Source of the DNA: Streptomyces tsukubensis
Lineage (GTDB): Bacteria > Actinomycetota > Actinomycetes > Streptomycetales > Streptomycetaceae
Length of the DNA stretch: 64,000 nt
Assembly (NCBI RefSeq): GCF_003932715.1
Contig: NZ_CP020700.1
Location: forward strand, 5,354,501-5,418,500
Direction: 5' to 3'
This document shows, piece after piece, positions 1 to 64,000 of the stretch (the first letter of the stretch is position 1; each line of letters opens with the position of its first letter). Made by a program: the position numbers and the translations under genes. The notes under the pieces were generated by a model. That model searched no databases. It worked only from the letters and a program-made list of their open reading frames with translations, and was not told the origin of the DNA.

Positions 1-151
1 CGTCCGCAGGACCCCGGAAACCATCCCGACCACCCCGGCACCCCGGGTCCCGGCACTCCGCCGAACGGCTGACACTCTTTTACACGGCGGCAATCCGGTT
101 GTCTCCGCGCCGATATACGGGCCCGGCAGGCTGCGGGGCGTACGGCCGTGC

Positions 152-201
152 GGGTGCCGTACTCCGGCCGGGGCCTCCTGGAGTGGCCCCGGCCGGCACC
201 C
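152..201. terminator. GC-rich hairpin downstream of the S9 peptidase
   Basis: A perfect 12-bp inverted repeat (164-175 with 185-196) around a 9-nt loop is flanked by a second complementary pair (152-158 with 195-201) that could compete with it. It lies just after the stop of the S9 peptidase gene on the minus strand, so it is the likely transcription end. The remaining bases 1-151 hold no gene that I can support. Confidence 0.6.
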
Positions 202-216
202 GCGCCGGACCGCCCG

Positions 217-2418
217 TCAGCTCGCGGCCCGGCCGATGCCGAGACTCCGCCGGAGGAAGTCCACCTGGAGGTGGAGCAGATTCTCCGCCACCTCCTCCTG
301 CGGCGTCATATGGGTCACCCCGCTCAGCGGCAGCACCTCGTGCGGGCGGCCCGCCGCCAGCAGGGCGGAGGACAGGCGCAGGGAGTGCGCGATCACCACA
401 TTGTCGTCGGCGAAACCGTGGACGATCATCAGCGGTCGGGCGGGCTCCGCCGCGCCGCTCAGCCCCTCGTCCGTGACGAGCGAATTCGCCGCGTACACCT
501 CGGGGTGCTCGTCCGGGTGGCCGAGATACCGCTCCGTGTAGTGGGTGTCGTACAGCCGCTGGTCCGTCGCGGGCGCCCCCGCGACCGCCGCGTGGAAGAC
601 ATCGGGCCGGCGCAGTACGGCCATCGCCGCGAGGAAGCCCCCGAAGGACCAGCCCCGGATCGCGACCCGACCCAGGTCGAGCGGGAAATCCCCGGCGAGC
701 GCGTGCAGCGCCGCGATCTGGTCGTCGAGGACCACACCGAAATCGCCCGCGACCGCCTTCTCCCAGGCCGGGTTCGGCCCGGGGGTGCCCCGCCCGTCCG
801 CGACGACCACCGCGAACCCCTGGTCGGCGAACCACTGGGAGGTGAGATGGGCGTCGTGGGCGGCGACGGCCTTACGGGCCCGGGGGCCGCCGTAAGGGTC
901 CATCAGCACGGGCAGCGGACCCCGGGACCGCTCGTAGCCCGTCGGCAGCAGCACCGCGCAGGGGATGCTCCGTTCGCCCGCGGCGACCAGCCGGGGCCGG
1001 GCGGTGAGCACGGGCCTCTCGGCGTACGAGGCGATCGTGGCGACCCGCTTGCCGTCGCGCAGCACCGCGTACTCCGTGCCGGGCACGCCGGGGCGGGCGG
1101 AGATCAGCACGGTCACCGGGCCCGAGCCGACCGCGGTGTGCACCCCGGGGCCCTCGGAGATCCTCTCGACGCCCCGTTCCCCGACCCGGTGGACATGGAC
1201 CTCGCCCAGCTCCGGCTCCTCGGCCCCGGCTCCCGCCGCGGTCGCTACGAGGACGTCCTCGTCACCGATGCCGAGGACGGCCCGTACCTGGAGCCCGGCG
1301 CCGGTCAGCGCCCGGTCTCCGACCTTCAGCACCCGCGCGCCGCCCTCGTCGGAGATCCGGACCAGCTGCCCGCGGGGCGTCCAGGCGGGTACCGCAGGGA
1401 AAAGTTCAAGCCAGATCGGATCCTCGTCCACGTGGACGGTACGGGTCTCGCCGGAACCGGTGTCGACGGTCAGACAGCGCTGGGTGCGCTGGTCCCGCGC
1501 CTGCACCAGCAGCAGCGGCGCCCCCGCCGCCGACCAGTGCACCCGCGCCAGATAGGGATAGGCGTCCCGGTCCCAGACCACCTCGGTCCGCGCCCCGCCG
1601 CCGACGGGGACCAGGAAGAGGCGCACCTCGGCGTTGGCGGTCCCGGCCGAGGGGTACGCGACCCGGCGCGGGTCCCGGTCCGGCCGCGCCGGATCCGCGA
1701 TCCACCAGCGCCGTACCGCCCGGTCGTCGACCCGCGCGACCAGCAGCCGGTCCGACTCCGGGGCCCACCAGTAGCCCCGGTCACGGCCCATGCTCTCCGC
1801 CGCGATGTACTCGGCGGAGCCGTACGAGACCCCGCCCGCTCCGGCCTCCCCGCCGTCCCCGGCCTCCTCGGGCGAGGGCTCCGCGAGGGCCCGGTCCCCG
1901 CCGCCGTCCGAGCCGACGACCCGCAGCGCGCCGCCGGAGACATAGGCGACCAGCTTCCCGTCGGGTGAGGGCCTCGGGTCGATCACCGGCCCCCGTACGG
2001 GTAGTTCGCGGGACGCGCCCGTCCGCAACTCCGCCGTGAACAGACGTCCGGAGAGGGCGAAGGCCGCCAGTTCCACCCTCCCGTCGACCGCGTAGCCCAC
2101 GATGCCCGCCGACCCGTCCCGGCTCCGCTCCCGGCGGGCCAGCTCCGCCGTCGACAGTTGCTCCTGCGAATTCCCCAACAGGGCACGGGGATCGGCCACC
2201 GGCCGTTCCCGGAAAGCCCCTTCCGGCCCTACCGTGGTGGGGTGGTCGTCGAGGTCGAGCACCCACAGCCCGCCCTCCCGGTCGGTTCCGGACACCGAAC
2301 GGATGAAGACCACGCGGGAGCCGTCCGATGCCACCGTGAACGAGCGTGGTGCGCCCAGGGAAAACCGCTGGGTACGGGCGAACTGGCGTGGAAAGGAGCT
2401 GTGTTGCCTCGTGGTCAT
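217..2418 (-). CDS. S9 family (prolyl oligopeptidase / DPP-IV type) serine peptidase
   Basis: A 733-residue peptidase with two parts: an N-terminal beta-propeller of the DPP-IV type (roughly residues 60-440, many WD-like Asp/Gly turns) and a C-terminal alpha/beta-hydrolase domain (about 500-725). The nucleophile is Ser591 in GWSFGG, with Asp671/672 in the HGFADDN segment and His703 in GVTH completing the triad. No signal peptide is visible, so it is probably cytosolic and trims short, often proline-containing, peptides. The ATG at 2418 has no Shine-Dalgarno sequence, but a TAGATT box (2426-2431, read on the minus strand) lies 7 nt upstream, which suggests a leaderless mRNA. It is divergent from the next gene. 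Family call is firm; exact substrate is unknown. Confidence 0.9.
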   Translation of the reverse strand: MTTRQHSSFPRQFARTQRFSLGAPRSFTVASDGSRVVFIRSVSGTDREGGLWVLDLDDHPTTVGPEGAFRERPVADPRALLGNSQEQLSTAELARRERSRDGSAGIVGYAVDGRVELAAFALSGRLFTAELRTGASRELPVRGPVIDPRPSPDGKLVAYVSGGALRVVGSDGGGDRALAEPSPEEAGDGGEAGAGGVSYGSAEYIAAESMGRDRGYWWAPESDRLLVARVDDRAVRRWWIADPARPDRDPRRVAYPSAGTANAEVRLFLVPVGGGARTEVVWDRDAYPYLARVHWSAAGAPLLLVQARDQRTQRCLTVDTGSGETRTVHVDEDPIWLELFPAVPAWTPRGQLVRISDEGGARVLKVGDRALTGAGLQVRAVLGIGDEDVLVATAAGAGAEEPELGEVHVHRVGERGVERISEGPGVHTAVGSGPVTVLISARPGVPGTEYAVLRDGKRVATIASYAERPVLTARPRLVAAGERSIPCAVLLPTGYERSRGPLPVLMDPYGGPRARKAVAAHDAHLTSQWFADQGFAVVVADGRGTPGPNPAWEKAVAGDFGVVLDDQIAALHALAGDFPLDLGRVAIRGWSFGGFLAAMAVLRRPDVFHAAVAGAPATDQRLYDTHYTERYLGHPDEHPEVYAANSLVTDEGLSGAAEPARPLMIVHGFADDNVVIAHSLRLSSALLAAGRPHEVLPLSGVTHMTPQEEVAENLLHLQVDFLRRSLGIGRAAS

Positions 2419-2574
2419 GCCATCGAATCTAGTGCGCTGTGCGCCCCCGCGTGCTGCCGTGCACCGACTGATGCGTTAGTACGGATAGTTATGATCCGTA
2501 GCGCGAGATGGGTAGGAACCATCTGCGCGTGCAACCTGCCTGTCCCGATCGAATATCTGTGGAGGTGAACCGCC

Positions 2575-2769
2575 GTGGCACTCTCAGTTTCGGCGGTGGT
2601 GCTGCTGGCGATCGTCGTCTTCCTGCTGGTCCGGAAGTCCGGACTCAAGGGCGGGCATGCGGTTGTCTGCGTGTTGTTCGGTTTCTTCCTCGCCAGCTCG
2701 TCCTTCGAGCCGACGATCACCGATCTGACGACGAGTGTCGGTGACATGATCGGTGACCTGAAGTTCTGA
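2575..2769 (+). CDS. Small two-helix membrane protein, unknown function
   Basis: A 64-residue protein starting at GTG 2575 with a strong ribosome-binding site (GGAGGTGA, 2560-2567). It has two hydrophobic stretches (about residues 4-19 and 28-45) joined by a short basic loop (RKSGLKGG), then a polar tail. This predicts a hairpin in the cytoplasmic membrane. Similar short proteins are common in Streptomyces, and some look-alikes occur in conjugative elements, but I cannot assign a role. A TATGAT box at 2490-2495 is a possible promoter -10 element. A hairpin followed by T residues lies directly downstream, so it is probably monocistronic. Confidence 0.75.
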   Translation: MALSVSAVVLLAIVVFLLVRKSGLKGGHAVVCVLFGFFLASSSFEPTITDLTTSVGDMIGDLKF

Positions 2770-2775
2770 CCGGGC

Positions 2776-2805
2776 TCCCGCACGTGTGCGGGGGTCCTTC
2801 TTTTT
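2776..2805 (+). terminator. Rho-independent-type terminator with a T run
   Basis: A 7-bp stem (2777-2783 with 2786-2792) closed by GT is followed by a pyrimidine stretch ending in five or more T residues (2795-2805). Terminators with a real T tract are uncommon in DNA this GC-rich. It ends the small membrane-protein gene. Confidence 0.7.
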
Positions 2806-3280
2806 GGCCGCTTCCGGCTCCGCGCCGGTTCAGCGCCGGTCCTGCGCCCTGCGTGCGCCGGTCCGGCGCCGCTCCGTCCTGCCCGGCGGCGGTCCGTCCG
2901 TGTCCCCGACCCCTGCCGACCCCGACCGCGCCCCCGGCTGCGATCCCGACCCCACCCGGCCACGAGTCACCCTCCGGCCGAGCCCCGCCGTCCGACCCGG
3001 TCCGGCCCGGTCCGCCCCGGCACGGCGGGTCCCACCCGACCCGGCTGTCAGGGCCGGGCGAACCTCCCGCGATCCGGACGCACCCGGGGCGGTTCCCCGG
3101 CCACCCCGGAGGGACCGCCGCGGGATCGCGTTGCATCCGCACGCAACCGATGCGACCGATGCGACCGCATGGGACCGTACGTGAGCGGTACGGCCCGGAT
3201 CCGACCTCCGGCGGTCCGTGGATCGACCGACCTGTGGCCGGGGGACTTCACGTTCCGCCACGCGCCCCGGCGCGGCCTCG
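2806..3280. other. Intergenic region without a supported gene
   Basis: About 475 bp of very GC-rich sequence. Open frames exist on both strands, but their products are Pro/Arg/Gly-rich with no recognisable domain and no ribosome-binding site. A short 9-nt direct repeat (unit GATGCGACC) occurs near 3148-3168. I see nothing else. Confidence 0.5.
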
Positions 3281-3286
3281 TAGGCT
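3281..3286 (+). promoter_or_regulatory. -10 box giving a leaderless mshB mRNA
   Basis: TAGGCT lies 6 nt before the ATG at 3293 and no Shine-Dalgarno sequence is present. This spacing places the transcription start on or next to the A of the ATG. Confidence 0.5.
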
Positions 3287-3292
3287 GTGTCC

Positions 3293-4222
3293 ATGAAGGA
3301 TCTTTCCACCCGTCGTCTGCTCCTTGTGCACGCGCACCCGGACGACGAGTCGATCACGAACGGCGCCACGATGGCCCGGTACGCGGCCGGCGGCGCCAGG
3401 GTCACCCTGGTGACCTGCACCCTCGGCGAGGAGGGCGAGGTCATCCCGCCCGATCTCGCCCATCTCGCGGCCGACCACGACGACTCCCTCGGCGAGTACC
3501 GCATCGGTGAGCTGTCCGCCGCCATGAAGGAGCTGGGCGTCACCGACCACCGCTTCCTGGGCGGCCCCGGGCGCTACCGGGACTCGGGAATGATGGGCCT
3601 GCCCCAGAACCGCCGCGAGGGCGCCTTCTGGAACACGCCCGTCGACGACGCGGCCCCGCATCTCGTGGAGATCATCCGCTCCGTACGCCCCCAGGTCATG
3701 GTCACGTACGACCCCCACGGCGGCTACGGCCACCCGGACCATATCCAGGCCCACCGCGTCGCCATGCGCGCCGCCGAGCTGGCCGCCGAGCGGGCCTTCC
3801 GGCGCGACCTCGGGGATCCGTGGACGGTCGCCAAGATCTACTGGACCCGGGTGCCGCGCTCCGTCGCCGAAGAGGGCTTCGCCGCACTCAGGGCGGCCGG
3901 GGTCGGCTTCCCCGGCGTCGCGGCGGTCGACGACGTCCCCGGTGTCGTCGAGGACGACGAGATCACCGCGGCGATCGACGGCAGCGCCTACGCGGAGCGG
4001 AAGGCGGCCGCGATGCGCGCGCACGCCACCCAGATCGCCGTGGACGGGCCGTTCTTCGCCCTCTCCAACGACCTCGGCCAGCCGATCTTCGCCACCGAGT
4101 ACTACCAGTTGGCCGAAGGCGAGCCGGGTGTTCCCCGGGGGCGCCGCGAGGACGACCTCTTCGCCGGGATCCCGGACGCCGCAGGCCCGGAGGTCCCCGG
4201 CACGGCCGGGGTGCCCGCATGA
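3293..4222 (+). CDS. mshB: Mycothiol biosynthesis deacetylase MshB
   Basis: MshB is the zinc enzyme that removes the acetyl group from GlcNAc-inositol to give GlcN-inositol in mycothiol synthesis. The N-terminal AHPDDE motif (His15, Asp17, Asp18) supplies zinc ligands and the general base. The GGYGHPDH motif contains His147 and His150, one of which is the third ligand. Length (309 aa from this ATG) matches the family. I chose the ATG at 3293 over the GTG at 3287 because a TAGGCT -10 box sits 6 nt upstream without any Shine-Dalgarno, as in leaderless genes. Its stop overlaps the start of the next gene (ATGA), so the two form an operon. Identification is confident from the motifs and length. 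Confidence 0.93.
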
Positions 4223-4638
4223 GCACGGCACCCGGTACGGGCCTCACCCGCGACTGGACGGCGCAGAAGCCCCGGCCGGGCCGGATCGCCGCGTACCTCC
4301 TTCTCGTCCCGCTCGGCGCGGTCGTCGGCACCGCCGGATCCCTGGTCCAGGCGGCCTGGTTCCCGGCCGGGCTGCTGCTCGCCCTGCTCGGCTCCGCCGG
4401 ACTCTTCTACGGAGCCCGTACGGCGCTGGGCAACCAGCTCGGGGTGGCCGCGGCGGGCGCCGGCTGGCTGGTCGCGATCGTCGTGCTGAGCCTCGGACGC
4501 CCCGAGGGCGACGCACTGTTCGGCGCCGGGATCGGACCGCTGCTCTTCATCCTCGGCGGGATGGTCGTCGCTGTGATGTGCGCCACCCTGGGCGGACCGG
4601 CGCAACCGGGCCGCGGTCCGGGGCGACTTGAGAAGTAG
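4219..4638 (+). CDS. Four-helix membrane protein (DUF6113-like)
   Basis: A 139-residue integral membrane protein overlapping the mshB stop codon by 4 nt (ATGA), which implies translational coupling. After a 25-residue polar N-terminus there are four hydrophobic helices (about 27-50, 52-68, 76-95, 103-125) and a short basic tail. The pattern fits the Streptomyces DUF6113 family, which has no known function. Its pairing with mshB is seen here directly; whether it has a role in thiol metabolism is only inference. Confidence 0.8.
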
Positions 4639-4980
4639 GGCGCCCCGGCGCCCCGTCCACGGGGCACCCACGGGAGCGTGACACCGTAACCGGTACCGCT
4701 CCCGGCGGCCCGGAGCCCGCCCGGACGGGCGGACATCAGTACGAACGCAGGCCGGAGCCGGTGTCCCGGCGGCCGAACCCCCGTCCGTACGGGCCGCACT
4801 GACGGCCGGAGCGATCCGGCAGTCGTACACCAGTGGTGGAACAGGGCCGATCCGGTGCCCTTTCCACAGTCGCGGCGTGCGTGTCACCGGCGGCCAGTAT
4901 GGTGGTGCGCGCCGCCGAGCCGCCCAGCGAACGAGGACACAGTAAGAGACGGGCGGCGGAGCCAACCGGGAGATCCTGCT
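4639..4980. other. Intergenic region upstream of the PG-binding-domain protein
   Basis: 342 bp with no supported gene. It should carry the promoter of the gene beginning at 4981. An upstream in-frame GTG at 4855 exists, but the intervening residues look like non-coding translation, so I treat this as untranslated. A short GGGAG (about 4969) is the ribosome-binding site for 4981. Confidence 0.5.
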
Positions 4981-7002
4981 TTGAGTCGTGAAACTGATAG
5001 TTCGTCCTCCGGGCCCCAGGGGCGCGGTGGAGCCGCCTACCCCTCGGGGACACCGCCGTACGGGTCCGGCCGCTTCGGCGGCGGCGCGGCGGCCGACGGC
5101 GAGCCGAAGAAGCCGGACGCGGCCAAGTCCGAGCCCAAGACCGAGACGACGATCACCACCCGGATCCGGATCAACATTCCCGGATCACGGCCGATTCCGC
5201 CCGTCGTGGTGCGCAAACCGGCCAACGAGCCGGGTGCCGGGGCGGCGGACGCCCCCGCGGCACCGGGCGGCTCCGGTGGTGAAGCCGAGGCGGAGCGTAC
5301 GGCTGCGATGCCGGTGCCTTCGTTCGGTGGTCCTGCTGGTCCCGGTGGCCCCGGCGCTCCGGCGCCCGCCGACGGCGGAGCGGCCGCGGGTGACAAGGCG
5401 TCGAACGACTGGTTCGCGCCGCGGAGGTCCGGGACCAACGGCGCCGGCATCAAGGTGCCCGTCGATCCGGGCGCGGGCGTTCCCGGCGGTGCACCCGCCG
5501 GTGCGGGCCCTGCGCCGGGCGGCCCCGGCGGTCCGCACGGACCCGGCGGTTCCGGTACGGGCCGCCCCCACAGCGCCCTCAGCGACCTCTCGGGAGCGGC
5601 GGGCGCGGGAACGGCCGCACCCGCCGGTTTCGCCCCCGGCTCCGACGCCCCGCCGCACGGTGTGCGTCCGTCGGCCGGTGCCGGACCCGACGGGCCGACG
5701 ACGGGCCCGGCCCGCGGAGCCATGCAGACCGGCGCGCCGGTGCACGCGGGTGCCGTCGCGGCGCCGCCGCGGATGTCCGACGACACCGCCGTCCTGACCC
5801 CGCAGCGACCCGCACCGGGCCGCCCCGCGGGTCCCGGCGGCCCCGGGGCCCCCGCAGGTCAGGGCGGGCCCGGGGACCATGTCTCGGGGGACACCCTGAC
5901 CAGCGGAGTGCCTCCCGTCCGGCCCGATGCGGAGTCGCCGTTCCCGGCGGGTCCCGGCGCCGCCGGGAAGCCCTCCGGTCCGTCCGGCCCGGGCGGCTCG
6001 CCCGCCTCTGAGTCCACGGCTCCGGCTCCCGCTCCGGCCTCCCGTCCGGCGCCCCCGCCGCCCGCCAAGAAGGGCCGCTCCAAGACGGCCCTGATCGGTG
6101 TCGCCGTGGTCGTCCTGGGCGCCGTCGCCTACGGCGCCGGGCTGCTGCTCAACCACTCCGATGTGCCGAAGAGCACCACGGTCCTCGGCGTCGACATCGG
6201 CGGCGGCACCCGCGACCAGGCCGTCGACAAGCTCCAGGGCGCCCTCGGCAAACGTGCCGCGACCCCGCTCCAGCTGTCCGTCGGCGGCAAGAAGATCGCG
6301 CTCGCCCCGGACAAGGCGGGCCTGTCCTTCGACGCCCAGACCACCGTCCGCAACGCGGCGGGCAGCGACTACAACCCGATGTCGGTGATCGGCTCCCTCT
6401 TCGGCGGCGAGCGCGTCGCCGAACCGGAGATCGTCATCGACGAGGAGAAGCTGCGGGTGGCCCTCGCCGATCTGGCGGGCAACTCCGGCTCGGCCGTCGA
6501 GGGCACGATCAGGTTCGAGCCCGGGAAGATCGTCGTCGTCCCCGGCAAGGCCGGTCAGGGCATCGACGTCAACCGCTCGCTGACGATGGTCAAGGACGCG
6601 TACCGGGCCCAGGTCGAGTCCGGCCGCCCGAACGCCGTACAGCTTCCCGTCGCCGGTCTCCAGCCGTCGATCAGCCAGGCGGAGCTGGACCGGGCCGAGA
6701 AGGAGTTCGCCGAGCCCGCGATGTCCGATCTGATCACGATCAGGGCGGGCGGCCGGAAGATCGACTTCGGCCCGCAGCGTTCGCTGCCGCGGATCCTCTC
6801 CATGAAGGCCGTGAACGGCAAGCTGGTGGAGGTCTACAACAAGGAAGCCATCGAAGAGCTGGTCGGCGGCACCTTCCAGGGCGTCATGGTCACCAAGGCC
6901 GACGGTAAGAAGCAGCAGCTCAACGCCGATGACATCGCCAAGGCGATGGGTCCGGCCCTGCGCGGCGAGACCCGGCAGGACCGCACGGTGGACATCAAGT
7001 AG
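4981..7002 (+). CDS. Membrane-anchored protein with peptidoglycan-binding-like (PG_binding_4 / YoaR-type) domain
   Basis: A 673-residue protein in three parts: a long disordered Pro/Gly/Ala-rich N-terminus (1 to about 365) holding a conserved-looking basic segment near residues 60-80; one transmembrane helix (about 368-390); and an extracytoplasmic C-terminus starting with VLGVDIGGG, which has the two-repeat pattern of the peptidoglycan-binding-like domain seen in YoaR/VanW proteins. The VanW domain itself is absent. It probably sits in the membrane facing the cell wall. I chose the TTG at 4981 because a GGGAG precedes it and the residues after it (MSRETDSSSS) begin the polar tail; the GTG at 4855 lacks support. 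A very long hairpin follows. Confidence 0.75.
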   Translation: MSRETDSSSSGPQGRGGAAYPSGTPPYGSGRFGGGAAADGEPKKPDAAKSEPKTETTITTRIRINIPGSRPIPPVVVRKPANEPGAGAADAPAAPGGSGGEAEAERTAAMPVPSFGGPAGPGGPGAPAPADGGAAAGDKASNDWFAPRRSGTNGAGIKVPVDPGAGVPGGAPAGAGPAPGGPGGPHGPGGSGTGRPHSALSDLSGAAGAGTAAPAGFAPGSDAPPHGVRPSAGAGPDGPTTGPARGAMQTGAPVHAGAVAAPPRMSDDTAVLTPQRPAPGRPAGPGGPGAPAGQGGPGDHVSGDTLTSGVPPVRPDAESPFPAGPGAAGKPSGPSGPGGSPASESTAPAPAPASRPAPPPPAKKGRSKTALIGVAVVVLGAVAYGAGLLLNHSDVPKSTTVLGVDIGGGTRDQAVDKLQGALGKRAATPLQLSVGGKKIALAPDKAGLSFDAQTTVRNAAGSDYNPMSVIGSLFGGERVAEPEIVIDEEKLRVALADLAGNSGSAVEGTIRFEPGKIVVVPGKAGQGIDVNRSLTMVKDAYRAQVESGRPNAVQLPVAGLQPSISQAELDRAEKEFAEPAMSDLITIRAGGRKIDFGPQRSLPRILSMKAVNGKLVEVYNKEAIEELVGGTFQGVMVTKADGKKQQLNADDIAKAMGPALRGETRQDRTVDIK

Positions 7003-7025
7003 CGACAGCGACGGGCCGAGTGGCC

Positions 7026-7079
7026 CCGAGATGTGTGCGGCCCCCACCCGGATCCGGGCGGGGGCCGCACACATCTCGG
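7026..7079. terminator. 54-bp near-perfect palindrome between convergent genes
   Basis: Symmetric about 7052/7053, with 27-bp arms and one mismatch. It separates the plus-strand PG-binding gene (stop 7002) from the minus-strand SirB1-type gene (stop 7088), so it should terminate transcription from both sides. Confidence 0.8.
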
Positions 7080-7087
7080 CGGGGGCG

Positions 7088-7936
7088 TCAGTTCAGCATC
7101 GCCCGGGCCGCCCGGGCCCGGCCCCGTACCGCCTCCGCCGTCGCCGGTTCGACCATCGCGACCACATCGGCGTAGGCGTCCAGCTCCGCCGCGCCGGTCA
7201 GGAAGTCTCCTCGCCGGACCAGGAGTTGGGCGCGTTCGTAGCGCAGCCGGGCCGGGTGGGAGGGGAGGAGCAGGGACAGGTCCACCGCCCACAGCGCCAC
7301 ATCCGAGCGTTCGGGGCGGGCCGTGGCCCAGGCACGGATGTTGTTGAGGATGCGGACCAGCACGTCCTGCGCGGGCGCGGGCTTCAGCATCGACGGTTCG
7401 AGACGTGCCCCCGTCGCCCCCTCGACCAGCAGCGACGCATCCGACTCCGACAGCACGCGGCCACCGCCGAAGGGGTCGGCCAGGACCTGTTCCTCCGGCT
7501 CCCCGAAGCCGACGACGAAGTGCCCGGGCAGCGCGACCCCGTACACCGGTGCGCCCGCCCGCCGGGCCACCTCCACCCAGACCACGGAGAGCAGGATCGG
7601 CAGTCCGCGCCGCCGCCGCAGCACCTCGTGGAGCAGGGACGACTCCAGGCGCCCGTAGTCCGCGGGGGTGCCGTGGAAGCCGAGTTCACCGCCGAGCAGC
7701 CGCTCCAGGGCGGCCGCCCAGGCCAGAGGCGTACGGAGTCCGTACGGCAGCAGCCCGGCCAGGCGGTCCAGTTCGATCTGGGCGGCGTCGACCGCCGAAT
7801 CGTCGTCCGCGCCGTCCGCGACCGCCCCCAGCAGCAGACAGAGCAGGGACAGATCGGGCCGGTCGGCACGGGCCTCTTCGGCGAACCGGCGCAGATGGCC
7901 CGCCGGGTCGGCGGAGGCGGCTGAGTCGTCGTGCAT
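7088..7936 (-). CDS. SirB1-family (transglutaminase-like) protein
   Basis: A 282-residue protein of the SirB1/transglutaminase-like family. The core is RRGLPILLSVVWVEVARRAG followed by GVALPGHFVVG, the usual SirB1 signature, with His in GHF and an Asp-Pro-Phe-Gly-Gly segment. The C-terminal third has TPR-like helices, as is usual for the family. The papain-like Cys is replaced (Leu-Ser in the ILLSVV position), so protease activity is unlikely; members are considered non-catalytic or of unknown activity. I placed the start at ATG 7936 (MHDDSAAS) rather than the GTG at 7954. Biological role is unknown. Confidence 0.82.
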   Translation of the reverse strand: MHDDSAASADPAGHLRRFAEEARADRPDLSLLCLLLGAVADGADDDSAVDAAQIELDRLAGLLPYGLRTPLAWAAALERLLGGELGFHGTPADYGRLESSLLHEVLRRRRGLPILLSVVWVEVARRAGAPVYGVALPGHFVVGFGEPEEQVLADPFGGGRVLSESDASLLVEGATGARLEPSMLKPAPAQDVLVRILNNIRAWATARPERSDVALWAVDLSLLLPSHPARLRYERAQLLVRRGDFLTGAAELDAYADVVAMVEPATAEAVRGRARAARAMLN

Positions 7937-8081
7937 AGGCCCACAGGTACCCAACGAGCCCCCGCCGCGTCCACTCGCCGCGAGAGGGAGTCTCGGCGGA
8001 ACCGAGCGGTCCGGCCGGTACGGGGCCGGACCGGAGCGGACCGGAGCGGGCCGATCGGTACGGAACCGAGCGGTCCGCTCT

Positions 8082-8126
8082 CCGTACCGTCCCGCCCCGT
8101 ACCGTCCCGCTCCGTACCGTCCCGTT
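8082..8126. repeat. Three tandem 15-bp repeats
   Basis: The 13-nt core CCGTACCGTCCCG occurs at 8082-8094, 8097-8109 and 8112-8124, with a 15-bp period. A separate 15-nt direct repeat (GAACCGAGCGGTCCG) occurs twice just to the left (about 7999 and 8063). The array lies immediately 3' of the GNAT gene. Confidence 0.8.
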
Positions 8127-9181
8127 CAGTCCCGCGGCCCGCGGTAGTGGTGGTAGCTGTGGTGCGTGGTGAAGCCCATGCCCGCGTAGAGCGCGCCCGC
8201 CGCCGTGTTCTCCTTCTCGACCTGGAGCCACGCCGCCGACGCCCCCTCCTCCAGCGCCCGCCCGGCCAGGGCCGCCATCACGGCCCGCGCCAGACCGCGG
8301 CGCCGCCGGGCCGGATCGACCTCGACCGCCATGAAACCGGCCCAGCGCCCGTCGACGACGCACCGCCCGATCGCGACCGGAGTCCCGTCGTCCCCGGACC
8401 CGGACCCGTCACCGGACCCGTCACCGGACTCGGCGGCCACCGAGGCGAACCAGACCGAAGGACCGCTCTCCAGAACCCGCAGCATGTGCGGCGCCGGCTC
8501 CCCAGAAGCCCGCTGGTACCGCCGGAGCCAGCCCCCGCCGGGCCCGCCCGCCGTCCGGGACAGGGTCACCCGGTCCCGGTCCGCGTCGAGGTCGGCGACC
8601 GGGGCCAGCGCTCCGATCCGTACGTCCGCCGACACCTCCCGCGTCCAGCCCCGCTCCTCCAGCGCCGCGCACAGCGCCTCCTGGGTCCCCGCCGCGCCCG
8701 TGGCCGCCTGGACGTACGCGGGCAGGGACCGCTCCGCGTACCACGACCGCACCCGGTCGAGCGCCTCGTCCAGGGGTACGCCCGGATCGCCCAGCGCCAG
8801 CGCCGAGTTGGCCCGCCGGGTGAAGCCGGACGCGGCCCGCAGCTCCCACTCGCCGAGCCGTTCGCTCTCCACCGGCCGCCAGGCCCGGGACGCCACCCGG
8901 GTCAGCTCCGCGAAGTCCGCCGCGGGGCCGCGGCGTCGGGCCGGGGCGGCGGGGACGGTTTTCCCCGCGACCAGCGACGTCTCCGGAACGCGGACCACCT
9001 GGCCGGTGCGCCGTGTGATCACCAGCACACCACTTTCGTCCCATGATGTGAGAACACCGACCACGTCAGTGAAGGTCCCCGCCCCCTCCGAGGGATCGAC
9101 CAGGCGTCGGATTGATACCCGTTTGCCCACGTCAAGGGGTGTAATACGGACTTCGAGCCGTCCCGCGCCGGTGATTTCCAC
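8126..9181 (-). CDS. GNAT N-acetyltransferase with N-terminal SH3-like domain
   Basis: A 351-residue protein. The first ~80 residues (EVRITPLDVGKRVSIRRLV) are beta-rich and SH3-like, as in a known Streptomyces GNAT subgroup. The C-terminal half has the GNAT core: a VEVDPARRRRGLARAVM acetyl-CoA-binding segment (Q/RxxGxG/A-like) and the typical ending GMGFTTHHSYHHYR. I chose GTG 9181 because AGGAGGGG lies about 10 nt upstream on the minus strand; longer frames add only Arg-rich sequence. Substrate unknown. The gene is divergent from the ferredoxin gene and shares its ~115-bp intergenic region. Confidence 0.85.
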   Translation of the reverse strand: MEITGAGRLEVRITPLDVGKRVSIRRLVDPSEGAGTFTDVVGVLTSWDESGVLVITRRTGQVVRVPETSLVAGKTVPAAPARRRGPAADFAELTRVASRAWRPVESERLGEWELRAASGFTRRANSALALGDPGVPLDEALDRVRSWYAERSLPAYVQAATGAAGTQEALCAALEERGWTREVSADVRIGALAPVADLDADRDRVTLSRTAGGPGGGWLRRYQRASGEPAPHMLRVLESGPSVWFASVAAESGDGSGDGSGSGDDGTPVAIGRCVVDGRWAGFMAVEVDPARRRRGLARAVMAALAGRALEEGASAAWLQVEKENTAAGALYAGMGFTTHHSYHHYRGPRD

Positions 9182-9201
9182 TGCTCTGTGCGCCCCTCCT
9201 G

Positions 9202-9230
9202 TTCGGATCGTCCCCGAGAACGGAGATACT
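9202..9230 (+). promoter_or_regulatory. Candidate housekeeping promoter of the ferredoxin gene
   Basis: TTCGGA (9202-9207), a 17-nt spacer, then GATACT (9225-9230). It lies 67 nt before the ferredoxin start codon and fits a vegetative sigma-factor promoter, although the -35 box is weak. Confidence 0.45.
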
Positions 9231-9296
9231 AGGGGCGGGCATCGACGACGCCGCGCTCCCGCGCAAGCCACAGCCCTACCGAGGAGGAACGACAGC

Positions 9297-9617
9297 GTGA
9301 CCTACGTCATCGCGCAGCCTTGTGTCGACGTCAAGGACAAGGCCTGCATCGAGGAGTGCCCCGTCGACTGCATCTACGAGGGTTCCCGGTCCTTGTACAT
9401 CCACCCCGACGAGTGCGTCGACTGTGGTGCCTGTGAGCCGGTCTGCCCCGTCGAGGCGATCTTCTACGAGGACGACACGCCGGAGGAGTGGAAGGACTAC
9501 TACAAGGCGAACGTCGAGTTCTTCGACGAGCTGGGCTCGCCGGGCGGTGCCTCCAAGCTCGGGCTGATCGAGCGCGACCACCCCTTCGTCGCCGGTCTGC
9601 CGCCGCAGAACCAGTAA
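9297..9617 (+). CDS. fdxA: 7Fe (3Fe-4S/4Fe-4S) ferredoxin
   Basis: A 106-residue ferredoxin. The N-terminal MTYVIAQPCVDVKDKACIEECPVDC begins the FdxA pattern: C-x7-C-x3-CP in the first cluster and CVDCGACEPVCPVEAI in the second. The first motif lacks one of the four usual closely spaced cysteines, which is typical of the 3Fe-4S site in 7Fe ferredoxins. The protein carries electrons in the cytosol, for example to cytochromes P450 or other reductases. Start GTG 9297 follows a GAGGAGG ribosome-binding site. It sits next to dapC, an arrangement I recall as common in actinobacteria. A hairpin at 9652-9684 separates the two. Confidence 0.95.
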   Translation: MTYVIAQPCVDVKDKACIEECPVDCIYEGSRSLYIHPDECVDCGACEPVCPVEAIFYEDDTPEEWKDYYKANVEFFDELGSPGGASKLGLIERDHPFVAGLPPQNQ

Positions 9618-9651
9618 CCGGCGGTCGGCGGTCCGCCGATCACCGCACTGC

Positions 9652-9684
9652 CGGTCCCGTACGGTCGACGTCCGTACGGGACCG
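9652..9684. terminator. 13-bp perfect hairpin after the ferredoxin gene
   Basis: Arms 9652-9664 and 9672-9684 are fully complementary around a 7-nt loop. It may end or attenuate transcription between the ferredoxin gene and dapC. Confidence 0.65.
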
Positions 9685-9776
9685 TTGCGTTTCCGTTCCG
9701 GCCGTCCGCACCCGGTACGGGCTCGTCCCCATCCGGTACGGGCCCGTACGAGCCCGTACGAGAAAGAGAACAGCCC

Positions 9777-10937
9777 GTGTCCGCAGCCTCATCCGCATCC
9801 CCGACCGGTTCCGGCCCCGGCGCCGCGGGCGATCCGCGCCGGGTCTCCGCGCGTCTGCCCGTCTTCCCCTGGGACCGGCTGGAGCCGTACAAGGCGACCG
9901 CCGCGGCCCACCCGGACGGAATCGTCGACCTCTCGGTCGGTACGCCCGTCGACCCCGTTCCGGAGCTGATCCGCGAGGCGCTGGTGGCCGCGGCCGATTC
10001 ACCCGGCTATCCCACCGTCTGGGGTACGCCCGCGCTGCGCGACGCCCTGGCGGACTGGGTCGGCCGGCGGCTCGGCGCGGCCGGTGCCGGGCACCGCAAC
10101 GTCCTGCCCGTGGTGGGCTCCAAGGAGCTGGTGGCCTGGCTGCCCACCCAGCTGGGCCTGGGCCCCGGCGACCGGGTCGCCTACCCCCGGCTGGCCTATC
10201 CGACGTACGAGGTCGGCGCCCGGCTGTGCGGGGCGACGCCCGAGGTCTACGACGACCCGACCGAACTCGACCCGGACGGGCTGAAGCTGCTCTGGCTGAA
10301 CTCCCCGTCGAACCCGACCGGACGGGTGCTCGCCAAGGACGAGCTGATCCGGATCGTGGCCTGGGCCCGGCGGCACGGCGTCCTGGTCTTCAGCGACGAG
10401 TGCTATCTGGAGCTGGGCTGGGAGGCCGAACCGGTCTCCGTGCTCCACCCGGAGGTCTGCGGCGGTACGTACGAGGGCCTGGTCGCCGTCCACTCCCTCT
10501 CCAAGCGGTCCAACCTGGCCGGATACCGGGCCGCGTTCATCGCGGGCGACGAGGCGGTGCTGGGCGAGCTGCTGGCGGTCCGCAAGCACGGCGGGATGAT
10601 GGTCCCGGCGCCGGTACAGGCCGCGACGGTGGCCGCGCTCGGCGACGACGTACACGTGGCGGAGCAGCGGGCGCGGTACGCGGCCCGGCGCGCGGCGCTG
10701 CGGACCGCCCTGGAGGGCCACGGCTTCCGGATCGAACACTCGGAGGCCAGCCTCTATCTGTGGGCGACGCGGGGCGAGTCCTGCTGGGAGACCGTCGCGC
10801 ATCTGGCGGGGCTGGGGATCCTGGTGGCGCCCGGTGACTTCTACGGCGAGGCGGGGGAGTCCTTCGTCCGGGTGGCGTTCACGGCCACGGACGAGCGGGT
10901 CGACGCGGCGGTGAAACGGCTGGCGGCAGCGGGCTGA
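9777..10937 (+). CDS. dapC: Succinyldiaminopimelate transaminase DapC
   Basis: A 386-residue PLP-dependent class I/II aminotransferase. It converts N-succinyl-2-amino-6-ketopimelate to N-succinyl-LL-diaminopimelate in the lysine and cell-wall precursor pathway. Visible motifs are the substrate/PLP segment LNSPSNPTGRV, the Asp-Glu-Cys-Tyr segment (FSDECYLELGW), and the PLP lysine in HSLSKRSNLAGYR. The start GTG 9777 follows a purine-rich stretch (GAAAGAGAA). A second enzyme of the same pathway, dapE, lies 2 kb downstream. The actinobacterial ferredoxin-DapC pairing supports the call over a generic aminotransferase. Confidence 0.9.
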   Translation: MSAASSASPTGSGPGAAGDPRRVSARLPVFPWDRLEPYKATAAAHPDGIVDLSVGTPVDPVPELIREALVAAADSPGYPTVWGTPALRDALADWVGRRLGAAGAGHRNVLPVVGSKELVAWLPTQLGLGPGDRVAYPRLAYPTYEVGARLCGATPEVYDDPTELDPDGLKLLWLNSPSNPTGRVLAKDELIRIVAWARRHGVLVFSDECYLELGWEAEPVSVLHPEVCGGTYEGLVAVHSLSKRSNLAGYRAAFIAGDEAVLGELLAVRKHGGMMVPAPVQAATVAALGDDVHVAEQRARYAARRAALRTALEGHGFRIEHSEASLYLWATRGESCWETVAHLAGLGILVAPGDFYGEAGESFVRVAFTATDERVDAAVKRLAAAG

Positions 10938-11003
10938 GCCGTGCCGGCCCCCGGTGCTCCCGGCCCGGTGCTTCCGGTACCGGGGAGCGGATACGCGGGT
11001 ACG

Positions 11004-11049
11004 GCGAAGGGGCCCGGGGAGCGGACGTCCGCTCCCCGGGCCCCTTCGC
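11004..11049. terminator. 46-bp perfect palindrome between convergent genes
   Basis: Arms 11004-11026 and 11027-11049 are exact reverse complements with no spacer. The palindrome separates dapC (plus) from the secreted repeat protein (minus, stop 11061), so it probably acts as a two-way terminator. Confidence 0.85.
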
Positions 11050-11060
11050 GCCACCCCGGA

Positions 11061-11558
11061 TCAGGTGAGCGGCAGGCTCTCCGTCGGCAGCGCGCTGACG
11101 GGCAGGCTGCCCGCCGTCAGCCCCTCGGTGGGCAGGCTCTCGGTCGGCAGCCCGCCCTCCAGGGAGCCCGCCGTCAGACCGCTTTCGCCCAGGGCCGTCG
11201 TCGCGCCGTCGGCGGTCTTGCCGAGCAGACCGCCCGCGTTGCCCGCGGCCTCGCCCGCGGTCTCCTGGGCGGCGGGGGCCGCCGTCCGGCCCGTACCGCC
11301 GACCGCCCGGCCCGCGGCGGGGACGGACTGCTTGACGGCGTCGCCGCCCGTCTGCCCGGCCAGCTCGGAGGTCTGCCGCGCGGCGCCGTCCAGGGTGCCG
11401 CTGACGCCGTCGGCGTCGAGCGCGGTCAGCCCGGCGACCGGTACGGCCTGCGCGAGGTCGACGGCGCTCGCGGAACCGGCCGCACCGACCACGGGGGCTG
11501 CGCCGGCCGCGATGAGCAGGGCGGCGCGGGCGATCCGACGGGTCAGGGGGAGGGACAT
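11061..11558 (-). CDS. Secreted small protein with LPTESLPTEG-type repeats, unknown function
   Basis: A 165-residue protein with a clear signal peptide (MSLPLTRRIARAALLIAAGA..., cleavage probably after ASA around residue 29). The mature part is Ala/Gly/Thr-rich, low in aromatic residues and without cysteine. It ends in repeats of the pattern L-(T/P)-x-(G/E)-S-L-P, with LPTESLPTEG and LPTESLP visible. I do not recognise the family beyond its being a Streptomyces secreted protein. Start ATG 11558 has an AAGGAG site 6 nt upstream. A promoter with a dyad over its -10 box lies about 100 nt upstream, suggesting regulated expression. Confidence 0.7.
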   Translation of the reverse strand: MSLPLTRRIARAALLIAAGAAPVVGAAGSASAVDLAQAVPVAGLTALDADGVSGTLDGAARQTSELAGQTGGDAVKQSVPAAGRAVGGTGRTAAPAAQETAGEAAGNAGGLLGKTADGATTALGESGLTAGSLEGGLPTESLPTEGLTAGSLPVSALPTESLPLT

Positions 11559-11650
11559 GATGCTCCTTGAGACGAGGGGGCATGGATGTTTCGCCGTGAC
11601 AACCGCGAGAAGGGCGGGGTAAGTTGCGGCACCCCGAGGTAAAGAGTTCG

Positions 11651-11690
11651 TAATGCATCGCATTATCGACCCTGGGTAAAAGCGGGCGAA
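11651..11690 (-). promoter_or_regulatory. Promoter with a dyad overlapping the -10 box
   Basis: Read on the minus strand: TTCGCC (11685-11690), 17-nt spacer, GATAAT (11662-11667). A perfect dyad TAATGC-N3-GCATTA (11651-11665) overlaps the -10 box and start region, a good position for a repressor. It drives the secreted protein ending at 11061. Confidence 0.5.
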
Positions 11691-11833
11691 TGCCGTCCGC
11701 CGCGACCGGCTGCCGAACCGTCACTTCCCTGGTTTTTCAAGGGTCTGGAGGGGTGGCGGGAGGGGTCGGCGGCCATCCGCCGCACCCAGGGGGGAGAGGT
11801 CCGACCGCTCACCCCTGCGGGGGACTTCCCGCA

Positions 11834-12865
11834 TCAGCGTTCGAGTCGAATGCGGACCGTGCCTGTGCCTGTGTCTGCTTCTGTTTCTGTGCCCGCGGAG
11901 CCCGCCGCCTCCGTCCGCCCGCCGCCGCCTCCATCGCCTCCATCGCGTGCATCGCGTACATCGCGTTCCGGCCCGCCCCTGCTCCAGCCCCCGTCCGCAT
12001 CGTCGGCACGCCACACCCGGCCGCCGTACGAGACCTCCGCGATCCGCAGCTGCTGGGCCCGGGCCACGGCCCAGTGCGCCAGCTCCCAGCCCCGCGCGGC
12101 CCCGCCACCGGCGACCGGACCGCCGGCCGTGGCCCCCGGACGCACCGGCACGGACACCTCCCGGGCACCCGGCCCCGCCGCGGCCCCCTCCGCACCCGCC
12201 TTCGGCAGCACGGCCGGGCCGAAGGCCCTCACCAGCTCGGCCCGGACCCGGGCCGGATCGCCCGCGCCCCTCGTACCGCTGCCCGGAACGCAGGTCAGCG
12301 CCGCGCCCGCCCGCCCGGTCAGCGCGGCGGCCAGCAGCGCCGCATTCGTCTCGTGCTTCGCGTACGCCTGCGGGAAACCGCTGCGCTGCACCCGCTGCGC
12401 GGCGACCGTCAGCGGCAGCCGCGAATAGCCGGGCACCGCCGCCAGACCGTCGTAGAACTTCCCGGCCGAGTACACCGGATCCAGGATCTGCTCCGGCGTG
12501 CCCCAGCCCTTCGACGGCCGCTGCTGGAACAGACCGAGGGAATCACGGTCGCCGTGGGCGATGTTCCGCAGCCCCGACTCCTGGAGCGCGGTCGCCAGGG
12601 CGATGGTGACCGCACGCTCCGGCAGCAGACGAGTGGTGCCGACCGCGGAGATCGTCGCCGCGTTCGCCGCCTGCTCGTTGCTCAGCTCGTACACCGGACC
12701 GCCGCCGCCCGAAGCGGCCCGCACCGTGCAACCGGGGGCGCCGTTGCCGGTGGACTGCTGCACCACGACATAGCCGATCAGCGCGGCGAGCACCGCGAAC
12801 CCGGCGGTGATACGCGGAAGCCGACGGGACGAGCGGACAGCGGGGACGTTCTCTGACACACGCAC
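11834..12865 (-). CDS. Membrane-anchored lysozyme-like protein
   Basis: A 343-residue protein with a basic N-terminus, one transmembrane segment (about residues 20-36) and an extracytoplasmic domain. The segment TIALATALQESGLRNI followed by DSLGLFQQRPS resembles the Glu-containing helix and following loop of lysozyme/transglycosylase folds (E-S-G-x-x-N, then LGLFQ). Glu94 is the candidate catalytic acid. The C-terminus is disordered, rich in Gly/Asp/Arg, ending in a TETEADTGTGT stretch. Streptomyces homologues are often labelled 'heavy metal transporter', which the sequence does not support. Start is uncertain between GTG 12865 and the next GTG two codons on; no good ribosome-binding site is present. 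Confidence 0.6.
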   Translation of the reverse strand: MRVSENVPAVRSSRRLPRITAGFAVLAALIGYVVVQQSTGNGAPGCTVRAASGGGGPVYELSNEQAANAATISAVGTTRLLPERAVTIALATALQESGLRNIAHGDRDSLGLFQQRPSKGWGTPEQILDPVYSAGKFYDGLAAVPGYSRLPLTVAAQRVQRSGFPQAYAKHETNAALLAAALTGRAGAALTCVPGSGTRGAGDPARVRAELVRAFGPAVLPKAGAEGAAAGPGAREVSVPVRPGATAGGPVAGGGAARGWELAHWAVARAQQLRIAEVSYGGRVWRADDADGGWSRGGPERDVRDARDGGDGGGGGRTEAAGSAGTETEADTGTGTVRIRLER

Positions 12866-12947
12866 ACCGTACTAGGCAGTAGGCGTTTTGCCCCGGGTCG
12901 TGCACTCTCGCCGCGGCTCCTTACCCGCCGCCGGTAGGGTCGGTCCC

Positions 12948-14027
12948 ATGCGCCCCACCACGCTCGACCTCCGCCTCGACGGCCCCGCCCTCACCGCCGC
13001 CCTCGTCGACTTCCCCTCCGTCAGCGGCGACGAGAAAGCCCTCGCGGACGCCGTCGAGGACGCACTGCGCGCGCTGCCGCACCTCTCCGTCGACCGGTAC
13101 GGCAACAACGTCGTCGCCCGTACCCACCTCGGCCGGGCCGAGCGGATCGTCCTCGCCGGGCATATCGACACCGTGCCGATCGCGGACAACGTTCCCTCCC
13201 GGCTCGACTCCGACGGCGTCCTGTGGGGCTGCGGAACCAGCGATATGAAGTCCGGGGTCGCCGTCCAGCTGCGGATCGCCGCCACCGTCCCCGACCCCAA
13301 CCGCGATCTCACCTTCGTCTTCTACGACAACGAAGAGGTCGCCGCCCATCTCAACGGCCTCGGCCTGATCGCGGACGCCCACCCCGAATGGCTGGCGGGC
13401 GACTTCGCCGTACTGCTCGAACCCTCCGACGGCGAGGTCGAGGGCGGCTGCCAGGGCACGCTCCGGGTCCTCCTCCGTACCAGCGGTGAACGCGCCCACT
13501 CCGCCCGCAGCTGGATGGGGTCCAACGCCATCCACGCCGCCGCCCCGATCCTCGCCCGCCTCGCCGCTTACGAGCCGCGCCGGCCGGTCGTCGAGGGGCT
13601 GGAGTACCGGGAGGGGCTCAACGCGGTCCGTATCGACGGCGGAGTCGCGGGCAATGTGATCCCCGACGAGTGCACCGTCGTCGTCAACTACCGCTACGCC
13701 CCCGACCTGGACGAGGAGCGGGCGCTGGCCCATGTCCGGGACGTCTTTGCCGGCTGCGGGGTCACCGAGTTCACCGTCGACGACCACAGCGGCGCGGCCC
13801 GCCCCGGCCTCACCCATCCCGCCGCCGTCGCGTTCATGAAGGCCGTCGGCGGCACTGCCCGGCCCAAGTTCGGCTGGACCGATGTCGCCCGCTTCAGCGC
13901 GCTGGGCGTACCGGCGGTGAACTACGGGCCCGGCAATCCGCTCCTCGCCCACAAGCGCGACGAGCACGTGGCCGTGGAGCGGATCTCCCACTGCGAGGAG
14001 AAGCTCCGCCAGTGGCTGACGTCCTGA
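12948..14027 (+). CDS. dapE: Succinyl-diaminopimelate desuccinylase DapE
   Basis: A 359-residue M20-family metallohydrolase releasing LL-diaminopimelate from its succinyl derivative. Metal-site motifs are in order: GHIDTVP (His and Asp), GCGTSDMKSG (bridging Asp), FYDNEEVA (catalytic Glu and ligand Glu), and the late His in NPLLAHKRDEHV. The intervening dimerisation domain contains GERAHSARSWMG. ATG 12948 has no Shine-Dalgarno, but TAGGGT lies 7 nt upstream, so the mRNA is probably leaderless. It works with DapC encoded at 9777. The product feeds both lysine and LL-DAP peptidoglycan synthesis, consistent with Streptomyces cell walls. Confidence 0.93.
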   Translation: MRPTTLDLRLDGPALTAALVDFPSVSGDEKALADAVEDALRALPHLSVDRYGNNVVARTHLGRAERIVLAGHIDTVPIADNVPSRLDSDGVLWGCGTSDMKSGVAVQLRIAATVPDPNRDLTFVFYDNEEVAAHLNGLGLIADAHPEWLAGDFAVLLEPSDGEVEGGCQGTLRVLLRTSGERAHSARSWMGSNAIHAAAPILARLAAYEPRRPVVEGLEYREGLNAVRIDGGVAGNVIPDECTVVVNYRYAPDLDEERALAHVRDVFAGCGVTEFTVDDHSGAARPGLTHPAAVAFMKAVGGTARPKFGWTDVARFSALGVPAVNYGPGNPLLAHKRDEHVAVERISHCEEKLRQWLTS

Positions 14028-14121
14028 GCAGCCCGTACGGCGAGAGAACGATCTAGGCTTGATCGAGGAACGACCAACGACGACGTCCGCGGTGCGGACG
14101 TCCGGCGGAGGGAGCAGGTCC

Positions 14122-14871
14122 ATGGGCAATCCCGATGGTGCGCGCGGCTGGGAGGAGCAGCGGCAGGGGCCGGTACTGCGCCGCAGAGACCAGGTCCAGC
14201 CCGGCACCACCGACCAGCGGCTGCTGGACACCGAAGGCGACTCCGAATGGGTCCACACCGACCCCTGGCGGGTCATGCGGATCCAGTCCGAGTTCGTCGA
14301 GGGCTTCGGCGCGCTCGCCGAACTGCCGAACGCGATCAGTGTCTTCGGCTCCGCGCGGACCCCGCAGGACACCCCGGAGTACGAGGCGGGCATCCGGATC
14401 GGCACCGCGCTGGTCGAGGCGGGCTTCGCGGTGATCACGGGCGGCGGACCCGGTGCGATGGAGGCCGCCAACCGGGGTGCCAGGGAGGCCGGCGGCGTCT
14501 CCGTGGGCCTCGGTATCGAGCTGCCGTTCGAGCAGGGGCTCAACCCGCATGTCGACATCGGGGTGAACTTCCGCTACTTCTTCGTCCGGAAGACGATGTT
14601 CGTGAAGTACGCCTCCGGGTTCGTGGTGCTCCCCGGCGGGCTGGGGACCCTCGACGAACTGTTCGAGGCGCTCACCCTCGTCCAGACCGGCAAGGTGACC
14701 CGCTTCCCGATCGTGCTCTTCGGCAGCGCCTACTGGAGCGGTCTCGTCGACTGGCTGCGGGACACCGTCGTCGCCCAGGGCAAGGCGTCCGAGCGCGATC
14801 TGCTGCTGTTCCACGTCACGGACGACGTCGACGAGGCGGTGGCGCTGGTCACCAAGGAGACCTCGCGCTGA
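14122..14871 (+). CDS. LOG-family (TIGR00730) nucleotide phosphoribohydrolase
   Basis: A 249-residue Rossmann-fold protein of the LOG / lysine-decarboxylase-like group. Signature motifs are ISVFGSAR, ITGGGPGAMEAANRGA and the phosphate-binding, catalytic-Glu motif PGGLGTLDE. Family members hydrolyse the N-glycosidic bond of (cytokinin) nucleoside 5'-monophosphates and are often mis-labelled lysine decarboxylases. Start ATG 14122 follows GGAGGGAGCAGG. A TAGGCT -10 box at 14054-14059 suggests its own promoter about 60 nt upstream. It follows dapE, as in M. tuberculosis (Rv1202 and Rv1205, from memory). A palindrome separates it from the convergent gene. Confidence 0.88.
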   Translation: MGNPDGARGWEEQRQGPVLRRRDQVQPGTTDQRLLDTEGDSEWVHTDPWRVMRIQSEFVEGFGALAELPNAISVFGSARTPQDTPEYEAGIRIGTALVEAGFAVITGGGPGAMEAANRGAREAGGVSVGLGIELPFEQGLNPHVDIGVNFRYFFVRKTMFVKYASGFVVLPGGLGTLDELFEALTLVQTGKVTRFPIVLFGSAYWSGLVDWLRDTVVAQGKASERDLLLFHVTDDVDEAVALVTKETSR

Positions 14872-14880
14872 GAACGTGAA

Positions 14881-14921
14881 CGGCGAGGGGGGTACGGGCC
14901 CGGCCCGTACCCCCCTCGCCG
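14881..14921. terminator. 20-bp-arm palindrome between convergent genes
   Basis: Arms 14881-14900 and 14902-14921 are fully complementary around a single base. It lies between the LOG-family gene (stop 14871) and the dihydropteroate-synthase-like gene (stop 14939). Confidence 0.8.
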
Positions 14922-14938
14922 CCGTCACCGCCCGCGGG

Positions 14939-15799
14939 TCAGGCCAGACCGCGGCGGGCCACCCGCGGCGCGCGGTGACCGGCGATCGCGGCCACCATCT
15001 CCAGCACCTGACGGGTCTCCGCCACCTCGTGCACCCGGTACACCTGAGCGCCCAGCCACGCCGACACCGCCGTCGTCGCCAGGGTGCCGATCAGCCGCTC
15101 CTTCACCGGCCGGTCCAGGGTCTCGCCGACGAAGTCCTTGTTGGAGAGGGAGACCAGGACCGGCCAGCCCGTGTCCGCCATCTCCCCGAGCCGGCGGGTG
15201 GCCTCCAGCGAGTGCCGGGTGTTCTTGCCGAAGTCGTGACCCGGGTCGATCATGATGCCGTCGCGCCGGACCCCGAGGTCCGCCGCCCGCTCCGCGAGGC
15301 CCACGGTGACCTGCAGGATGTCGGCCATGACGTCGTCGTACGCGATCCGGTGCGGCCGGGTCCGCGGCTCCACGCCGCCCGCATGGGTGCAGACCAGGCC
15401 CGCCCCGTAGCGGGCGGCGACCTCGGCGAGCTTCGGGTCGAAGCCGCCCCAGGCGTCGTTGAGCACGTCCGCGCCCGCCTCGCAGACCGCGGCGCCGACA
15501 TCGTGGCGCCAGGTGTCGACGCTGATCACCACCGACGGGAAGCGGCGCCGTACCTCGGCGACGAAACCGACGGTACGGCGGATCTCCTCCTCGGCCGTGA
15601 CCTCCTCGCCCGGTCCGGCCTTCACCCCGCCGATGTCGATGATCGCCGCACCCTCGGCCACCGCCTGCTCGACCCGGGCCAGCGCGGGTTCGTCGCGGAA
15701 CGTGGCCCCCTGGTCGTAGAACGAATCGGGGGTACGGTTCACGATCGCCATGATCACCGGCTCGTGCGCGGCGAATTCGCGGGTTCCCAGCCGCAGCAT
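14939..15799 (-). CDS. folP2: Dihydropteroate-synthase-like protein (FolP2 type)
   Basis: A 286-residue TIM-barrel of the pterin-binding family. The N-terminal MAIVNRTPDSFYD matches the DHPS loop 1 (usually MGVxNVTPDSFSD), and ISVDTWRHDV and DPGHDFGKN match later pterin-binding motifs. DHPS joins dihydropterin pyrophosphate and p-aminobenzoate in folate synthesis. The neighbours (LOG protein, DivIVA-domain protein, 3-methyladenine glycosylase I) match those of mycobacterial folP2 (Rv1207), not the folE-folP-folB-folK operon. FolP2 was reported, as I recall, to lack DHPS activity, so folate synthesis by this protein is uncertain. Start ATG 15799 follows AGAGGAGGAAA on the minus strand. Confidence 0.85.
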   Translation of the reverse strand: MLRLGTREFAAHEPVIMAIVNRTPDSFYDQGATFRDEPALARVEQAVAEGAAIIDIGGVKAGPGEEVTAEEEIRRTVGFVAEVRRRFPSVVISVDTWRHDVGAAVCEAGADVLNDAWGGFDPKLAEVAARYGAGLVCTHAGGVEPRTRPHRIAYDDVMADILQVTVGLAERAADLGVRRDGIMIDPGHDFGKNTRHSLEATRRLGEMADTGWPVLVSLSNKDFVGETLDRPVKERLIGTLATTAVSAWLGAQVYRVHEVAETRQVLEMVAAIAGHRAPRVARRGLA

Positions 15800-15931
15800 C
15801 AGCGGTTTCCTCCTCTGGTGGTCCGGCCTGCGACCCTAACTGTCGGACCGGCGTGGCACGATCAGCACCGGACGCATCATCCCTCGGGTCACTCCTCGGT
15901 CCTCGGGTTCCACGGGAAGGGACGCTCGCTC

Positions 15932-16582
15932 GTGTTCTTGTTCTTGCTGATCGCGATGGTCGTGGTCGTCGGCGCGGTGACACTCGCCGTGCTCGGCGGC
16001 GGCGACAGCGCGGCGCTGCCCGAGGCGGCGCCCGAGCGGCTGGTGGATCCGCTGCCGGAGAGCAGACCCGTGGGACGGGCCGATGTGGAGGCGCTGCGGC
16101 TGCCGGTCGCCGCCCGGGGCTACCGGATGGCGGATGTGGACGACGCGCTGGCCCGGCTCGGGGCGGAGCTGGCCGAGCGGGACGCGCGGATCGCCCGGCT
16201 GGAGTCGGCGCTCGCGGGCGCGCGGGCGACGGCCGTCGGGGGGCGCGAGCTGTTCGCCGGGGTGGGGGATCCGGGCGAGGACGCGGCGCCCGGTGCGTAC
16301 GACGTGCCGGAGCACGGCCCGCACGCCGGTCCCGGACCCGACCTGGATACGCACCTGGACACTGACCTGGACCTGGATCCGGACCCGACGCCGGACCCGG
16401 ACCGGGACCACGATCCGGAGCCGGACCGGAACCACGATCCGGAGCCGGGCCCGGACGCCGGTGCGGACGGGAAGCCGGCCGGTGGCGCCGTAAGGGACGC
16501 CTCCGAAGCGGAGTACGGAGCGGGGCTCACCGCGCCGGAGCCCGGTGGAACGGACACTACGACCGAAGGGCGCGACCGATGA
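15932..16582 (+). CDS. DivIVA-domain single-pass membrane protein with acidic tail
   Basis: A 216-residue protein. Residues 2-20 form one transmembrane helix at the very N-terminus. Next comes a DivIVA-type segment (LRLPVAARGYRMADVDDALARLGAEL), the motif used by membrane-curvature coiled-coil proteins, then a short coiled coil. The C-terminal half (about 130-180) is an acidic Asp-Pro-rich repeat tract (DPDPTPDPDRDHDPEPDRN). GTG 15932 follows GGGAAGG. Its stop overlaps the start of the next gene (ATGA). M. tuberculosis has a comparable gene (Rv1209) in the same position. Role is unknown; a polar or septal scaffold is possible. Confidence 0.75.
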   Translation: MFLFLLIAMVVVVGAVTLAVLGGGDSAALPEAAPERLVDPLPESRPVGRADVEALRLPVAARGYRMADVDDALARLGAELAERDARIARLESALAGARATAVGGRELFAGVGDPGEDAAPGAYDVPEHGPHAGPGPDLDTHLDTDLDLDPDPTPDPDRDHDPEPDRNHDPEPGPDAGADGKPAGGAVRDASEAEYGAGLTAPEPGGTDTTTEGRDR

Positions 16583-17160
16583 CCGCCGGAGGAACCGTGC
16601 CCGGGCCCGACGGGCGGCCGCGCTGCCCCTGGGGGCTGTCGACCGAGGACTATCTGCGCTATCACGACGAGGAGTGGGGGCGCCCGGTCCACGGCGACGA
16701 CGCCCTGTTCGAGCGGCTCTGCCTGGAGGCCTTCCAGTCCGGTCTGTCCTGGCTGACCATCCTCCGCCGCCGTGAGGGCTTCCGCCGCGCCTTCGCCGGA
16801 TTCGCCATCGCCGAGGTCGCGGCCTTCACCGATACGGACCGGGAGCGGCTCCTCGCCGACGAGGGGATCATCCGCAACCGCGCCAAGGTCGACGCCACCC
16901 TCGGCAACGCCCGGGTGCTGGCGGGCTGGGCCCCCGGCGAGCTGGACCGGCTGATCTGGTCCCACGCACCCGACCCGGCGGACCGCCCCGCGCCCGCGAC
17001 CCTGTCCGACGTGCCCGCCGTCACCGACGAGTCCAAGGCCCTGGCCAAGGCGCTCAAGAAGGAGGGGCTGCGGTTCGTCGGACCGACGACCGCCTATGCC
17101 CTGATGCAGGCGTGCGGACTGGTCGACGACCATCTGGCGGAGTGCGTGGCCCGGGGGTGA
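16579..17160 (+). CDS. tag: DNA-3-methyladenine glycosylase I
   Basis: A 193-residue DNA repair enzyme that excises 3-methyladenine from alkylated DNA. Characteristic segments are RCPWG, YHDEEWGRPVHGDDALFERLCLEAFQSGLSW and FVGPTTAYALMQACGLVDDH, matching the helix-hairpin-helix Tag family. The usual C-terminal zinc-binding pair is partly visible (Cys in the N-terminal RCPWG, His in VDDH, Cys in AECVA). ATG 16579 overlaps the stop of the DivIVA-like gene, so translation is coupled. Length is normal. A hairpin follows. Confidence 0.93.
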   Translation: MTAGGTVPGPDGRPRCPWGLSTEDYLRYHDEEWGRPVHGDDALFERLCLEAFQSGLSWLTILRRREGFRRAFAGFAIAEVAAFTDTDRERLLADEGIIRNRAKVDATLGNARVLAGWAPGELDRLIWSHAPDPADRPAPATLSDVPAVTDESKALAKALKKEGLRFVGPTTAYALMQACGLVDDHLAECVARG

Positions 17161-17171
17161 GGGCGCGCGGT

Positions 17172-17206
17172 GGCCGCTGACGGCTGGGACCGGGCCGTCA
17201 GCGGCC
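17172..17206. terminator. 12-bp hairpin between convergent genes
   Basis: Arms 17172-17183 and 17195-17206 are perfectly complementary; the right arm overlaps the last codons of the enoyl-CoA hydratase gene (stop 17198). Confidence 0.7.
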
Positions 17207-17998
17207 CTCGAAGACGGGCTTCTGCTTCGCCGTGAACGCCACCACCGCGTTCCGGTGGTCCCGGGAGGCGCCCGCCCGGGTCTGCAGCTCGTCCTCCTTG
17301 GCGAGGGTCTCCTCCAAGGAGTGGGACGCGGAGTGGGCGAGGGACTCCTTGATCGCCGCGTAGGCCAGGGTGGGTCCGTCGGCCAGGGCGCGGGCCACCG
17401 CACGGGCCTCGTCGGCCAGGGCGTCCGCGGCCATCAGCCGGTTCGCGATCCCCAGCTCGTACGCCTCCCGGGCGGTCAGGCTCCGGGGGAAGAGCAGCAG
17501 GTCGGCGGCGCGGCTGTGGCCGATCAGCCGGGGCAGGGTCCAGGACACCCCGGAGTCCGCCGTGAGCCCCACCGCGGCGAAGGCGGTGGTGAAGGACGCG
17601 GTGTCCGCCACGACCCGGATGTCCGCGGCCAGCGCGAAGCCCAGGCCCGCGCCCGCGGCGACCCCGTTCACCCCGGCGACCACCGGCTTCTCCATCCCGG
17701 CCAGAGCCCGGACGATCGGGTTGTAGTGGTCGCCCACCGTGCTCATGGTGGCGCGGGAACCGGACTCCTCGTCCCGGGCCAGCAGCTCGGAGTGCTCCTT
17801 CAGATCCTGGCCGACACAGAAGGCGCGGCCGTTGCCCGTGAGCAGCACCGCCCGGACGGCCCCGTCCACCGCGGCGGCGCGGACCGCCTCCCGGAGCGCG
17901 ACCTTGGCCTCGACGTTCAGCGCGTTCATGGCGTCGGGCCGGTTGAGCGTGATCGTCGCGAGCCCGTCGGTCACGTCGTAGAGCACGGAGTCGGCCAT
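17198..17998 (-). CDS. Enoyl-CoA hydratase/isomerase family protein
   Basis: A 266-residue crotonase-fold enzyme. Oxyanion-hole segments are visible: GRAFCVGQDLKE (first backbone NH donor) and VAGVNGVAAGAGLGFALAADIRV (second). The usual catalytic Glu pair of a classical hydratase is not evident: the second position reads ADSGVSWTLPRLIG, where typical hydratases have Glu, so isomerase-like or other acyl-CoA chemistry (PaaG/PaaB type) is possible. ATG 17998 follows a purine-rich GAGGAGAGGGG site. The 5' leader carries tandem CCGCAGAAA-like repeats. A stand-alone gene. Confidence 0.85.
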   Translation of the reverse strand: MADSVLYDVTDGLATITLNRPDAMNALNVEAKVALREAVRAAAVDGAVRAVLLTGNGRAFCVGQDLKEHSELLARDEESGSRATMSTVGDHYNPIVRALAGMEKPVVAGVNGVAAGAGLGFALAADIRVVADTASFTTAFAAVGLTADSGVSWTLPRLIGHSRAADLLLFPRSLTAREAYELGIANRLMAADALADEARAVARALADGPTLAYAAIKESLAHSASHSLEETLAKEDELQTRAGASRDHRNAVVAFTAKQKPVFEGR

Positions 17999-18035
17999 AT
18001 CGGGGTCCCCTCTCCTCGGTTTTCTTAGTTTTCTC

Positions 18036-18085
18036 TGTGTTTCTGCGGTTTCTGCGGTTCCTGCGGGTTTCTGCGGGTTCTGCGT
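18036..18085. repeat. Tandem TTTCTGCGG-like repeats in the enoyl-CoA hydratase leader
   Basis: About five imperfect copies of a 9-10-nt unit (TTTCTGCGG, TTCCTGCGGG) between roughly 18036 and 18085. Read in the gene's direction this is a purine-rich leader of CCGCAGAAA units just upstream of the ribosome-binding site. Confidence 0.7.
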
Positions 18086-18543
18086 CTCGGCACGTCGGCG
18101 GTGGTGGCGGTGGAGCGGACGGTGGCGCGACGGATGCTCAGCTCAGCATGGCGGAGATCGCGGGGGACAGGGCCGGGGGCTGTGACCTGTCTCAAAGAAA
18201 AATCCCGGGCGGTTCCGGTCCGGTTTCCCGTCCGGTTTCCGGTCCGTGGTGCCCCCCGTGCCGAGAAGGCCCCGGAACGCCGGAGAGGCCCGGAAACGGG
18301 GCCGCAAGGGGTACGAGAGGGCCCCACCGGGCCCGGGACCAGCGGAGAGCCCGGTCCGGCCGATCACCGAATTGGGTGGTTTTGGGAAAGTGCGTTGCCC
18401 AAGCGATGCCGACCGATGTTGGTCATCGGGTCCCGCCATGCGGGATAATGACCTGGAAGCAATGTGTTCGATGCCGTGATGACGGGCGCCCGCGGGGCCG
18501 CCGGTCGGCAGTCGATGAGCTGGTTTCAGGAAGGGGAACGAGC
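18086..18543. other. Intergenic region between divergent genes
   Basis: About 460 bp with no supported gene. An open frame on the plus strand runs into the DUF3117 gene, but its upstream part has no family resemblance and the gene has its own ribosome-binding site at about 18530. Both flanking promoters must lie here. Confidence 0.5.
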
Positions 18544-18711
18544 ATGGCGGCCATGAAGCCGCGGACGGGCGACGGCCCGCTCGAGGTGACCAAGGAGGGG
18601 CGGGGCATCGTCATGCGCGTTCCGCTCGAAGGCGGCGGTCGGCTTGTCGTCGAGCTGACTCCGGACGAGGCCGAGGCCCTCGGCGACGCCCTGAAGCAGG
18701 TCGTCGGCTGA
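18544..18711 (+). CDS. DUF3117 small protein
   Basis: A 55-residue conserved actinobacterial protein starting MAAMKPRTGDGPLEVTKEGR and ending in a short amphipathic helix (TPDEAEALGDALKQVVG). I recognise it as DUF3117, a cytosolic family of unknown function. ATG 18544 follows GGAAGGGGAACG. M. tuberculosis carries a member (Rv1211) in the same conserved neighbourhood, next to 3-methyladenine glycosylase I. Size is normal for the family. Confidence 0.88.
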   Translation: MAAMKPRTGDGPLEVTKEGRGIVMRVPLEGGGRLVVELTPDEAEALGDALKQVVG

Positions 18712-18736
18712 CGCGTCGGTCGTTGAAGACCCTGTT

Positions 18737-18770
18737 CACTGCCCCGGTACGGTCCCGTGCCGGGGCAGTG
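18737..18770 (+). terminator. Hairpin after the DUF3117 gene
   Basis: An 11-bp perfect stem (18737-18747 with 18760-18770) about 25 nt after the DUF3117 stop, between it and the convergent O-methyltransferase gene. Confidence 0.65.
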
Positions 18771-18830
18771 GCATGTCCGGGCCCGCATCGGGACCGGGCC
18801 CGGGTCGTATCGGGGCCGGAAGGGCGGGCC

Positions 18831-19466
18831 TCAGCCCCGGCGCACCGCGCAGAGCAGTCCGTCCCCGACGGGCAGCAGCGACGGCAGCAGCTCCGGACTC
18901 TCCCGGACCGTGCGGAGCAGCTCCCTCAGCCGCAGCACCTCGGCGGGCTGGGCCGCCGCGTCGACCGTACGGCCCCGGGCGAAGACACCTTCGAAACAGA
19001 CCAGGCCGCCCGGCCGCAGCAGGCGCAACGATTCGGCGAGGTAGTCGAGGTACTCCAGCCGGTCGCCGTCGCAGAAGACGAGGTCGTAGCCGCCGTCCGC
19101 GAGCCGGGGCAGGACGTCGAGGGCGCGTCCGGGTATGAAACGCGCGCGGTTCCCGGCGAAGCCCGCCTCCCGGAAGGCCTGCTTGGCGAACTGCTGCCGC
19201 TCCGGTTCCGGGTCCACGGTGGTCAGTACGCCGTCGGGCCGCATGCCGAGCAGCAGATAGATCCCGGAGACACCGGTTCCCGTCCCGATCTCCGCCACGG
19301 CTTTGGCGTCCGTGGCGGCGGCCAGCAGGCGCAGCGCGGCACCGGTGCCCGGTGACACCGAGGGGACGCCCGACTCCCGGGCCCGGTCGCGGGCCCGGCG
19401 CAGCGCATCGTCCTCGGCGACGAAGGCATCGGCGAATGCCCAGCTCGTCTGCCGGTTGGCGGTAAT
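18831..19466 (-). CDS. SAM-dependent O-methyltransferase
   Basis: About 211 residues of a class I O-methyltransferase (COMT-like family 3). Motif I is AEIGTGTGVSGIYLL, followed by VDPEPERQQFAKQAF and the metal-site segment YDLVFCDGD. It lies divergent to the ECF sigma gene, as does Rv1220c to sigE in M. tuberculosis. The start is unusual: no ATG or GTG exists in frame before the conserved ITANRQTSWAFADAF, and AGGAG lies exactly 6 nt before an ATT codon (19464-19466 on the plus strand). I therefore propose an ATT start; a TTG at 19589 is the only upstream alternative and lacks a ribosome-binding site. Confidence 0.85.
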   Translation of the reverse strand: MTANRQTSWAFADAFVAEDDALRRARDRARESGVPSVSPGTGAALRLLAAATDAKAVAEIGTGTGVSGIYLLLGMRPDGVLTTVDPEPERQQFAKQAFREAGFAGNRARFIPGRALDVLPRLADGGYDLVFCDGDRLEYLDYLAESLRLLRPGGLVCFEGVFARGRTVDAAAQPAEVLRLRELLRTVRESPELLPSLLPVGDGLLCAVRRG

Positions 19467-19520
19467 GGGCCTCTCCTGTCCCCGTAGTTGAACGCGACGT
19501 TGACTGTATCCGCTGGAGCC

Positions 19521-19548
19521 GGGAACCCGCAGATGGGACCGTTCGTTG
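19521..19548 (+). promoter_or_regulatory. ECF-sigma-type promoter upstream of the sigE-like gene
   Basis: GGGAAC (19521-19526), then 17 nt, then CGTTG (19544-19548). This matches the GGAAC/T-N17-CGTT pattern used by ECF sigma factors. It lies about 205 nt before the sigma-factor ATG and reads toward it, suggesting autoregulation or control by another ECF sigma factor. Confidence 0.55.
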
Positions 19549-19753
19549 AGCGGGAGGACACCACAAGAGGCGGAACGGCAGCAGAACAAGAGGCAACAGC
19601 GGCCGGGGATATCGCGGGATTACGCCGGGGCGGTGGCTTTCGACCGGGCGGACGGGGGAGCGCATGGAGTCGGACCATGAGCCGGAGCGGTATCGGTACC
19701 GGTATCCAAATTCGCGTAAAGATTCTTATCCTGAGCTAACGGGCGAGGTGGCT

Positions 19754-20530
19754 ATGGTAGGGGCTCCGCTGGACACCACCAGAGCCGATAGGGGAGGTGC
19801 GGCTGCACCTGCGGATCGTCGGGGAGCGCTGCGGCGTTTTCTCGCCAGGTCACCGGGTGAGCCGAAATCCGTGACCGACATTGCTGACCGTTCCACCGCC
19901 ACCACGACCGCAGCCGCCACCGCGACCTTCGCCTCGGACGCGGAATCACAGGCGTGGACGCCCCCTTCGTGGGAGGAGATCGTCAGCACCCACAGCGGAC
20001 GCGTCTACCGTCTCGCCTACCGCCTCACCGGCAATCAGCACGATGCCGAGGACCTGACCCAGGAAGTATTCGTCCGGGTCTTCCGCTCCCTGTCGACGTA
20101 CACGCCGGGGACCTTCGAGGGCTGGCTCCACCGCATCACCACCAATCTCTTCCTGGACATGGTCCGCCGGAAGCAGCGCATCCGTTTCGATTCGCTGGGC
20201 GACGACGCGGCGGAGCGGCTCGCCAGCCGCGAGCCCTCGCCGCAGCAGGTGTTCAACGACAGCCACTTCGACGCCGATGTGCAGCAGGCGCTGGACACCC
20301 TTGCGCCCGAATTCCGGGCCGCGGTGGTCCTCTGTGACATCGAGGGCCTGTCGTACGAGGAGATCGCCGCCACCCTCGGCGTGAAGCTCGGCACCGTCCG
20401 CAGCCGGATCCACCGCGGCCGCTCGCATCTGCGCAAGGCCCTGAAGCACCGTTCGCCCGAGGCCCGCGCCGATCAGCAGCGTGCGCTCGCGGGGGCCGTG
20501 GGGCTCGCGGGGGAGGGCGGACCGGCGTGA
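19754..20530 (+). CDS. sigE-like: ECF RNA polymerase sigma factor (mycobacterial SigE orthologue)
   Basis: A 258-residue ECF sigma factor. Region 2 is visible in [29 protein letters not shown] and [19 protein letters not shown]; region 4 in [16 protein letters not shown] and [18 protein letters not shown]. It probably directs RNA polymerase to envelope-stress promoters. A ~75-residue N-terminal extension precedes region 2, and an in-frame GTG at 19871 could give a shorter form, recalling the multiple starts of M. tuberculosis SigE. ATG 19754 is preceded by GCGAGGTGG. Its stop overlaps the GTG of the anti-sigma gene (GTGA). The order methyltransferase, sigma, anti-sigma, HtrA, TatB matches Rv1220c-Rv1224. 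It is not the Streptomyces coelicolor SigE of the cse operon. Confidence 0.92.
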
Positions 20531-21600
20531 GCGGATCGACCCCCCTTCCGAGGACCCCGCAGTCCTCTCGTACGTCTCGTACGTCCCCCGCCGAGCACCA
20601 CCTCGGGGACCGGCTCGCCGCGCTCGTCGACGGAGAGCTGACGCACGACGCCCGCGACCGGGTGCTGGCCCATCTGGCGACCTGCCCCCGCTGCAAGGCG
20701 GAGGCCGATGCCCAGCGCATGCTGAAGGACGTCTTCGCCCGGAGTGCGCCGCCGCCGCCGTCCGCGGGGCTGCTCGCCCGGCTCCAGGGGCTGCCCGCCG
20801 GGCCCGGACCGCTGGGCTCCGACGGGGACGACCCCCGCGGCGGCCCGTTCGGCGGGGGCCGGGACCGCGGTTCCGTCTTCGCCGCGCCCGTCCCCGCGGC
20901 CGGCCGCAGGCCGGTGCCCTTCGGCTATCTGCCCGGCGGCCACGGCCTCGGCGGTGCCCCGGCACCGCTCGGTGCCGGCCCCCGGGGCTTCGGGGTGCAC
21001 GAGGTCGGCAGGCCCGACGGCGAGCGTTCGCCCTGGCGCGGCCGCCGCTTCGCCTTCGCCGCCGCCAGTGCGGTCTCCTTCGCCGCGATCGCCCTCGGCG
21101 GCTCCATGCCCGTGGACGGCTCCGCCCAGGCCGGGCCGCGCTCCGGCGGCTCCGGCTCGGGCGGTACGGCCGCGGTGAACACCGGAGCGGGCAGCGGCGC
21201 CGCGGGTACGGCCCAGGGCACCGCGACCGGCTTCGGCACCTCCGCCGCGACGAACCGCGCCGCGGAGTACGAGCGCCGCAGAAACAGCGGCCACGGGCCG
21301 ACCCGCTCCGAGGAGCGCACCGCTGCCCGGTCCGTTCCCGGCGAGCCCGAGGTGCCCGAGGTGCCGCTCAATCTGGCCTCCCTGCCCGCCCCGGCCGCGC
21401 TGAACGCCGCCTACCCCGCCTTCCCCGCCTTCAAGGAACCGCTGATACGCCCCATGGGGTACGCCTTCCACCTCCGCGCCCCGCACGGCTTCCTGCCGCC
21501 GGTCGCCTCGCCCGCACCCGTGGCCTCGGCGGCTGCCGCGTCACCCGCGCCCGGCCACCGGCTGCCGGCGTCGCAGGGCCCGGTGACCAACACCCGGTGA
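20527..21600 (+). CDS. rseA-like: Zinc-containing anti-sigma factor (RseA type)
   Basis: A 357-residue membrane anti-sigma factor overlapping the sigma gene stop by 4 nt (GTGA). The zinc-binding anti-sigma motif is clear: His49-x3-Cys53-x2-Cys56, with His24/His25 upstream as the likely fourth ligand. A Gly/Pro-rich linker leads to one transmembrane helix (about 175-195) and an extracytoplasmic Ala/Gly-rich C-terminus with Pro-rich repeats. It should hold the sigma factor at the membrane and release it after cleavage or zinc loss. In M. tuberculosis, RseA is phosphorylated and degraded; nothing here shows whether that applies. Confidence 0.88.
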
Positions 21601-21701
21601 GCCCGGGCCCCGGGGCCTCCTGCCGGTGATTCGCAAACCTGGTTGAATCTCCGGAGGTGTCCGCCGGGGCGCCGCCCAGGCCGGCAGTTTGCGGGGAGAG
21701 C

Positions 21702-23441
21702 ATGGACGACGGGAAGCACACCGGACCGAGGGCGGCATGGTGGAACCGGGCCGGTGCCCGGCGCCGTGCCGAAGCGGCGTCCGCGACACCGGCCGACAGT
21801 GGTCCGGGGCCGGTCGACGCCGAACCCGGCGCCCCGGGAGCCGTGGCCGGGCAGCCCCGGCCGCTCCACGAACCCGACGAGTACAGCACCCCGCCCTACG
21901 GCGGCCCCGGGCCGTGGGCGCCCGCCCCGCCCGTCCAGCGGCCCGTACCGACCCCCGCGCACGGCACCCCCGTGCCACCGGCCTACCCGCCCCACGATGC
22001 CCCCGGAGGGCCGCAGACGGCCGTTCCCGGGGCTCCGGGTGCTCCGGGGACCCATCCCGCGGTCCCGCCCGCGCCCCCCGTTCCTGCCGAAGCCCCCGCC
22101 GGGCAGCCGACGGACGGTGCCGGGTTCACCGCCGCGCCCCCCGCCCCTGCCGTACCGGCGCAGCCCGCGCCGCCGCAGACGGCGTTCGCACAGCCCGGTG
22201 CACAGCCGCCGCCCGCCACCGGTGCGCAGTGGCTCCAGTACGACCCCTGGGGTGCCCCCGCCGACTCCGGCGGCGCCCGTCCGCCCGCCGCCCCGCTGGA
22301 CTACCAGGACGGGCCCGGCCCCCGCCGCAGCAGCAGCCGGGGCCCCCTGGTGGCCGGGGCGGTCCTGCTGGCCCTGGTCTCCGGGGTCATCGGCGGCGGC
22401 ATCGGCTCCTACACCGAACGCAACGGCGGCTTCGGCACCGACCGCGTCGAACTGGACCAGGCCCCCAAGGAAGACCGCGACCGCGCCCCCGACAGCGTCG
22501 CCGGGATCGCCGCCCGTGCCCTGCCGGGAGTCGTCACCCTCCATGTCGGAGGCGGCGGGGAACAGGGCACAGGCACTGGCTTCGTCCTCGACAAACAGGG
22601 CCATATCCTCACCAACAACCACGTCATCGACCCGGCGGGCGGTTCCGGCCCGATCTCCGTCACCTTCAGCAGCGGCGAGACCGCCGCCGCCACCCTGGTC
22701 GGCAAGGACAGCGGCTACGACCTCGCCGTGGTCAAGGTGACCGGAGTCTCCGGGCTGACCCCGCTGCCCCTCGGCAATTCGGAGAACGTCCGCGTCGGCG
22801 ACCCCGTGGTCGCCATCGGCGCCCCCTTCGACCTCCAGAACACGGTCACCTCCGGCATCATCAGCGCCAAGGAGCGCCCCATCACCGCGGGCGGGGAGAA
22901 GGACGGCAGCGACGTCAGCTACGTCGACGCCCTCCAGACCGACGCCCCCATCAACCCGGGCAACTCCGGCGGACCGCTGATGGACTCCCGGGGCCGGGTC
23001 ATCGGCATCAACAGCGCCATCCGGGCCGCCGACAGCGGCAACGGCCCCGAAGGCAGCCAGTCCGGCTCCATCGGCCTCGGCTTCGCCATCCCGGTCAACC
23101 AGGGCAAACGCGTCGCCGAAGAACTGATCAACACCGGCCGGGCCACCCATCCCGTGATCGGCGTCAGCCTCGACATGCGCTACAGCGGCGAGGGCGCCCG
23201 GGTCAGCTCGAAGAACAGCGACGGCTCCCCGGCCGTCGTCCCCGGCGGCCCCAGCGCCAAGGCGGGCATCCGGCCCGGCGATGTGATCACCAAGGTCGAC
23301 GGCCAGAAGGTGAACGGCGGGGAGGAGCTGATCGTCAAGATCCGCGCCCACCGCCCCGGCGACGAACTGGAGCTGACCGTCCTCCGCGACGGCCGGAACA
23401 TAACCAAGAAGCTGACGCTCGGCTCCGCCACGGGCGACTGA
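21702..23441 (+). CDS. htrA: HtrA/DegP-type serine protease with PDZ domain
   Basis: A 579-residue membrane-anchored protease. The first ~210 residues are Pro/Ala-rich and cytoplasmic, followed by a transmembrane helix (about 215-236). The trypsin-like domain has His307 (TNNHVID), Asp340 (YDLAVVK) and Ser422 (GNSGGP), and a PDZ domain follows (about 485-575; GGPSAKAGIRPGDVI). It degrades or refolds damaged proteins outside the membrane. ATG 21702 follows GGGGAGAG; an in-frame GTG at 21657 is less likely. It sits just after the sigma/anti-sigma pair, as in M. tuberculosis, where HtrA belongs to the envelope stress response. Confidence 0.93.
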   Translation: MDDGKHTGPRAAWWNRAGARRRAEAASATPADSGPGPVDAEPGAPGAVAGQPRPLHEPDEYSTPPYGGPGPWAPAPPVQRPVPTPAHGTPVPPAYPPHDAPGGPQTAVPGAPGAPGTHPAVPPAPPVPAEAPAGQPTDGAGFTAAPPAPAVPAQPAPPQTAFAQPGAQPPPATGAQWLQYDPWGAPADSGGARPPAAPLDYQDGPGPRRSSSRGPLVAGAVLLALVSGVIGGGIGSYTERNGGFGTDRVELDQAPKEDRDRAPDSVAGIAARALPGVVTLHVGGGGEQGTGTGFVLDKQGHILTNNHVIDPAGGSGPISVTFSSGETAAATLVGKDSGYDLAVVKVTGVSGLTPLPLGNSENVRVGDPVVAIGAPFDLQNTVTSGIISAKERPITAGGEKDGSDVSYVDALQTDAPINPGNSGGPLMDSRGRVIGINSAIRAADSGNGPEGSQSGSIGLGFAIPVNQGKRVAEELINTGRATHPVIGVSLDMRYSGEGARVSSKNSDGSPAVVPGGPSAKAGIRPGDVITKVDGQKVNGGEELIVKIRAHRPGDELELTVLRDGRNITKKLTLGSATGD

Positions 23442-23620
23442 CCGGCCCCGGACGGCGGTGACCGGCCGCCCGGCATCCGGATGAACGCCGGATGGACGGG
23501 ACGGTTCCGCGCGGATCACCCCTTACCGGCACGTGACGCGCGGAACTTCCGCCGGGTACGGTGGATCGGATCCCGTACCCATGGGACCCGCGGGCCACGG
23601 AGAACACGAGGAGTAGCAGG

Positions 23621-24097
23621 GTGTTCAGTGACATAGGCGTACTGGAGCTGGTGGCTCTCGTCGTGCTCGCCGTGCTCGTCTTCGGCCCCGACAAGCTGCC
23701 CAAGGTCATCCAGGACGTGTCGCGCACGATCCGGAAGATCCGCCAGTTCTCCGACAGTGCCAAGCAGGACATCCGCGATGAACTCGGCCCGGACTTCAAG
23801 GACTTCGAATTCGAGGACCTGAACCCGAAGACGTTCCTGCGCAAGCAGCTCGACCAGAACGACGAACTGCGCGAGCTGAAGGAGCTGGGCGACTCCTTCG
23901 ATTTCCGCAAGGACCTCAACGACGTCGCGGACTCGGTCAACGGCACCGGGCCGGAGCCCGCGGCCGTACCGGGCACCTCCACCGCGAAGACCGCCGCGGC
24001 ATCCCCGCCCTCGCCCTCGCCGGGCACCCCCGACCTGCTGAAGAAGCGCGAGCCCGCGCACGAAGAGCGTCCGCCGTACGACGCCGACGCGACCTGA
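23621..24097 (+). CDS. tatB: Sec-independent translocase protein TatB
   Basis: A 158-residue TatB: a short N-terminal transmembrane helix (VFSDIGVLELVALVVLAVLV) with the FGPDKLPKV hinge, an amphipathic helix, then a charged helical region (KDFEFEDLNPKTFLRKQL) and a disordered Pro/Ser-rich tail. TatB binds twin-arginine signal peptides with TatC before translocation of folded proteins. Start GTG 23621 follows CGAGGAG. It lies downstream of HtrA with a 180-nt gap that could contain its own promoter. A perfect 17-bp hairpin follows. Confidence 0.93.
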   Translation: MFSDIGVLELVALVVLAVLVFGPDKLPKVIQDVSRTIRKIRQFSDSAKQDIRDELGPDFKDFEFEDLNPKTFLRKQLDQNDELRELKELGDSFDFRKDLNDVADSVNGTGPEPAAVPGTSTAKTAAASPPSPSPGTPDLLKKREPAHEERPPYDADAT

Positions 24098-24124
24098 CGT
24101 ACGGGACGGTTCGAGCGGCCGTAC

Positions 24125-24167
24125 CGCCGGGGCCCGGAGCGCACTCGCAGCGCTCCGGGCCCCGGCG
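24125..24167 (+). terminator. 17-bp perfect hairpin after tatB
   Basis: Arms 24125-24141 and 24151-24167 pair fully around a 9-nt loop, 28 nt after the tatB stop. It probably ends the sigma/anti-sigma/htrA/tatB transcription unit. Confidence 0.85.
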
Positions 24168-24493
24168 CGTACCGGCACTTCCTCCGGCCCCAAGGCTCCG
24201 GCGCACAGAGCCGTGAGCGACCGCGCGCGCCCTCCCGCGGAGTGCGCGGAGGCACGCCCCCGCCGTACCCCCTGCCGCGTCCGTACGGGTCTGTGCGGTG
24301 GCTCCCGGGGCCGTTGGGCCAGGCGGCCCCATACCGGGCGGACCGGGGCGGCAGTCGGGTCCTACACGCCTGCGGACGGCGGTCAATCCCGCTGCGCCGG
24401 GACGGGGTGGTTATTCTCTCCATCGGCCAGGACGCGAGGACGCCCGAGGGGGGCGGGTCCGCTCCCGGCCCCGGACACGGAGGAGGCGGCCCG
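24168..24493. other. Intergenic region
   Basis: 326 bp with no supported gene; an upstream in-frame extension of the following CDS looks like untranslated sequence. The following gene's promoter should lie here, but no clear consensus is visible. Confidence 0.45.
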
Positions 24494-25141
24494 ATGGAGA
24501 CGACGAGCCCTGAGGCGGACCGGACCGCGCCCGAGCGGCGGAGCCCGCAGGCGGAGCGGACGCTCGACGACTACGGCCGGGCGTCCTTCCCCTGGTACGG
24601 GCTGGACGAGGCGTTCACCGGCCCGCGCCGGCTGATGCAGGTCGGCGCCGCCGCCGACGGCATCGTCCAGCACGGTTCACTCGGCCACGGCGACACCCCG
24701 TCGATACGGTCCGCCGCCGGGGACGAGGAGAGCAAGGAGCGGTTCGCCGTCGTCGTCACGGTCGCCGCCAGCCCGGTGCGCCGCGACGGTACGGGGGTCC
24801 TCGACGCGACCTCGGTCTCCTCGGCGGCCTGGCTGGCGGGCTCCGGTCTGCTGGCCCACACCTGGCCGCCGCAGATGGACCACGCCCTGCGCGACGACTG
24901 GCTGGACCAGCAGACCGAGACGGCGTTCGAACTCGCCGACGACCTCGACGGGCCGGTCTGGTCGCTGCTCTCGCTGCCGGTCGACGGCGAGCCCACCCCG
25001 TTCCACTACCGCGAGACCGACTTCGGGTGGATCCTGGCGGGCTCCACCACCGGCGGGGTGCACCTGGGCGCGTACGGGCGGGGCATGAGCGCGTACGGCC
25101 TCGGCTTCGCGGTCGTCCGCGACCTCGAACCGTACGTCTGA
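24494..25141 (+). CDS. Conserved hypothetical protein of Streptomyces
   Basis: A 215-residue protein with no signal peptide or transmembrane helix. The N-terminal 30 residues are charged; the rest is a soluble alpha/beta-looking domain with AWLAGSGLLAHTWPPQMDHAL and GWILAGSTTGGVHLGAYGRGMSAYG as prominent segments. I do not recognise a family or catalytic motif. ATG 24494 follows GGAGGCGGC. It stands between tatB and mrp and is bounded by hairpins, so it is probably transcribed alone. Function is unknown. Confidence 0.7.
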   Translation: METTSPEADRTAPERRSPQAERTLDDYGRASFPWYGLDEAFTGPRRLMQVGAAADGIVQHGSLGHGDTPSIRSAAGDEESKERFAVVVTVAASPVRRDGTGVLDATSVSSAAWLAGSGLLAHTWPPQMDHALRDDWLDQQTETAFELADDLDGPVWSLLSLPVDGEPTPFHYRETDFGWILAGSTTGGVHLGAYGRGMSAYGLGFAVVRDLEPYV

Positions 25142-25286
25142 GCCGGACCGCCCCGGCGCCGCCCGGGGCCCGGCCCGGACCGGGCGCCCGGTCCCGCGTT
25201 CCGTACCGCTGCGGAACGCCCCGGACCTCAGGGACCTCGGCGGCCCTGCGCGCCGGGGCGTACGGACCGCCGCCCCGGCGCCGCCG

Positions 25287-26420
25287 TCAGAACTTGTTCC
25301 GCGGGGTGATGCCGAGGCTCAGCCCCGAAAGCCCCCGCTGCCGGCCGCCCAGCTTGCCCGCGATGGCCCGCAGCGCGGAGCCCGCCGGGGACTCGGGGTC
25401 CGTGAGCACGACCGGCCGGCCGTCGTCCCCGCCCTCCCGGAGCCGTACGTCGATCGGGATGGAGCCCAGCACCGGCACCGTCGTCCCGGTGGTCTGCGAC
25501 AGGCCCTCCGCCACCTTCTGGCCGCCGCCGGTGCCGAAGACGTCCACCATCTCGTCGCAGTGCGGACACGGCAGCCCGGCCATGTTCTCCACCACGCCGA
25601 CGATCTTCTGATGGGTCTGCACGGCGATGGACCCGGCGCGCTCCGCGACCTCCGCCGCCGCCTGCTGCGGGGTGGTGACGACCAGGATCTCCGCGTTCGG
25701 CACCAGCTGCGCCACCGAGATCGCGATATCGCCGGTGCCCGGCGGCAGGTCCAGCAGCAGAACGTCCAGATCGCCCCAGTACACATCGGCGAGGAACTGC
25801 TGGAGCGCGCGGTGCAGCATCGGTCCCCGCCACACCACCGGCGCATTGCCCGGGGTGAACATGCCGATGGAGATCACCTTCACGCCGTGCGCCGACGGCG
25901 GCATGATCATGTTCTCGACCTGGGTGGGCCGGCCGTCCGCGCCCAGCATCCGGGGCACCGAGTGGCCGTAGATGTCCGCGTCGACGACGCCGACCTTCAG
26001 ACCGTCCGCTGCCATCGCCGCGGCCAGGTTCACCGTGACCGACGATTTGCCGACCCCGCCCTTGCCGGAGGCGACCGCATACACCCGGGTCAGCGAGCCC
26101 GGCTGGGCGAAGGGCACCTCGCGTTCGGCGGTCGTCCCGCGCAGCGAGGCGGCCAGCTCGCGCCGCTGCTCGTCGCTCATCACGTCCAGCGTGACGTCGA
26201 CCCGGGTCACGCCGTCGACCCGGGAGACCGCTTCCGTGACGTTCTTGGTGATCGTCTCGCGCATCGGGCAGCCGGAGACGGTCAGATAGACCGTGACGGC
26301 GACTGCTCCGTCCGCCCCGATCTCCACCGACTTCACCATGCCGAGGTCGGTGATCGGTCGGTTGATCTCGGGGTCGTTCACCGTCGCCAGTGCCGCGAGC
26401 ACCGCGTCTTCCGTAGCCAT
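25287..26420 (-). CDS. mrp: Mrp/NBP35-family iron-sulfur cluster carrier ATPase
   Basis: A 377-residue protein with an N-terminal MIP18/DUF59 domain (about 1-85, including VSGCPMRETI) and a C-terminal ParA/MinD-like ATPase. The deviant Walker A is GKGGVGKSS near residue 120; DADIYGHS and LLLDLPPGTGD are further ATPase motifs. The Cys-x2-Cys for cluster binding is in LPCPHCDEMVDVFG. It loads Fe-S clusters on target proteins. ATG 26420 lacks a Shine-Dalgarno, but TACCAT lies 6 nt upstream, so it is probably leaderless. It is adjacent to the DUF1003/MgtE_N genes, as in Mycobacterium (Rv1229c). Confidence 0.93.
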   Translation of the reverse strand: MATEDAVLAALATVNDPEINRPITDLGMVKSVEIGADGAVAVTVYLTVSGCPMRETITKNVTEAVSRVDGVTRVDVTLDVMSDEQRRELAASLRGTTAEREVPFAQPGSLTRVYAVASGKGGVGKSSVTVNLAAAMAADGLKVGVVDADIYGHSVPRMLGADGRPTQVENMIMPPSAHGVKVISIGMFTPGNAPVVWRGPMLHRALQQFLADVYWGDLDVLLLDLPPGTGDIAISVAQLVPNAEILVVTTPQQAAAEVAERAGSIAVQTHQKIVGVVENMAGLPCPHCDEMVDVFGTGGGQKVAEGLSQTTGTTVPVLGSIPIDVRLREGGDDGRPVVLTDPESPAGSALRAIAGKLGGRQRGLSGLSLGITPRNKF

Positions 26421-26462
26421 ACGGAGATGGTACGGCGCGGCCCGCCGACGCGGGAAAGCCCG

Positions 26463-27092
26463 TCAGCGGTCGCCTTCGTCACGCCCCGGACCGCCCCGGT
26501 CCGGGAATACCCCGGGACGGCCCGGGGCCCCCGGACGCGCCGTCCGCTCGGGCTGTCCCGGCCGCCGGCCGTCGCCCGTGCCCAGATCCCTGAGCAGGTC
26601 CTGGAGCTCCGAGCGGATCCAGTCGCGGGTGGCGACCTCGCCCAGGCCCATCCGGAGCGCCGCGATCTCCCTGGTCAGATATTCGGTGTCCGCGATGGAC
26701 CGCTCGTTCTGCTCCCGGTCCTGCTCGTGGGTGACCCGGTCGCGCTGGTCCTGCCGGTTCTGCGCAAGCAGGATCAGCGGCGCGGCGTAGGAGGCCTGGA
26801 GCGACAGCATCAGGGTGAGGAAGATGAACGGGTACGGGTCGAACCGCAGCTCCCGCGGGGCCCAGATGTTCCACAGCACCCACAGGATGATGACCGCGGT
26901 CATCCAGACGATGAACCGGCCCGTGCCCAGGAAGCGGGCGATCCGCTCCGACAGCCTCCCGAACGCCTCGGGGTCGTACTCCGGAAGGATCGTCAGCTTC
27001 GGCACCTGCGGCATGTCGAGCCGGGCCCGGGGCCGTACCGTACGGTCCTTCGTCTCGCCCCGGTCGAGCGGGGGGCCGTAGTCGCCGCTCAC
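26463..27092 (-). CDS. DUF1003 membrane protein
   Basis: A 209-residue protein. After a polar N-terminus there are two transmembrane helices (about 60-78 and 91-110), with TGRFIVWMTAVIILWVLWNI and FIFLTLMLSLQASYAAPLILLAQNRQ matching the DUF1003 family. The segment after the second helix (NRQDQRDRVTHEQDREQNE) forms a charged coiled coil, and the tail is disordered and Arg/Gly/Pro-rich. Its GTG start overlaps the stop of the upstream MgtE_N/CBS gene (GTGA), so the two are translated together. The family has no firm function; context with CBS and CorA proteins suggests ion homeostasis. Confidence 0.88.
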   Translation of the reverse strand: MSGDYGPPLDRGETKDRTVRPRARLDMPQVPKLTILPEYDPEAFGRLSERIARFLGTGRFIVWMTAVIILWVLWNIWAPRELRFDPYPFIFLTLMLSLQASYAAPLILLAQNRQDQRDRVTHEQDREQNERSIADTEYLTREIAALRMGLGEVATRDWIRSELQDLLRDLGTGDGRRPGQPERTARPGAPGRPGVFPDRGGPGRDEGDR

Positions 27093-28435
27093 CGCGCCGC
27101 CCGCCCCGGGGAGCCGTCCGCCCCGCCGCCGCGGGCGGTCGCGTCCTCGTGGAACGCGGACTCCTCGAACTCGGTCTCCCGCCAGTCCTCCGGCAGCATA
27201 TGGTCGAGGACGTCGTCCACGGTCACCGCGCCCAGCAGCGACCCGCCCTCGTCCACCACCGGCGCGGCCACCAGGTTGTAGGCGGCCAGATAGCCGGCCA
27301 CCGCGGGCAGCGCCGAGTCGGGGGCCAGCGGCGGCAGATCGCTGTCCACCACCGACGCGACCAGGGTGTACGGGGGCTCCCGCAGCAGCCGCTGGAAGTG
27401 GGCCGTCCCCAGATATCGGCCCGTCGGCGTCTCGTCCGGCGGACGGCAGACGTACACCTGCGCCGCCAGCGCCGGGGGCAGATCCTCCTGCCGCACCCGG
27501 GCCAGCGCGTCCGCGACCGTGGAGTCCGGCCGCAGCACGATCGGGTCCGTCGTCATCAGACCGCCCGCCGTGCGCTCCTCGTACGACAGCAGCCGCCGCA
27601 CATCGGCCGCGTCGTCCGGGCGCATCAGCGTCAGCAGCCGCTCCTGGTCCTCCTCCGGCAGCTCGGAGAGCAGGTCGGCGGCGTCATCGGGGTCCATCGC
27701 CTCCAGGACGTCGGCCGCCCGCTCCTGGTGCAGTTTGCCCAGGATCTCCACCTGGTCGTCGTCGGGCAGCTCCTCCAGCACATCCGCCAGCCGGTCGTCG
27801 TCGAGGGCCGCCGCCACCTCGGCCCGGCGTTTGGGCGACAGATGGTGCATCACATTGGCCAGGTCCGCCGGGCGGAGCCGTTCGAAGGTGGCGACCAGGC
27901 TCTCCGCGCCCTGGGCGTCCTCCTCCAGGGAGAAGCCGGTGACCGCCGACCACTCCACGGTCAGCGTCTCGCCCTTGCGGCGCAGCGCCCCGCCCTTGCC
28001 GCGGCGGACGAAGACCCGGTCGATCTCCCAGTCGCGGCGGGCCGGAAGCCGCCGTACCGACACATCCAGCACCGTCACCTCCTCGTCCTGGTCACCCTCG
28101 TCGCCTGCCGCGCCGCCCCCGACGAGCTGCACCCGCCGGTCCAGCAGCTCGCCCAGCACCAGCCGCTCGGTGGGCCGCTGCTCGAAACGGCGGACGTCGA
28201 GCACCCCGGTGGTGATGACCTGGCCGGACTCGATACCGGTGATCCGCGTCATCGGCAGGAAGATCCGCCGCCGGGTCAGCAGCTCCACGACCATGCCGAG
28301 CAGCCGGGGCGGCCGGTGGCCGACGCGGAGCATGGCGACCAGATCCCGCACCCGGCCGACCTGGTCGCCGTTCGGGTCGAAGACGGGGACACCGGCGAGA
28401 TGGGAGACGAAGACGCGGGAGGTGCTTCCGGCCAT
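27089..28435 (-). CDS. MgtE_N and CBS-domain protein lacking the transport domain
   Basis: A 448-residue cytosolic protein. An N-terminal PRC-barrel-like region (about 1-180; VSHLAGVPVFDPNGDQVGRVRDLV) is followed by an MgtE_N superhelix with repeated ALDDDRLADVLEEL/EAMDPDDAADLLSEL units (about 195-310) and a pair of CBS domains (about 315-420). In MgtE magnesium channels these domains sense Mg2+ and gate a membrane part; here the five-helix channel is absent. It may regulate another transporter. Start ATG 28435 is the first Met of the conserved N-terminus. The coupled DUF1003 gene and nearby corA support a magnesium role, which is inference. Confidence 0.87.
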   Translation of the reverse strand: MAGSTSRVFVSHLAGVPVFDPNGDQVGRVRDLVAMLRVGHRPPRLLGMVVELLTRRRIFLPMTRITGIESGQVITTGVLDVRRFEQRPTERLVLGELLDRRVQLVGGGAAGDEGDQDEEVTVLDVSVRRLPARRDWEIDRVFVRRGKGGALRRKGETLTVEWSAVTGFSLEEDAQGAESLVATFERLRPADLANVMHHLSPKRRAEVAAALDDDRLADVLEELPDDDQVEILGKLHQERAADVLEAMDPDDAADLLSELPEEDQERLLTLMRPDDAADVRRLLSYEERTAGGLMTTDPIVLRPDSTVADALARVRQEDLPPALAAQVYVCRPPDETPTGRYLGTAHFQRLLREPPYTLVASVVDSDLPPLAPDSALPAVAGYLAAYNLVAAPVVDEGGSLLGAVTVDDVLDHMLPEDWRETEFEESAFHEDATARGGGADGSPGRAAR

Positions 28436-28727
28436 GCTGCTCTTTCGTCCGGTTCCACGGTGAACGCTGACGTTCGGGGGTTTCAGGCTAGCCCGTACCG
28501 ATTGTCGCCGCCGGTGATCGGCGTCCGTATGGCTGCGGTACGGCTCCGGTACGGCCGAGGCGCCCGGCTCGCGCGGCGCCCGTACGGCCCCGGCGCGGGC
28601 TTCGCGCGCTGCCCCCGCGGCCGCGGAACCGAACGTACGGGCCAGTCCCCCGGGTACCGGACGAGGTCGTTGCACGACACCGGTACGCTGCGCACTGCCA
28701 CCCCATCAGAAGCCGTCGAGAGGCAGT

Positions 28728-29609
28728 GTGCAGGTGACTCTTCGCGCCTCCGTTTTCCGGACTCCCGCAGCCCGGCCCCGGCCCCCGTTCCGGGCCGGAA
28801 CCCGGCCCCGGCGGGCCCTGCTCGCCGTGGTGCTGAGCGCGGGACTCATGACCGGACTCGTGTCCTGCGCGGCGGAGGAGGACCCCGACCAGGGCACCAA
28901 CGGCGTGGGCAAGCTGACCGCCGTGGAGATCGAGACCCGGGCGCGGGCCGCGGCGGACGCGGCCAAGGCGGTACGGCTCTCCGGGACGCTGGTCAGCAAG
29001 GGCGGTACGTACAAGCTGAACATGCGGCTCAAGGACGGCGGCGGCAGCGGCTCCGTCACCACCGACGACCACGCCTTCGAACTGCTGAGGATCGGCGACG
29101 ACCTCTATCTGAAGGCCGACGCGGCCTTCTGGAGCGACCGGGGGACGGGCGGCTCCGAACCCTCCGAGGCGGACGCGGCGGCGGCCGGGAAGCTCGGCGG
29201 CAAGTACGTCAGGGTGCCGCGCGGCGATGCGGCGTACCAGCAGTTCCGCGGTTTCACGGAGAAGGACGGGATGCTCGACGGCTTCCTCGGCATGGAGGGC
29301 GAGCTCGGCAAGGGCGACCGTACGAAGATCGGCAACGTCCGGACGGTCAAGGTCACGGCCGATGAGGGCAAGGGCGGGGTCCTCGACGTCTCCCTGGACG
29401 GACAGCCCTATCCGGTCCGGTTCGCCCGCGCGGGGGGTGCGGGTGTGCTGACGCTCGCCGAGTGGGACGTCGACTTCCCGCTGGCGCCCCCGGCGCGGGC
29501 CGCGGTCGTCGACTACGGCAAGGACCTGCGGGGCAGCAGAGAGGGCAAGGGCGACAAGGGCGGCGGCGAAGGCAGTGGCGAGGGCGGGCAGGGCGGGGGC
29601 AGCGGCTGA
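28728..29609 (+). CDS. Lipoprotein (LppX/LprG-like)
   Basis: A 293-residue lipoprotein. A basic, Pro/Arg-rich N-terminus precedes a hydrophobic stretch and the lipobox GLVSC (Cys at about 47). The mature part has an early helix, then beta strands such as VRLSGTLVSKGGTYKLNMRLKDGG and IGDDLYLKADAAFW, matching the half-barrel of LppX/LprAFG-type actinobacterial lipoproteins that bind lipids. The C-terminus ends in a Gly/Lys/Glu linker (KGDKGGGEGSGEGGQ). Start is GTG 28728 after GAGAGG; a GTG two codons later is possible. Outer face of the cytoplasmic membrane; ligand unknown. Confidence 0.8.
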   Translation: MQVTLRASVFRTPAARPRPPFRAGTRPRRALLAVVLSAGLMTGLVSCAAEEDPDQGTNGVGKLTAVEIETRARAAADAAKAVRLSGTLVSKGGTYKLNMRLKDGGGSGSVTTDDHAFELLRIGDDLYLKADAAFWSDRGTGGSEPSEADAAAAGKLGGKYVRVPRGDAAYQQFRGFTEKDGMLDGFLGMEGELGKGDRTKIGNVRTVKVTADEGKGGVLDVSLDGQPYPVRFARAGGAGVLTLAEWDVDFPLAPPARAAVVDYGKDLRGSREGKGDKGGGEGSGEGGQGGGSG

Positions 29610-29635
29610 GGACCCGTCCACCGGGCCCGGCGGGC

Positions 29636-30211
29636 TCAGTCCCGCCGTCGGCGGCGCAGCAGCAGCGAGGGCAGCGCCGCCGGAATCGGCCGGCGGGTGG
29701 TCGCGGGGGTGGCGGCGGGCGGTACGGCCAGGGAACCGTCGGGCAGTGACCCGGCCACCGATACCGGGGCGAGCCTGAGCACCCGGCACGATCCGGCCCA
29801 CAGCTCCGGCAGCCCCTCGGTGTCGGCCGCGTTCAGCCGCTTGGACTTCAGCTCGGCCACGGCGGACTCCCAGGCCTCGGAGCGGGGCGCCAGTTCGGTC
29901 ACCGAAGCGCTCCAGGACACCAGCCGGCCGCCCTTGTCCTTGCTGCGGACGGTGATGTCCGCGGTGCCGCCCGCGACCAGGCCCGGCAGCGGCTGCTCGC
30001 CCGGTCCGTCGCCCACGACATGGGCCGCGCCCTCGTGCCAGATATGCCACAGCGCCCGCTCGGGGGCGTCCCCGCCGGTGCCGCGGACCCAGATCAGACC
30101 GGACTTCTTCGCGGCCTCCTCGACCAGCGCGAGGGAGAAGTCCGCGTCCGCTTCGGTGCCGGAGCCGCCGGCACTGGCAGGAGGGGCCGCGGCGGGCTGG
30201 GCGTCTGTCAT
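29636..30211 (-). CDS. Conserved hypothetical protein (possible FMN-binding split-barrel)
   Basis: A 191-residue cytosolic protein. The central segment WVRGTGGDAPERALWHIWHEGAAHVVGDGPGEQPLPGL, with a following ADITVRSKDKGGRLVSWSASV, has the strand pattern of pyridoxamine-phosphate-oxidase-like FMN proteins. This is a weak resemblance; no FMN-binding residues can be confirmed. The C-terminus is Arg-rich. ATG 30211 lacks a ribosome-binding site, but TAGGCT lies 6 nt upstream, so the mRNA is probably leaderless. It is convergent with the lipoprotein gene. Confidence 0.65.
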   Translation of the reverse strand: MTDAQPAAAPPASAGGSGTEADADFSLALVEEAAKKSGLIWVRGTGGDAPERALWHIWHEGAAHVVGDGPGEQPLPGLVAGGTADITVRSKDKGGRLVSWSASVTELAPRSEAWESAVAELKSKRLNAADTEGLPELWAGSCRVLRLAPVSVAGSLPDGSLAVPPAATPATTRRPIPAALPSLLLRRRRRD

Positions 30212-30282
30212 GACCGCAGCCTACCGGCGCCCGCCGCCGCGGCCGGAGCCCCCGGCCGCGGCCCGTCCGGACGTACCGCTGG

Positions 30283-31425
30283 TCAGAGCCAGCCGTTCCG
30301 CTTGAGGGTGCGGTGAATGGTGAAACAGATGACGCCGATGGCGGTCAGCACCATCGGATAGCCGTACTTCCAGGTCAGTTCGGGCATGTACTCGAAGTTC
30401 ATCCCGTACACCCCGCAGACCGCCGTCGGTACGGCGATGATCGCCGCCCAGGAGGTGATCTTGCGCATGTCCTCGTTCTGGGCCACGGTCGCCTGCGCCA
30501 GATTGGCCTGGAGGATGGAGTTCAGCAGCTCGTCGAAGCCGAGGACCTCCTCCTGGACCCGGGCGAGATGGTCGGCGACGTCCCGGAAGTACTTCTGGAT
30601 GTCCGGGTCGATCAGCCGCATCGGCCGCTCGCTGAGGAGCTGCATCGGCCGCAGCAGCGGGGTCACGGCCCGCTTGAACTCCAGCACCTCCCGCTTCAGC
30701 TGGTAGATCCGGCCCGCGTCGGTGCCCCGGGCGCTGCTGCCCTTGGAAGGAGCCGAGAAGACTTCGATCTCGACCTCGTCGATATCGTCCTGCATCGCCT
30801 CGGCGACCGCGATATAGCCGTCCACGACATGGTCGGCGAGTGCGTGCAGCACCGCGGACGGGCCCTTGGACAGCAGCTCCGTGTCCTTCTGCAGACCGTG
30901 CCGGAGGGCGCGCAGCGACCCCCTGCCGCCGTGCCGGACCGTGATGACGAAGTCCCGGCCGGTGAAGCACATCACCTCGCCCGTCTCGACGACATCGCTG
31001 GTCGCGGTCAGTTCGGCGTGCTCGACGTAGTGCACGGTCTTGAAGACGGTGAACAGGGTGTCGTCGTACCGCTCCAGCTTGGGCCGCTGATGGGCGTGGA
31101 CCGCGTCCTCCACCGCCAGCGGGTGGAGGCCGAACTCGGCCGCGATCCCCGCGAACTCCTCCTCCGTCGGCTCGTGCAGCCCTATCCAGGCGAATCCGCC
31201 GCCCTCGCGGACCCGCAGCATCGCCTCGCGCGGGGTGAGACAGGAGTCGCTCTCCAGCCGGCTGCCGTCGCGGTAGACGGCGCAGTCGACGACGGCGCTG
31301 GAGGCGGAGGGGTCGCGGGGGGTGTCGTATCCGGCCGGGTAGGCGGCGGTCGCGGGGTGGGCGGCATCGCCGGTCCGGCGCCGGGAGGGGCGGACGGCGG
31401 CGCGCAGGTCACGGATCATCGACAT
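30283..31425 (-). CDS. corA: CorA-family magnesium transporter
   Basis: A 380-residue CorA. The N-terminal ~310 residues form the cytosolic funnel, and two C-terminal transmembrane helices follow; the hallmark pore motif is YGMNF, with PELTW in the periplasmic loop. The second helix ends in RTLKRNGWL. CorA imports Mg2+ (and Co2+). ATG 31425 has GGAG 6 nt upstream; an in-frame ATG two codons later is possible. It is not directly adjacent to the MgtE_N/CBS gene but lies 2 kb from it in the same orientation, as in M. tuberculosis (Rv1232c and Rv1239c). Confidence 0.94.
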   Translation of the reverse strand: MSMIRDLRAAVRPSRRRTGDAAHPATAAYPAGYDTPRDPSASSAVVDCAVYRDGSRLESDSCLTPREAMLRVREGGGFAWIGLHEPTEEEFAGIAAEFGLHPLAVEDAVHAHQRPKLERYDDTLFTVFKTVHYVEHAELTATSDVVETGEVMCFTGRDFVITVRHGGRGSLRALRHGLQKDTELLSKGPSAVLHALADHVVDGYIAVAEAMQDDIDEVEIEVFSAPSKGSSARGTDAGRIYQLKREVLEFKRAVTPLLRPMQLLSERPMRLIDPDIQKYFRDVADHLARVQEEVLGFDELLNSILQANLAQATVAQNEDMRKITSWAAIIAVPTAVCGVYGMNFEYMPELTWKYGYPMVLTAIGVICFTIHRTLKRNGWL

Positions 31426-32057
31426 GGCTGACTCCGATCATGGAGAGCCGCCGGTGCGGGGACGGCACAGCCCGGAATGGGGACGTGGACTCACGTCCGC
31501 AAAGCGGGCGGCACCGAGGGTCGGCACGGTGACGGCGTTCGCAACAGACAGGACTTCGCAACAAGCAGGGTCGAGCCGGTGTGGACCGGAACGGCCGGCG
31601 GTACCGTGCCCGGCGCGGGCGCCGGAGCCGGACGGGCCGGTGGACCGGTACACCCGGTACGAGCGGGGGTCGATGCTCTTCCGCCGTGCAAAGTCGCCAC
31701 CGGTGACCGGAGATCCGCCGTACACGGAGGTACGGAGCGGCTTCCGGGTCCCGTCAGCCGGACAGGCCGGAACGGGCGGAAATCACCGGGTGGGCGCGGG
31801 CGCGAACGTGGCGCCGGGACGGGGCCGTACGGAAGAGCGGCTGGTACTACACGGTCGACTTCGATCCACCGTGGATCCCACCTCCTCCGGCCGGTCCCCC
31901 GTGAGGGACGACGTACCCCCGTGAAGGGGCTCACATCGTCGATCGGGACACGGTTGCGCCGTAGGTGACGCAACGGCCTGCTGATCTCCCGACCAGCCGC
32001 CAACACTATCAGCCGACCGACGGTCAACAGGTGTCTTTGCCCGTTCCCTACGCGTTT
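31426..32057. other. Intergenic region between divergent corA and SUFU-domain genes
   Basis: About 630 bp. Several open frames exist, but none has a family match or ribosome-binding site. One minus-strand frame (31438-31725) ends 12 nt before corA, which would be a position for a leader peptide, but codon usage does not support it. A short dyad (GTTGCG...CGCAAC) lies around 31952-31973. Confidence 0.45.
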
Positions 32058-32063
32058 TATGCT
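32058..32063 (+). promoter_or_regulatory. -10 box giving a leaderless SUFU-domain mRNA
   Basis: TATGCT lies 6 nt before ATG 32070, with no Shine-Dalgarno sequence. Confidence 0.5.
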
Positions 32064-32069
32064 CCCGGC

Positions 32070-32720
32070 ATGGCTGATGTTCTCGCTCTCGTCGAAGCCC
32101 GTTTGCGCAACGCCCTCGGGGAGCCGGACGCCCGGGCCGCGGTGACGTTCCTGGGGACGGACCGCGTCGAGGTGCTGCGGTTCCGCGCCGGTGCGGAGGA
32201 GCCGCCGGCCGCCGGAGCGCCCCGCGCGGCCGGAGCGGGGGACGGCGGCGCGGACGGTCTGCTGCGTTACGCCACCCTCGGGATGTCGGCCCGTCCGATG
32301 GCCGAGCCGACCGCGAGCTTCGCCGATCCGGTGGCGGGGCCGCGCGCCGAACTGCTGCTGACGGTACGGGCGGGGCTCGCCGATACCGACAAGGTCCTCC
32401 GCGCGCTCGCGGTGCTCGCCGCCTCCCCGCAGGTCGAGGGCGTGGTGGTGGCCCCCGGCGCCTCCCTCGACCTCGGTGCGCCGCTCTGGCCCGGTGCCCC
32501 CTTCTCCTCCGTTCTGGCAGGCGAGCCGGGCGGTCTGGTGGCCGATCTGGAGCTGGACGCCCCGCTGGACCCGGTCCGCTTCCTGCCGCTGCTCCCCATG
32601 ACCCCGAACGAGGCGGCCTGGAAGCGGGTCCACGGCGCCGCGGCGCTCCAGGAGCGCTGGCTGCGGCACGGCACGGACCTCCGGGACCCGCTGCGCGCCC
32701 CGGTCCGGCTCGACGACTGA
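32070..32720 (+). CDS. Suppressor-of-fused-domain protein
   Basis: A 216-residue soluble protein. The C-terminal segment FLPLLPMTPNEAAWKRVHGAAALQERW is a typical ending of bacterial SUFU-domain proteins, and the middle region LLRYATLGMSARPM, AELLLTVRAG and SPQVEGVVVAPGASLDLGAPLWPG fits the same family. These bacterial proteins have been linked to polymorphic-toxin immunity or have no known function; nothing toxin-like is next to this gene. The start at ATG 32070 is supported by a TATGCT -10 box 6 nt upstream. Confidence 0.8.
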   Translation: MADVLALVEARLRNALGEPDARAAVTFLGTDRVEVLRFRAGAEEPPAAGAPRAAGAGDGGADGLLRYATLGMSARPMAEPTASFADPVAGPRAELLLTVRAGLADTDKVLRALAVLAASPQVEGVVVAPGASLDLGAPLWPGAPFSSVLAGEPGGLVADLELDAPLDPVRFLPLLPMTPNEAAWKRVHGAAALQERWLRHGTDLRDPLRAPVRLDD

Positions 32721-32852
32721 CGGGCGTCCCCCCTTTTTTTTCCGTACCGCGGGCCGGGTCGCTACACCCGCCGCCCACGGTCCGCAAGCACACACGCCGG
32801 AAAGAGTGATCGTCCTTGACGCGGCGACGGCCGGGTAGGACCGTTGGGCCCT

Positions 32853-33491
32853 ATGAGGGGCGAACCCAGTTGCCCGAAGTGCGGTGGCCGGGTCAGGGCG
32901 CCCGGTCTCTTTGCCGACTCGTGGCAGTGCGATGTGCACGGCGCCGTGCACCCACTGCAACCGGTGATCCCGCCCAGTGTCGAAGCCCTCGGCGTCGCGG
33001 TGCACCGCGCCCGGGTGCCCGTGTGGATGCCCTGGCCGCTGCCCGTCGGCTGGCTGTTCACAGGAGTCGCGTACGCGGGTGACGACCGCAGCGGCGGCCG
33101 GGCCTCGGCAGTCGCCTGCACCGGCCCGGGACCGCTCGGCGGAGTCGGCGAACTCCTGCTGATCGCCGAGGAGTTGGGGGTCGGGCTCGGGGCGCGCTAC
33201 GCCGGGATCGACGGCCCCGACCCGGGTCCGCACCTCAGCACCGACCGCGCGCCGCAGGCGAAAATACTGGCCGCCGGCCGCCCCACCCCGCTCTGGCACG
33301 TCCTGGCCGCCCCGGACGACCGGGCCGTCTTCGCGGGCGAGGCACGCGGGCTCTGGCTGTGGGCGATCGTCTGGCCCGGACAGTCCGGACTGCTGATGTA
33401 CGACGAACTCGTGCTGACCGATCTGCGGGACGCGGGCTCCGAGGTCGAGCTGGTGCCCTGCGGCGCGCTGTCGCCCCGGCTCCTCTCCTAG
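32853..33491 (+). CDS. DUF6758-like protein with zinc-ribbon-like N-terminus
   Basis: A 212-residue protein. The N-terminus has a potential zinc-binding set: CPKC (residues 7-10) with CDVHG (about 26-30). The rest is alpha/beta, with PVWMPWPLPVGWLFTGVAYAGD, GVGELLLIAEELGVGLGARYAG and HVLAAPDDRAVFAGEARGLWLWAIVWP as conserved-looking segments. I match it to the Streptomyces DUF6758 family, of unknown function. ATG 32853 was chosen; a TTG three codons upstream is possible. It precedes the PHP gene with a 137-nt gap that contains a TACACT -10 box (33588-33593). Confidence 0.75.
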   Translation: MRGEPSCPKCGGRVRAPGLFADSWQCDVHGAVHPLQPVIPPSVEALGVAVHRARVPVWMPWPLPVGWLFTGVAYAGDDRSGGRASAVACTGPGPLGGVGELLLIAEELGVGLGARYAGIDGPDPGPHLSTDRAPQAKILAAGRPTPLWHVLAAPDDRAVFAGEARGLWLWAIVWPGQSGLLMYDELVLTDLRDAGSEVELVPCGALSPRLLS

Positions 33492-33628
33492 CGATCTCCC
33501 AGCGAGCCGCGGGTACGGCCCCGGGGCGCCTGCGGGGGTGTGACCGGAGCGACGTCCGGGACGGCCGGTCCCGGTGGGGCCGGCCGATACACTGGAGCGC
33601 CCCTGTCCGCCCGTCCCCCGGAGTCCGC

Positions 33629-34501
33629 GTGCGCATCGACCTGCACACCCACTCCACGGCGTCGGACGGTACGGACACCCCCGCCGAACTGGTGCGCAAC
33701 GCCGCCGCGGCCGGGCTCGACGTGATCGCCCTGACCGACCACGACACCACCCGGGGCCATGCCGAAGCCATCGCCGCGCTCCCCGGCCTCGACCGCCCGC
33801 TGACCCTGGTCACCGGCGCCGAGCTGTCCTGCGCCGTCGACGGGATCGGCCTCCATCTGCTGGCCTACCTCTTCGACCCCGACGAGCCCGAACTGCTTGC
33901 CCGCCGCGAGCTGCTGCGCGACGACCGGGTGCCGCGCGCCCGGGCGATCGTGGCCCGGCTCCGCGAGCTGGGCGCCCCGGTCAGCTGGGAGCAGGTGGCC
34001 CGGATCGCCGGGGACGGCTCCGTCGGTCGCCCGCACATCGCCGCCGCGATGGTCGAGCTGGGTGTCGTACCGACGGTGTCGGACGCCTTCACCGCCGAGT
34101 GGATCGCCGACGGCGGCCGGGCCTGGGTCGCCAAACACGAACTCGACCCCTTCACCGCGATACGCCTGGTCAAGGCGGCCGGGGGAGTGGCCGTCATCGC
34201 CCACCCGGCAGCGGTCAAACGAGGCCGGACCATCTCCGACGCCACCATCGCGGAACTGGCGGAAGCCGGCCTCGACGGTATCGAGGTCGACCACCAGGAC
34301 CACGACGAGCCGACCCGCGCCCGGCTCCGCGGACTCGCCGCCGAACTGGGGCTGCTGACCACCGGCTCCAGCGACTACCACGGCAGCCGCAAGGACATTC
34401 CGCTCGGCCACTTCACCACCGACCCGGAGATCTACGGCGAGATCACCCGCCGGGCGACCGGGGCGTTCCCGGTCCCGGGCGCCGGGGGATCCCCCGCGTA
34501 A
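33629..34501 (+). CDS. PHP-domain phosphoesterase
   Basis: A 290-residue PHP (polymerase and histidinol phosphatase) domain protein. Metal ligands are visible in order: DLHTHSTASDGT, ALTDHDTTRGH, AELSC, AHPAAVK and SSDYHG. These form the trinuclear metal site. Homologues hydrolyse nucleoside 3',5'-bisphosphates or 5'-phosphorylated RNA ends (RNase AM/TrpH type), so a role in RNA or nucleotide turnover is likely. GTG 33629 follows CCGGAG. The GTG start also begins the conserved RIDLHTHS. Confidence 0.88.
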   Translation: MRIDLHTHSTASDGTDTPAELVRNAAAAGLDVIALTDHDTTRGHAEAIAALPGLDRPLTLVTGAELSCAVDGIGLHLLAYLFDPDEPELLARRELLRDDRVPRARAIVARLRELGAPVSWEQVARIAGDGSVGRPHIAAAMVELGVVPTVSDAFTAEWIADGGRAWVAKHELDPFTAIRLVKAAGGVAVIAHPAAVKRGRTISDATIAELAEAGLDGIEVDHQDHDEPTRARLRGLAAELGLLTTGSSDYHGSRKDIPLGHFTTDPEIYGEITRRATGAFPVPGAGGSPA

Positions 34502-34680
34502 CCGCACGCCCGCCCTGCTCCGCGCTGTGTTTTCGCAGTTTCGCGGTTTCGCCTTTCCGCGACGGCTCCGTCCCCCGGCGGACCCCGCCCCGCGGGCACC
34601 GGGCCGCGCCCTTCCGCGCACCTGCCGACCGTGCGCCTCCCGCTCCCTTTCCGCGCTCCTCTCTCCCCCTAGGCACCACC

Positions 34681-35286
34681 GTGTTCGACGTCGCCGTCTT
34701 CGGCTCCCTCTTTCTGACCCTCTTCGTGATCATGGATCCGCCGGGGATCACCCCGATCTTCCTCGCCCTGACCTCAGGACGGCCCGCCAAGGTGCAGCGC
34801 CGGATGGCCTGGCAGGCGGTGGCCGTGGCCTTCGGTGTGATCACCGTCTTCGGGCTGCTGGGCCAGCAGATCCTCGACTATCTCCATGTGTCCGTACCCG
34901 CGCTGATGATCGCGGGCGGTCTGCTGCTGCTGCTGATCGCGCTGGACCTGCTCACCGGCAAAACCGACGAGCCCAAGCAGACCAAGGACGTCAACGTCGC
35001 GCTCGTACCGCTGGGCATGCCGCTGCTGGCCGGTCCCGGTGCGATCGTCTCGGTGATCCTGGCGGTCCAGAACGCCGACGGCGCCTCCCAGCAGGTCGCC
35101 GTCTGGACGGCCATCGTGGCCATGCATGTGGTGCTCTGGCTGACCATGCGCTATTCGCTGGTCATCATCCGGCTCATCAAGGACGGCGGTGTGGTGCTGG
35201 TGACCCGGCTCGCGGGCATGATGCTGTCCGCGATCGCGGTCCAGCAGATCATCAACGGCGTCACCCAGGTCGTCCAGGGCGCCTGA
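34681..35286 (+). CDS. MarC-family integral membrane protein
   Basis: A 201-residue membrane protein with six predicted helices. MDPPGITPIFLAL near the N-terminus and PLGMPLLAGPGAI in the middle are the two conserved MarC repeats. The family was named after multiple antibiotic resistance, but this association was later withdrawn and the substrate is unknown. GTG 34681 has only a weak ribosome-binding site. It lies about 180 nt after the PHP gene, the same order as in other Streptomyces. A strong hairpin follows. Confidence 0.9.
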   Translation: MFDVAVFGSLFLTLFVIMDPPGITPIFLALTSGRPAKVQRRMAWQAVAVAFGVITVFGLLGQQILDYLHVSVPALMIAGGLLLLLIALDLLTGKTDEPKQTKDVNVALVPLGMPLLAGPGAIVSVILAVQNADGASQQVAVWTAIVAMHVVLWLTMRYSLVIIRLIKDGGVVLVTRLAGMMLSAIAVQQIINGVTQVVQGA

Positions 35287-35306
35287 CGTCCCGACGGCAG
35301 AACACG

Positions 35307-35340
35307 ACGGTGCCCCCGCGGAGATCCGCGGGGGCACCGT
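35307..35340. terminator. 16-bp hairpin between convergent genes
   Basis: Arms 35307-35322 and 35325-35340 are perfectly complementary with only a GA between them. It separates MarC (stop 35286) from the convergent 50-aa gene (stop 35395). Confidence 0.8.
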
Positions 35341-35394
35341 CATGATGCTGGGGTTGCCGGTGCGCCGGTCGGCGCCGTCCGGCGGCCGACGGCG

Positions 35395-35547
35395 CTATGA
35401 AGCGGGGCTGTCGGCCGGGCGGATGTAGAGGCGCTGGCCCTTGGCCGCCGCCTGCTGAACGATCCGCTTGACGGAGGCGGCGTCCACGACGGTACTGTCC
35501 ACGGCGGTGCCGTCGACATCGTCCAGTCGCATGATCTCGAAGCGCAC
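35395..35547 (-). CDS. 50-residue conserved small protein
   Basis: A 50-residue protein beginning MRFEIMRLDDVDGTAVDST and ending YIRPADSPAS. It is shorter than most gene finders accept, but GTG 35547 is preceded by AAGGGAGA at the correct distance, codon usage is G/C-rich at third positions, and the stop abuts a terminator. It has a short beta start followed by an amphipathic helix (ASVKRIVQQAAAKG). I recall similar small Streptomyces proteins at this position, of unknown function. The upstream 130 nt is AT-rich and likely holds its promoter. Confidence 0.8.
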   Translation of the reverse strand: MRFEIMRLDDVDGTAVDSTVVDAASVKRIVQQAAAKGQRLYIRPADSPAS

Positions 35548-35736
35548 GGCTTCTCCCTTCGTCTGATCCTCCTGCCGGAGGGTGATCCTCCTGCTGAAGA
35601 GCTGGGTGCTGTCACCTTCACAACAGACTTGGGCCGGGCAAATATTCCCTACGCTAAGGAAAACTTTTCGCAGCCTAACGAGTACCGGGCCGTGGGGGCC
35701 ATGGCGCCGGGCCGGAACGAGCCGTGCGGGAAGGCG

Positions 35737-36636
35737 TCAGTGCCGGTCCCAGAAGGCCGCGAGCGCGGCGGCCGTCTCCGTGGGCCGGTCGGTGTTGGGG
35801 GAGTGTTCGGCGCCGGGGATCACCGTACGGAGCGCTCCGAGCCGTACCGCCATCTCGTCCATCAGCGGCACCGGCCAGGCGTCGTCGCGCTCACCGCTCA
35901 GCACCTGCTTGGGCAGCGACCGTACGGCTGCCAGCTCGTCGACCCGGTCCGGTTCGGCCGTCAGCCGGTACCCGGTGGTGATCAACTGGAGCGGGTGGGT
36001 CCGCAGCCAGCGCTCCCGCAGCCGGTCCTGGGTGGCCCCGCTGCCCGGCTCCGCGGCCTCCTCCGCGTCCGCCGGGGGCTCCAGCGCCTGTATGGCCTCC
36101 CAGACCTCCGCCATCGGCAGATTGGCGAGCGCGTCCCGGAGCAGGTGGATCCGCTTCTGCTGGGCGGGGCCGACCGCTGCCGGTCCCGAGGCCATCAGCG
36201 TCAGGCTCCGGAAGGGGGCCGCGTCCATCAGCACGGCGGCGCGGGAGATCAGCCCGCCCAGCGAATGCCCCATCAGATGCACCGGTCCGCCGCCGCTCTC
36301 ACCGGCCACCGCAGCGGCCTGCGCCAGCAGATCCCGGGCCAGCTCGGGCTGTTCGTAGGCCCCGGGCTCGTCGGGCCCCGCCGACTCGTACTGTCCGCGC
36401 CCGTCGACCGACACGACCCGGTAGCCGGCTTCGGTCAGCGGCTGGAGCAGGGCGATGAAGTCCTCCTTGCTGCCCGTGAAACCGGGGACGAGGACGGCGG
36501 TGCCCTTCGGCTCCGGCGCCGCGGCCCGCCCGTGCCCACCGGGCCGGGCGTCGAGGACGGCGAAGTCGCCCCGGGCGGTGCGCAGGGTCCGGGAGCGGGC
36601 GCAGGCGGGCGTGGTGAAGGTGGGTGGGCGGCTCAT
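35737..36636 (-). CDS. Alpha/beta hydrolase
   Basis: A 299-residue alpha/beta hydrolase. The nucleophile elbow is GHSLGG; the oxyanion segment is LVPGFTGSKEDF; Asp in SGERDDAWP and His in IPGAEHSPN complete the triad. No signal peptide, so cytosolic. Substrate is unknown. ATG 36636 has no ribosome-binding site, but TAGGCT lies 6 nt upstream, so the mRNA is probably leaderless. The gene faces away from the 50-aa gene and is followed by AT-rich intergenic sequence. Confidence 0.88.
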   Translation of the reverse strand: MSRPPTFTTPACARSRTLRTARGDFAVLDARPGGHGRAAAPEPKGTAVLVPGFTGSKEDFIALLQPLTEAGYRVVSVDGRGQYESAGPDEPGAYEQPELARDLLAQAAAVAGESGGGPVHLMGHSLGGLISRAAVLMDAAPFRSLTLMASGPAAVGPAQQKRIHLLRDALANLPMAEVWEAIQALEPPADAEEAAEPGSGATQDRLRERWLRTHPLQLITTGYRLTAEPDRVDELAAVRSLPKQVLSGERDDAWPVPLMDEMAVRLGALRTVIPGAEHSPNTDRPTETAAALAAFWDRH

Positions 36637-36667
36637 GCGTCGAGCCTACGGGTACGGGCGGGGAGAA

Positions 36668-36709
36668 CGCCGACGGCCCGCTCCCCGGTGCGGGGGCGGG
36701 CCGTCGGCG
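36668..36709 (-). terminator. 14-bp hairpin after the DEAD-box helicase gene
   Basis: Arms 36668-36681 and 36696-36709 pair perfectly. It lies 13 nt beyond the helicase stop on the minus strand. Confidence 0.7.
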
Positions 36710-36721
36710 GGTGCCTTCGGA

Positions 36722-39064
36722 TCAGCTCTCGGGCTGCGCCACGGCGGCCTTGCGGGCCCGCGGGGCGCGCTTCGGCTTCTCGGCGGCGGGGGCCTCGGCG
36801 GCCTCCGCCGTCTTCTTCACTGTCCGGGTCCGCTTCGGCTTCTCGCCGACCTGGGCGGCCTCGGCCGGCGCATCGGCCGGTGCCGCGGCGACGACCTTCT
36901 TGACGGTCCGCTTCCGCTTGGGCTTCTCGGCGACCTCCGCCGCGACCTCGGCCGCGACCTCGGTGGCCACGGTCTTCCGGGCCCGCGGGGCGCGCTTCGG
37001 CTTCTCGGCAACCTCGGCGGCCGCTGCGGCCACCACGGCTTCCGCGGCCGCGACGACCTCGGCCGGTGCTTCGGCGACGACCTTCTTGACGGTCCGCTTC
37101 CGCTTCGGCTTCTCCGTGACCTGGGCGAGCTCGGCCGCGACGACCTCGGCGGCCGGTGTTTCGACGGCCGGGGCGGTGGCCGCGGTCTTCCGGGCCCGGG
37201 GCGCGCGCTTCGGCTTCTCGGCGACCTCGACGGCCGCAGTGACCTGGACGGTCTCAGTGGCCTCGACGAGCTCGGCGGGGGCTTCCGCGGCGGTCTTCCG
37301 GACGGTCCGGGTCCTGGTCCGCTTCGGCTCCTCGACCACGGCCACGGCTGCGGGCTCGACGGCAGTGACCGTCTCCACCGCCTCCACCGGCCGGGCCGTA
37401 CGCGTCCGGCGGCGGCGCGGCTTCGCCACGGTCTCCGCCACCACGGACTCGGCCGTCACGGCCTCCGCCTGCTGCGGTACGGCCGACGGAGCCACGGGCT
37501 CCACGACCGTCGCCACGGCCACCGGGGCCTCGGACGACGCACCCGCACCCGCACGGGTACGGCGACGGCGCCTCGGCGTCCGTACGGCAGAGGTCTCCGC
37601 GGCGGTGTCCACCGCGGTCTCCCCGCCGGCCGGACCCTGAGCGGGCGCCACGGACGGCACGGCGGCATCGGCCGAGCCGCCACGCGTACGGCGGCGCTGA
37701 CGCGGCGTACGCGTACGGGCCGGACGCTCGGCCGGGGCGGCGGGCTGCTGCTTGCTGCGGCCCCGCCCACCGGTCTCGCCGAGATCCTCCAGCTCCTCCG
37801 CGGCCAGACCGGCCCGGGTGCGCTCGGCACGCGGCAGAACGCCCTTGGTGCCGGCCGGGATGTTCAGCTCCTCGAAGAGGTGCGGCGAGGTGGAGTACGT
37901 TTCGGCGGGCTCGTGGAACTTGAGGTCGAGCGCCTTGTTGATCAGCTGCCAGCGCGGGATGTCGTCCCAGTCGACCAGCGTGACCGCGGTACCGGAGGCA
38001 CCCGCGCGGCCGGTGCGGCCGATGCGGTGGAGGTAGGTCTTCTCCTCCTCCGGCGACTGGTAGTTGATCACATGGGTGACGCCCTCGACGTCGATACCGC
38101 GCGCGGCGACGTCGGTGCAGACCAGAACGTCGACCTTGCCGTTGCGGAAGGCCCGGAGCGCCTGCTCGCGGGCGCCCTGGCCGAGGTCGCCGTGGACCGC
38201 TCCGGAGGCGAAGCCCCGGCGCGCCAGCTGGTCGGCGATGTCAGCGGCCGTCCGCTTGGTCCGGCAGAAGATCATCGCCAGTCCGCGGCCGTCGGCCTGG
38301 AGGATCCGCGAGACCAGCTCGGGCTTGTCCATCGAGTGCGCGCGGTAGACGCGCTGGGTGATGTTGGCGACGGTCGCGCCCTCGTCGTCCGGGGAGGTGG
38401 CCCGGATATGCGTGGGCTGCGACATATAGCGACGGGCGAGGCCGATGACCGCGCCCGGCATCGTCGCGGAGAACAGCATCGTCTGCCGGCGGGCCGGCAG
38501 CAGCTGGATGATCTTCTCGACGTCGGGCAGGAAGCCCAGGTCGAGCATCTCGTCGGCCTCGTCGAGGACGAGGGAGCGCACCTTCGACAGGTCGAGCTTC
38601 TTCTGCCCGGCCAGGTCGAGCAGCCGCCCGGGGGTGCCGACGATCACGTCGACACCCTTCCTCAGGGCCTCGACCTGGGGCTCGTACGCCCGGCCGCCGT
38701 AGATCGCCAGCACTCGTACGTTACGGACCTTGCCCGCGGTGAGCAGGTCGTTGGTGACCTGGGTGCACAGCTCACGGGTGGGGACCACGATGAGCGCCTG
38801 CGGGGCGTCGGTGAGCTGGTCGGGCCGGGCCCGGCCCGCCTCGACGTCCGCGGGGACGGTGACCCGCTCCAGCAGCGGCAGCCCGAAACCGAGCGTCTTG
38901 CCGGTGCCGGTCTTGGCCTGGCCGATGACATCGGTGCCCGAGAGGGCCACCGGGAGCGTCATCTCCTGAATGGGGAAAGGGTGGAGGATGCCGACGGCTT
39001 CGAGCGCCTCGGCGGTTTCCTGAAGGATCCCGAGATCCCGGAAAGTCGTCTTCTGCGTAGTCAG
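36722..39064 (-). CDS. rhlE: DEAD-box RNA helicase with basic repeat tail
   Basis: A DEAD-box ATPase of about 780 residues. Motifs are in order: Q-motif FPIQEMTLP, Walker A AKTGTGKT, PTRELC, GTPGRLLD, DEAD, SAT, ARGID and HRIGRTGRAG. The core ends near residue 450. The remaining ~330 residues are disordered, first Arg/Gly/Ala, then at least seven repeats of the forms EKPKRAPRARKT and EKPKRKRTVKKV, resembling histone H1-like nucleic-acid-binding tails. The start is unusual: no ATG/GTG lies in frame near the conserved TTQKTTFRDLGI, and AGAGG lies 7 nt before CTG 39064, which I propose as the start. A long frame continues upstream to 39286 without support. It probably remodels RNA or ribosomes, perhaps in the cold. 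Confidence 0.9.
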   Translation of the reverse strand: MTTQKTTFRDLGILQETAEALEAVGILHPFPIQEMTLPVALSGTDVIGQAKTGTGKTLGFGLPLLERVTVPADVEAGRARPDQLTDAPQALIVVPTRELCTQVTNDLLTAGKVRNVRVLAIYGGRAYEPQVEALRKGVDVIVGTPGRLLDLAGQKKLDLSKVRSLVLDEADEMLDLGFLPDVEKIIQLLPARRQTMLFSATMPGAVIGLARRYMSQPTHIRATSPDDEGATVANITQRVYRAHSMDKPELVSRILQADGRGLAMIFCRTKRTAADIADQLARRGFASGAVHGDLGQGAREQALRAFRNGKVDVLVCTDVAARGIDVEGVTHVINYQSPEEEKTYLHRIGRTGRAGASGTAVTLVDWDDIPRWQLINKALDLKFHEPAETYSTSPHLFEELNIPAGTKGVLPRAERTRAGLAAEELEDLGETGGRGRSKQQPAAPAERPARTRTPRQRRRTRGGSADAAVPSVAPAQGPAGGETAVDTAAETSAVRTPRRRRRTRAGAGASSEAPVAVATVVEPVAPSAVPQQAEAVTAESVVAETVAKPRRRRTRTARPVEAVETVTAVEPAAVAVVEEPKRTRTRTVRKTAAEAPAELVEATETVQVTAAVEVAEKPKRAPRARKTAATAPAVETPAAEVVAAELAQVTEKPKRKRTVKKVVAEAPAEVVAAAEAVVAAAAAEVAEKPKRAPRARKTVATEVAAEVAAEVAEKPKRKRTVKKVVAAAPADAPAEAAQVGEKPKRTRTVKKTAEAAEAPAAEKPKRAPRARKAAVAQPES

Positions 39065-39582
39065 GATGTTGCCTCTTCTGTGAGACGCGGCGCGAGGCGA
39101 GCGAAGGGGGTCGTACCGCACCTGGGTGTCGCACCGGGGTGCTGTCCGGCCGCGGGTTGGCCGATGGCGCGGGACCACTGCCGTCGCTCGAGCGCTCGTG
39201 CCGCTGAGGGGGCCCCTCGTCTGCGGTCGCACGCGAGGGCGCACGGTCCGCGCGGAGGGCGGTCGGTTCGGAGCCGATCGTGCCACCGACCGGGCATCCT
39301 CATGGGGTCAGAAGGACCACCGGAGCCCGGCCGGACCTGGAAAAGCCCGGAGGATCGGCACAGAATCCTTCATCCCTCAGTCAAACACTGCGATCGCCCG
39401 CCGTACCGTCGAACTGTCGTGCAGTCGTACACACAACTCTCTCAACGCTCCAGCAGGCGCCATACCACTGTACCCCGGAATCGCGCATGTGTGTTGGCGG
39501 ATGTCACGGAAACCGGGGGGTACACCGCCGGAACGCGCCCCCCGGACCGGCGGCCGACCCCTTGTGACAGGGGTGCGGCGGG
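39065..39582. other. Intergenic region between divergent helicase and ferritin-like genes
   Basis: About 520 bp without a supported gene. DEAD-box helicase genes often have long regulatory leaders (as in cold-shock genes); the helicase's minus-strand frame running through this region is open but unsupported. The segment around 39370-39500 is less GC-rich, as expected for promoters. Confidence 0.45.
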
Positions 39583-39596
39583 CTATTGTGCGGTTC

Positions 39597-40415
39597 ATGG
39601 AGACGCCTGATCACGCCCCTGAACCCGACAACGCCGCGAAGGCCGAGGACGCCCCGCGGGCCGGGGGTGCCGCGGCCGACGCCGGGGCCGCTCCGAGCGG
39701 GGAGACGGCGGCGGGTCCCACCGGGATCGCCGCCCAGGACTGGGCCACGGCCTCCGCCGACCCCCGGTACCGCGCGGCCGTCGTGGATCTGCTGGGCGCG
39801 CTCGCCTACGGGGAGCTGGCCGCCTTCGAGCGTCTCGCGGACGATGCCAAGCTGGCGCCGACCCTGGGGGACAAGGCCGAACTGGCGAAGATGGCGTCCG
39901 CCGAGTTCCACCACTTCGAGCGGCTCCGCGACCGGCTGGCCGCCATCGACGAGGAGCCGACCGCGGCCATGGAGCCCTTCGCCCGGGCCCTGGACGACTT
40001 CCACCACCAGACCGCCCCGTCGGACTGGCTGGAGGGACTGGTCAAGGCCTATGTCGGTGATTCCATCGCCAGTGACTTCTACCGCGAGGTCGCGGTACAC
40101 CTCGATTCCGACACCCGTGCGCTGGTGCTCGCCGTGCTCGACGACACCGGCCACGGCAACTTCGCCGTCGAGAAGGTCCGCGCGGCCATCGAGGCCGACC
40201 CCCGGATCGCCGGACGGCTCGCGCTCTGGGCCCGCCGGCTGATGGGGGAGGCGCTCTCCCAGGCACAGCGGGTGGTCGCCGAGCGCGACGCACTGTCGAC
40301 GATGCTGGTGGGCGGGGTCGCGGACGGCTTCGACCTTGCCGAGATCGGCAAGATGTTCTCCCGGATCACCAAGGCCCACACCCTGCGGATGGCCGCGCTC
40401 GACCTGGCGTCCTGA
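39597..40415 (+). CDS. Ferritin-like protein (MiaE_2 / DUF-type)
   Basis: A 272-residue protein. After a ~45-residue Ala-rich disordered start comes a four-helix-bundle ferritin-like domain. Candidate metal ligands are Glu in AYGELAAFERLA, the SAEFHHFERL motif (Glu/His), DDFH in the third helix and DDTGHGNFAVE in the fourth. Helices 2 and 4 carry the E-x2-H pattern in part. The fold is related to MiaE tRNA hydroxylases. ATG 39597 has no Shine-Dalgarno, but TATTGT lies 7 nt upstream, so the mRNA may be leaderless. It is adjacent to rhlE in M. tuberculosis too (Rv3210c, Rv3211). Substrate unknown. Confidence 0.82.
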   Translation: METPDHAPEPDNAAKAEDAPRAGGAAADAGAAPSGETAAGPTGIAAQDWATASADPRYRAAVVDLLGALAYGELAAFERLADDAKLAPTLGDKAELAKMASAEFHHFERLRDRLAAIDEEPTAAMEPFARALDDFHHQTAPSDWLEGLVKAYVGDSIASDFYREVAVHLDSDTRALVLAVLDDTGHGNFAVEKVRAAIEADPRIAGRLALWARRLMGEALSQAQRVVAERDALSTMLVGGVADGFDLAEIGKMFSRITKAHTLRMAALDLAS

Positions 40416-40464
40416 CGCGCTGCCCGCTGCCCCGGCCTGCCTGTAAAGCCCGGGCCGGGGACCG

Positions 40465-40737
40465 TCAGGAGGGGATCGCGCGGCTGCGCAGCCGCCGGCC
40501 GGTGGGGCGCAGCAGCAGCGAGAGCGTGACGGCGCCGACCAGCAGGGCCCCCACCAGCGTCCCGACCGAATGCCCGGGGCCGAGGGCGACATGGGTCACA
40601 TGGGCACCGAACAGAGCGCCCAGCGGGCCGGTGAGGAAGACCGCGCGGCGCTCCGGGAGCCGGTCGGCGAAGAGGCGGACGGCCGCCCAGGACAGGGCGA
40701 GGCCGAGCAGGACTGAGCCGATCGCTTCCAGCAGCAC
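40465..40737 (-). CDS. Small integral membrane protein
   Basis: A 90-residue protein with three predicted helices (about 3-20, 33-52, 56-76) and a basic C-terminus. MLLEAIGSVLLGLALSWAAVRL starts the first. I recognise no functional family beyond small actinobacterial membrane proteins; there is no signal sequence or motif. GTG 40737 follows GAGGTGA. It is convergent with the ferritin-like gene and next to the DUF3107 gene. Confidence 0.72.
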   Translation of the reverse strand: MLLEAIGSVLLGLALSWAAVRLFADRLPERRAVFLTGPLGALFGAHVTHVALGPGHSVGTLVGALLVGAVTLSLLLRPTGRRLRSRAIPS

Positions 40738-40977
40738 TGCTGATCACCTCACGAGCACGGAACGGGGGGTGCGGTCACAGCCCGTACTACCCCCTGGCCC
40801 GGCAGAACAACCCTCCGTGGCCGCTCCGTACCCCTCCGGTCCAGCCCCGTCCGGGGGCCGTTCCGGGGGGCGCCGGCGGTGATTCCGTACCTCCGTGGCT
40901 CCGTACGGTCACCACCCGGATGCCGGTCCCGGCCGGGGACCGCCGGGACGCGGCAAGGGCCCGGGCGGAACGCGGAA

Positions 40978-41006
40978 GGGCCCCGGCGGAAAGTCCGCCG
41001 GGGCCC
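40978..41006 (-). terminator. 13-bp hairpin after the DUF3107 gene
   Basis: Arms 40978-40990 and 40994-41006 pair perfectly around AAG. It lies 17 nt beyond the DUF3107 stop (41023, minus strand). Confidence 0.7.
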
Positions 41007-41022
41007 CTGCCGGAGCGTCGGG

Positions 41023-41253
41023 TCAGAGCGCGGCGCCGAAGCCCACACGCCGCGTGGCCGACTCGCCGATCTCGACGTAGGCGATCCGGTCGGCCGGCAC
41101 CAGCACCCTGCGGCCCTTCTCGTCCGAGAGGCTGAGCACCTGCGCCTTGCCCGCGAGTGCCTGGCCCACAGCGTCCTCGACCTCGGCGGCGGTCTGCCCG
41201 CTCACCAGAACGATCTCCCGGGGCGCGTGCTGCACGCCGATCTTGACCTCCAC
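41023..41253 (-). CDS. DUF3107 protein
   Basis: A 76-residue conserved actinobacterial protein starting MEVKIGVQHAPREIVLVSG, with an ATP-synthase-epsilon-like beta start and a C-terminal strand IAYVEIGESATRRVGFG. It matches DUF3107 (M. tuberculosis TB9.4/Rv3208A, which lies next to a TetR gene there as well). Cytosolic, function unknown. GTG 41253 follows GGAGGGA. The neighbouring TetR gene is upstream on the same strand. Confidence 0.9.
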   Translation of the reverse strand: MEVKIGVQHAPREIVLVSGQTAAEVEDAVGQALAGKAQVLSLSDEKGRRVLVPADRIAYVEIGESATRRVGFGAAL

Positions 41254-41490
41254 GGCTATGTCCCTCCGAACGGTCAGTGCGTTGCGCGATCACCGCGCCG
41301 TACCCAGCACACATTAGCCCGGCGGTGGGCCACCTCGGCCACGCCGGAGCACGCCATCAGCGAACAGCGGCGAAGGGACCGCCCCGGGTGCCGACGCGCG
41401 GCGACGCGGAAAGCAGGCCCGCCGCAAGGTGCGGGCGGCCCGGGGCGCGTCCCCGGCGGCGGACCGGGCAGCGGCCGACGGCCGCCCGGA

Positions 41491-42147
41491 TCAGCGCTGG
41501 GGGCCTTCGGCGCCGTCCGCGCCGTGCAGCGGGAAGCCCGCGATACCCCGCCAGGCCAGCGACGTCAGCAGCCCCACGGCCCGGTCGCGCGGAATGCCCG
41601 TCTCACTGGAGAGCCAGTAGCGGGCCACTACCTGTGCCACGCCGCCGAGCCCCACGGCCAGCAGCATCGACTCGTCCTTCGACAGATCGGTGTCCCCGGC
41701 GATGACCGCGGAGATTGCCTCCGCGGTCTGCAGCGACACCCGCTCCACACGCTCGCGCACCGCGGGCTCGTTGGTCAGATCCGACTCGAAGACCAGCCGG
41801 AAGGCACCGCCCTCGTCCTCGACGTAGGCGACGTAGGCGTCCATCGTGGCCGCCACCCGCTGCTTGTTGTCCGAGGTCGACGCCAGGGCCGTGCGCACCG
41901 CCTGGAGCAGCGCCTCGCAGTGCTGGTCCAGCAGCGCCAGATAGAGATCCAGCTTGCCGGGGAAGTGCTGGTAGAGCACCGGCTTGCTGACGCCCGCCCG
42001 CTCGGCGATGTCGTCCATCGCGGCCGCGTGGTAGCCCTGCGCCACGAAAACCTCCTGGGCGGCGCCCAGAAGTTGGTTCCTGCGGGCTCGGCGCGGCAGG
42101 CGCGTGCCCCGCGGGCGCGCTGCCTCTGTCTGCTCGATGGCTGTCAC
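41491..42147 (-). CDS. TetR/AcrR-family transcriptional regulator
   Basis: A 218-residue TetR regulator. The N-terminal helix-turn-helix is QLLGAAQEVFVAQGYHAAAMDDIAERAGVSKPVLYQHFPGKLDLY, and the following helices form the ligand/dimer domain. I chose GTG 42147 because GGGAGGCGGC lies just upstream; an ATG at 42195 adds 16 residues without a ribosome-binding site. It precedes DUF3107 and is probably the repressor of genes nearby, but no operator dyad is obvious. M. tuberculosis Rv3208 holds the same position. Confidence 0.9.
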   Translation of the reverse strand: MTAIEQTEAARPRGTRLPRRARRNQLLGAAQEVFVAQGYHAAAMDDIAERAGVSKPVLYQHFPGKLDLYLALLDQHCEALLQAVRTALASTSDNKQRVAATMDAYVAYVEDEGGAFRLVFESDLTNEPAVRERVERVSLQTAEAISAVIAGDTDLSKDESMLLAVGLGGVAQVVARYWLSSETGIPRDRAVGLLTSLAWRGIAGFPLHGADGAEGPQR

Positions 42148-42347
42148 GCCGCCTCCCAAAATCGTTCCGTGCGCGGTTGTCGCCGCGCCCGCCATCGTAC
42201 TTTTGGGTAACCCGCCCGTGCGCGCCGCGGACGCAGAATTTCACGGACCGGACAGCCGCGGTAGCTCCCGATTCGGGGGCAAAAGGGGGCACGCCACCGG
42301 TAGCGCCGCACCCGCGGGGCCCGCTGTCACCTGCAGTCGGCGACGGG

Positions 42348-42629
42348 TCACCGATAGTCGTCCTCGTCCTGGCCGGCCGCCCTGGCCTGCTCGACGGCGT
42401 CGGCCTCGTTCGCCCGGTCGCGGTCGATCCGCGGCGGATCGTCGTGCTCGGGACGGACTTCCGTACGCTGCTCGGCGGCGTCGGCCTCCGGAACCTCCTC
42501 GTCCGGCCGGTTCGCCGTACCCGCGCCACCGGACGGCGCACCGGTCCCGGCCGCGTCTTCTTCTTCGCCGCTCTCGCGGCCCTCGTACGCCGCGAAGGCT
42601 TCCGGATCGCTGGGATCGACGACAGCCAT
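42348..42629 (-). CDS. Small acidic disordered protein
   Basis: A 93-residue protein rich in Glu/Asp/Ala (MAVVDPSDPEAFAAYEGRES...). It has no hydrophobic core, so it is probably intrinsically disordered. I do not recognise a family with certainty (DUF5709-like is possible). ATG 42629 is preceded by GGAGAAGG, and third positions are G/C-rich, which supports coding. It lies downstream-divergent of the alpha/beta hydrolase. Function unknown. Confidence 0.68.
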   Translation of the reverse strand: MAVVDPSDPEAFAAYEGRESGEEEDAAGTGAPSGGAGTANRPDEEVPEADAAEQRTEVRPEHDDPPRIDRDRANEADAVEQARAAGQDEDDYR

Positions 42630-42816
42630 TGAGGCACCTTCTCCCCGGCTCGCTCTCCTGGCCCGTCCGCCCGTCCCGTGGTCACGGTCCGCCGTCGCGG
42701 GCGAGTGCGGTCCCCTTTCCTTCTTCTTACGAGCGTAGGAGCAGACGTTCGGAGGCGCTATGCGATCCGCCGATCCTTGTGACGCCGAACACACGTTTCG
42801 CGGTGTGATCCTCTCG

Positions 42817-42822
42817 TAACAT
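42817..42822 (+). promoter_or_regulatory. -10 box giving a leaderless hydrolase mRNA
   Basis: TAACAT lies 6 nt before ATG 42829, with no Shine-Dalgarno sequence. Confidence 0.5.
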
Positions 42823-42828
42823 TGCCGC

Positions 42829-43794
42829 ATGTCTTCGACCGAGCTGCCCGGCGCCCGCGCACCCCTCGTGCCCGTGGTGCCCGACCTCGTCGCCGTGCGG
42901 ATCGCCGAAGGGGAGGAGCTGCGCACCGTCACGCTCCCCGGCCTCGGGCTCGCCGTCCGGGCCCGGCCGCCGGCCCGCACCGGGCTGCCCCCCGCCCTCT
43001 ATCTGCACGGACTGGGCGGCTCGTCCCAGAACTGGTCGGCCCTGATGCCGCTGCTGGCGGACGTCGTCGACGGCGAGGCCCTCGATCTGCCCGGCTTCGG
43101 CGCCTCACCGCCGCCCGACGACGGCAACTACTCGCTCACGGGCCATGCCCGGGCGGTGATCCGCTATCTCGACGCCGCCGAGCGCGGGCCGGTCCATCTG
43201 GTGGGGAACTCCCTCGGCGGTGCCGTGGCCACCCGGGTCGCCGCCGTCCGCCCCGATCTGGTGCGCACCCTCTCCCTGGTCTCCCCGGCCCTGCCCGAAC
43301 TGCGGGTGCAGCGCAGTGCCGTACCGGCCGGGCTGCTCGGCCTGCCCGGTGTCGCCCGGCTGTTCGGCCGGATCAGCCGTGACTGGCCGGCCGAGCGGCG
43401 CACGCGCGGTGTGATGGCGCTCTGCTACGGCGATCCCGGCCGGGTCTCCGATGAGGCCTTCGGTCATGCCGTGGCCGAGATGGACCGGCGGATGAAGCTG
43501 CCCTACTTCTGGGACGCGATGGCCCGCTCGGCGCGCGGTATCGTCGATGCGTACACACTGGGCGGCCAACACGGGCTGTGGCGTCAGGCGGAGCGGGTGC
43601 TCGCCCCGACGCTGCTGGTGTACGGCGGGCGGGACAAGCTGGTCTCGTACCGGATGGCCGACAGGGCGTCCGCCGCCTTCCGGGACTCACGGCTGGTGAC
43701 GCTCCCGGACGCCGGCCATGTGGCGATGATGGAGTACCCGGAGACGGTTGCGCAGGCGATCCGGGACATGATCGACGACTGCGGCAGGAGCTGA
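42829..43794 (+). CDS. Alpha/beta hydrolase
   Basis: A 321-residue alpha/beta hydrolase. The oxyanion segment is YLHGLGGSSQNW, the nucleophile elbow GNSLGG (Ser), Asp is in VYGGRDKL, and His in PDAGHVAMME. The long N-terminal ~40 residues precede the fold. Cytosolic, substrate unknown. ATG 42829 lacks a ribosome-binding site but has TAACAT 6 nt upstream. It lies 9 nt before the DUF3152 gene, so the two are in one operon. Confidence 0.88.
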   Translation: MSSTELPGARAPLVPVVPDLVAVRIAEGEELRTVTLPGLGLAVRARPPARTGLPPALYLHGLGGSSQNWSALMPLLADVVDGEALDLPGFGASPPPDDGNYSLTGHARAVIRYLDAAERGPVHLVGNSLGGAVATRVAAVRPDLVRTLSLVSPALPELRVQRSAVPAGLLGLPGVARLFGRISRDWPAERRTRGVMALCYGDPGRVSDEAFGHAVAEMDRRMKLPYFWDAMARSARGIVDAYTLGGQHGLWRQAERVLAPTLLVYGGRDKLVSYRMADRASAAFRDSRLVTLPDAGHVAMMEYPETVAQAIRDMIDDCGRS

Positions 43795-43803
43795 TCGGGG
43801 CCC

Positions 43804-45468
43804 GTGGGACGACACAGCCGTAAGGGCCCCGCGCCCAAGTCCTCACCTCGTGCGGATTCCTCTCCTTCTTCTCCTTCCGGTTCCGCTGCTTTTTCCGCTC
43901 CGGCGGATGCGGGGCGTGCCTCCGAGGCCGGTCCTGACGCGGCACACGGTACGGGTGGGCGCGGTGCGCAGCCCGGGACGGACGCCGCCGCCTACGGCAC
44001 GGGCAGTGGTCCCGCCGGTGCGTACGGCGCCGGGGGGCAGCCGGGGCAGCCCGATGGCGGGTACGGCCCCGGTGGCTACGGCACCGGCGGCGGTTACGGC
44101 GCGGGTCCGCAGCCCGGCGGCGGTTACGGTACGGGCGGGCAGCCCGCTCCCGGCTACCACCGGAGCGCCCACCAGCCCGGCGACTACGGCACCGGAGCAC
44201 ACCACTCCGCCCCCGCGGGCCCGGGCGGCTTCACCGCCCCGCAAGGACAGGCCGGACCTGCCGCACCCGTCGGCTACGGTGCCGAGCACACGGCCACCGG
44301 GTACGGCGTCCCGCAGGCCCGCGGCGGCCATCCCGAGCAGCACGAGCCCGGGGGCGGCTGGGGAGCCGGGCCCGGAACCGCCGTACCCCCGCACTCCGGG
44401 GCTCCCACCGGGCAGCTGCCGCGGCCGTCAGGTCCGCAGGCCCCGCCCGGAACCGCCGCGACCGGATCCCGGATACCGGGCCCGCGCCGGGAGTTCGTCG
44501 ACGCATTCGACCCGTCCGGAGCGCCCGCGGACGGCACCGGCACGCTTCATGGAACCGAGGCGCCCGACGGTCGGCCCCGGGGCCCCCAGGCCCCCCATGA
44601 CGGGACCGCCGCCCCCGCCGCCGTACCGGACCAGCGGACTCCGCTCGGCGGTACCAAGAGCCGTACCGTCACCGGTATCGCCGCCGCGGCCGTCACCACC
44701 GTGCTGGCGATCATCGTCGCCGGGCAGGTCGCCACCGAGAACGAGCGCCGCGAGGAGACCGGGACCACGGGCGACGAGCGCGCCGAAGACACCGGACCCG
44801 CCTCGCGCTCCGACAGCCGCGACACCCCGCCGCAGCCCGCCCTGCGCGATACCAAACCCCAGGCCCCCACGTACGAACAGCTGATGGCGACCCGCTTCCC
44901 CATCGACCGGGAGTTCACCGGCAGCGGCACCTTCCAGGCCGTCCCGGGCTTCGACAAGGCGCCCGGCAAGGGGAAAGTGTTCCGCTATCGGGTGGATGTC
45001 GAGAAGGGCCTGAAGATGGACGGCCTGCTCTTCGCCACCGCCGTCCAGCGGACCCTCAACGACCGGCGCAGCTGGGCCGGGAACGGCGAGAGGACCTTCG
45101 AGCGGATCTCGTCGGGCGAACCCGCTTTCGTGATCACCCTCGCCAGTCCGGGCACCACCGACGTGTGGTGCGCCAAATCCGGGCTCAACACCTCCATCGA
45201 CAAGGTGAGCTGCGACTCCGCCTCGACGAGCCGGGTCATGATCAACGCCTACCGCTGGGGGCTGGGCTCGGAGACCTACGGGCCGGGCGCGATGTTCGCG
45301 TACCGGCAGATGCTCATCAACCACGAGGTCGGCCACCGGCTCGGCCACGGCCATGTGAGCTGCCGGACCGAAGGCGCCCTGGCGCCCGTGATGCAGCAGC
45401 AGACCAAGTCCCTGAACATCAATGACATCCGCTGCAGGCCCAACCCCTGGGTTCACCCGAAGGGCTGA
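43804..45468 (+). CDS. DUF3152 membrane-anchored protein with zinc-protease-like motif
   Basis: A 554-residue protein. The first ~280 residues are Gly/Pro/Tyr-rich, with GYGTGG- and GGYGPGGYG-type repeats. One transmembrane helix follows (about 288-306), then an extracytoplasmic DUF3152 domain (about 360-550). In that domain NHEVGHRLGHGHVSC (His507, Glu508, His511, with His515/His517) has the HExxH-like pattern of metzincin-type metalloproteases. GTG 43804 begins the basic MGRHSRKG. M. tuberculosis Rv3207c is a member next to moeB1 (Rv3206c). Proteolytic activity is inferred from the motif only. Confidence 0.82.
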   Translation: MGRHSRKGPAPKSSPRADSSPSSPSGSAAFSAPADAGRASEAGPDAAHGTGGRGAQPGTDAAAYGTGSGPAGAYGAGGQPGQPDGGYGPGGYGTGGGYGAGPQPGGGYGTGGQPAPGYHRSAHQPGDYGTGAHHSAPAGPGGFTAPQGQAGPAAPVGYGAEHTATGYGVPQARGGHPEQHEPGGGWGAGPGTAVPPHSGAPTGQLPRPSGPQAPPGTAATGSRIPGPRREFVDAFDPSGAPADGTGTLHGTEAPDGRPRGPQAPHDGTAAPAAVPDQRTPLGGTKSRTVTGIAAAAVTTVLAIIVAGQVATENERREETGTTGDERAEDTGPASRSDSRDTPPQPALRDTKPQAPTYEQLMATRFPIDREFTGSGTFQAVPGFDKAPGKGKVFRYRVDVEKGLKMDGLLFATAVQRTLNDRRSWAGNGERTFERISSGEPAFVITLASPGTTDVWCAKSGLNTSIDKVSCDSASTSRVMINAYRWGLGSETYGPGAMFAYRQMLINHEVGHRLGHGHVSCRTEGALAPVMQQQTKSLNINDIRCRPNPWVHPKG

Positions 45469-45486
45469 ATCCGTCCGCAGTCCCTG

Positions 45487-45552
45487 GGTGAAGGTGTGGC
45501 CTGTGCTTCACCATTGGTGACAGAGAGCGTTCATAGCGCGACAGAACGCTAT
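45487..45552. promoter_or_regulatory. Overlapping dyads upstream of the exopolysaccharide-like cassette
   Basis: Three perfect dyads lie close together: GGTGAAG/CTTCACC (45487-45493 with 45506-45512), AGCGTTC/GAACGCT (45526-45532 with 45544-45550) and ATAGCG/CGCTAT (45533-45538 with 45547-45552). The first could terminate the DUF3152 gene; the other two, which overlap, look like operator sites before the glycosyltransferase gene at 45702. Confidence 0.4.
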
Positions 45553-45701
45553 CGCGCCAGGAAAGTTACGGGTTTTCACCCCTTCCGGTGGCGCGGCGGA
45601 CAACCGTCCGCCGTACCCCCGTCGCACCGGCTTACGGTCGTTCCGCCGCGTGCCGCCGAGTTCAACGGCGGTGGTCGACAAGGGAGATCGGGGGTGCGTT
45701 C

Positions 45702-47876
45702 ATGCGGATCGGACTGCTCACGGACGGTGGCTGTGAGGATGCGTCGGGTGGCTCGGCGGGCTGGTGCGACCGGCTCGTGCGCGGGCTCGCGCAGCACGAG
45801 TTCGATGTCTACGCGGGCCACGCCGTATGCGCCGGGGGAGCCTCCGGCGCGGATGGTGCGGGACGGTCCCCGGATCCCGGCGCCCGGTGCTCCCCTCTGC
45901 CCTGGTCCCCTTCGGGACTGCCGCCGCAGGTGCGGACGGTCCGGACCGCGCCCGCGGGGCCGGCGGCCCGCGACGGGGGTGCCGCGCTGGGCCGCCGGGG
46001 GCGCCGACGCTTCCTCGAACACTTCACGGACCTGGTGACGGCCGTCCGGGGTGCGGGTGCAGTGAACTCCGCGGCTGATCCGGCCGGTTCGGTCCGCCCC
46101 GCCGGTGCGGCGGGTGCGGCCCGGTTCGCCGAAGGGTTGTACGGGCTCGCGGCACTCGCCGCTGAACACGGCGGGCTCGCCGCCGCCCTGCGCTCCGAAC
46201 CCGCCGTCCGGACAGTGGAATCCGTCTGCCGCACCCCCGGCGCACAACGGAGCGTGCACACCGCCGCCGTCACCGACTACCTGGCCTTCGCCGGGGAGTT
46301 GGAGCGGGCGCTGCGCCCCCTGTCCTTCGACTGGTACGGCGACGACGCACTCGGCTCCGTCGACCTCTGCCATGCCGTCTCCGGCGGCACCACGGCGCTG
46401 CCCGGCCTGTTGGCCAAACGCTTCTTCGGGGTTCCCCTGCTGGTCACGGAGTACGGGGTCGATCTGCGCGCCCACTATCTCGCCGGACACTGCGGAGGGC
46501 AGGGCGCCTCCACGGCAGCCGACACCTGCGGTGGGCACGGCGCATCCGCCGGACCGCTCGCGCCGGGCGCATCCGTCCCGCCCGGGGCGTCCCTTCCCCG
46601 GCTGAGTGCGCCGGTCCGCGCCCTGCTCGCGGCCTTCCGGCGGGCGCTCGCCGCCGAGGTGTACTCCCAGGCGGCCCTGATCACCCCCGGCGACGCCCGG
46701 ATCCGCCGCTGGCAGCAGAAGTGCGGCGCCGATCCGGCGAAGCTGCGCACGGTCCACCCGGGGGTGGACGCCGAGCGGTACGCCGCCGTCGGCGAGGCCG
46801 CCGACCCGGGCGACCCGTACACCCTCGTCTGGGTGGGCCGGACCGGGCCCGGGAAGGATCTGGTGGGCCTGTTGCAGGCCTTCGCCGAGGTGCACCGGCG
46901 TGAACCGCGGGCCCGGCTGCGGCTGTTCGCCCGGCCCGCGGCGGGTGAGGAGGAGGCCTGCTACCTCGCCCACTGCCGGTCGCTCGCCGCCCATCTCTTC
47001 GCCGCCGGTGCCTCCGATGACCTCGACGTCCATCCCGCGGCCGCCGGTCCGGTCTCCTTCGAGCCGCTCGGATCCGACGGCGGCCGGACGACCGCCGAGG
47101 CCTGTGCGAGCGGTGCCGTCACGGTCTCCGCCAGCTCCGTCGAGGGCTTTCCGCACACCCTCGTCGAGGCGATGCTCTGCGGCCGGGCCACCGTGTCGAC
47201 GGACGCGGGCGCGGTAGTCGAGGTCATCGGGGGCACCGGGCTCGTCGTACCGCCGCGCAGTCCGCGGGCCCTGGCCGATGCCTGCCTCGCGCTCCTCGGG
47301 GACCCCGCGCGGGCCGCCCGGCTCGGCGCCGCCGCGCGCTCCCGCGCGCTCGAACTCTTCACCGCCGACCGGAACACGGCCGCCTTCCGTGCGCTGTACC
47401 TGGAGGTGATCTCGCGCTCGCCGGTCCATCGCGACGCGGTCGGCGCGTACGGCGAACCGCTGCCGTTCGCCCGCCCGGCGGAGGCTCTCGTTCCGGTGGG
47501 GTGGGGCAGCAGCGCGCCCCAGGCCGGCGGGGGCTTGCCGGCGGGCCCGTCGATGGCCGGGGCGGCCGGGGGGCGCCCGTGGGCCGGGACGGTGGTCGGC
47601 GCCGGTCCGCTTTCCGGGTCCGGGTCCGGGTTCGGGTTCGGGTTCGGGTCAGGGGCGGGGGCGGAGGGTTTCGAGGGCGCGCTGTCCGGTGCGGCGGTCG
47701 GCGGAGGTGTGTGGTCCACCAGCGCGCCGACGTGGAGTTCGGTGCCCGGCCCGGCGCCGGACAGGAGCGCGTGGCCGGGTCCGGCGGTGGGTGCGAGCGC
47801 GTGGCACGGACCGGCGCCGGACGGGAGCGCGTGGCACGGACCGCTGGGCGTCGTGGTGAAGGAGGCCCGCACATGA
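45702..47876 (+). CDS. PelF-like glycosyltransferase (DUF3492 + GT4)
   Basis: A 724-residue glycosyltransferase. The N-terminus (MRIGLLTDGGCEDASGGSAG, then WCDRLVRGL) is the DUF3492 start found in PelF, the Pel exopolysaccharide polymerase. The GT4 domain (about 340-570) has TLVWVGRTGPGKDL and the acidic pair motif SVEGFPHTLVEAM. The C-terminal ~140 residues are low-complexity (FGFGFGSG; repeated AWHGPAP). PelF uses UDP-activated N-acetylhexosamines, so a similar donor is plausible. ATG 45702 follows GGGAGATCGGGGG. Its stop overlaps the ATG of the next gene (ATGA). It starts the four-gene cassette that lies between the DUF3152 gene and moeZ. Confidence 0.85.
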   Translation: MRIGLLTDGGCEDASGGSAGWCDRLVRGLAQHEFDVYAGHAVCAGGASGADGAGRSPDPGARCSPLPWSPSGLPPQVRTVRTAPAGPAARDGGAALGRRGRRRFLEHFTDLVTAVRGAGAVNSAADPAGSVRPAGAAGAARFAEGLYGLAALAAEHGGLAAALRSEPAVRTVESVCRTPGAQRSVHTAAVTDYLAFAGELERALRPLSFDWYGDDALGSVDLCHAVSGGTTALPGLLAKRFFGVPLLVTEYGVDLRAHYLAGHCGGQGASTAADTCGGHGASAGPLAPGASVPPGASLPRLSAPVRALLAAFRRALAAEVYSQAALITPGDARIRRWQQKCGADPAKLRTVHPGVDAERYAAVGEAADPGDPYTLVWVGRTGPGKDLVGLLQAFAEVHRREPRARLRLFARPAAGEEEACYLAHCRSLAAHLFAAGASDDLDVHPAAAGPVSFEPLGSDGGRTTAEACASGAVTVSASSVEGFPHTLVEAMLCGRATVSTDAGAVVEVIGGTGLVVPPRSPRALADACLALLGDPARAARLGAAARSRALELFTADRNTAAFRALYLEVISRSPVHRDAVGAYGEPLPFARPAEALVPVGWGSSAPQAGGGLPAGPSMAGAAGGRPWAGTVVGAGPLSGSGSGFGFGFGSGAGAEGFEGALSGAAVGGGVWSTSAPTWSSVPGPAPDRSAWPGPAVGASAWHGPAPDGSAWHGPLGVVVKEART
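47617..47655. repeat. Hexanucleotide repeat in the glycosyltransferase tail
   Basis: About six imperfect GGGTCC/GGGTTC units in frame, coding for alternating Gly-Ser and Gly-Phe residues. Copy number may vary among strains by slippage without shifting the frame. Confidence 0.6.
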
Positions 47877-49195
47877 CCGCCCCCGGGACCGCGGGACGCG
47901 GCGGGACCCCGCAGACCGCCGGGAGCACCGGGCTCCGGGGAGCCTCCGGGCGCCCCGGCGAGGGAGGCCGTACCGCCGCCGTACCGCCGTCTTCCACCGG
48001 TCCCCGTTCCGCCGCGGACGCGCCGCGACCGCCGGTCAGCCACGGCGGCTGGGACGCCCGTTCCCACGCCCTGCTCGGCCCCCGCGGCGGATCCGGGCCC
48101 GCCCCCGCCGCCGTACCCGCATCGGGGAAGCCGACCGCGGCCGGGCCCCGCAGGTCCGCCGACCCCGTCAAGGCGCTGCTCCACCGCCACAAGGACCTGT
48201 GCGAACGGGCCGTCGACCCGCTGGAGATCGCCGCCGGGCTGGAAGCCCACGGCATCACCGACCGGATCGCCGCCCGCTTCCGGCACCGGGACGTCTTCTC
48301 CCTCGCCGAGGAGCTGTACGCCCGGGTCCCCGGGAACACCGCCGAACCCGCGCCCCGGCCCGGCCCGGAGAACCGTCCCGCCCGCGGCGCCGCCCTCGCA
48401 CTGCTGCCCGGTACGGCCGCCGCGCTCGCCGCCACCGGCTGGACCCTCCTCGAAGGCCCCGCCCGTACGGCGGCCGCCCTCCTCGGCACGGCCGCCGTCA
48501 CCACTGCCGTTCTGCTCTGTCTGCGGCAGGGCCCGCTGCGCGCCCGAGGGCGGCGGCCGGTCCGCGCCGTCCGCACCGGGGCCGTGCATACCGCGGTGCT
48601 CATCGCCTTCGCCGTCTGCGGTCCGGGGCTGACGGCCCGGCTCACCACGGGCGGCCCCGGGGACGCGGTGCTGTTCGCCCCCGGCCCGCCGGCCGCCCTG
48701 GCGGTCTCCGTCGCGCCCGCGGCCTGGTGCGCCGGACTGCTGGCAGCCGGGGCCCGGCGCACGCTGGGCGACAGCCGCAGACTCGACGACTTCGCCGCCG
48801 GAATGCGGCCGCTGCTGCTGGGCGTCGCCGGGCTCTACACCACGGCCCTGGCCGCGGTGGCCGTGGCGACCGGGCTGCTGCTGACCGACGGCAGTACCCC
48901 CACCACCGCCGTCACCCTGGGCCTGCTGCTCTTCACCGCCCGGCTGCTCGCCGTCCACGGCTTCCCGGAGGCCGCGGCCACCGGGCTCGGTGCGGCCTGT
49001 GCCGGGCAGGCACTCGCGATCCTCCTGCTGCTCGCCGGACGGCTTCCCGGACTCGGCCTCCTGGCCCGGCCGGTCGACGCGGTGACGGCGGCCTGGGGCC
49101 CGGGCGCGGTCTCCGCCCTGGCCTGCGGAGCGGCGGCGGGCGGACTGCTCGTCCACACCACCGCCGTACTGTCCCGGGCTTCGGCCCACACCTAG
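47873..49195 (+). CDS. Polytopic membrane protein of the exopolysaccharide-like cassette
   Basis: A 440-residue protein. The first ~95 residues are disordered. A soluble segment follows (LLHRHKDLCERAVDPLEIAAGLEAHGITDRIA, then FRHRDVFSLAEELYARVP), which I take to be a conserved N-terminal domain. Then there are eight or nine hydrophobic helices from about residue 165 to the end. I do not recognise a named family. Overlap with the glycosyltransferase stop (ATGA, with GGAGG upstream) means they are translated together, so it is likely the membrane partner or exporter for that enzyme's polymer, perhaps filling the role of PelG. That role is inference. Confidence 0.75.
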   Translation: MTAPGTAGRGGTPQTAGSTGLRGASGRPGEGGRTAAVPPSSTGPRSAADAPRPPVSHGGWDARSHALLGPRGGSGPAPAAVPASGKPTAAGPRRSADPVKALLHRHKDLCERAVDPLEIAAGLEAHGITDRIAARFRHRDVFSLAEELYARVPGNTAEPAPRPGPENRPARGAALALLPGTAAALAATGWTLLEGPARTAAALLGTAAVTTAVLLCLRQGPLRARGRRPVRAVRTGAVHTAVLIAFAVCGPGLTARLTTGGPGDAVLFAPGPPAALAVSVAPAAWCAGLLAAGARRTLGDSRRLDDFAAGMRPLLLGVAGLYTTALAAVAVATGLLLTDGSTPTTAVTLGLLLFTARLLAVHGFPEAAATGLGAACAGQALAILLLLAGRLPGLGLLARPVDAVTAAWGPGAVSALACGAAAGGLLVHTTAVLSRASAHT

Positions 49196-49499
49196 ACGCC
49201 GACGGTTCCGGCGGACGGACGAGAACCCCCGGCAGGGGATCCGGAGCCCCCGCCCTCACCACGAGGCCCGGCCCCTCCGTACCCCTGCACCTGCCGCCCG
49301 CTGTCCCCTCCGTCCCGACCGCCTGTCCACCCCGCCGTCCGCATCCCGGACCGGGGCCACCCGCACCGCCGGGGCACCGAACCGTGCCCCGCGCGGCAGC
49401 ACCCCGCACCACCCCGAACGACCGCTGTGTGCCGTACCACCGGCTCCGCCGGATCAGCCGTCGCCGCCACGGGCGCGACACCGAAGGAGAAACGCGAAC
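49196..49499. other. Intergenic region inside the cassette
   Basis: About 300 bp of Pro-rich-coding-like sequence without a supported gene. It separates the two halves of the cassette and may carry a second promoter; the only clear signals are the ribosome-binding site and short leader frame that start at 49483-49500. Confidence 0.45.
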
Positions 49500-49553
49500 A
49501 TGATCCGCCAATCCCCAGCCAGGACCCGTCGTCAGGAAGGGGGCGTGCGATGA
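49500..49553 (+). CDS. 17-residue leader peptide coupled to the epimerase gene
   Basis: ATG 49500 has a good ribosome-binding site (GAAGGAG, 49483-49489). The frame codes 17 residues (MIRQSPARTRRQEGGVR) and its TGA overlaps the epimerase ATG (ATGA, 49550-49553). The geometry is that of a translated leader or coupling peptide. It is rich in Arg (5 of 17). Conservation is unknown, so it may be chance. Confidence 0.4.
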   Translation: MIRQSPARTRRQEGGVR

Positions 49554-50665
49554 GGGTGCTGCTGCTCGGAGCCAACGGCTTCCTCGGCCGCTTCGTCGCC
49601 GACCGGCTGCTCGCCGATCCGGCCGTCCATCTGACCACCCTCGGCCGCGGCGACGACGCCGACGTGCGCTTCGACCTCGCGGGCGGCAGCCCCGGCGCCC
49701 TCACCCGCTTTCTGACCGCCGTCCACCCCGGCGTCGTCATCAACTGCGCCGGTGCCACCCGCGGCGGGGCCCGCGAACTCACCCGGCACAACACCGTCGC
49801 CGTCGCCACCGTCTGCGAGGCGCTGCGCCGCAGCGGCTGCGGGGCACGGCTGGTGCAGGTGGGCTGCTCGTCCGAGTACGGACCCTCGCAGCAGGGTTCG
49901 TCGACCGCCGAGGACGCGATCCCGCGGCCCGGCGGTCCGTACGGAGTCAGCAAACTGGCCGCGACGGAGCTGGTGCTCGGATCCGGTCTGGACGCGGTCG
50001 TCCTGCGAGTGTTCTCCCCGGTCGGGCCCGGTACCCCGGCCGGATCCCCGCTCGGGCGGCTCGCCGAGGCGATGCGGCGCGCGATGCAGTCCGGCGACGG
50101 CGAGCTGAAGCTCAGCGGGCTCGGGGTGCAGCGGGACTTCGTCGATGTCCGGGACGTGGCCCGGGCGGTCCACGCCGCCTCCCTCTCCGCCGCCCAGGGC
50201 GTGGTGAACATCGGCACCGGGCGGGCGGTACGGCTCCGGGACGCGGCGGCGGTCCTCGCCAGGGTCGCGGGGTACGCGGGTGCCCTCCATGAACTGGACA
50301 CCCCGCCCGGACGGCCCGGACCCGGCGCACTCGGCGGCCCCGGCCCGCTGGGCCACGGCGGCCACTCGGGCCCGGTGAGCCACAGCAGTCACAGCAGTCA
50401 TGGCGGTCATGGCGGTCATGGCGGGCCGGTGGGGCACCCCGGTCACGGAGGACACGGCCCCCTCGCCGGCCACGGCATCGGAGCGCCGCGCTCCGAATCC
50501 GTTCTCGAACAGCTCGCCGCCACCCCCGTCCCCTACCCGGACGGCTGCGGCAACTGGCAGCAGGCGGATATCCGCACCGCCCGCGATCGGCTCGGCTGGC
50601 GGCCCCGGATCAACCTGGAGGAGTCACTCGCCGATATCTGGATGGAGGCGGCATGCCGCATCTGA
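49550..50665 (+). CDS. NAD-dependent epimerase/dehydratase (extended SDR) with His-rich insertion
   Basis: A 371-residue extended SDR enzyme of the nucleotide-sugar epimerase/dehydratase group. The cofactor motif is GANGFLG (residues 8-14), the catalytic pair is Tyr-x3-Lys in YGVSK, and VGCSSEYG supplies the usual Ser/Thr. Near residues 265-310 there is an insertion of about 45 residues composed of Gly, His, Ser and Pro with 11 His (GHGGHGGPVGHPGHGGHG), absent from ordinary family members. ATG 49550 follows AGGAAGGGGG. Its stop overlaps the next gene by 13 nt. It probably makes or converts the sugar nucleotide used by the cassette. Confidence 0.83.
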   Translation: MRVLLLGANGFLGRFVADRLLADPAVHLTTLGRGDDADVRFDLAGGSPGALTRFLTAVHPGVVINCAGATRGGARELTRHNTVAVATVCEALRRSGCGARLVQVGCSSEYGPSQQGSSTAEDAIPRPGGPYGVSKLAATELVLGSGLDAVVLRVFSPVGPGTPAGSPLGRLAEAMRRAMQSGDGELKLSGLGVQRDFVDVRDVARAVHAASLSAAQGVVNIGTGRAVRLRDAAAVLARVAGYAGALHELDTPPGRPGPGALGGPGPLGHGGHSGPVSHSSHSSHGGHGGHGGPVGHPGHGGHGPLAGHGIGAPRSESVLEQLAATPVPYPDGCGNWQQADIRTARDRLGWRPRINLEESLADIWMEAACRI

Positions 50666-51918
50666 GCACCGGCGGCGGAGCGGCCCGGTGCACCGGACGG
50701 CGCGGGCCGGGAGCGGCCCCGGGCTTCGCGGGCGCTCCGGGAACCACGGAACTGCCGGGCTCCCGGAGCTCCTCGGGCGCCCCGGGTGCTCCGGTTGTTC
50801 CCCGTACTCCCGATGTTCCGGGTGCTCCTGATGTTCCGGGGGCTCCTGGCGCTCCGGATTCGGCGGGCTTTCCCGGTCGCCCAGGCTTCTCGGCTGTTCC
50901 GGTTGTTCCGGGTTTCTCGGGTGCCCCGAGTGTCTCGGGTGTCTCGGGTGTCCCGGGTGGCCCTGGATTCCACGGTCTCCCGGGGGCCGGGCGTGGCCGG
51001 GAGCGGTACTCCGATCCGTATCCGGGCGGCGGCACAGCGGCCGGGCCCTGGGGCCGGCTGCGGATCGGGGTGCCCGGGTACGCCCATCCACTGCTCGCCG
51101 CGGCCGAGTGGGCGGAGCTCACCCGGCCCGGCATCCCGCTGGACTGGGTCGTCCTCACGGTGGCCAACGGGCCCGGCGACCGCCCGGACCCGCACTGTCT
51201 GGCCGCTGCCGGACGGCTGGTCAACGCGGGGGTACGGGTCCTGGGCCGGGTCGATCTCGCCGGGGGCGCCCGGCCCCTCGGCGAAGTCGTCGCCGACGCC
51301 GACCGCTATGCCCAGTGGTACCGGGTCGGTGGCTTCCTGCTGGACCGCTGCCCGGCCGACCCCGCCGCTCTGGAGGCGGTACGACTGGCGGTGACGGCCG
51401 TGCGGACGGTCGCCGAAGGCGCCGGAACGCGGGCCGTGGGCGGCTGCGGACGGCGCCGGACCGGAAGCGGGGCCTGGGCCGGTCCCGGGAGTACGGGCCG
51501 GGCGGCCGGGACCGGGAACCCGGACGCGTACGTCGTCCTCGGCCACGGCAGGCATCCGCACCCCGCCTACGCGGATCTCGCCGACCAACTGGTCACCTTC
51601 TCCGGGCCCTGGGCGGACTACCGCTGGTCACAGGCGGCCCAGTGGACGGCCGACCATCCGCCGGAGCGGTTCGCCCACTTCGTCCACGGGGTGCCGCGCA
51701 CCCATCTCGAAGAGGCCGCCCGGATCGCCCGCTGGCAAGGCGCGGCGACCGTCTTCTTCACCGACCGGCCGGGCGGCGACCCGGCCGGCTTCGGCACCAC
51801 GCCCCCGGCAGCGGCCGGGGTCTCCGAAGCCTCCGGCGGACATTCCGGGGCATTCGAGAGCCTGCCCGGCTACTGGGACGAATTCGTCTCGCAGATCGGA
51901 CCAGGTGTCTCGGAATGA
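50653..51918 (+). CDS. Spherulin-4-family protein with collagen-like N-terminus
   Basis: A 421-residue protein. Residues about 20-112 are a collagen-like tract of triplets (GAPGAPVVP, DVPGAP, GFPGRPGF, GVPGGPGFHGLPG). The C-terminal domain (about 136-415) matches the Spherulin-4 family: GVPGYAHPLLAAAEW, VLTVANGPGDRPDPH, AGVRVLGRVD, ADRYAQWYRVGGFLLDRC and WADYRWSQAA. This family includes GH135-type fungal hydrolases that cut galactosaminogalactan. No signal peptide is visible, so it may be cytosolic or exported by another route. ATG 50653 has GGAGG 5 nt upstream and overlaps the epimerase end. Catalytic acidic residues cannot be confirmed by eye; the usual Asp-Glu pair reads Asp-Arg here. Confidence 0.8.
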   Translation: MPHLSTGGGAARCTGRRGPGAAPGFAGAPGTTELPGSRSSSGAPGAPVVPRTPDVPGAPDVPGAPGAPDSAGFPGRPGFSAVPVVPGFSGAPSVSGVSGVPGGPGFHGLPGAGRGRERYSDPYPGGGTAAGPWGRLRIGVPGYAHPLLAAAEWAELTRPGIPLDWVVLTVANGPGDRPDPHCLAAAGRLVNAGVRVLGRVDLAGGARPLGEVVADADRYAQWYRVGGFLLDRCPADPAALEAVRLAVTAVRTVAEGAGTRAVGGCGRRRTGSGAWAGPGSTGRAAGTGNPDAYVVLGHGRHPHPAYADLADQLVTFSGPWADYRWSQAAQWTADHPPERFAHFVHGVPRTHLEEAARIARWQGAATVFFTDRPGGDPAGFGTTPPAAAGVSEASGGHSGAFESLPGYWDEFVSQIGPGVSE

Positions 51919-51982
51919 GGAGGTGCGTGGCAGTGTTGACGGGAGAACAACCGTATTGACTTACCCACGCAACGGAGTCCCC

Positions 51983-53161
51983 GTGTCGCTGCCACCCCTG
52001 GTCGAGCCCGCCGCAGAGCTCACCGTCGACGAGGTCCGCCGGTACTCCCGCCACCTGATCATCCCCGACGTCGGGATGGACGGGCAGAAGCGGCTGAAGA
52101 ACGCCAAGGTGCTCTGTGTGGGCGCGGGCGGCCTCGGTTCCCCCGCGCTGATGTACCTGGCCGCGGCCGGGGTCGGGACTCTGGGCATCGTCGAGTTCGA
52201 CGAGGTCGACGAGTCGAACCTCCAGCGTCAGATCATCCACAGCCAGGCCGACATCGGCCGGTCCAAGGCCGAGTCCGCGAAGGACTCGGTCCTCGGGATC
52301 AACCCGTACGTCAACGTGGTCCTTCACCAGGAGCGGCTCGAAGCCGACAACGTGATGGACATCTTCAGCCAGTACGACCTCATCGTCGACGGCACGGACA
52401 ACTTCGCCACGCGCTACCTCGTCAACGACGCCTGTGTGCTGCTCGGCAAGCCGTACGTCTGGGGCTCCATCTACCGCTTCGACGGCCAGGCCTCCGTCTT
52501 CTGGTCCGAGTACGGCCCCTGCTACCGCTGCCTCTACCCCGAGCCCCCGCCGCCGGGCATGGTCCCGAGCTGCGCCGAGGGCGGGGTGCTCGGAGTGCTC
52601 TGCGCCTCCATCGGCTCCATCCAGGTCACCGAGGCCATCAAGGTCCTCGCCGGTGTCGGGGAGCCGCTCGTCGGCCGGCTGATGATCTACGACGCCCTGG
52701 AGATGCAGTACCGCCAGGTCAAGATCCGCAAGGACCCGAACTGCGCGGTCTGCAGCGACAACCCCACCGTCACCGAGCTGATCGACTACGAGGCCTTCTG
52801 CGGCGTCGTATCCGAGGAGGCCCAGGAGGCGGCCGCCGGTTCGACCATCACTCCCAAGCAGCTCAAGGAGTGGATCGACGAGGGCGAGAACATCGAGATC
52901 ATCGACGTCCGCGAGGTCAACGAGTACGAGATCGTCTCGATTCCGGGCGCCAAGCTGATCCCCAAGAACGAGTTCCTGATGGGCACCGCGCTCGAAGGAC
53001 TGCCCCAGGACAAGAAGATCGTCTTGCACTGCAAGACGGGTGTCCGCAGTGCGGAAGTGCTGGCGGTCCTCAAGTCGGCGGGATTCGCGGACGCCGTCCA
53101 TGTCGGTGGCGGTGTCATCGGCTGGGTGCACCAGATCGAACCCCACAAGCCGGTCTACTGA
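51983..53161 (+). CDS. moeZ: Adenylyltransferase/sulfurtransferase MoeZ
   Basis: A 392-residue fusion of a ThiF/E1-like adenylyltransferase (1 to about 270; GAGGLGSPALMYLAAAGVG, VDGTDNFATRYLVNDAC, zinc Cys pairs CYRC and CAVC) and a C-terminal rhodanese domain (about 290-390) whose active-site Cys is in HCKTGVRS. It activates sulfur-carrier proteins for molybdopterin, thiamine-type or cysteine synthesis by adenylation and persulfide transfer. I chose GTG 51983 (MSLPPLVEPAAELT), preceded by CGGAG; an upstream GTG adds 26 residues. The Streptomyces protein length of 392 fits. The gene follows the cassette and precedes convergent TAP genes. Confidence 0.95.
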   Translation: MSLPPLVEPAAELTVDEVRRYSRHLIIPDVGMDGQKRLKNAKVLCVGAGGLGSPALMYLAAAGVGTLGIVEFDEVDESNLQRQIIHSQADIGRSKAESAKDSVLGINPYVNVVLHQERLEADNVMDIFSQYDLIVDGTDNFATRYLVNDACVLLGKPYVWGSIYRFDGQASVFWSEYGPCYRCLYPEPPPPGMVPSCAEGGVLGVLCASIGSIQVTEAIKVLAGVGEPLVGRLMIYDALEMQYRQVKIRKDPNCAVCSDNPTVTELIDYEAFCGVVSEEAQEAAAGSTITPKQLKEWIDEGENIEIIDVREVNEYEIVSIPGAKLIPKNEFLMGTALEGLPQDKKIVLHCKTGVRSAEVLAVLKSAGFADAVHVGGGVIGWVHQIEPHKPVY

Positions 53162-53214
53162 CCGGTCCGCGGATGCTCCGCCGGACCGGCGGAGCAGCGC
53201 GAACGAGTGTGACC

Positions 53215-53254
53215 GGGCCCCCGGGGCGCGTCGGCCGACGCGACCCGGGGGCCC
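53215..53254. terminator. Hairpin between convergent moeZ and a peptidase gene
   Basis: An 11-bp outer stem (53215-53225 with 53244-53254) encloses an 8-bp inner palindrome (53227-53242). A second hairpin (53175-53183 with 53187-53195) lies just before it. Together they should end moeZ and the minus-strand peptidase gene (stop 53291). Confidence 0.75.
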
Positions 53255-53290
53255 GCTCCGTATCGGGGCCGGGCCGGGGCGGCCGGGCCG

Positions 53291-54937
53291 TCAGGAGGAG
53301 CAGACCGTTCCGCTCCGGGGGACCGCGCCCTTCAGCAGATAGTCGTCCACGACCCGGGTCGCGCACTTCGAGAAGCCGTACGAGCCGTGGTTCTCGCCCT
53401 TGCTGGTGACCAGCACGCCGACCCCGGTGCCCAGGCCGTCCGCCATCTTCTTCGCGCCCTCCACCGGCGTCGCCGGGTCGCCCGTGGTGCCCACGACCAG
53501 GATCGGCGCCGCGCCCTTCGCCGACACCGGCGGCTTCTCCCATGCCCCGTCGACCGGCCAGCCGGCGCACCAGCCCGCGACGTCCCAGGCGAGATACGGG
53601 CCGAAGGCCGGGGAGACCGCGGTGAAGTCGGCCAGATGGCGCGAGGTCACGTCCGCGGCCGTCGGCCGGGAAGCGGAATCGGCGCACGATATCGCGCGCT
53701 GGGCATGGTCCTGGGTCGAGTAACGGCCCTTCTCGTCCCGGCCGGTGTACATATCGGCGAGGGCGAGGAGTTCGGTGCCGTCACCCTTCTCGGCCGCCTT
53801 CAGGGCATCCGTGAGATAGGGCCAGTACTGCTCCGAGTAGAGCGACTGGATGATGCCGGTCCGGGCCATGTGCTCGGTCAGCGCCCGGCCGTCTCCGGCG
53901 GGTATCGGCCGGGCGTCGAGCCGCTTCAGCAGCTTCACCGTGCGCGCCGTACCCTCCGCGGCACCGATGCCGCGGCTCTTGTAGTAGTTCTCCAGGGCCC
54001 GCTGGAAGCCGACGGCCTGGTTGCGCGTACCGCGGGCGAGATCGGCCGTCGGGTCGACCACGCCGTCCATGGCCAGCCGTCCGACCTTCTCCGGGAAGAG
54101 ATGGGCGTACACCCCGCCCAGCTCCGTCCCGTACGAGAAGCCGAAGTAGTGCAGCTTCGCATCGCCGAGGACCTGGCGCATCAGGTCCATGTCGCGGGCG
54201 GTGTTCGCCGTACCGACATGGGGGAGGACCTTTCCGGACCGCCGGGCGCAGTCCGCCCCGAAACCGGTCGACGCGGCCATGAACGCGCGCTGTTCGGCCG
54301 GATTGTCCGGGGTGCTGTCGACCCGGTGGGAGGCGGCGATGGCCTTGTCGTCGCGGCAGACGACGGCGGAGCTCTCGGCGACCCCGCGCGGATCGAAGCT
54401 GACCAGATCGTAGGCCCCGCCGAACTTCTTGACGATGTCGTCGCCGCCGGGCAGCGCCGCGACACCCGAGCCACCGGGTCCGCCGAAGTTGAACAGCAGC
54501 GAGCCGACGCGCTTTCCGGAGTCCTTCGCCACGCTCCGGATCAGGGCGATGCCCAGCGTCTCGCCGTCCGGCTCCGTGTAGTCCAGGGGGACCTTCAGGG
54601 TCGCGCACTGCCAGCGGGGGCCCGGCTTCTCCGCGTACATCCCATCGGCCTTGACCGGCGCCTTGCACGCCGACCAGCGCGGCTTCTGCCCGGTCAGGGC
54701 GGCGGGCAGCGCGGCGGTGGTCACGGGCGCCCGGTCCGGATCCGCGGACGGCGACGGTGCCGTGCTCGGAGCCGTACTACCGCTTCCGCCGCTCGCGGCG
54801 GCCCCGGCGCGCTCGCCGGAACTGCCGCCTCCGCCGCTGTCCTTCGTGCAGCCGAAGACCGTCCCGGCCAGCAGCAGGGCCGCTGCTGTCAGGGCTCTCG
54901 CCCTGTGTTTGCCGTGCCCGATGTGCCCGATGCGCAT
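53291..54937 (-). CDS. Secreted TAP-like alpha/beta-hydrolase peptidase (lipoprotein), copy 1
   Basis: A 548-residue tripeptidyl-aminopeptidase-like hydrolase. A lipobox, LLAGTVFGC (Cys30), indicates a lipoprotein. The catalytic domain has the oxyanion region FNFGGPGGSG, nucleophile elbow GFSYG, Asp in VVGTTGDPATP and His in KGENHGSYG, then a TAP C-terminal segment (KCATRVVDDYLLKG). It cleaves N-terminal peptides outside the cell. ATG 54937 follows GGGGGGAC. It is a close paralogue of the next gene on the same strand, with a MITE-like element between them. Confidence 0.88.
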   Translation of the reverse strand: MRIGHIGHGKHRARALTAAALLLAGTVFGCTKDSGGGGSSGERAGAAASGGSGSTAPSTAPSPSADPDRAPVTTAALPAALTGQKPRWSACKAPVKADGMYAEKPGPRWQCATLKVPLDYTEPDGETLGIALIRSVAKDSGKRVGSLLFNFGGPGGSGVAALPGGDDIVKKFGGAYDLVSFDPRGVAESSAVVCRDDKAIAASHRVDSTPDNPAEQRAFMAASTGFGADCARRSGKVLPHVGTANTARDMDLMRQVLGDAKLHYFGFSYGTELGGVYAHLFPEKVGRLAMDGVVDPTADLARGTRNQAVGFQRALENYYKSRGIGAAEGTARTVKLLKRLDARPIPAGDGRALTEHMARTGIIQSLYSEQYWPYLTDALKAAEKGDGTELLALADMYTGRDEKGRYSTQDHAQRAISCADSASRPTAADVTSRHLADFTAVSPAFGPYLAWDVAGWCAGWPVDGAWEKPPVSAKGAAPILVVGTTGDPATPVEGAKKMADGLGTGVGVLVTSKGENHGSYGFSKCATRVVDDYLLKGAVPRSGTVCSS

Positions 54938-55003
54938 GGTGCGTCCCCCCGTCGGGCCCGGCCCTTCACGGCCGCCGCCCGGATTTCGTACCCGTGCCGC
55001 CAT

Positions 55004-55185
55004 CCTAGGCCGTGTCCGGAAAGTCCCGCCTGGCCCGCGGCGCCCGGCACGCGCACTCGCGATGTTGTCGGGACTCCCAAGTACGTCCAGTACGAGGGAG
55101 TCCCTCCGCCTTGCGATTGCACGCACCGGACACCGCGGGCCCCGCCCTGCGGGCGGACGGCGCTACTTTCCGGACACGGCCTAGG
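55004..55185. mobile_element. 182-bp MITE-like element with 21-bp perfect terminal inverted repeats
   Basis: The terminal repeats 55004-55024 and 55165-55185 are exact reverse complements beginning CCTAGGCCGTGTCCGGAAAGT (first bases shown), with a CTAG at each outer end that may be a target duplication. A second dyad (55070-55078 with 55096-55104, GGGACTCCC/GGGAGTCCC) lies inside. No coding capacity. I recognise it as a non-autonomous element of a kind often seen between Streptomyces genes, possibly mobilised by an IS5-type transposase. It lies 5 bp beyond the stop of the copy 2 gene and upstream of copy 1. Confidence 0.8.
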
Positions 55186-55190
55186 CACCG

Positions 55191-56897
55191 CTACTGACAG
55201 ACGGTTCCCGCCGCCGGGACCCGGCCCTCCAGGAGGTAGGCGTCGACCGCGCCCTTCACACAGGTGCTCGTCGCGTTGTAGGCGCCGTGGCCCTGGCCGC
55301 GGTAGGTGATCTCCACCCCGACACCCGGGCCGAGGGCCTCCACCATCGCCCGGGCGCCCTCGTACGGCGTCGCGGGGTCACCGGTGTTGCCGATCACCAC
55401 GACGGGGGCGGCACCCGGCGCCGAGACGTCGGGGTGCTCCCAGGTGCCGGGCACCGGCCAGTTGGTGCAGCCGAGCATGCCCCAGCCCAGATAGTCCCCG
55501 AAGACCGGCGAGGCCGCACGGAACTCCGGCAGCTTCGCCCGGGTCTGCGCCACCGAGTAGCGGTCCTTGGTGTCGACGCAGCTGATCGCGTTGAACGCCG
55601 CCCCCATGTTGTCGTACCGGCCGTCCTGGTTCCGGCCGTTCATCGCGTCGGAGAGGGCGAGCAGCAGGGAACCGTCACCGCCGTCGGCCTCGTCGACGCC
55701 CTGTTCCAGCAGCGGCCAGAACTGCTGCGAGTACAGCGACTGGGCGATCCCGTTCAGCGCCTGCGTCTGGGTCAGCTCCCGGCCCCCGCCGGCCGGGACC
55801 GGCCGGGCGTCGAGACGCTTCAGCAGATCGGTGATCTGGCCCTCGACCTCCGCCCGCGTCGTACCGGCGATCAGACACTGGTCGCCGCGGTCCACACAGT
55901 CCTGGGCGAAGTTGTCGAGGGCCAGCTGGAAGCCCTTCGCCTGGCCGAGCGAACCCTCTTCGGAGTTCTTCGTCGGGTCGACGACCGCGTCGAAGACCGC
56001 GCGTCCGACGTTCTTCGGGAAGAGGTGGGCGTACACCCCGCCCAGCTCGGTCCCGTAGGAGATGCCGAAGTAGTACAGCTTGTCGTCGCCGAGGACCTGG
56101 CGCATCAGGTCCAGGTCCCGGGCAGCGTTCAGGGTGCCGACATGGGGGAGCGCGCCGCCCGAGCGCTGCTTGCAGGCCGAGGCGTACGACTTCAGCCCGT
56201 CCGAGTACGCGGTGATCTCGGCATCGGTGTCGGGGGTCGCGTCGAGGGAGTAGAAGGCGTCGAGCTGCTTGTCGTCCTCGCACCGGACGGGGACGCTGCG
56301 GCCCACTCCGCGCGGATCGAAGCTGACCAGGTCATAGCGGGTGTTGAGGGCGGTGTAGTCGGTCGCGGCGGCGGGCAGCGTGGTGATTCCGGAGCCGCCG
56401 GGTCCGCCGAAGTTGAAGATCAGCGAGCCGATACGTTTCTGCGGATCGGTGGCCCGGGCCCGGATCAGGGCGAGGTCGAAGGTCTTTCCGCCCGGGTCCG
56501 CATAGTCGAGCGGTGCCTTGACGGTCGCGCACTCCCAGGCCGAGCCGCCGGGCGGCGGCTGGGGTGCCGCGCCGCCGCCTTCGGCTTCGGAGGGCGCCGG
56601 ACACGTCTTCCACACCGGTTTCTGGCCGGTCAGCTCCTTGCCGAGGGGCGGGACCGGGTTCGAGGTGCCCGGTGAACTCGTCGTACCGGGGGTACTGGAC
56701 GAGCCGGTCGGCGCGGATGCGCGGGACGTTCCGGACGCGGCCGCGGAGGCCGTGCTGGTCGTCCCGGCGGCCGGGTCCTGCGCCCGGTCCCGGCCGCCGC
56801 CGCCGGAGCAGCCCGCGGCCAGCAGGACGGACAGGGAGGCGGCGATGGCCGCGGCGTGTGCGGTCGCGGAGCGCACGGCGGTGGCTGAGGGAGGCAT
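55191..56897 (-). CDS. Secreted TAP-like alpha/beta-hydrolase peptidase (lipoprotein), copy 2
   Basis: A 568-residue paralogue of the previous gene. The lipobox is LLAAGC (Cys29), followed by a Ser/Thr/Pro-rich linker. FNFGGPGGSG, GISYG (nucleophile), IGNTGDPATP (Asp) and RGQGHGAYN (His) show the same catalytic architecture. The C-terminal TAP domain ends in LEGRVPAAGTVCQ. ATG 56897 is the first Met of the signal sequence, with no strong ribosome-binding site. The two genes presumably arose by tandem duplication; sequence divergence in the signal and linker regions suggests an old event. Confidence 0.88.
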   Translation of the reverse strand: MPPSATAVRSATAHAAAIAASLSVLLAAGCSGGGGRDRAQDPAAGTTSTASAAASGTSRASAPTGSSSTPGTTSSPGTSNPVPPLGKELTGQKPVWKTCPAPSEAEGGGAAPQPPPGGSAWECATVKAPLDYADPGGKTFDLALIRARATDPQKRIGSLIFNFGGPGGSGITTLPAAATDYTALNTRYDLVSFDPRGVGRSVPVRCEDDKQLDAFYSLDATPDTDAEITAYSDGLKSYASACKQRSGGALPHVGTLNAARDLDLMRQVLGDDKLYYFGISYGTELGGVYAHLFPKNVGRAVFDAVVDPTKNSEEGSLGQAKGFQLALDNFAQDCVDRGDQCLIAGTTRAEVEGQITDLLKRLDARPVPAGGGRELTQTQALNGIAQSLYSQQFWPLLEQGVDEADGGDGSLLLALSDAMNGRNQDGRYDNMGAAFNAISCVDTKDRYSVAQTRAKLPEFRAASPVFGDYLGWGMLGCTNWPVPGTWEHPDVSAPGAAPVVVIGNTGDPATPYEGARAMVEALGPGVGVEITYRGQGHGAYNATSTCVKGAVDAYLLEGRVPAAGTVCQ

Positions 56898-56996
56898 GCC
56901 GCCATCGTGCGCGCCGGGCGCCCGGCCCGCCCCCGCGGTGGTCCGGTCGGGTGGTATTCCGCAGTGATGACGGCGTGGCTCCCGCAGCCCACGGTC

Positions 56997-57025
56997 GGGG
57001 ACGCCCCGGGGCCCGGGGCGTCCCC
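56997..57025 (-). terminator. 13-bp hairpin after the flippase-like gene
   Basis: Arms 56997-57009 and 57013-57025 pair perfectly. It lies just beyond the stop (57029) of the large minus-strand membrane-protein gene. Confidence 0.7.
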
Positions 57026-57028
57026 GGC

Positions 57029-60000
57029 CTACAGGGCGCCCTTGCGCGACAGACTGCTGAACGCCAGCCAGCCCGGCAGCACCGGCAGCCACAGTGTGAG
57101 GATGCGGTAGAGCAGCACCGCCGCCGTCGCGACGTCCTTCGGCACGCCCGCCGCGATCAGACCGAGGATCAGCGCGCCCTCGACGGCGCCCACACCGCCG
57201 GGCGTCGGCGCGGCCGACCCCAGCGCGTTGCCGGCCAGGAAGACCACGGCGAGGCTGGCGTAGCTCAGCGGCTGGCTGCCGTCGTTGAACGCCCGGATCG
57301 ACGCGTCGAGACACATCACGAAGGCGAACGTGAGCAGCAACTGGCCGCCGATGCCCGTTAGCAGTTTCACCGGCCGCTGGAGCACGTCCAGCATGCGCGG
57401 TACGACTCCGGCGAACAGCGACCGCAGCCGGGTCGAGACGAACTTCCGCAGGAACGGGATCGCCGTCACCACCAGCACCAGCACGGCGACCGTCAACAGG
57501 CCCGCGATCACCGTTCTGGACGGGCTCAGGGACGGGGTCTTCTCCGTGCCCGTGAGATAGCCGAAGGTCAGCAGCAGCAGGATGTGCGCCCCGAGCCCGA
57601 AGAGCTGGGCCGCGCCCACGCTCGCCACCGCCAGTCCGGGACGGACGCCCGAACGCTGGAGGAAGCGGGTGTTCAGCGCGACACCGCCGACCGCCGCCGG
57701 GGCGACGATCTTCACAAAGGATCCGGCGACCTGGGCGAGGACGGTCCGCGGGAACGGCACCCGTTCGGGCACGAAGCCCAGCAGGCTCATCGCCGCGGCG
57801 ACGTAGCTCAGTGCGGAGAATGCGGCCGCGACCGCCACCCAGATCCAGTGGGCGCTGCTGAAGTCGGCGCCCAGGTTGTTGCCGGCGATCTGGGACAGCA
57901 GGAAGTACGCGGCGACGGCGCCGGCGATCAGGCTGACGAGGGTCCGGGGCCGGATCCGCTCCAGCCGGACGGGCTCCACCGGGGCCTGGGGCCGGATCAG
58001 CAGCACCTGGTGGCGGATCTGGGTGAGGAGGTCCTCCTCGCGCGCCGCGTCGAGCGCCTCGTCGACGGCGCGTTTGTCCGCCCGCCGCTCGGCGTGCGGG
58101 GCGGGCTTCGCCGGGTGGCCCGCGGTGGGCCCGGTGGGGGCCGTGACCGCGGGCGGGCGTGCTGCCGCTGCGGCGCTGGTACGGCTGTCCTCCGGGCGGC
58201 CGTCCGCCGCGGCGGCCTCCGGGGCTCCTCCTGCGGTTCCGGCCGCTCCCGCCGTGTCCGGAGCGGTGCCCGCGGCTTCGGCGGTCCGGCCCGTGTCCGG
58301 ACCGGCCTCTGCTTCCGCCCTGCCTGTGTCCGGACCGGTGTCCGTGGTGGTGCGGGCCGTGTCCGTAGCGGTCGCGGACTCCCCGGTGGCCGTCCCGTGT
58401 GCCTGGGCCGAGGCCTCCGCGCGGGCCCTGCGGGCCGCCGCCGAGGCCTTCAGAACGGCCTCGCGCTCCCGCTCGGCCCGCTCCCGCGCCAGTCTTCGCA
58501 GGGTCGCACGGGTGGAGCGGCTGAGGGCGATGGGCTGGAGCAGCGGCAGACAGTCGGCGACCGCGTCCGGTCCGAGGATCTCCAGCGCCCCCGACACCGA
58601 GCGCTCGGCACCCACCCGAAGGCCCATGGTGACCAGGAGCTGGGCGACGTCCATCCGCAGCACCAGATCGCCCGCGGCGATCTCGCCGCCGCGCAGATCG
58701 GTCAGGATGACCTTGCCGGAACGATCCACCAGGATCGCGTCCCCCGTCAGCCTGCGGTGCGCGATCCGGCGCGACTGGAGCGATTTGACCTGCCGCCAGG
58801 CCCCGCGGACCACGTCGTCGGTGATCTCCGTGTCCTCCAGGCTGTCCAGGGATCTGCCGCCCAGGTGCTCGTAGACGAGCATCACGGCGTCCGGTCCCAG
58901 CTCGGAGGTGGCGATCAGCTTGGGGGCGTTCGCCCCGGCGGCGATCGCCGCGTAGGCGAGGAGCGCCTCCTGCTCCAGCGCCTGCCGCAGTGACTGGAGG
59001 GAGGAGCGGCGGGTGGTGATGGAGCGCAGCGTGAGCCGCCGCCAGAGCCGGTAGAAGAAGCCGTGTGCCTGCTGTTCGCGGTCGACGACGGTGACGTCGA
59101 GGGGTGGGCCGTCCTCCAGGGTGACCAGATAGCGGCGCCCACGGTCGCCCTGCTCAACCGGGCCGCCGTCCGTTCCGTCCGGTACGTCCTCGGTGCGCAT
59201 CGCGGTGACCGGGCGGAAGCCGACATGGCGCAGGCCCGCCAGCAGGGTCTGGCCGGTGGGCCGGACATTGGGCGAGCCGACGGCGTACAGCGTGCCGTAC
59301 GCCACGGTCCAGCCGAGGAGGACGGTCAGGATGATGGAGAACGGGGTGGTGTATCCGCCGACCAGCATCGCGAAGGCGTCCAGCAGCAGCACCACCCAGA
59401 GCACGACCCGCCAGCGGGGTCTGCGGGCCATGCCGACCGCCGTCATATAGGCGATGACGGGGGCGAGATAGCCGTGCACGGGGTCCGTGAGCCCGCTGCC
59501 CTGGGAGCGGGTGAGGGCTTCCTGGATGCTGTCCGGCGCCGCCTGGGCGACCCAGAGGTCGGTGGCGAGGGTGATGCCGTGGGCGAGGACCGCGGCGAGC
59601 ACACCGTCGGCGATCCGCAGTCCGTCCCGTTTGATCAGCCGTTCGATCGCGAAGGCGATGGGGACGAGGAGCACCGCGATGGAGGAGACCAGCCCGGCGA
59701 GCTTCACCAGCAGTACGGGCGCCTGCTCGGTGCCCTTGCTGATGTCGTGTTCGAGGCCGGTGGTGGTGCCCTGGGCGAAGGCGGCGATGGCGAGGAGGAC
59801 GGCGATCGCGAGGATGCCGCCGAGGAAGCGCATGAGGTCCGAGGGGCGGTGCACCCGGGCGGCGAGCAGGGGCTCGTCACCGGAGACCCGGTCGGCATCG
59901 GTGCCGGGGTCGTCGACGGGATGGTCCCCGTGCCCGGCTGCGGGCGGCTCTTCGGAGCCTGCTCCCGACAGTCCGGCGGGCTTGGCTTCGGATGCTGCTT

Positions 60001-60553
60001 CGGGTGCTGACCCGGGCCGGTGCGCGGGAGCGTCCCCCGCGGCCGTTCCCCCGTCCCCGCCCTTCAGGCCTCCGGCGCCGTCATTGCCACTGCCACCGGC
60101 GCTGTCACCGGCACCATCACCGGAATCGGTGACGGTGTCGTCGGCACCGGGAGAGGTGCCGGGGGAGGAGTCGGTGTCCCGGCCCCGGGCGTCCCCTTCA
60201 CCGGCCGCGCCTTCCGCCGGGCCGTTCCCCCGGGCGTCCCGCGAACCGTTCCGCGGGCTGCTGCCCGGACGGTCCTTCGGGCCGGCGGCAGCGCCGCCCG
60301 CGGGGGAACCCGATCGGGCGCGGGCACGCCGACGACCGTCGCCGGTGCTGCCGTCGCGCCGGTCGCCGTCGTCGTCTGCGTGCTTCTTGTCCTCGATCGG
60401 TTCTACGTCCTTGTCGATGGGCATCCGGTCGTCCGTGGACGGTGCGGATGCGCCGCCACCGTCCGGGCACGGCCCCGTACCGAAGGCGTCAGCCGCCGTG
60501 CCAGGCCGCACACCCCGCTCCCTTCCCCGCCTGCTCGGTCTCTCCGCGGTCAC
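57029..60553 (-). CDS. Large membrane protein: flippase-like (LPG_synthase_TM) domain with internal pseudokinase
   Basis: A 1174-residue protein. A disordered, acidic N-terminus (1 to about 230) precedes five or six transmembrane helices (about 240-430). A protein-kinase-like region follows (about 480-680; VYEHLGGRSLDSLED, then HRRLTGDAILVD at 599). The catalytic Asp of HRD is replaced by Arg601, and the DFG motif reads Asp-Leu-Arg (619-621), so it is a pseudokinase. Then comes a charged helix and Ala/Thr/Gly-rich linker, and a C-terminal UPF0104/LPG_synthase_TM domain (about 860-1165, GSAAPTPGGVGAVEGAL). It may move lipid or lipid-linked sugar. Start GTG 60553 is uncertain; ATG 60424 is possible. 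Confidence 0.78.
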   Translation of the reverse strand: MTAERPSRRGRERGVRPGTAADAFGTGPCPDGGGASAPSTDDRMPIDKDVEPIEDKKHADDDGDRRDGSTGDGRRRARARSGSPAGGAAAGPKDRPGSSPRNGSRDARGNGPAEGAAGEGDARGRDTDSSPGTSPGADDTVTDSGDGAGDSAGGSGNDGAGGLKGGDGGTAAGDAPAHRPGSAPEAASEAKPAGLSGAGSEEPPAAGHGDHPVDDPGTDADRVSGDEPLLAARVHRPSDLMRFLGGILAIAVLLAIAAFAQGTTTGLEHDISKGTEQAPVLLVKLAGLVSSIAVLLVPIAFAIERLIKRDGLRIADGVLAAVLAHGITLATDLWVAQAAPDSIQEALTRSQGSGLTDPVHGYLAPVIAYMTAVGMARRPRWRVVLWVVLLLDAFAMLVGGYTTPFSIILTVLLGWTVAYGTLYAVGSPNVRPTGQTLLAGLRHVGFRPVTAMRTEDVPDGTDGGPVEQGDRGRRYLVTLEDGPPLDVTVVDREQQAHGFFYRLWRRLTLRSITTRRSSLQSLRQALEQEALLAYAAIAAGANAPKLIATSELGPDAVMLVYEHLGGRSLDSLEDTEITDDVVRGAWRQVKSLQSRRIAHRRLTGDAILVDRSGKVILTDLRGGEIAAGDLVLRMDVAQLLVTMGLRVGAERSVSGALEILGPDAVADCLPLLQPIALSRSTRATLRRLARERAEREREAVLKASAAARRARAEASAQAHGTATGESATATDTARTTTDTGPDTGRAEAEAGPDTGRTAEAAGTAPDTAGAAGTAGGAPEAAAADGRPEDSRTSAAAAARPPAVTAPTGPTAGHPAKPAPHAERRADKRAVDEALDAAREEDLLTQIRHQVLLIRPQAPVEPVRLERIRPRTLVSLIAGAVAAYFLLSQIAGNNLGADFSSAHWIWVAVAAAFSALSYVAAAMSLLGFVPERVPFPRTVLAQVAGSFVKIVAPAAVGGVALNTRFLQRSGVRPGLAVASVGAAQLFGLGAHILLLLTFGYLTGTEKTPSLSPSRTVIAGLLTVAVLVLVVTAIPFLRKFVSTRLRSLFAGVVPRMLDVLQRPVKLLTGIGGQLLLTFAFVMCLDASIRAFNDGSQPLSYASLAVVFLAGNALGSAAPTPGGVGAVEGALILGLIAAGVPKDVATAAVLLYRILTLWLPVLPGWLAFSSLSRKGAL

Positions 60554-60885
60554 GCCTCACCCGTCACCGTCCGCGCACGATGGTGACACGAGCGGGCGTC
60601 CGAGAAGGTCATCAGGGTCGTCGGCGCGTGCGTGACCTGCGCAATAGTTCGCGATGAGTCGGTCATGGTCACCCTATTCGCCCCGTGTGGTCTGGTCTGC
60701 CGTGGTCTGCTGTGGTCTTGTCTGCCGTGGCCTGTCCGATCCGCCCGATCCAGCGACGGTCGTGGCCGGTCCGCCCGCCGCGGTCCCGCCGTGCGGTCCG
60801 TCCATCCTGGCCGCCCGCCGCGTCCCGTGCACGGAGTTGTCCACAGGCCGGGCCGCTTGTCGGTGCGGTGCGGCAGGATGGCGGG
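60554..60885. other. Intergenic region with T/G-rich imperfect repeats
   Basis: 332 bp between divergent genes. Around 60690-60730 there are imperfect repeats of TCTGCCGTGG/TCTGCTGTGG and GGTCTG units. No gene is supported. It must contain both flanking promoters. Confidence 0.5.
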
Positions 60886-61332
60886 ATGGAAGAGCTCGCG
60901 GAGATCCCCGACTACGCGGAGCGGGTGCTCGACGTCGCCGAGCGGATCCCGCCCGGGCGCGTGATGACGTACGGCGATATCGCCGAATGGCTCGGTGAGG
61001 GCGGCCCGCGCCAGGTCGGCCGGGTGATGGCGCTGTTCGGCGGTGCCGTGCCCTGGTGGCGGGTGGTCCGCGCCGACGGCACCGTACTGCCGGGTCACGA
61101 GCTGGAGGCCCTGGCGCAGTACCGCACGGAGGGCACACCGCTGCGCCCCGCGCCCCCGAGCGCCGACGGCCATGTGCCGCGCATCGACATGCGGCGGGCG
61201 CGCTGGGACGGTGCGGACGCGGATATGAACGCGGATATGAACGCGGACACCGACCGCGGTGACGGCCCCGGCCCTGGTGCCGGTTCCGGTGGTGCGGACG
61301 GCCGGGGTGCGGCGGACGGCAGCGGCATATGA
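60886..61332 (+). CDS. Alkyltransferase-like (ATL) DNA-repair protein
   Basis: A 148-residue member of the O6-alkylguanine transferase fold. The sequence RIPPGRVMTYGDIAEWLG...GGPRQVGRVMA matches the DNA-binding helix-turn-helix part of MGMT. The alkyl-acceptor motif PCHR is replaced by PWWR (Pro56-Trp57-Trp58-Arg59), with Trp in place of the Cys. This is the hallmark of ATL proteins, which bind O6-alkylguanine and flag it for nucleotide excision repair. The last ~30 residues are an Asp/Ala/Met repeat and Gly tail (ADMNADMNAD). M. tuberculosis has an equivalent (Rv3204) in the same neighbourhood. Confidence 0.88.
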   Translation: MEELAEIPDYAERVLDVAERIPPGRVMTYGDIAEWLGEGGPRQVGRVMALFGGAVPWWRVVRADGTVLPGHELEALAQYRTEGTPLRPAPPSADGHVPRIDMRRARWDGADADMNADMNADTDRGDGPGPGAGSGGADGRGAADGSGI

Positions 61333-61454
61333 CGATCGCCGCCGGACCCTGCCGCGCCGGGAGCCCCGGGCGGGCGGGGTAGCGTCGTCGGCGTGCGGTT
61401 CCGGCCGCAACCGCTCCATCAGCACCACCACACCCACCAGGACCGGCGATCCAC

Positions 61455-64000
<2,546 letters not shown>

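Follow-up and report, generated by a model that had tools for sequence, protein, structure and literature searches.

A cassette of four genes upstream of moeZ in Streptomyces tsukubensis is probably a reduced bacterial cluster of the galactosaminogalactan/Pel-like kind, which would still make and export a glycan and in which the Spherulin-4 protein would serve as a non-cutting accessory. The cassette encodes a glycosyltransferase (GT), a membrane protein (MEM), an SDR enzyme (SDR) and a Spherulin-4/GH135-fold protein (SPH), and lies within the 64,000 nt stretch of DNA that was analysed (the window), as follows.

43804..45468, + strand: DUF3152 protein, upstream flank, present in 53 of 80 fetched loci
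45702..47876, + strand: GT, PelF-like with DUF3492 and GT4 domains (Pfam, NCBIfam, hydropathy, trees)
47873..49195, + strand: MEM, polytopic membrane protein, 4-nt ATGA overlap with GT
49196..49549, + strand: intergenic gap of 354 bp between the cassette halves
49550..50665, + strand: SDR, of the NDP-sugar epimerase/dehydratase/reductase type
50653..51918, + strand: SPH, Spherulin-4/GH135 fold, 13-nt overlap with SDR
51601..51603, + strand: codon of S317, at the position of the Sph3 acid/base Glu222 (alignment columns)
51905..53161 (start maybe 51983), + strand: moeZ, conserved downstream flank (NCBIfam MoeZ 753.4 bits, synteny)

Locus conservation and expression of counterparts

All four ORFs were confirmed on the + strand, with the ATGA and 13-nt overlaps described in the first-pass annotation. 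The order and strand of GT-MEM-SDR-SPH-moeZ were kept in 77 of the 80 fetched loci, as determined by synteny; two of the three exceptions end at a contig edge and one (L077) lacks the Spherulin-4 gene. The co-occurrence expected of homologues in other genomes was therefore found, and with the SDR/SPH start-overlap pattern present in 79/80 loci the cassette arrangement exceeds chance. GT and MEM were found in all 31 genus genomes sampled. SPH was absent from G254 as well as L077, a strong SPH match was missing in 5 of 66 genus genomes, and the membrane gene of G213 carries one in-frame stop. moeZ is a flanking neighbour, outside the glycan gene set. No match to a sigma-70-type promoter was found in the 354-bp gap, and the window contained no RNA families (gathering score) and no tRNAs.

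By gene order, we took SCO5174, SCO5175 and SCO5177 as the S. coelicolor counterparts of the cassette. In the second mycelium these genes rise >8-fold (log2 3.0-3.8 at 48-72 h), which placed them with the most strongly induced genes of unknown function in a transcriptome study (PMC3610822). Actinorhodin output was lower in a SCO5174 mutant, and a mutant screen placed SCO5174 among cell-envelope genes.

The synthase pair and the SDR

Pfam and NCBIfam scans were run on the longest ORFs, which enclose the cassette proteins. The proposed PelF-like glycosyltransferase was upheld by matches to DUF3492 (52.2 bits, cut-off 23.3) and GT4 (61.6 bits, cut-off 27), with the GT4 residues R380, K385, E481 and E489 all present (724-aa numbering). 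Among 120 homologues, the Lys and both Glu of ExxxxxxxE were conserved in 120 and the Arg in 117; we take these positions to be donor-site residues. The NCBIfam PelF model scored 63.2 bits on GT, below its cut-off of 100. No membrane segment was predicted in GT by hydropathy, and its C-terminal tail is Gly/Pro-rich. Some public records label close GT homologues as PelF.

The overlapping MEM gene does encode a coupled polytopic membrane protein, as the first-pass annotation had it. Sequence searches with MEM came back empty, in Pfam at a limit of E<=1 and in NCBIfam at E<=0.01. The structural model has approximately nine long helices. Its best structural alignments were to MOP flippases, with MurJ in the top five, which makes MEM tentatively MOP-like; a Foldseek search with the model gave no significant match. 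The earlier concern that MEM might match an unrelated transporter family was checked: no transporter family was found by sequence, and the top fold rows were MOP transporters. MEM has a conserved N-terminal motif, LCERAVDPLEIAAGLEAHG..DR.AARFRHRDVF.LAEELYARVP, and the cassette MEM profile aligned with that of paralogue types B and C (hhalign probability 99.4, E 2e-21).

The 371-aa SDR matched Pfam Epimerase at 124.2 bits, contains both the GANGFLG and YGVSK motifs, and carries a His/Gly-rich insert. Its median identity to the window copy was 92% (first 265 aa, 80 loci). The proposal of a sugar-nucleotide SDR enzyme stands, but an epimerase, such as a Uge3-type 4-epimerase, is a tentative assignment, since SDR fell below all NCBIfam cut-offs; its top solved-structure match was GDP-6-deoxy-4-keto-hexulose reductase, a 4-keto reductase. 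The best non-cassette SDR was that of type B (43-49% identity), present in seven of eight searched genomes, namely those with type B; the eighth, without type B, was G000. A search of the window genome for a LegB-type dehydratase gave six SDR matches, the best of which reached 154.2 bits (cut-off 475).

SPH retains the fold and has lost the canonical acid/base

SPH matched Pfam Spherulin4 at 70.9 bits (cut-off 30.2), the top Foldseek match of its model was Sph3 (5c5g, E 2.9e-10), and its N-terminus is collagen-like. Across 70 rows, the GxWxxY motif was invariant at its G, W and Y. The catalytic residues of Sph3 are given as Asp196/Glu222 (PMC12054363) or Asp166/Glu167/Glu222 (PMC10485009); Glu222 is common to both, and the latter numbering fits the aligned Sph3 chain once shifted by an offset of 50. 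In the window protein, Asp166 corresponds to D231, Glu167 to R232 and Glu222 to S317.

The question of an active-site cleft, raised with the original proposal, was approached through these catalytic residues: the Asp166 equivalent is kept, and the Glu222 equivalent is lost. Asp occupied the Asp166 column in 182 of 211 Streptomyces-set rows, and Glu occupied the Glu222 column in 0/211, compared with 12/12 type B and 9/9 type C rows (21/21) of the Streptomyces paralogues. Five residues downstream of position 317 (D322 in the window), D/E was present in 204 of the 211 Streptomyces-set rows, vs 2/35 other cassette-type rows and 1/21 B/C rows. In the alignment SPH has lost the canonical acid/base, and the hydrolase seems to be disabled, although D322 could be a relocated catalyst. 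No hydrophobic export segment precedes the SPH domain in any of the 97 measurable rows (of 120). The proposed trimming by SPH is unsupported because of the lost Glu222 and the missing export segment.

The Pfam Spherulin4 model was dropped as a presence test, as copies that it overlooked were found by gene calling or with the A3 profile. The A3 profile matched in 161 of 200 genomes, a figure that should not be read as the number of cassette SPH genes, since the profile also picks up types B and C.

A full-set sister locus suggests gene loss

In another genus, a locus upstream of moeZ (L215) encodes an Agd3-like protein, a GT, a membrane protein, a LegB-like protein, a nucleotidyltransferase, an SDR, a GH135 and a GH114; four of these eight genes are missing from the window cassette. 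The L215 SDR is 62% identical to the window SDR over 248 residues, its GH135 keeps the catalytic Glu, and its GH114 match is at 1.6e-77. With distant actinobacterial rows as outgroup, the GT tree paired L215 with the cassette type as sister lineages (support 100/97); the SDR tree did so with weaker support (96/79). The long cassette GT stem in the first tree (2.1) was partly due to sampling, and branches shortened once L215 and other genera were added. Type B was rejected as the ancestor of the cassette, as the trees pair the cassette with L215 and group B and C apart.

An Agd3-like gene accompanies L215, types B and C, and all distant rows, and the simplest account of a cassette without one is that the gene was lost. 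The Agd3-like genes of L215 and B/C reach Agd3 (6nwz) at 1.5e-14 only with the bridging profile that includes L053, L055 and L056, without which there was no match. By Pfam alone, two Streptomyces proteins matched Agd3 below threshold (E 0.0037 and 0.0094), and L215 gave no match. No Agd3/CE18 deacetylase gene lies between the DUF3152 gene and moeZ in the window, and no Agd3-kind ORF was found in eight gene-called loci. A one-paralogue query for Agd3 in the window genome, run without a positive control, was empty; GH114 (Ega3) gave 0 matches there, with controls positive in 2/14.

Fuller Agd3-like/GT/membrane/GH135 clusters also occur within Streptomyces. Because of these and the full-set sister upstream of moeZ, the cassette looks like a reduced form of such a cluster, and the earlier suggestion of an independent minimal system was not borne out. 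Homology, gene order and the L215 locus are observations; that genes were lost rather than gained is the reading favoured by parsimony.

Function and alternatives

The activity that we best infer for the cassette is the making and exporting of a glycan. In the cytosol, the PelF-like GT would polymerize a glycan of amino sugars or 6-deoxy-amino sugars from a nucleotide-sugar donor made or tuned by SDR, and the MOP-like MEM would move it across the membrane, with the conserved N-terminal domain of MEM docking GT. SPH may bind the nascent chain or the synthase intracellularly as a non-cutting accessory. With neither a deacetylase nor GH114 linked, the glycan would stay unprocessed and would probably remain associated with the cell. 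Judging by the S. coelicolor counterparts, the cassette may be turned on in the second mycelium.

A working system in which SPH still trims the exported polymer, as originally proposed, is a distinctly unlikely account. It would require the acid/base to have moved from 317 to D/E322 and export without a signal peptide; the near-constant acid at +5 in the Streptomyces set and the retained fold with its invariant G, W and Y are consistent with it. However, Glu222 is gone in 211/211 of the same rows, the Asp166 position varies, every measurable row lacks a hydrophobic segment, and rows of genus g111 have no acid at 317 (26/28) or at +5 (27/28). We consider it rather unlikely that the product is a short lipid-linked glycan or envelope glycolipid instead of a polysaccharide, with MEM flipping a lipid-linked sugar. 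MurJ among the five best structural matches of MEM, the missing deacetylase and GH114, and the cell-envelope classification of SCO5174 all point that way, but the nearest GT and MEM relatives adjoin Agd3-like and GH135 genes, suggesting a polymer, and no initiating sugar transferase was found among the seven window proteins scanned.

The reduced gene content, the lost catalytic Glu, the genomes with no SPH or no strong match, and the stop codon in G213 could also describe a decaying remnant retained by hitch-hiking with moeZ. This is highly improbable given the order retained in 77/80 loci, the SDR median identity of 92%, the almost invariant GT residues and the >8-fold developmental induction of three counterparts. 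Returning to the reduced cluster, we tentatively speculate that in most Streptomyces it may be a developmental glycan synthase of galactosaminogalactan descent, whose former hydrolase now works in the cytosol as a non-cutting subunit, sensing or guiding the chain as it grows. The polymer could be a 6-deoxy-N-acetylhexosamine rather than GalNAc, as fuller clusters combine a nucleotidyltransferase, a LegB-like 4,6-dehydratase and an SDR.

This interpretation proposes a function that can be tested for a gene set conserved in Streptomyces, whose counterparts are strongly induced in the second mycelium, and connects bacterial glycans with the galactosaminogalactan cluster of fungi. The L215-type sister illustrates one possible route of reduction, and a widely conserved GH135-fold protein that lacks the acid/base gives a direct way to test whether polysaccharide synthases can contain hydrolase subunits that do not cut.

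Comparison with known systems

None of the titles listed in a literature search, largely of non-subscription journals, described the cassette. The CslA/GlxA and MatA/MatB systems of Streptomyces concern surface glycans linked to development or pellets. Like Pel systems (pelA-G; pelDEADAFG in Bacillus cereus), the cassette has a PelF-like DUF3492/GT4 glycosyltransferase; unlike them, its GT is below the PelF cut-off and PelG (PF16933) is absent from the cassette, with 0 matches in the window genome (control positive in 1/14, T. maritima). The PelD, PelE and PelA families had no Pfam or NCBIfam match among the seven proteins scanned, four from the cassette and three from genes nearby. A minimal stand-alone Pel system was rejected on the sub-threshold PelF score, the empty genome search for PelG and the existence of fuller Agd3-like clusters.

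SPH shares the fold and the Asp166 position of GH135 (the Sph3-type endo-alpha-1,4-N-acetylgalactosaminidases), with Ser in place of Glu222 and Arg in place of Glu167. Unlike Aspergillus Sph3, it lacks both Glu222 and an export segment. The Aspergillus galactosaminogalactan cluster (uge3, sph3, gtb3, ega3, agd3) has in common with the cassette a GT and membrane part, an SDR and an Sph3 fold, and shares Agd3-like and GH114 genes with L215 as well. Unlike that cluster, the window cassette has no Agd3 or GH114, and the galactosaminogalactan-type synthase with its membrane-spanning part is present as two separate, ATGA-overlapping genes.

Transfer of the fungal cluster from bacteria has been proposed, and bacterial agd3-type operons encode a cytoplasmic GT and a multi-spanning membrane protein, with Spherulin-4 genes reported from some operons of Actinobacteria (Bamford 2020, PMC7229062). 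The cassette differs from these operons in lacking agd3, in its linkage to moeZ, in its altered Spherulin-4 protein and in its additional SDR. It resembles them in pairing a GT with a multi-spanning membrane protein, and the kinship with galactosaminogalactan/Pel-type systems that was originally proposed is supported.

Conservation of the cassette

The first-pass annotation proposed four ORFs on a single strand, and all four were present in the places claimed, preceded by a DUF3152 gene.

Cassette genes and the gene directly following them in the window
45702-47876, + strand: GT, PelF-like DUF3492+GT4 glycosyltransferase (cassette gene 1)
47873-49195, + strand: MEM, polytopic membrane protein (cassette gene 2)
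49550-50665, + strand: SDR (cassette gene 3)
50653-51918, + strand: SPH, Spherulin-4 protein (cassette gene 4)
51905-53161: moeZ, directly after SPH

The 8.0-Mb genome carrying the window (G000:C1:5354501-5418500) contains a single DUF3492 match and a single Spherulin4 match (E<=0.001), both within the cassette. Low-complexity expansions in the window's copies comprise repeats in the GT tail (47604-47843) and in the collagen-like N-terminus of SPH (50762-50984), and the C-terminal third of the SDR has a His/Gly-rich insert (371 aa, compared with 305-340 aa in eight gene-called loci).

A MEM profile search of genome contigs gave at least 595 pattern matches, at least 388 of them confirmed. The homologues co-occur in other genomes: GT-MEM-SDR-SPH-moeZ was found in the same order and strand in 77 of the best 80 of at least 388 loci. 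Of these 80, one carries the title Kitasatospora and one 'Actinobacteria bacterium'; the remainder are Streptomyces by title. Within these 80, the contigs of L072 and L129 start too near MEM for GT to show, and L077 had no SPH match. DUF3152 was detected at 53 of the 80; it was not found at 27, some of them cut short, and genes resembling an ABC transporter set by eye occupy its place upstream of GT at L062 and L065.

When 296 genomes were sampled evenly across the class, all 31 from the window's genus had a MEM match with a DUF3492 hit <=3.5 kb away, one of these MEM genes (G213) containing one in-frame stop. Pfam Spherulin4 was recovered at fewer of the 31 loci; gene calling identified an SPH-like gene at seven of eight loci, and none at L066 (genome G254). 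Among the genomes listed, the SPH profile (A3) matched strongly (E<1e-80) in 61 of 66 from the genus and more weakly in G254, G414 and G432, with no match in G134 and G213. The cassette is real and co-conserved. Several Spherulin-4 homologues, such as P0132, bear the public name 'phage tail protein', probably a propagated misannotation.

Paralogous clusters and a full-set sister locus

Two more kinds of DUF3492 cluster, types B and C, occur in the same genomes (13/31 and 10/31 genus genomes, respectively), and a full-set cluster lies upstream of moeZ at L215, in another genus of the family.

Gene order of the related clusters
Type B (usual order): Agd3-like, GT, MEM, 4,6-dehydratase, nucleotidyltransferase, SDR, SPH
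Type C: Agd3-like, GT, MEM, SPH
L215:4899-15886 (genome G308): Agd3-like, GT, MEM, LegB-like, nucleotidyltransferase, SDR, SPH (GH135), GH114

An ORF of ~500-780 aa, as called, precedes GT at 11/13 type B and 10/10 type C loci, and the Agd3-like proteins aligned (8 B, 10 C) are 49-56% identical to that of L215. The Streptomyces Agd3-like proteins (L048:2039-4183, L049:2416-4326 and other B/C loci) fall below Pfam cut-offs and keep the invariant DD and H..H motifs. SPH was unrecognised at one of the 13 B loci (L160) and one of the 10 C loci (L159). The cassette and B/C MEM profiles match (prob 99.4). When eight genomes were searched with the window SDR, the type-B SDR was the top non-cassette match (43-49% identity) in all seven with type B, which is absent from G000. 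Of the GT residues that we take to be donor-site residues, Lys and the two Glu of ExxxxxxxE were each conserved in 120/120 homologues and Arg in 117/120; none of them is lost in the window, in the 13 type-B and 10 type-C rows or in 4 further rows.

The type-B dehydratase scored 446.7 bits against the LegB model, below the cut-off of 475, and the nucleotidyltransferase fell below every cut-off, with GDP-mannose-type enzymes among the solved relatives. From this LegB-like score and these relatives, we infer that the type-B pathway sugar may be a 6-deoxy-hexosamine.

At L215, the GH114 gene (1.6e-77) is followed by a radical-SAM gene on the opposite strand and then moeZ. The L215 and window SDRs share 62% identity over 248 residues and both end in a WMEAAC motif, and the L215 SPH scored 191 bits with the cassette query versus 174 with type B. 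In BLAST comparisons, the L215 GT resembles type B (57%) more closely than the cassette (41%). GT and SDR trees of 32 rows each, unrooted and drawn at the midpoint, were also built. The GT tree places cassette rows from several genera on one side, with L194 as their earliest branch, next L215 (100/97), and next the distant actinobacterial rows and B+C. In the SDR tree, the cassette and L215 are sisters (96/79), and B and B-like rows are separate (97/99). With the distant rows as outgroup, these placements make L215 the sister of the cassette, replacing a derivation from type B. The cassette, B and C each form one clade in an earlier 48-row GT tree; the SPH tree, with L215 left out, has a single cassette clade placed with long-branched distant rows, and B split. 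The simplest reading is that the cassette arose by gene loss from a full cluster.

Catalytic residues and location of SPH

The window SPH was mapped by HMMER alignments to the Aspergillus GH135 reference Sph3, using residue names from PMC10485009. The SPH alignment has 273 rows, with none for L066 or L077. Its Streptomyces set of 211 (120 homologues, 12 genus-genome loci and 79 of the best 80 MEM loci) includes Kitasatospora and 'Actinobacteria bacterium' and may count one species repeatedly.

Trimming by the Spherulin-4 protein, as envisaged earlier, is not supported: Glu at the position of the general acid/base Glu222 (S317 in the window) occurs in 0/211 rows of this set, and none of the 97 measurable N-termini (of 120 homologues) has a hydrophobic stretch ahead of the domain. 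Asp166 (D231) is Asp in 182/211 rows and in 21/21 B/C rows. D/E at +5 from the acid position, found in 204/211 rows versus 2/35 other cassette-type rows, counts against a dead enzyme. These 35 rows have Glu at the acid position in two (L194, and L191, which is the same gene as the L215 SPH, where Glu222 is thus retained) and Asp in two (L199 and L206). L194 is the sole cassette-type row apart from L215 to retain Glu222, and L194, L199 and L206, all from other genera, are useful for tracing the loss of the acid residue.

Glu222 is retained in types B (12/12) and C (9/9) and in other clusters (6/6). SPH at several B and C loci looks cytosolic too, since the gene starts inside an overlap with its neighbour and the domain begins within a few residues of that start codon. 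Proteins such as L048:10041-10703 and L049:7451-8101 keep the catalytic Glu with seemingly no space for a signal peptide, and an active cytosolic GalNAc-ase in types B/C is possible.

Comparison with known systems

It is plausible that the cassette makes and exports a glycan. Counting back from SCO5178 (moeB, a putative sulfurylase; PMC4340878) and comparing product names, we equated SCO5174-5177 with the cassette. SCO5174, 5175 and 5177 are listed with the most strongly induced unknown genes of the second mycelium, with log2 values of 2.2-2.6 at 24 h and 3.0-3.8 at 48-72 h (PMC3610822), and SCO5174 mutants are reported to make less actinorhodin (PMC6585502). Control matches for DUF3492, GH114 and PelG in Thermotoga maritima suggest a Pel-like set in that species.

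Bacterial agd3 operons are described in PMC7229062 as carrying a GT and a membrane protein, and in some Actinobacteria Spherulin-4, with horizontal transfer put forward. The cassette is related to this known kind of exopolysaccharide cluster, and its form of reduction seems undescribed among the papers listed for DUF3492, Spherulin-4, galactosaminogalactan, PelF and the SCO genes.
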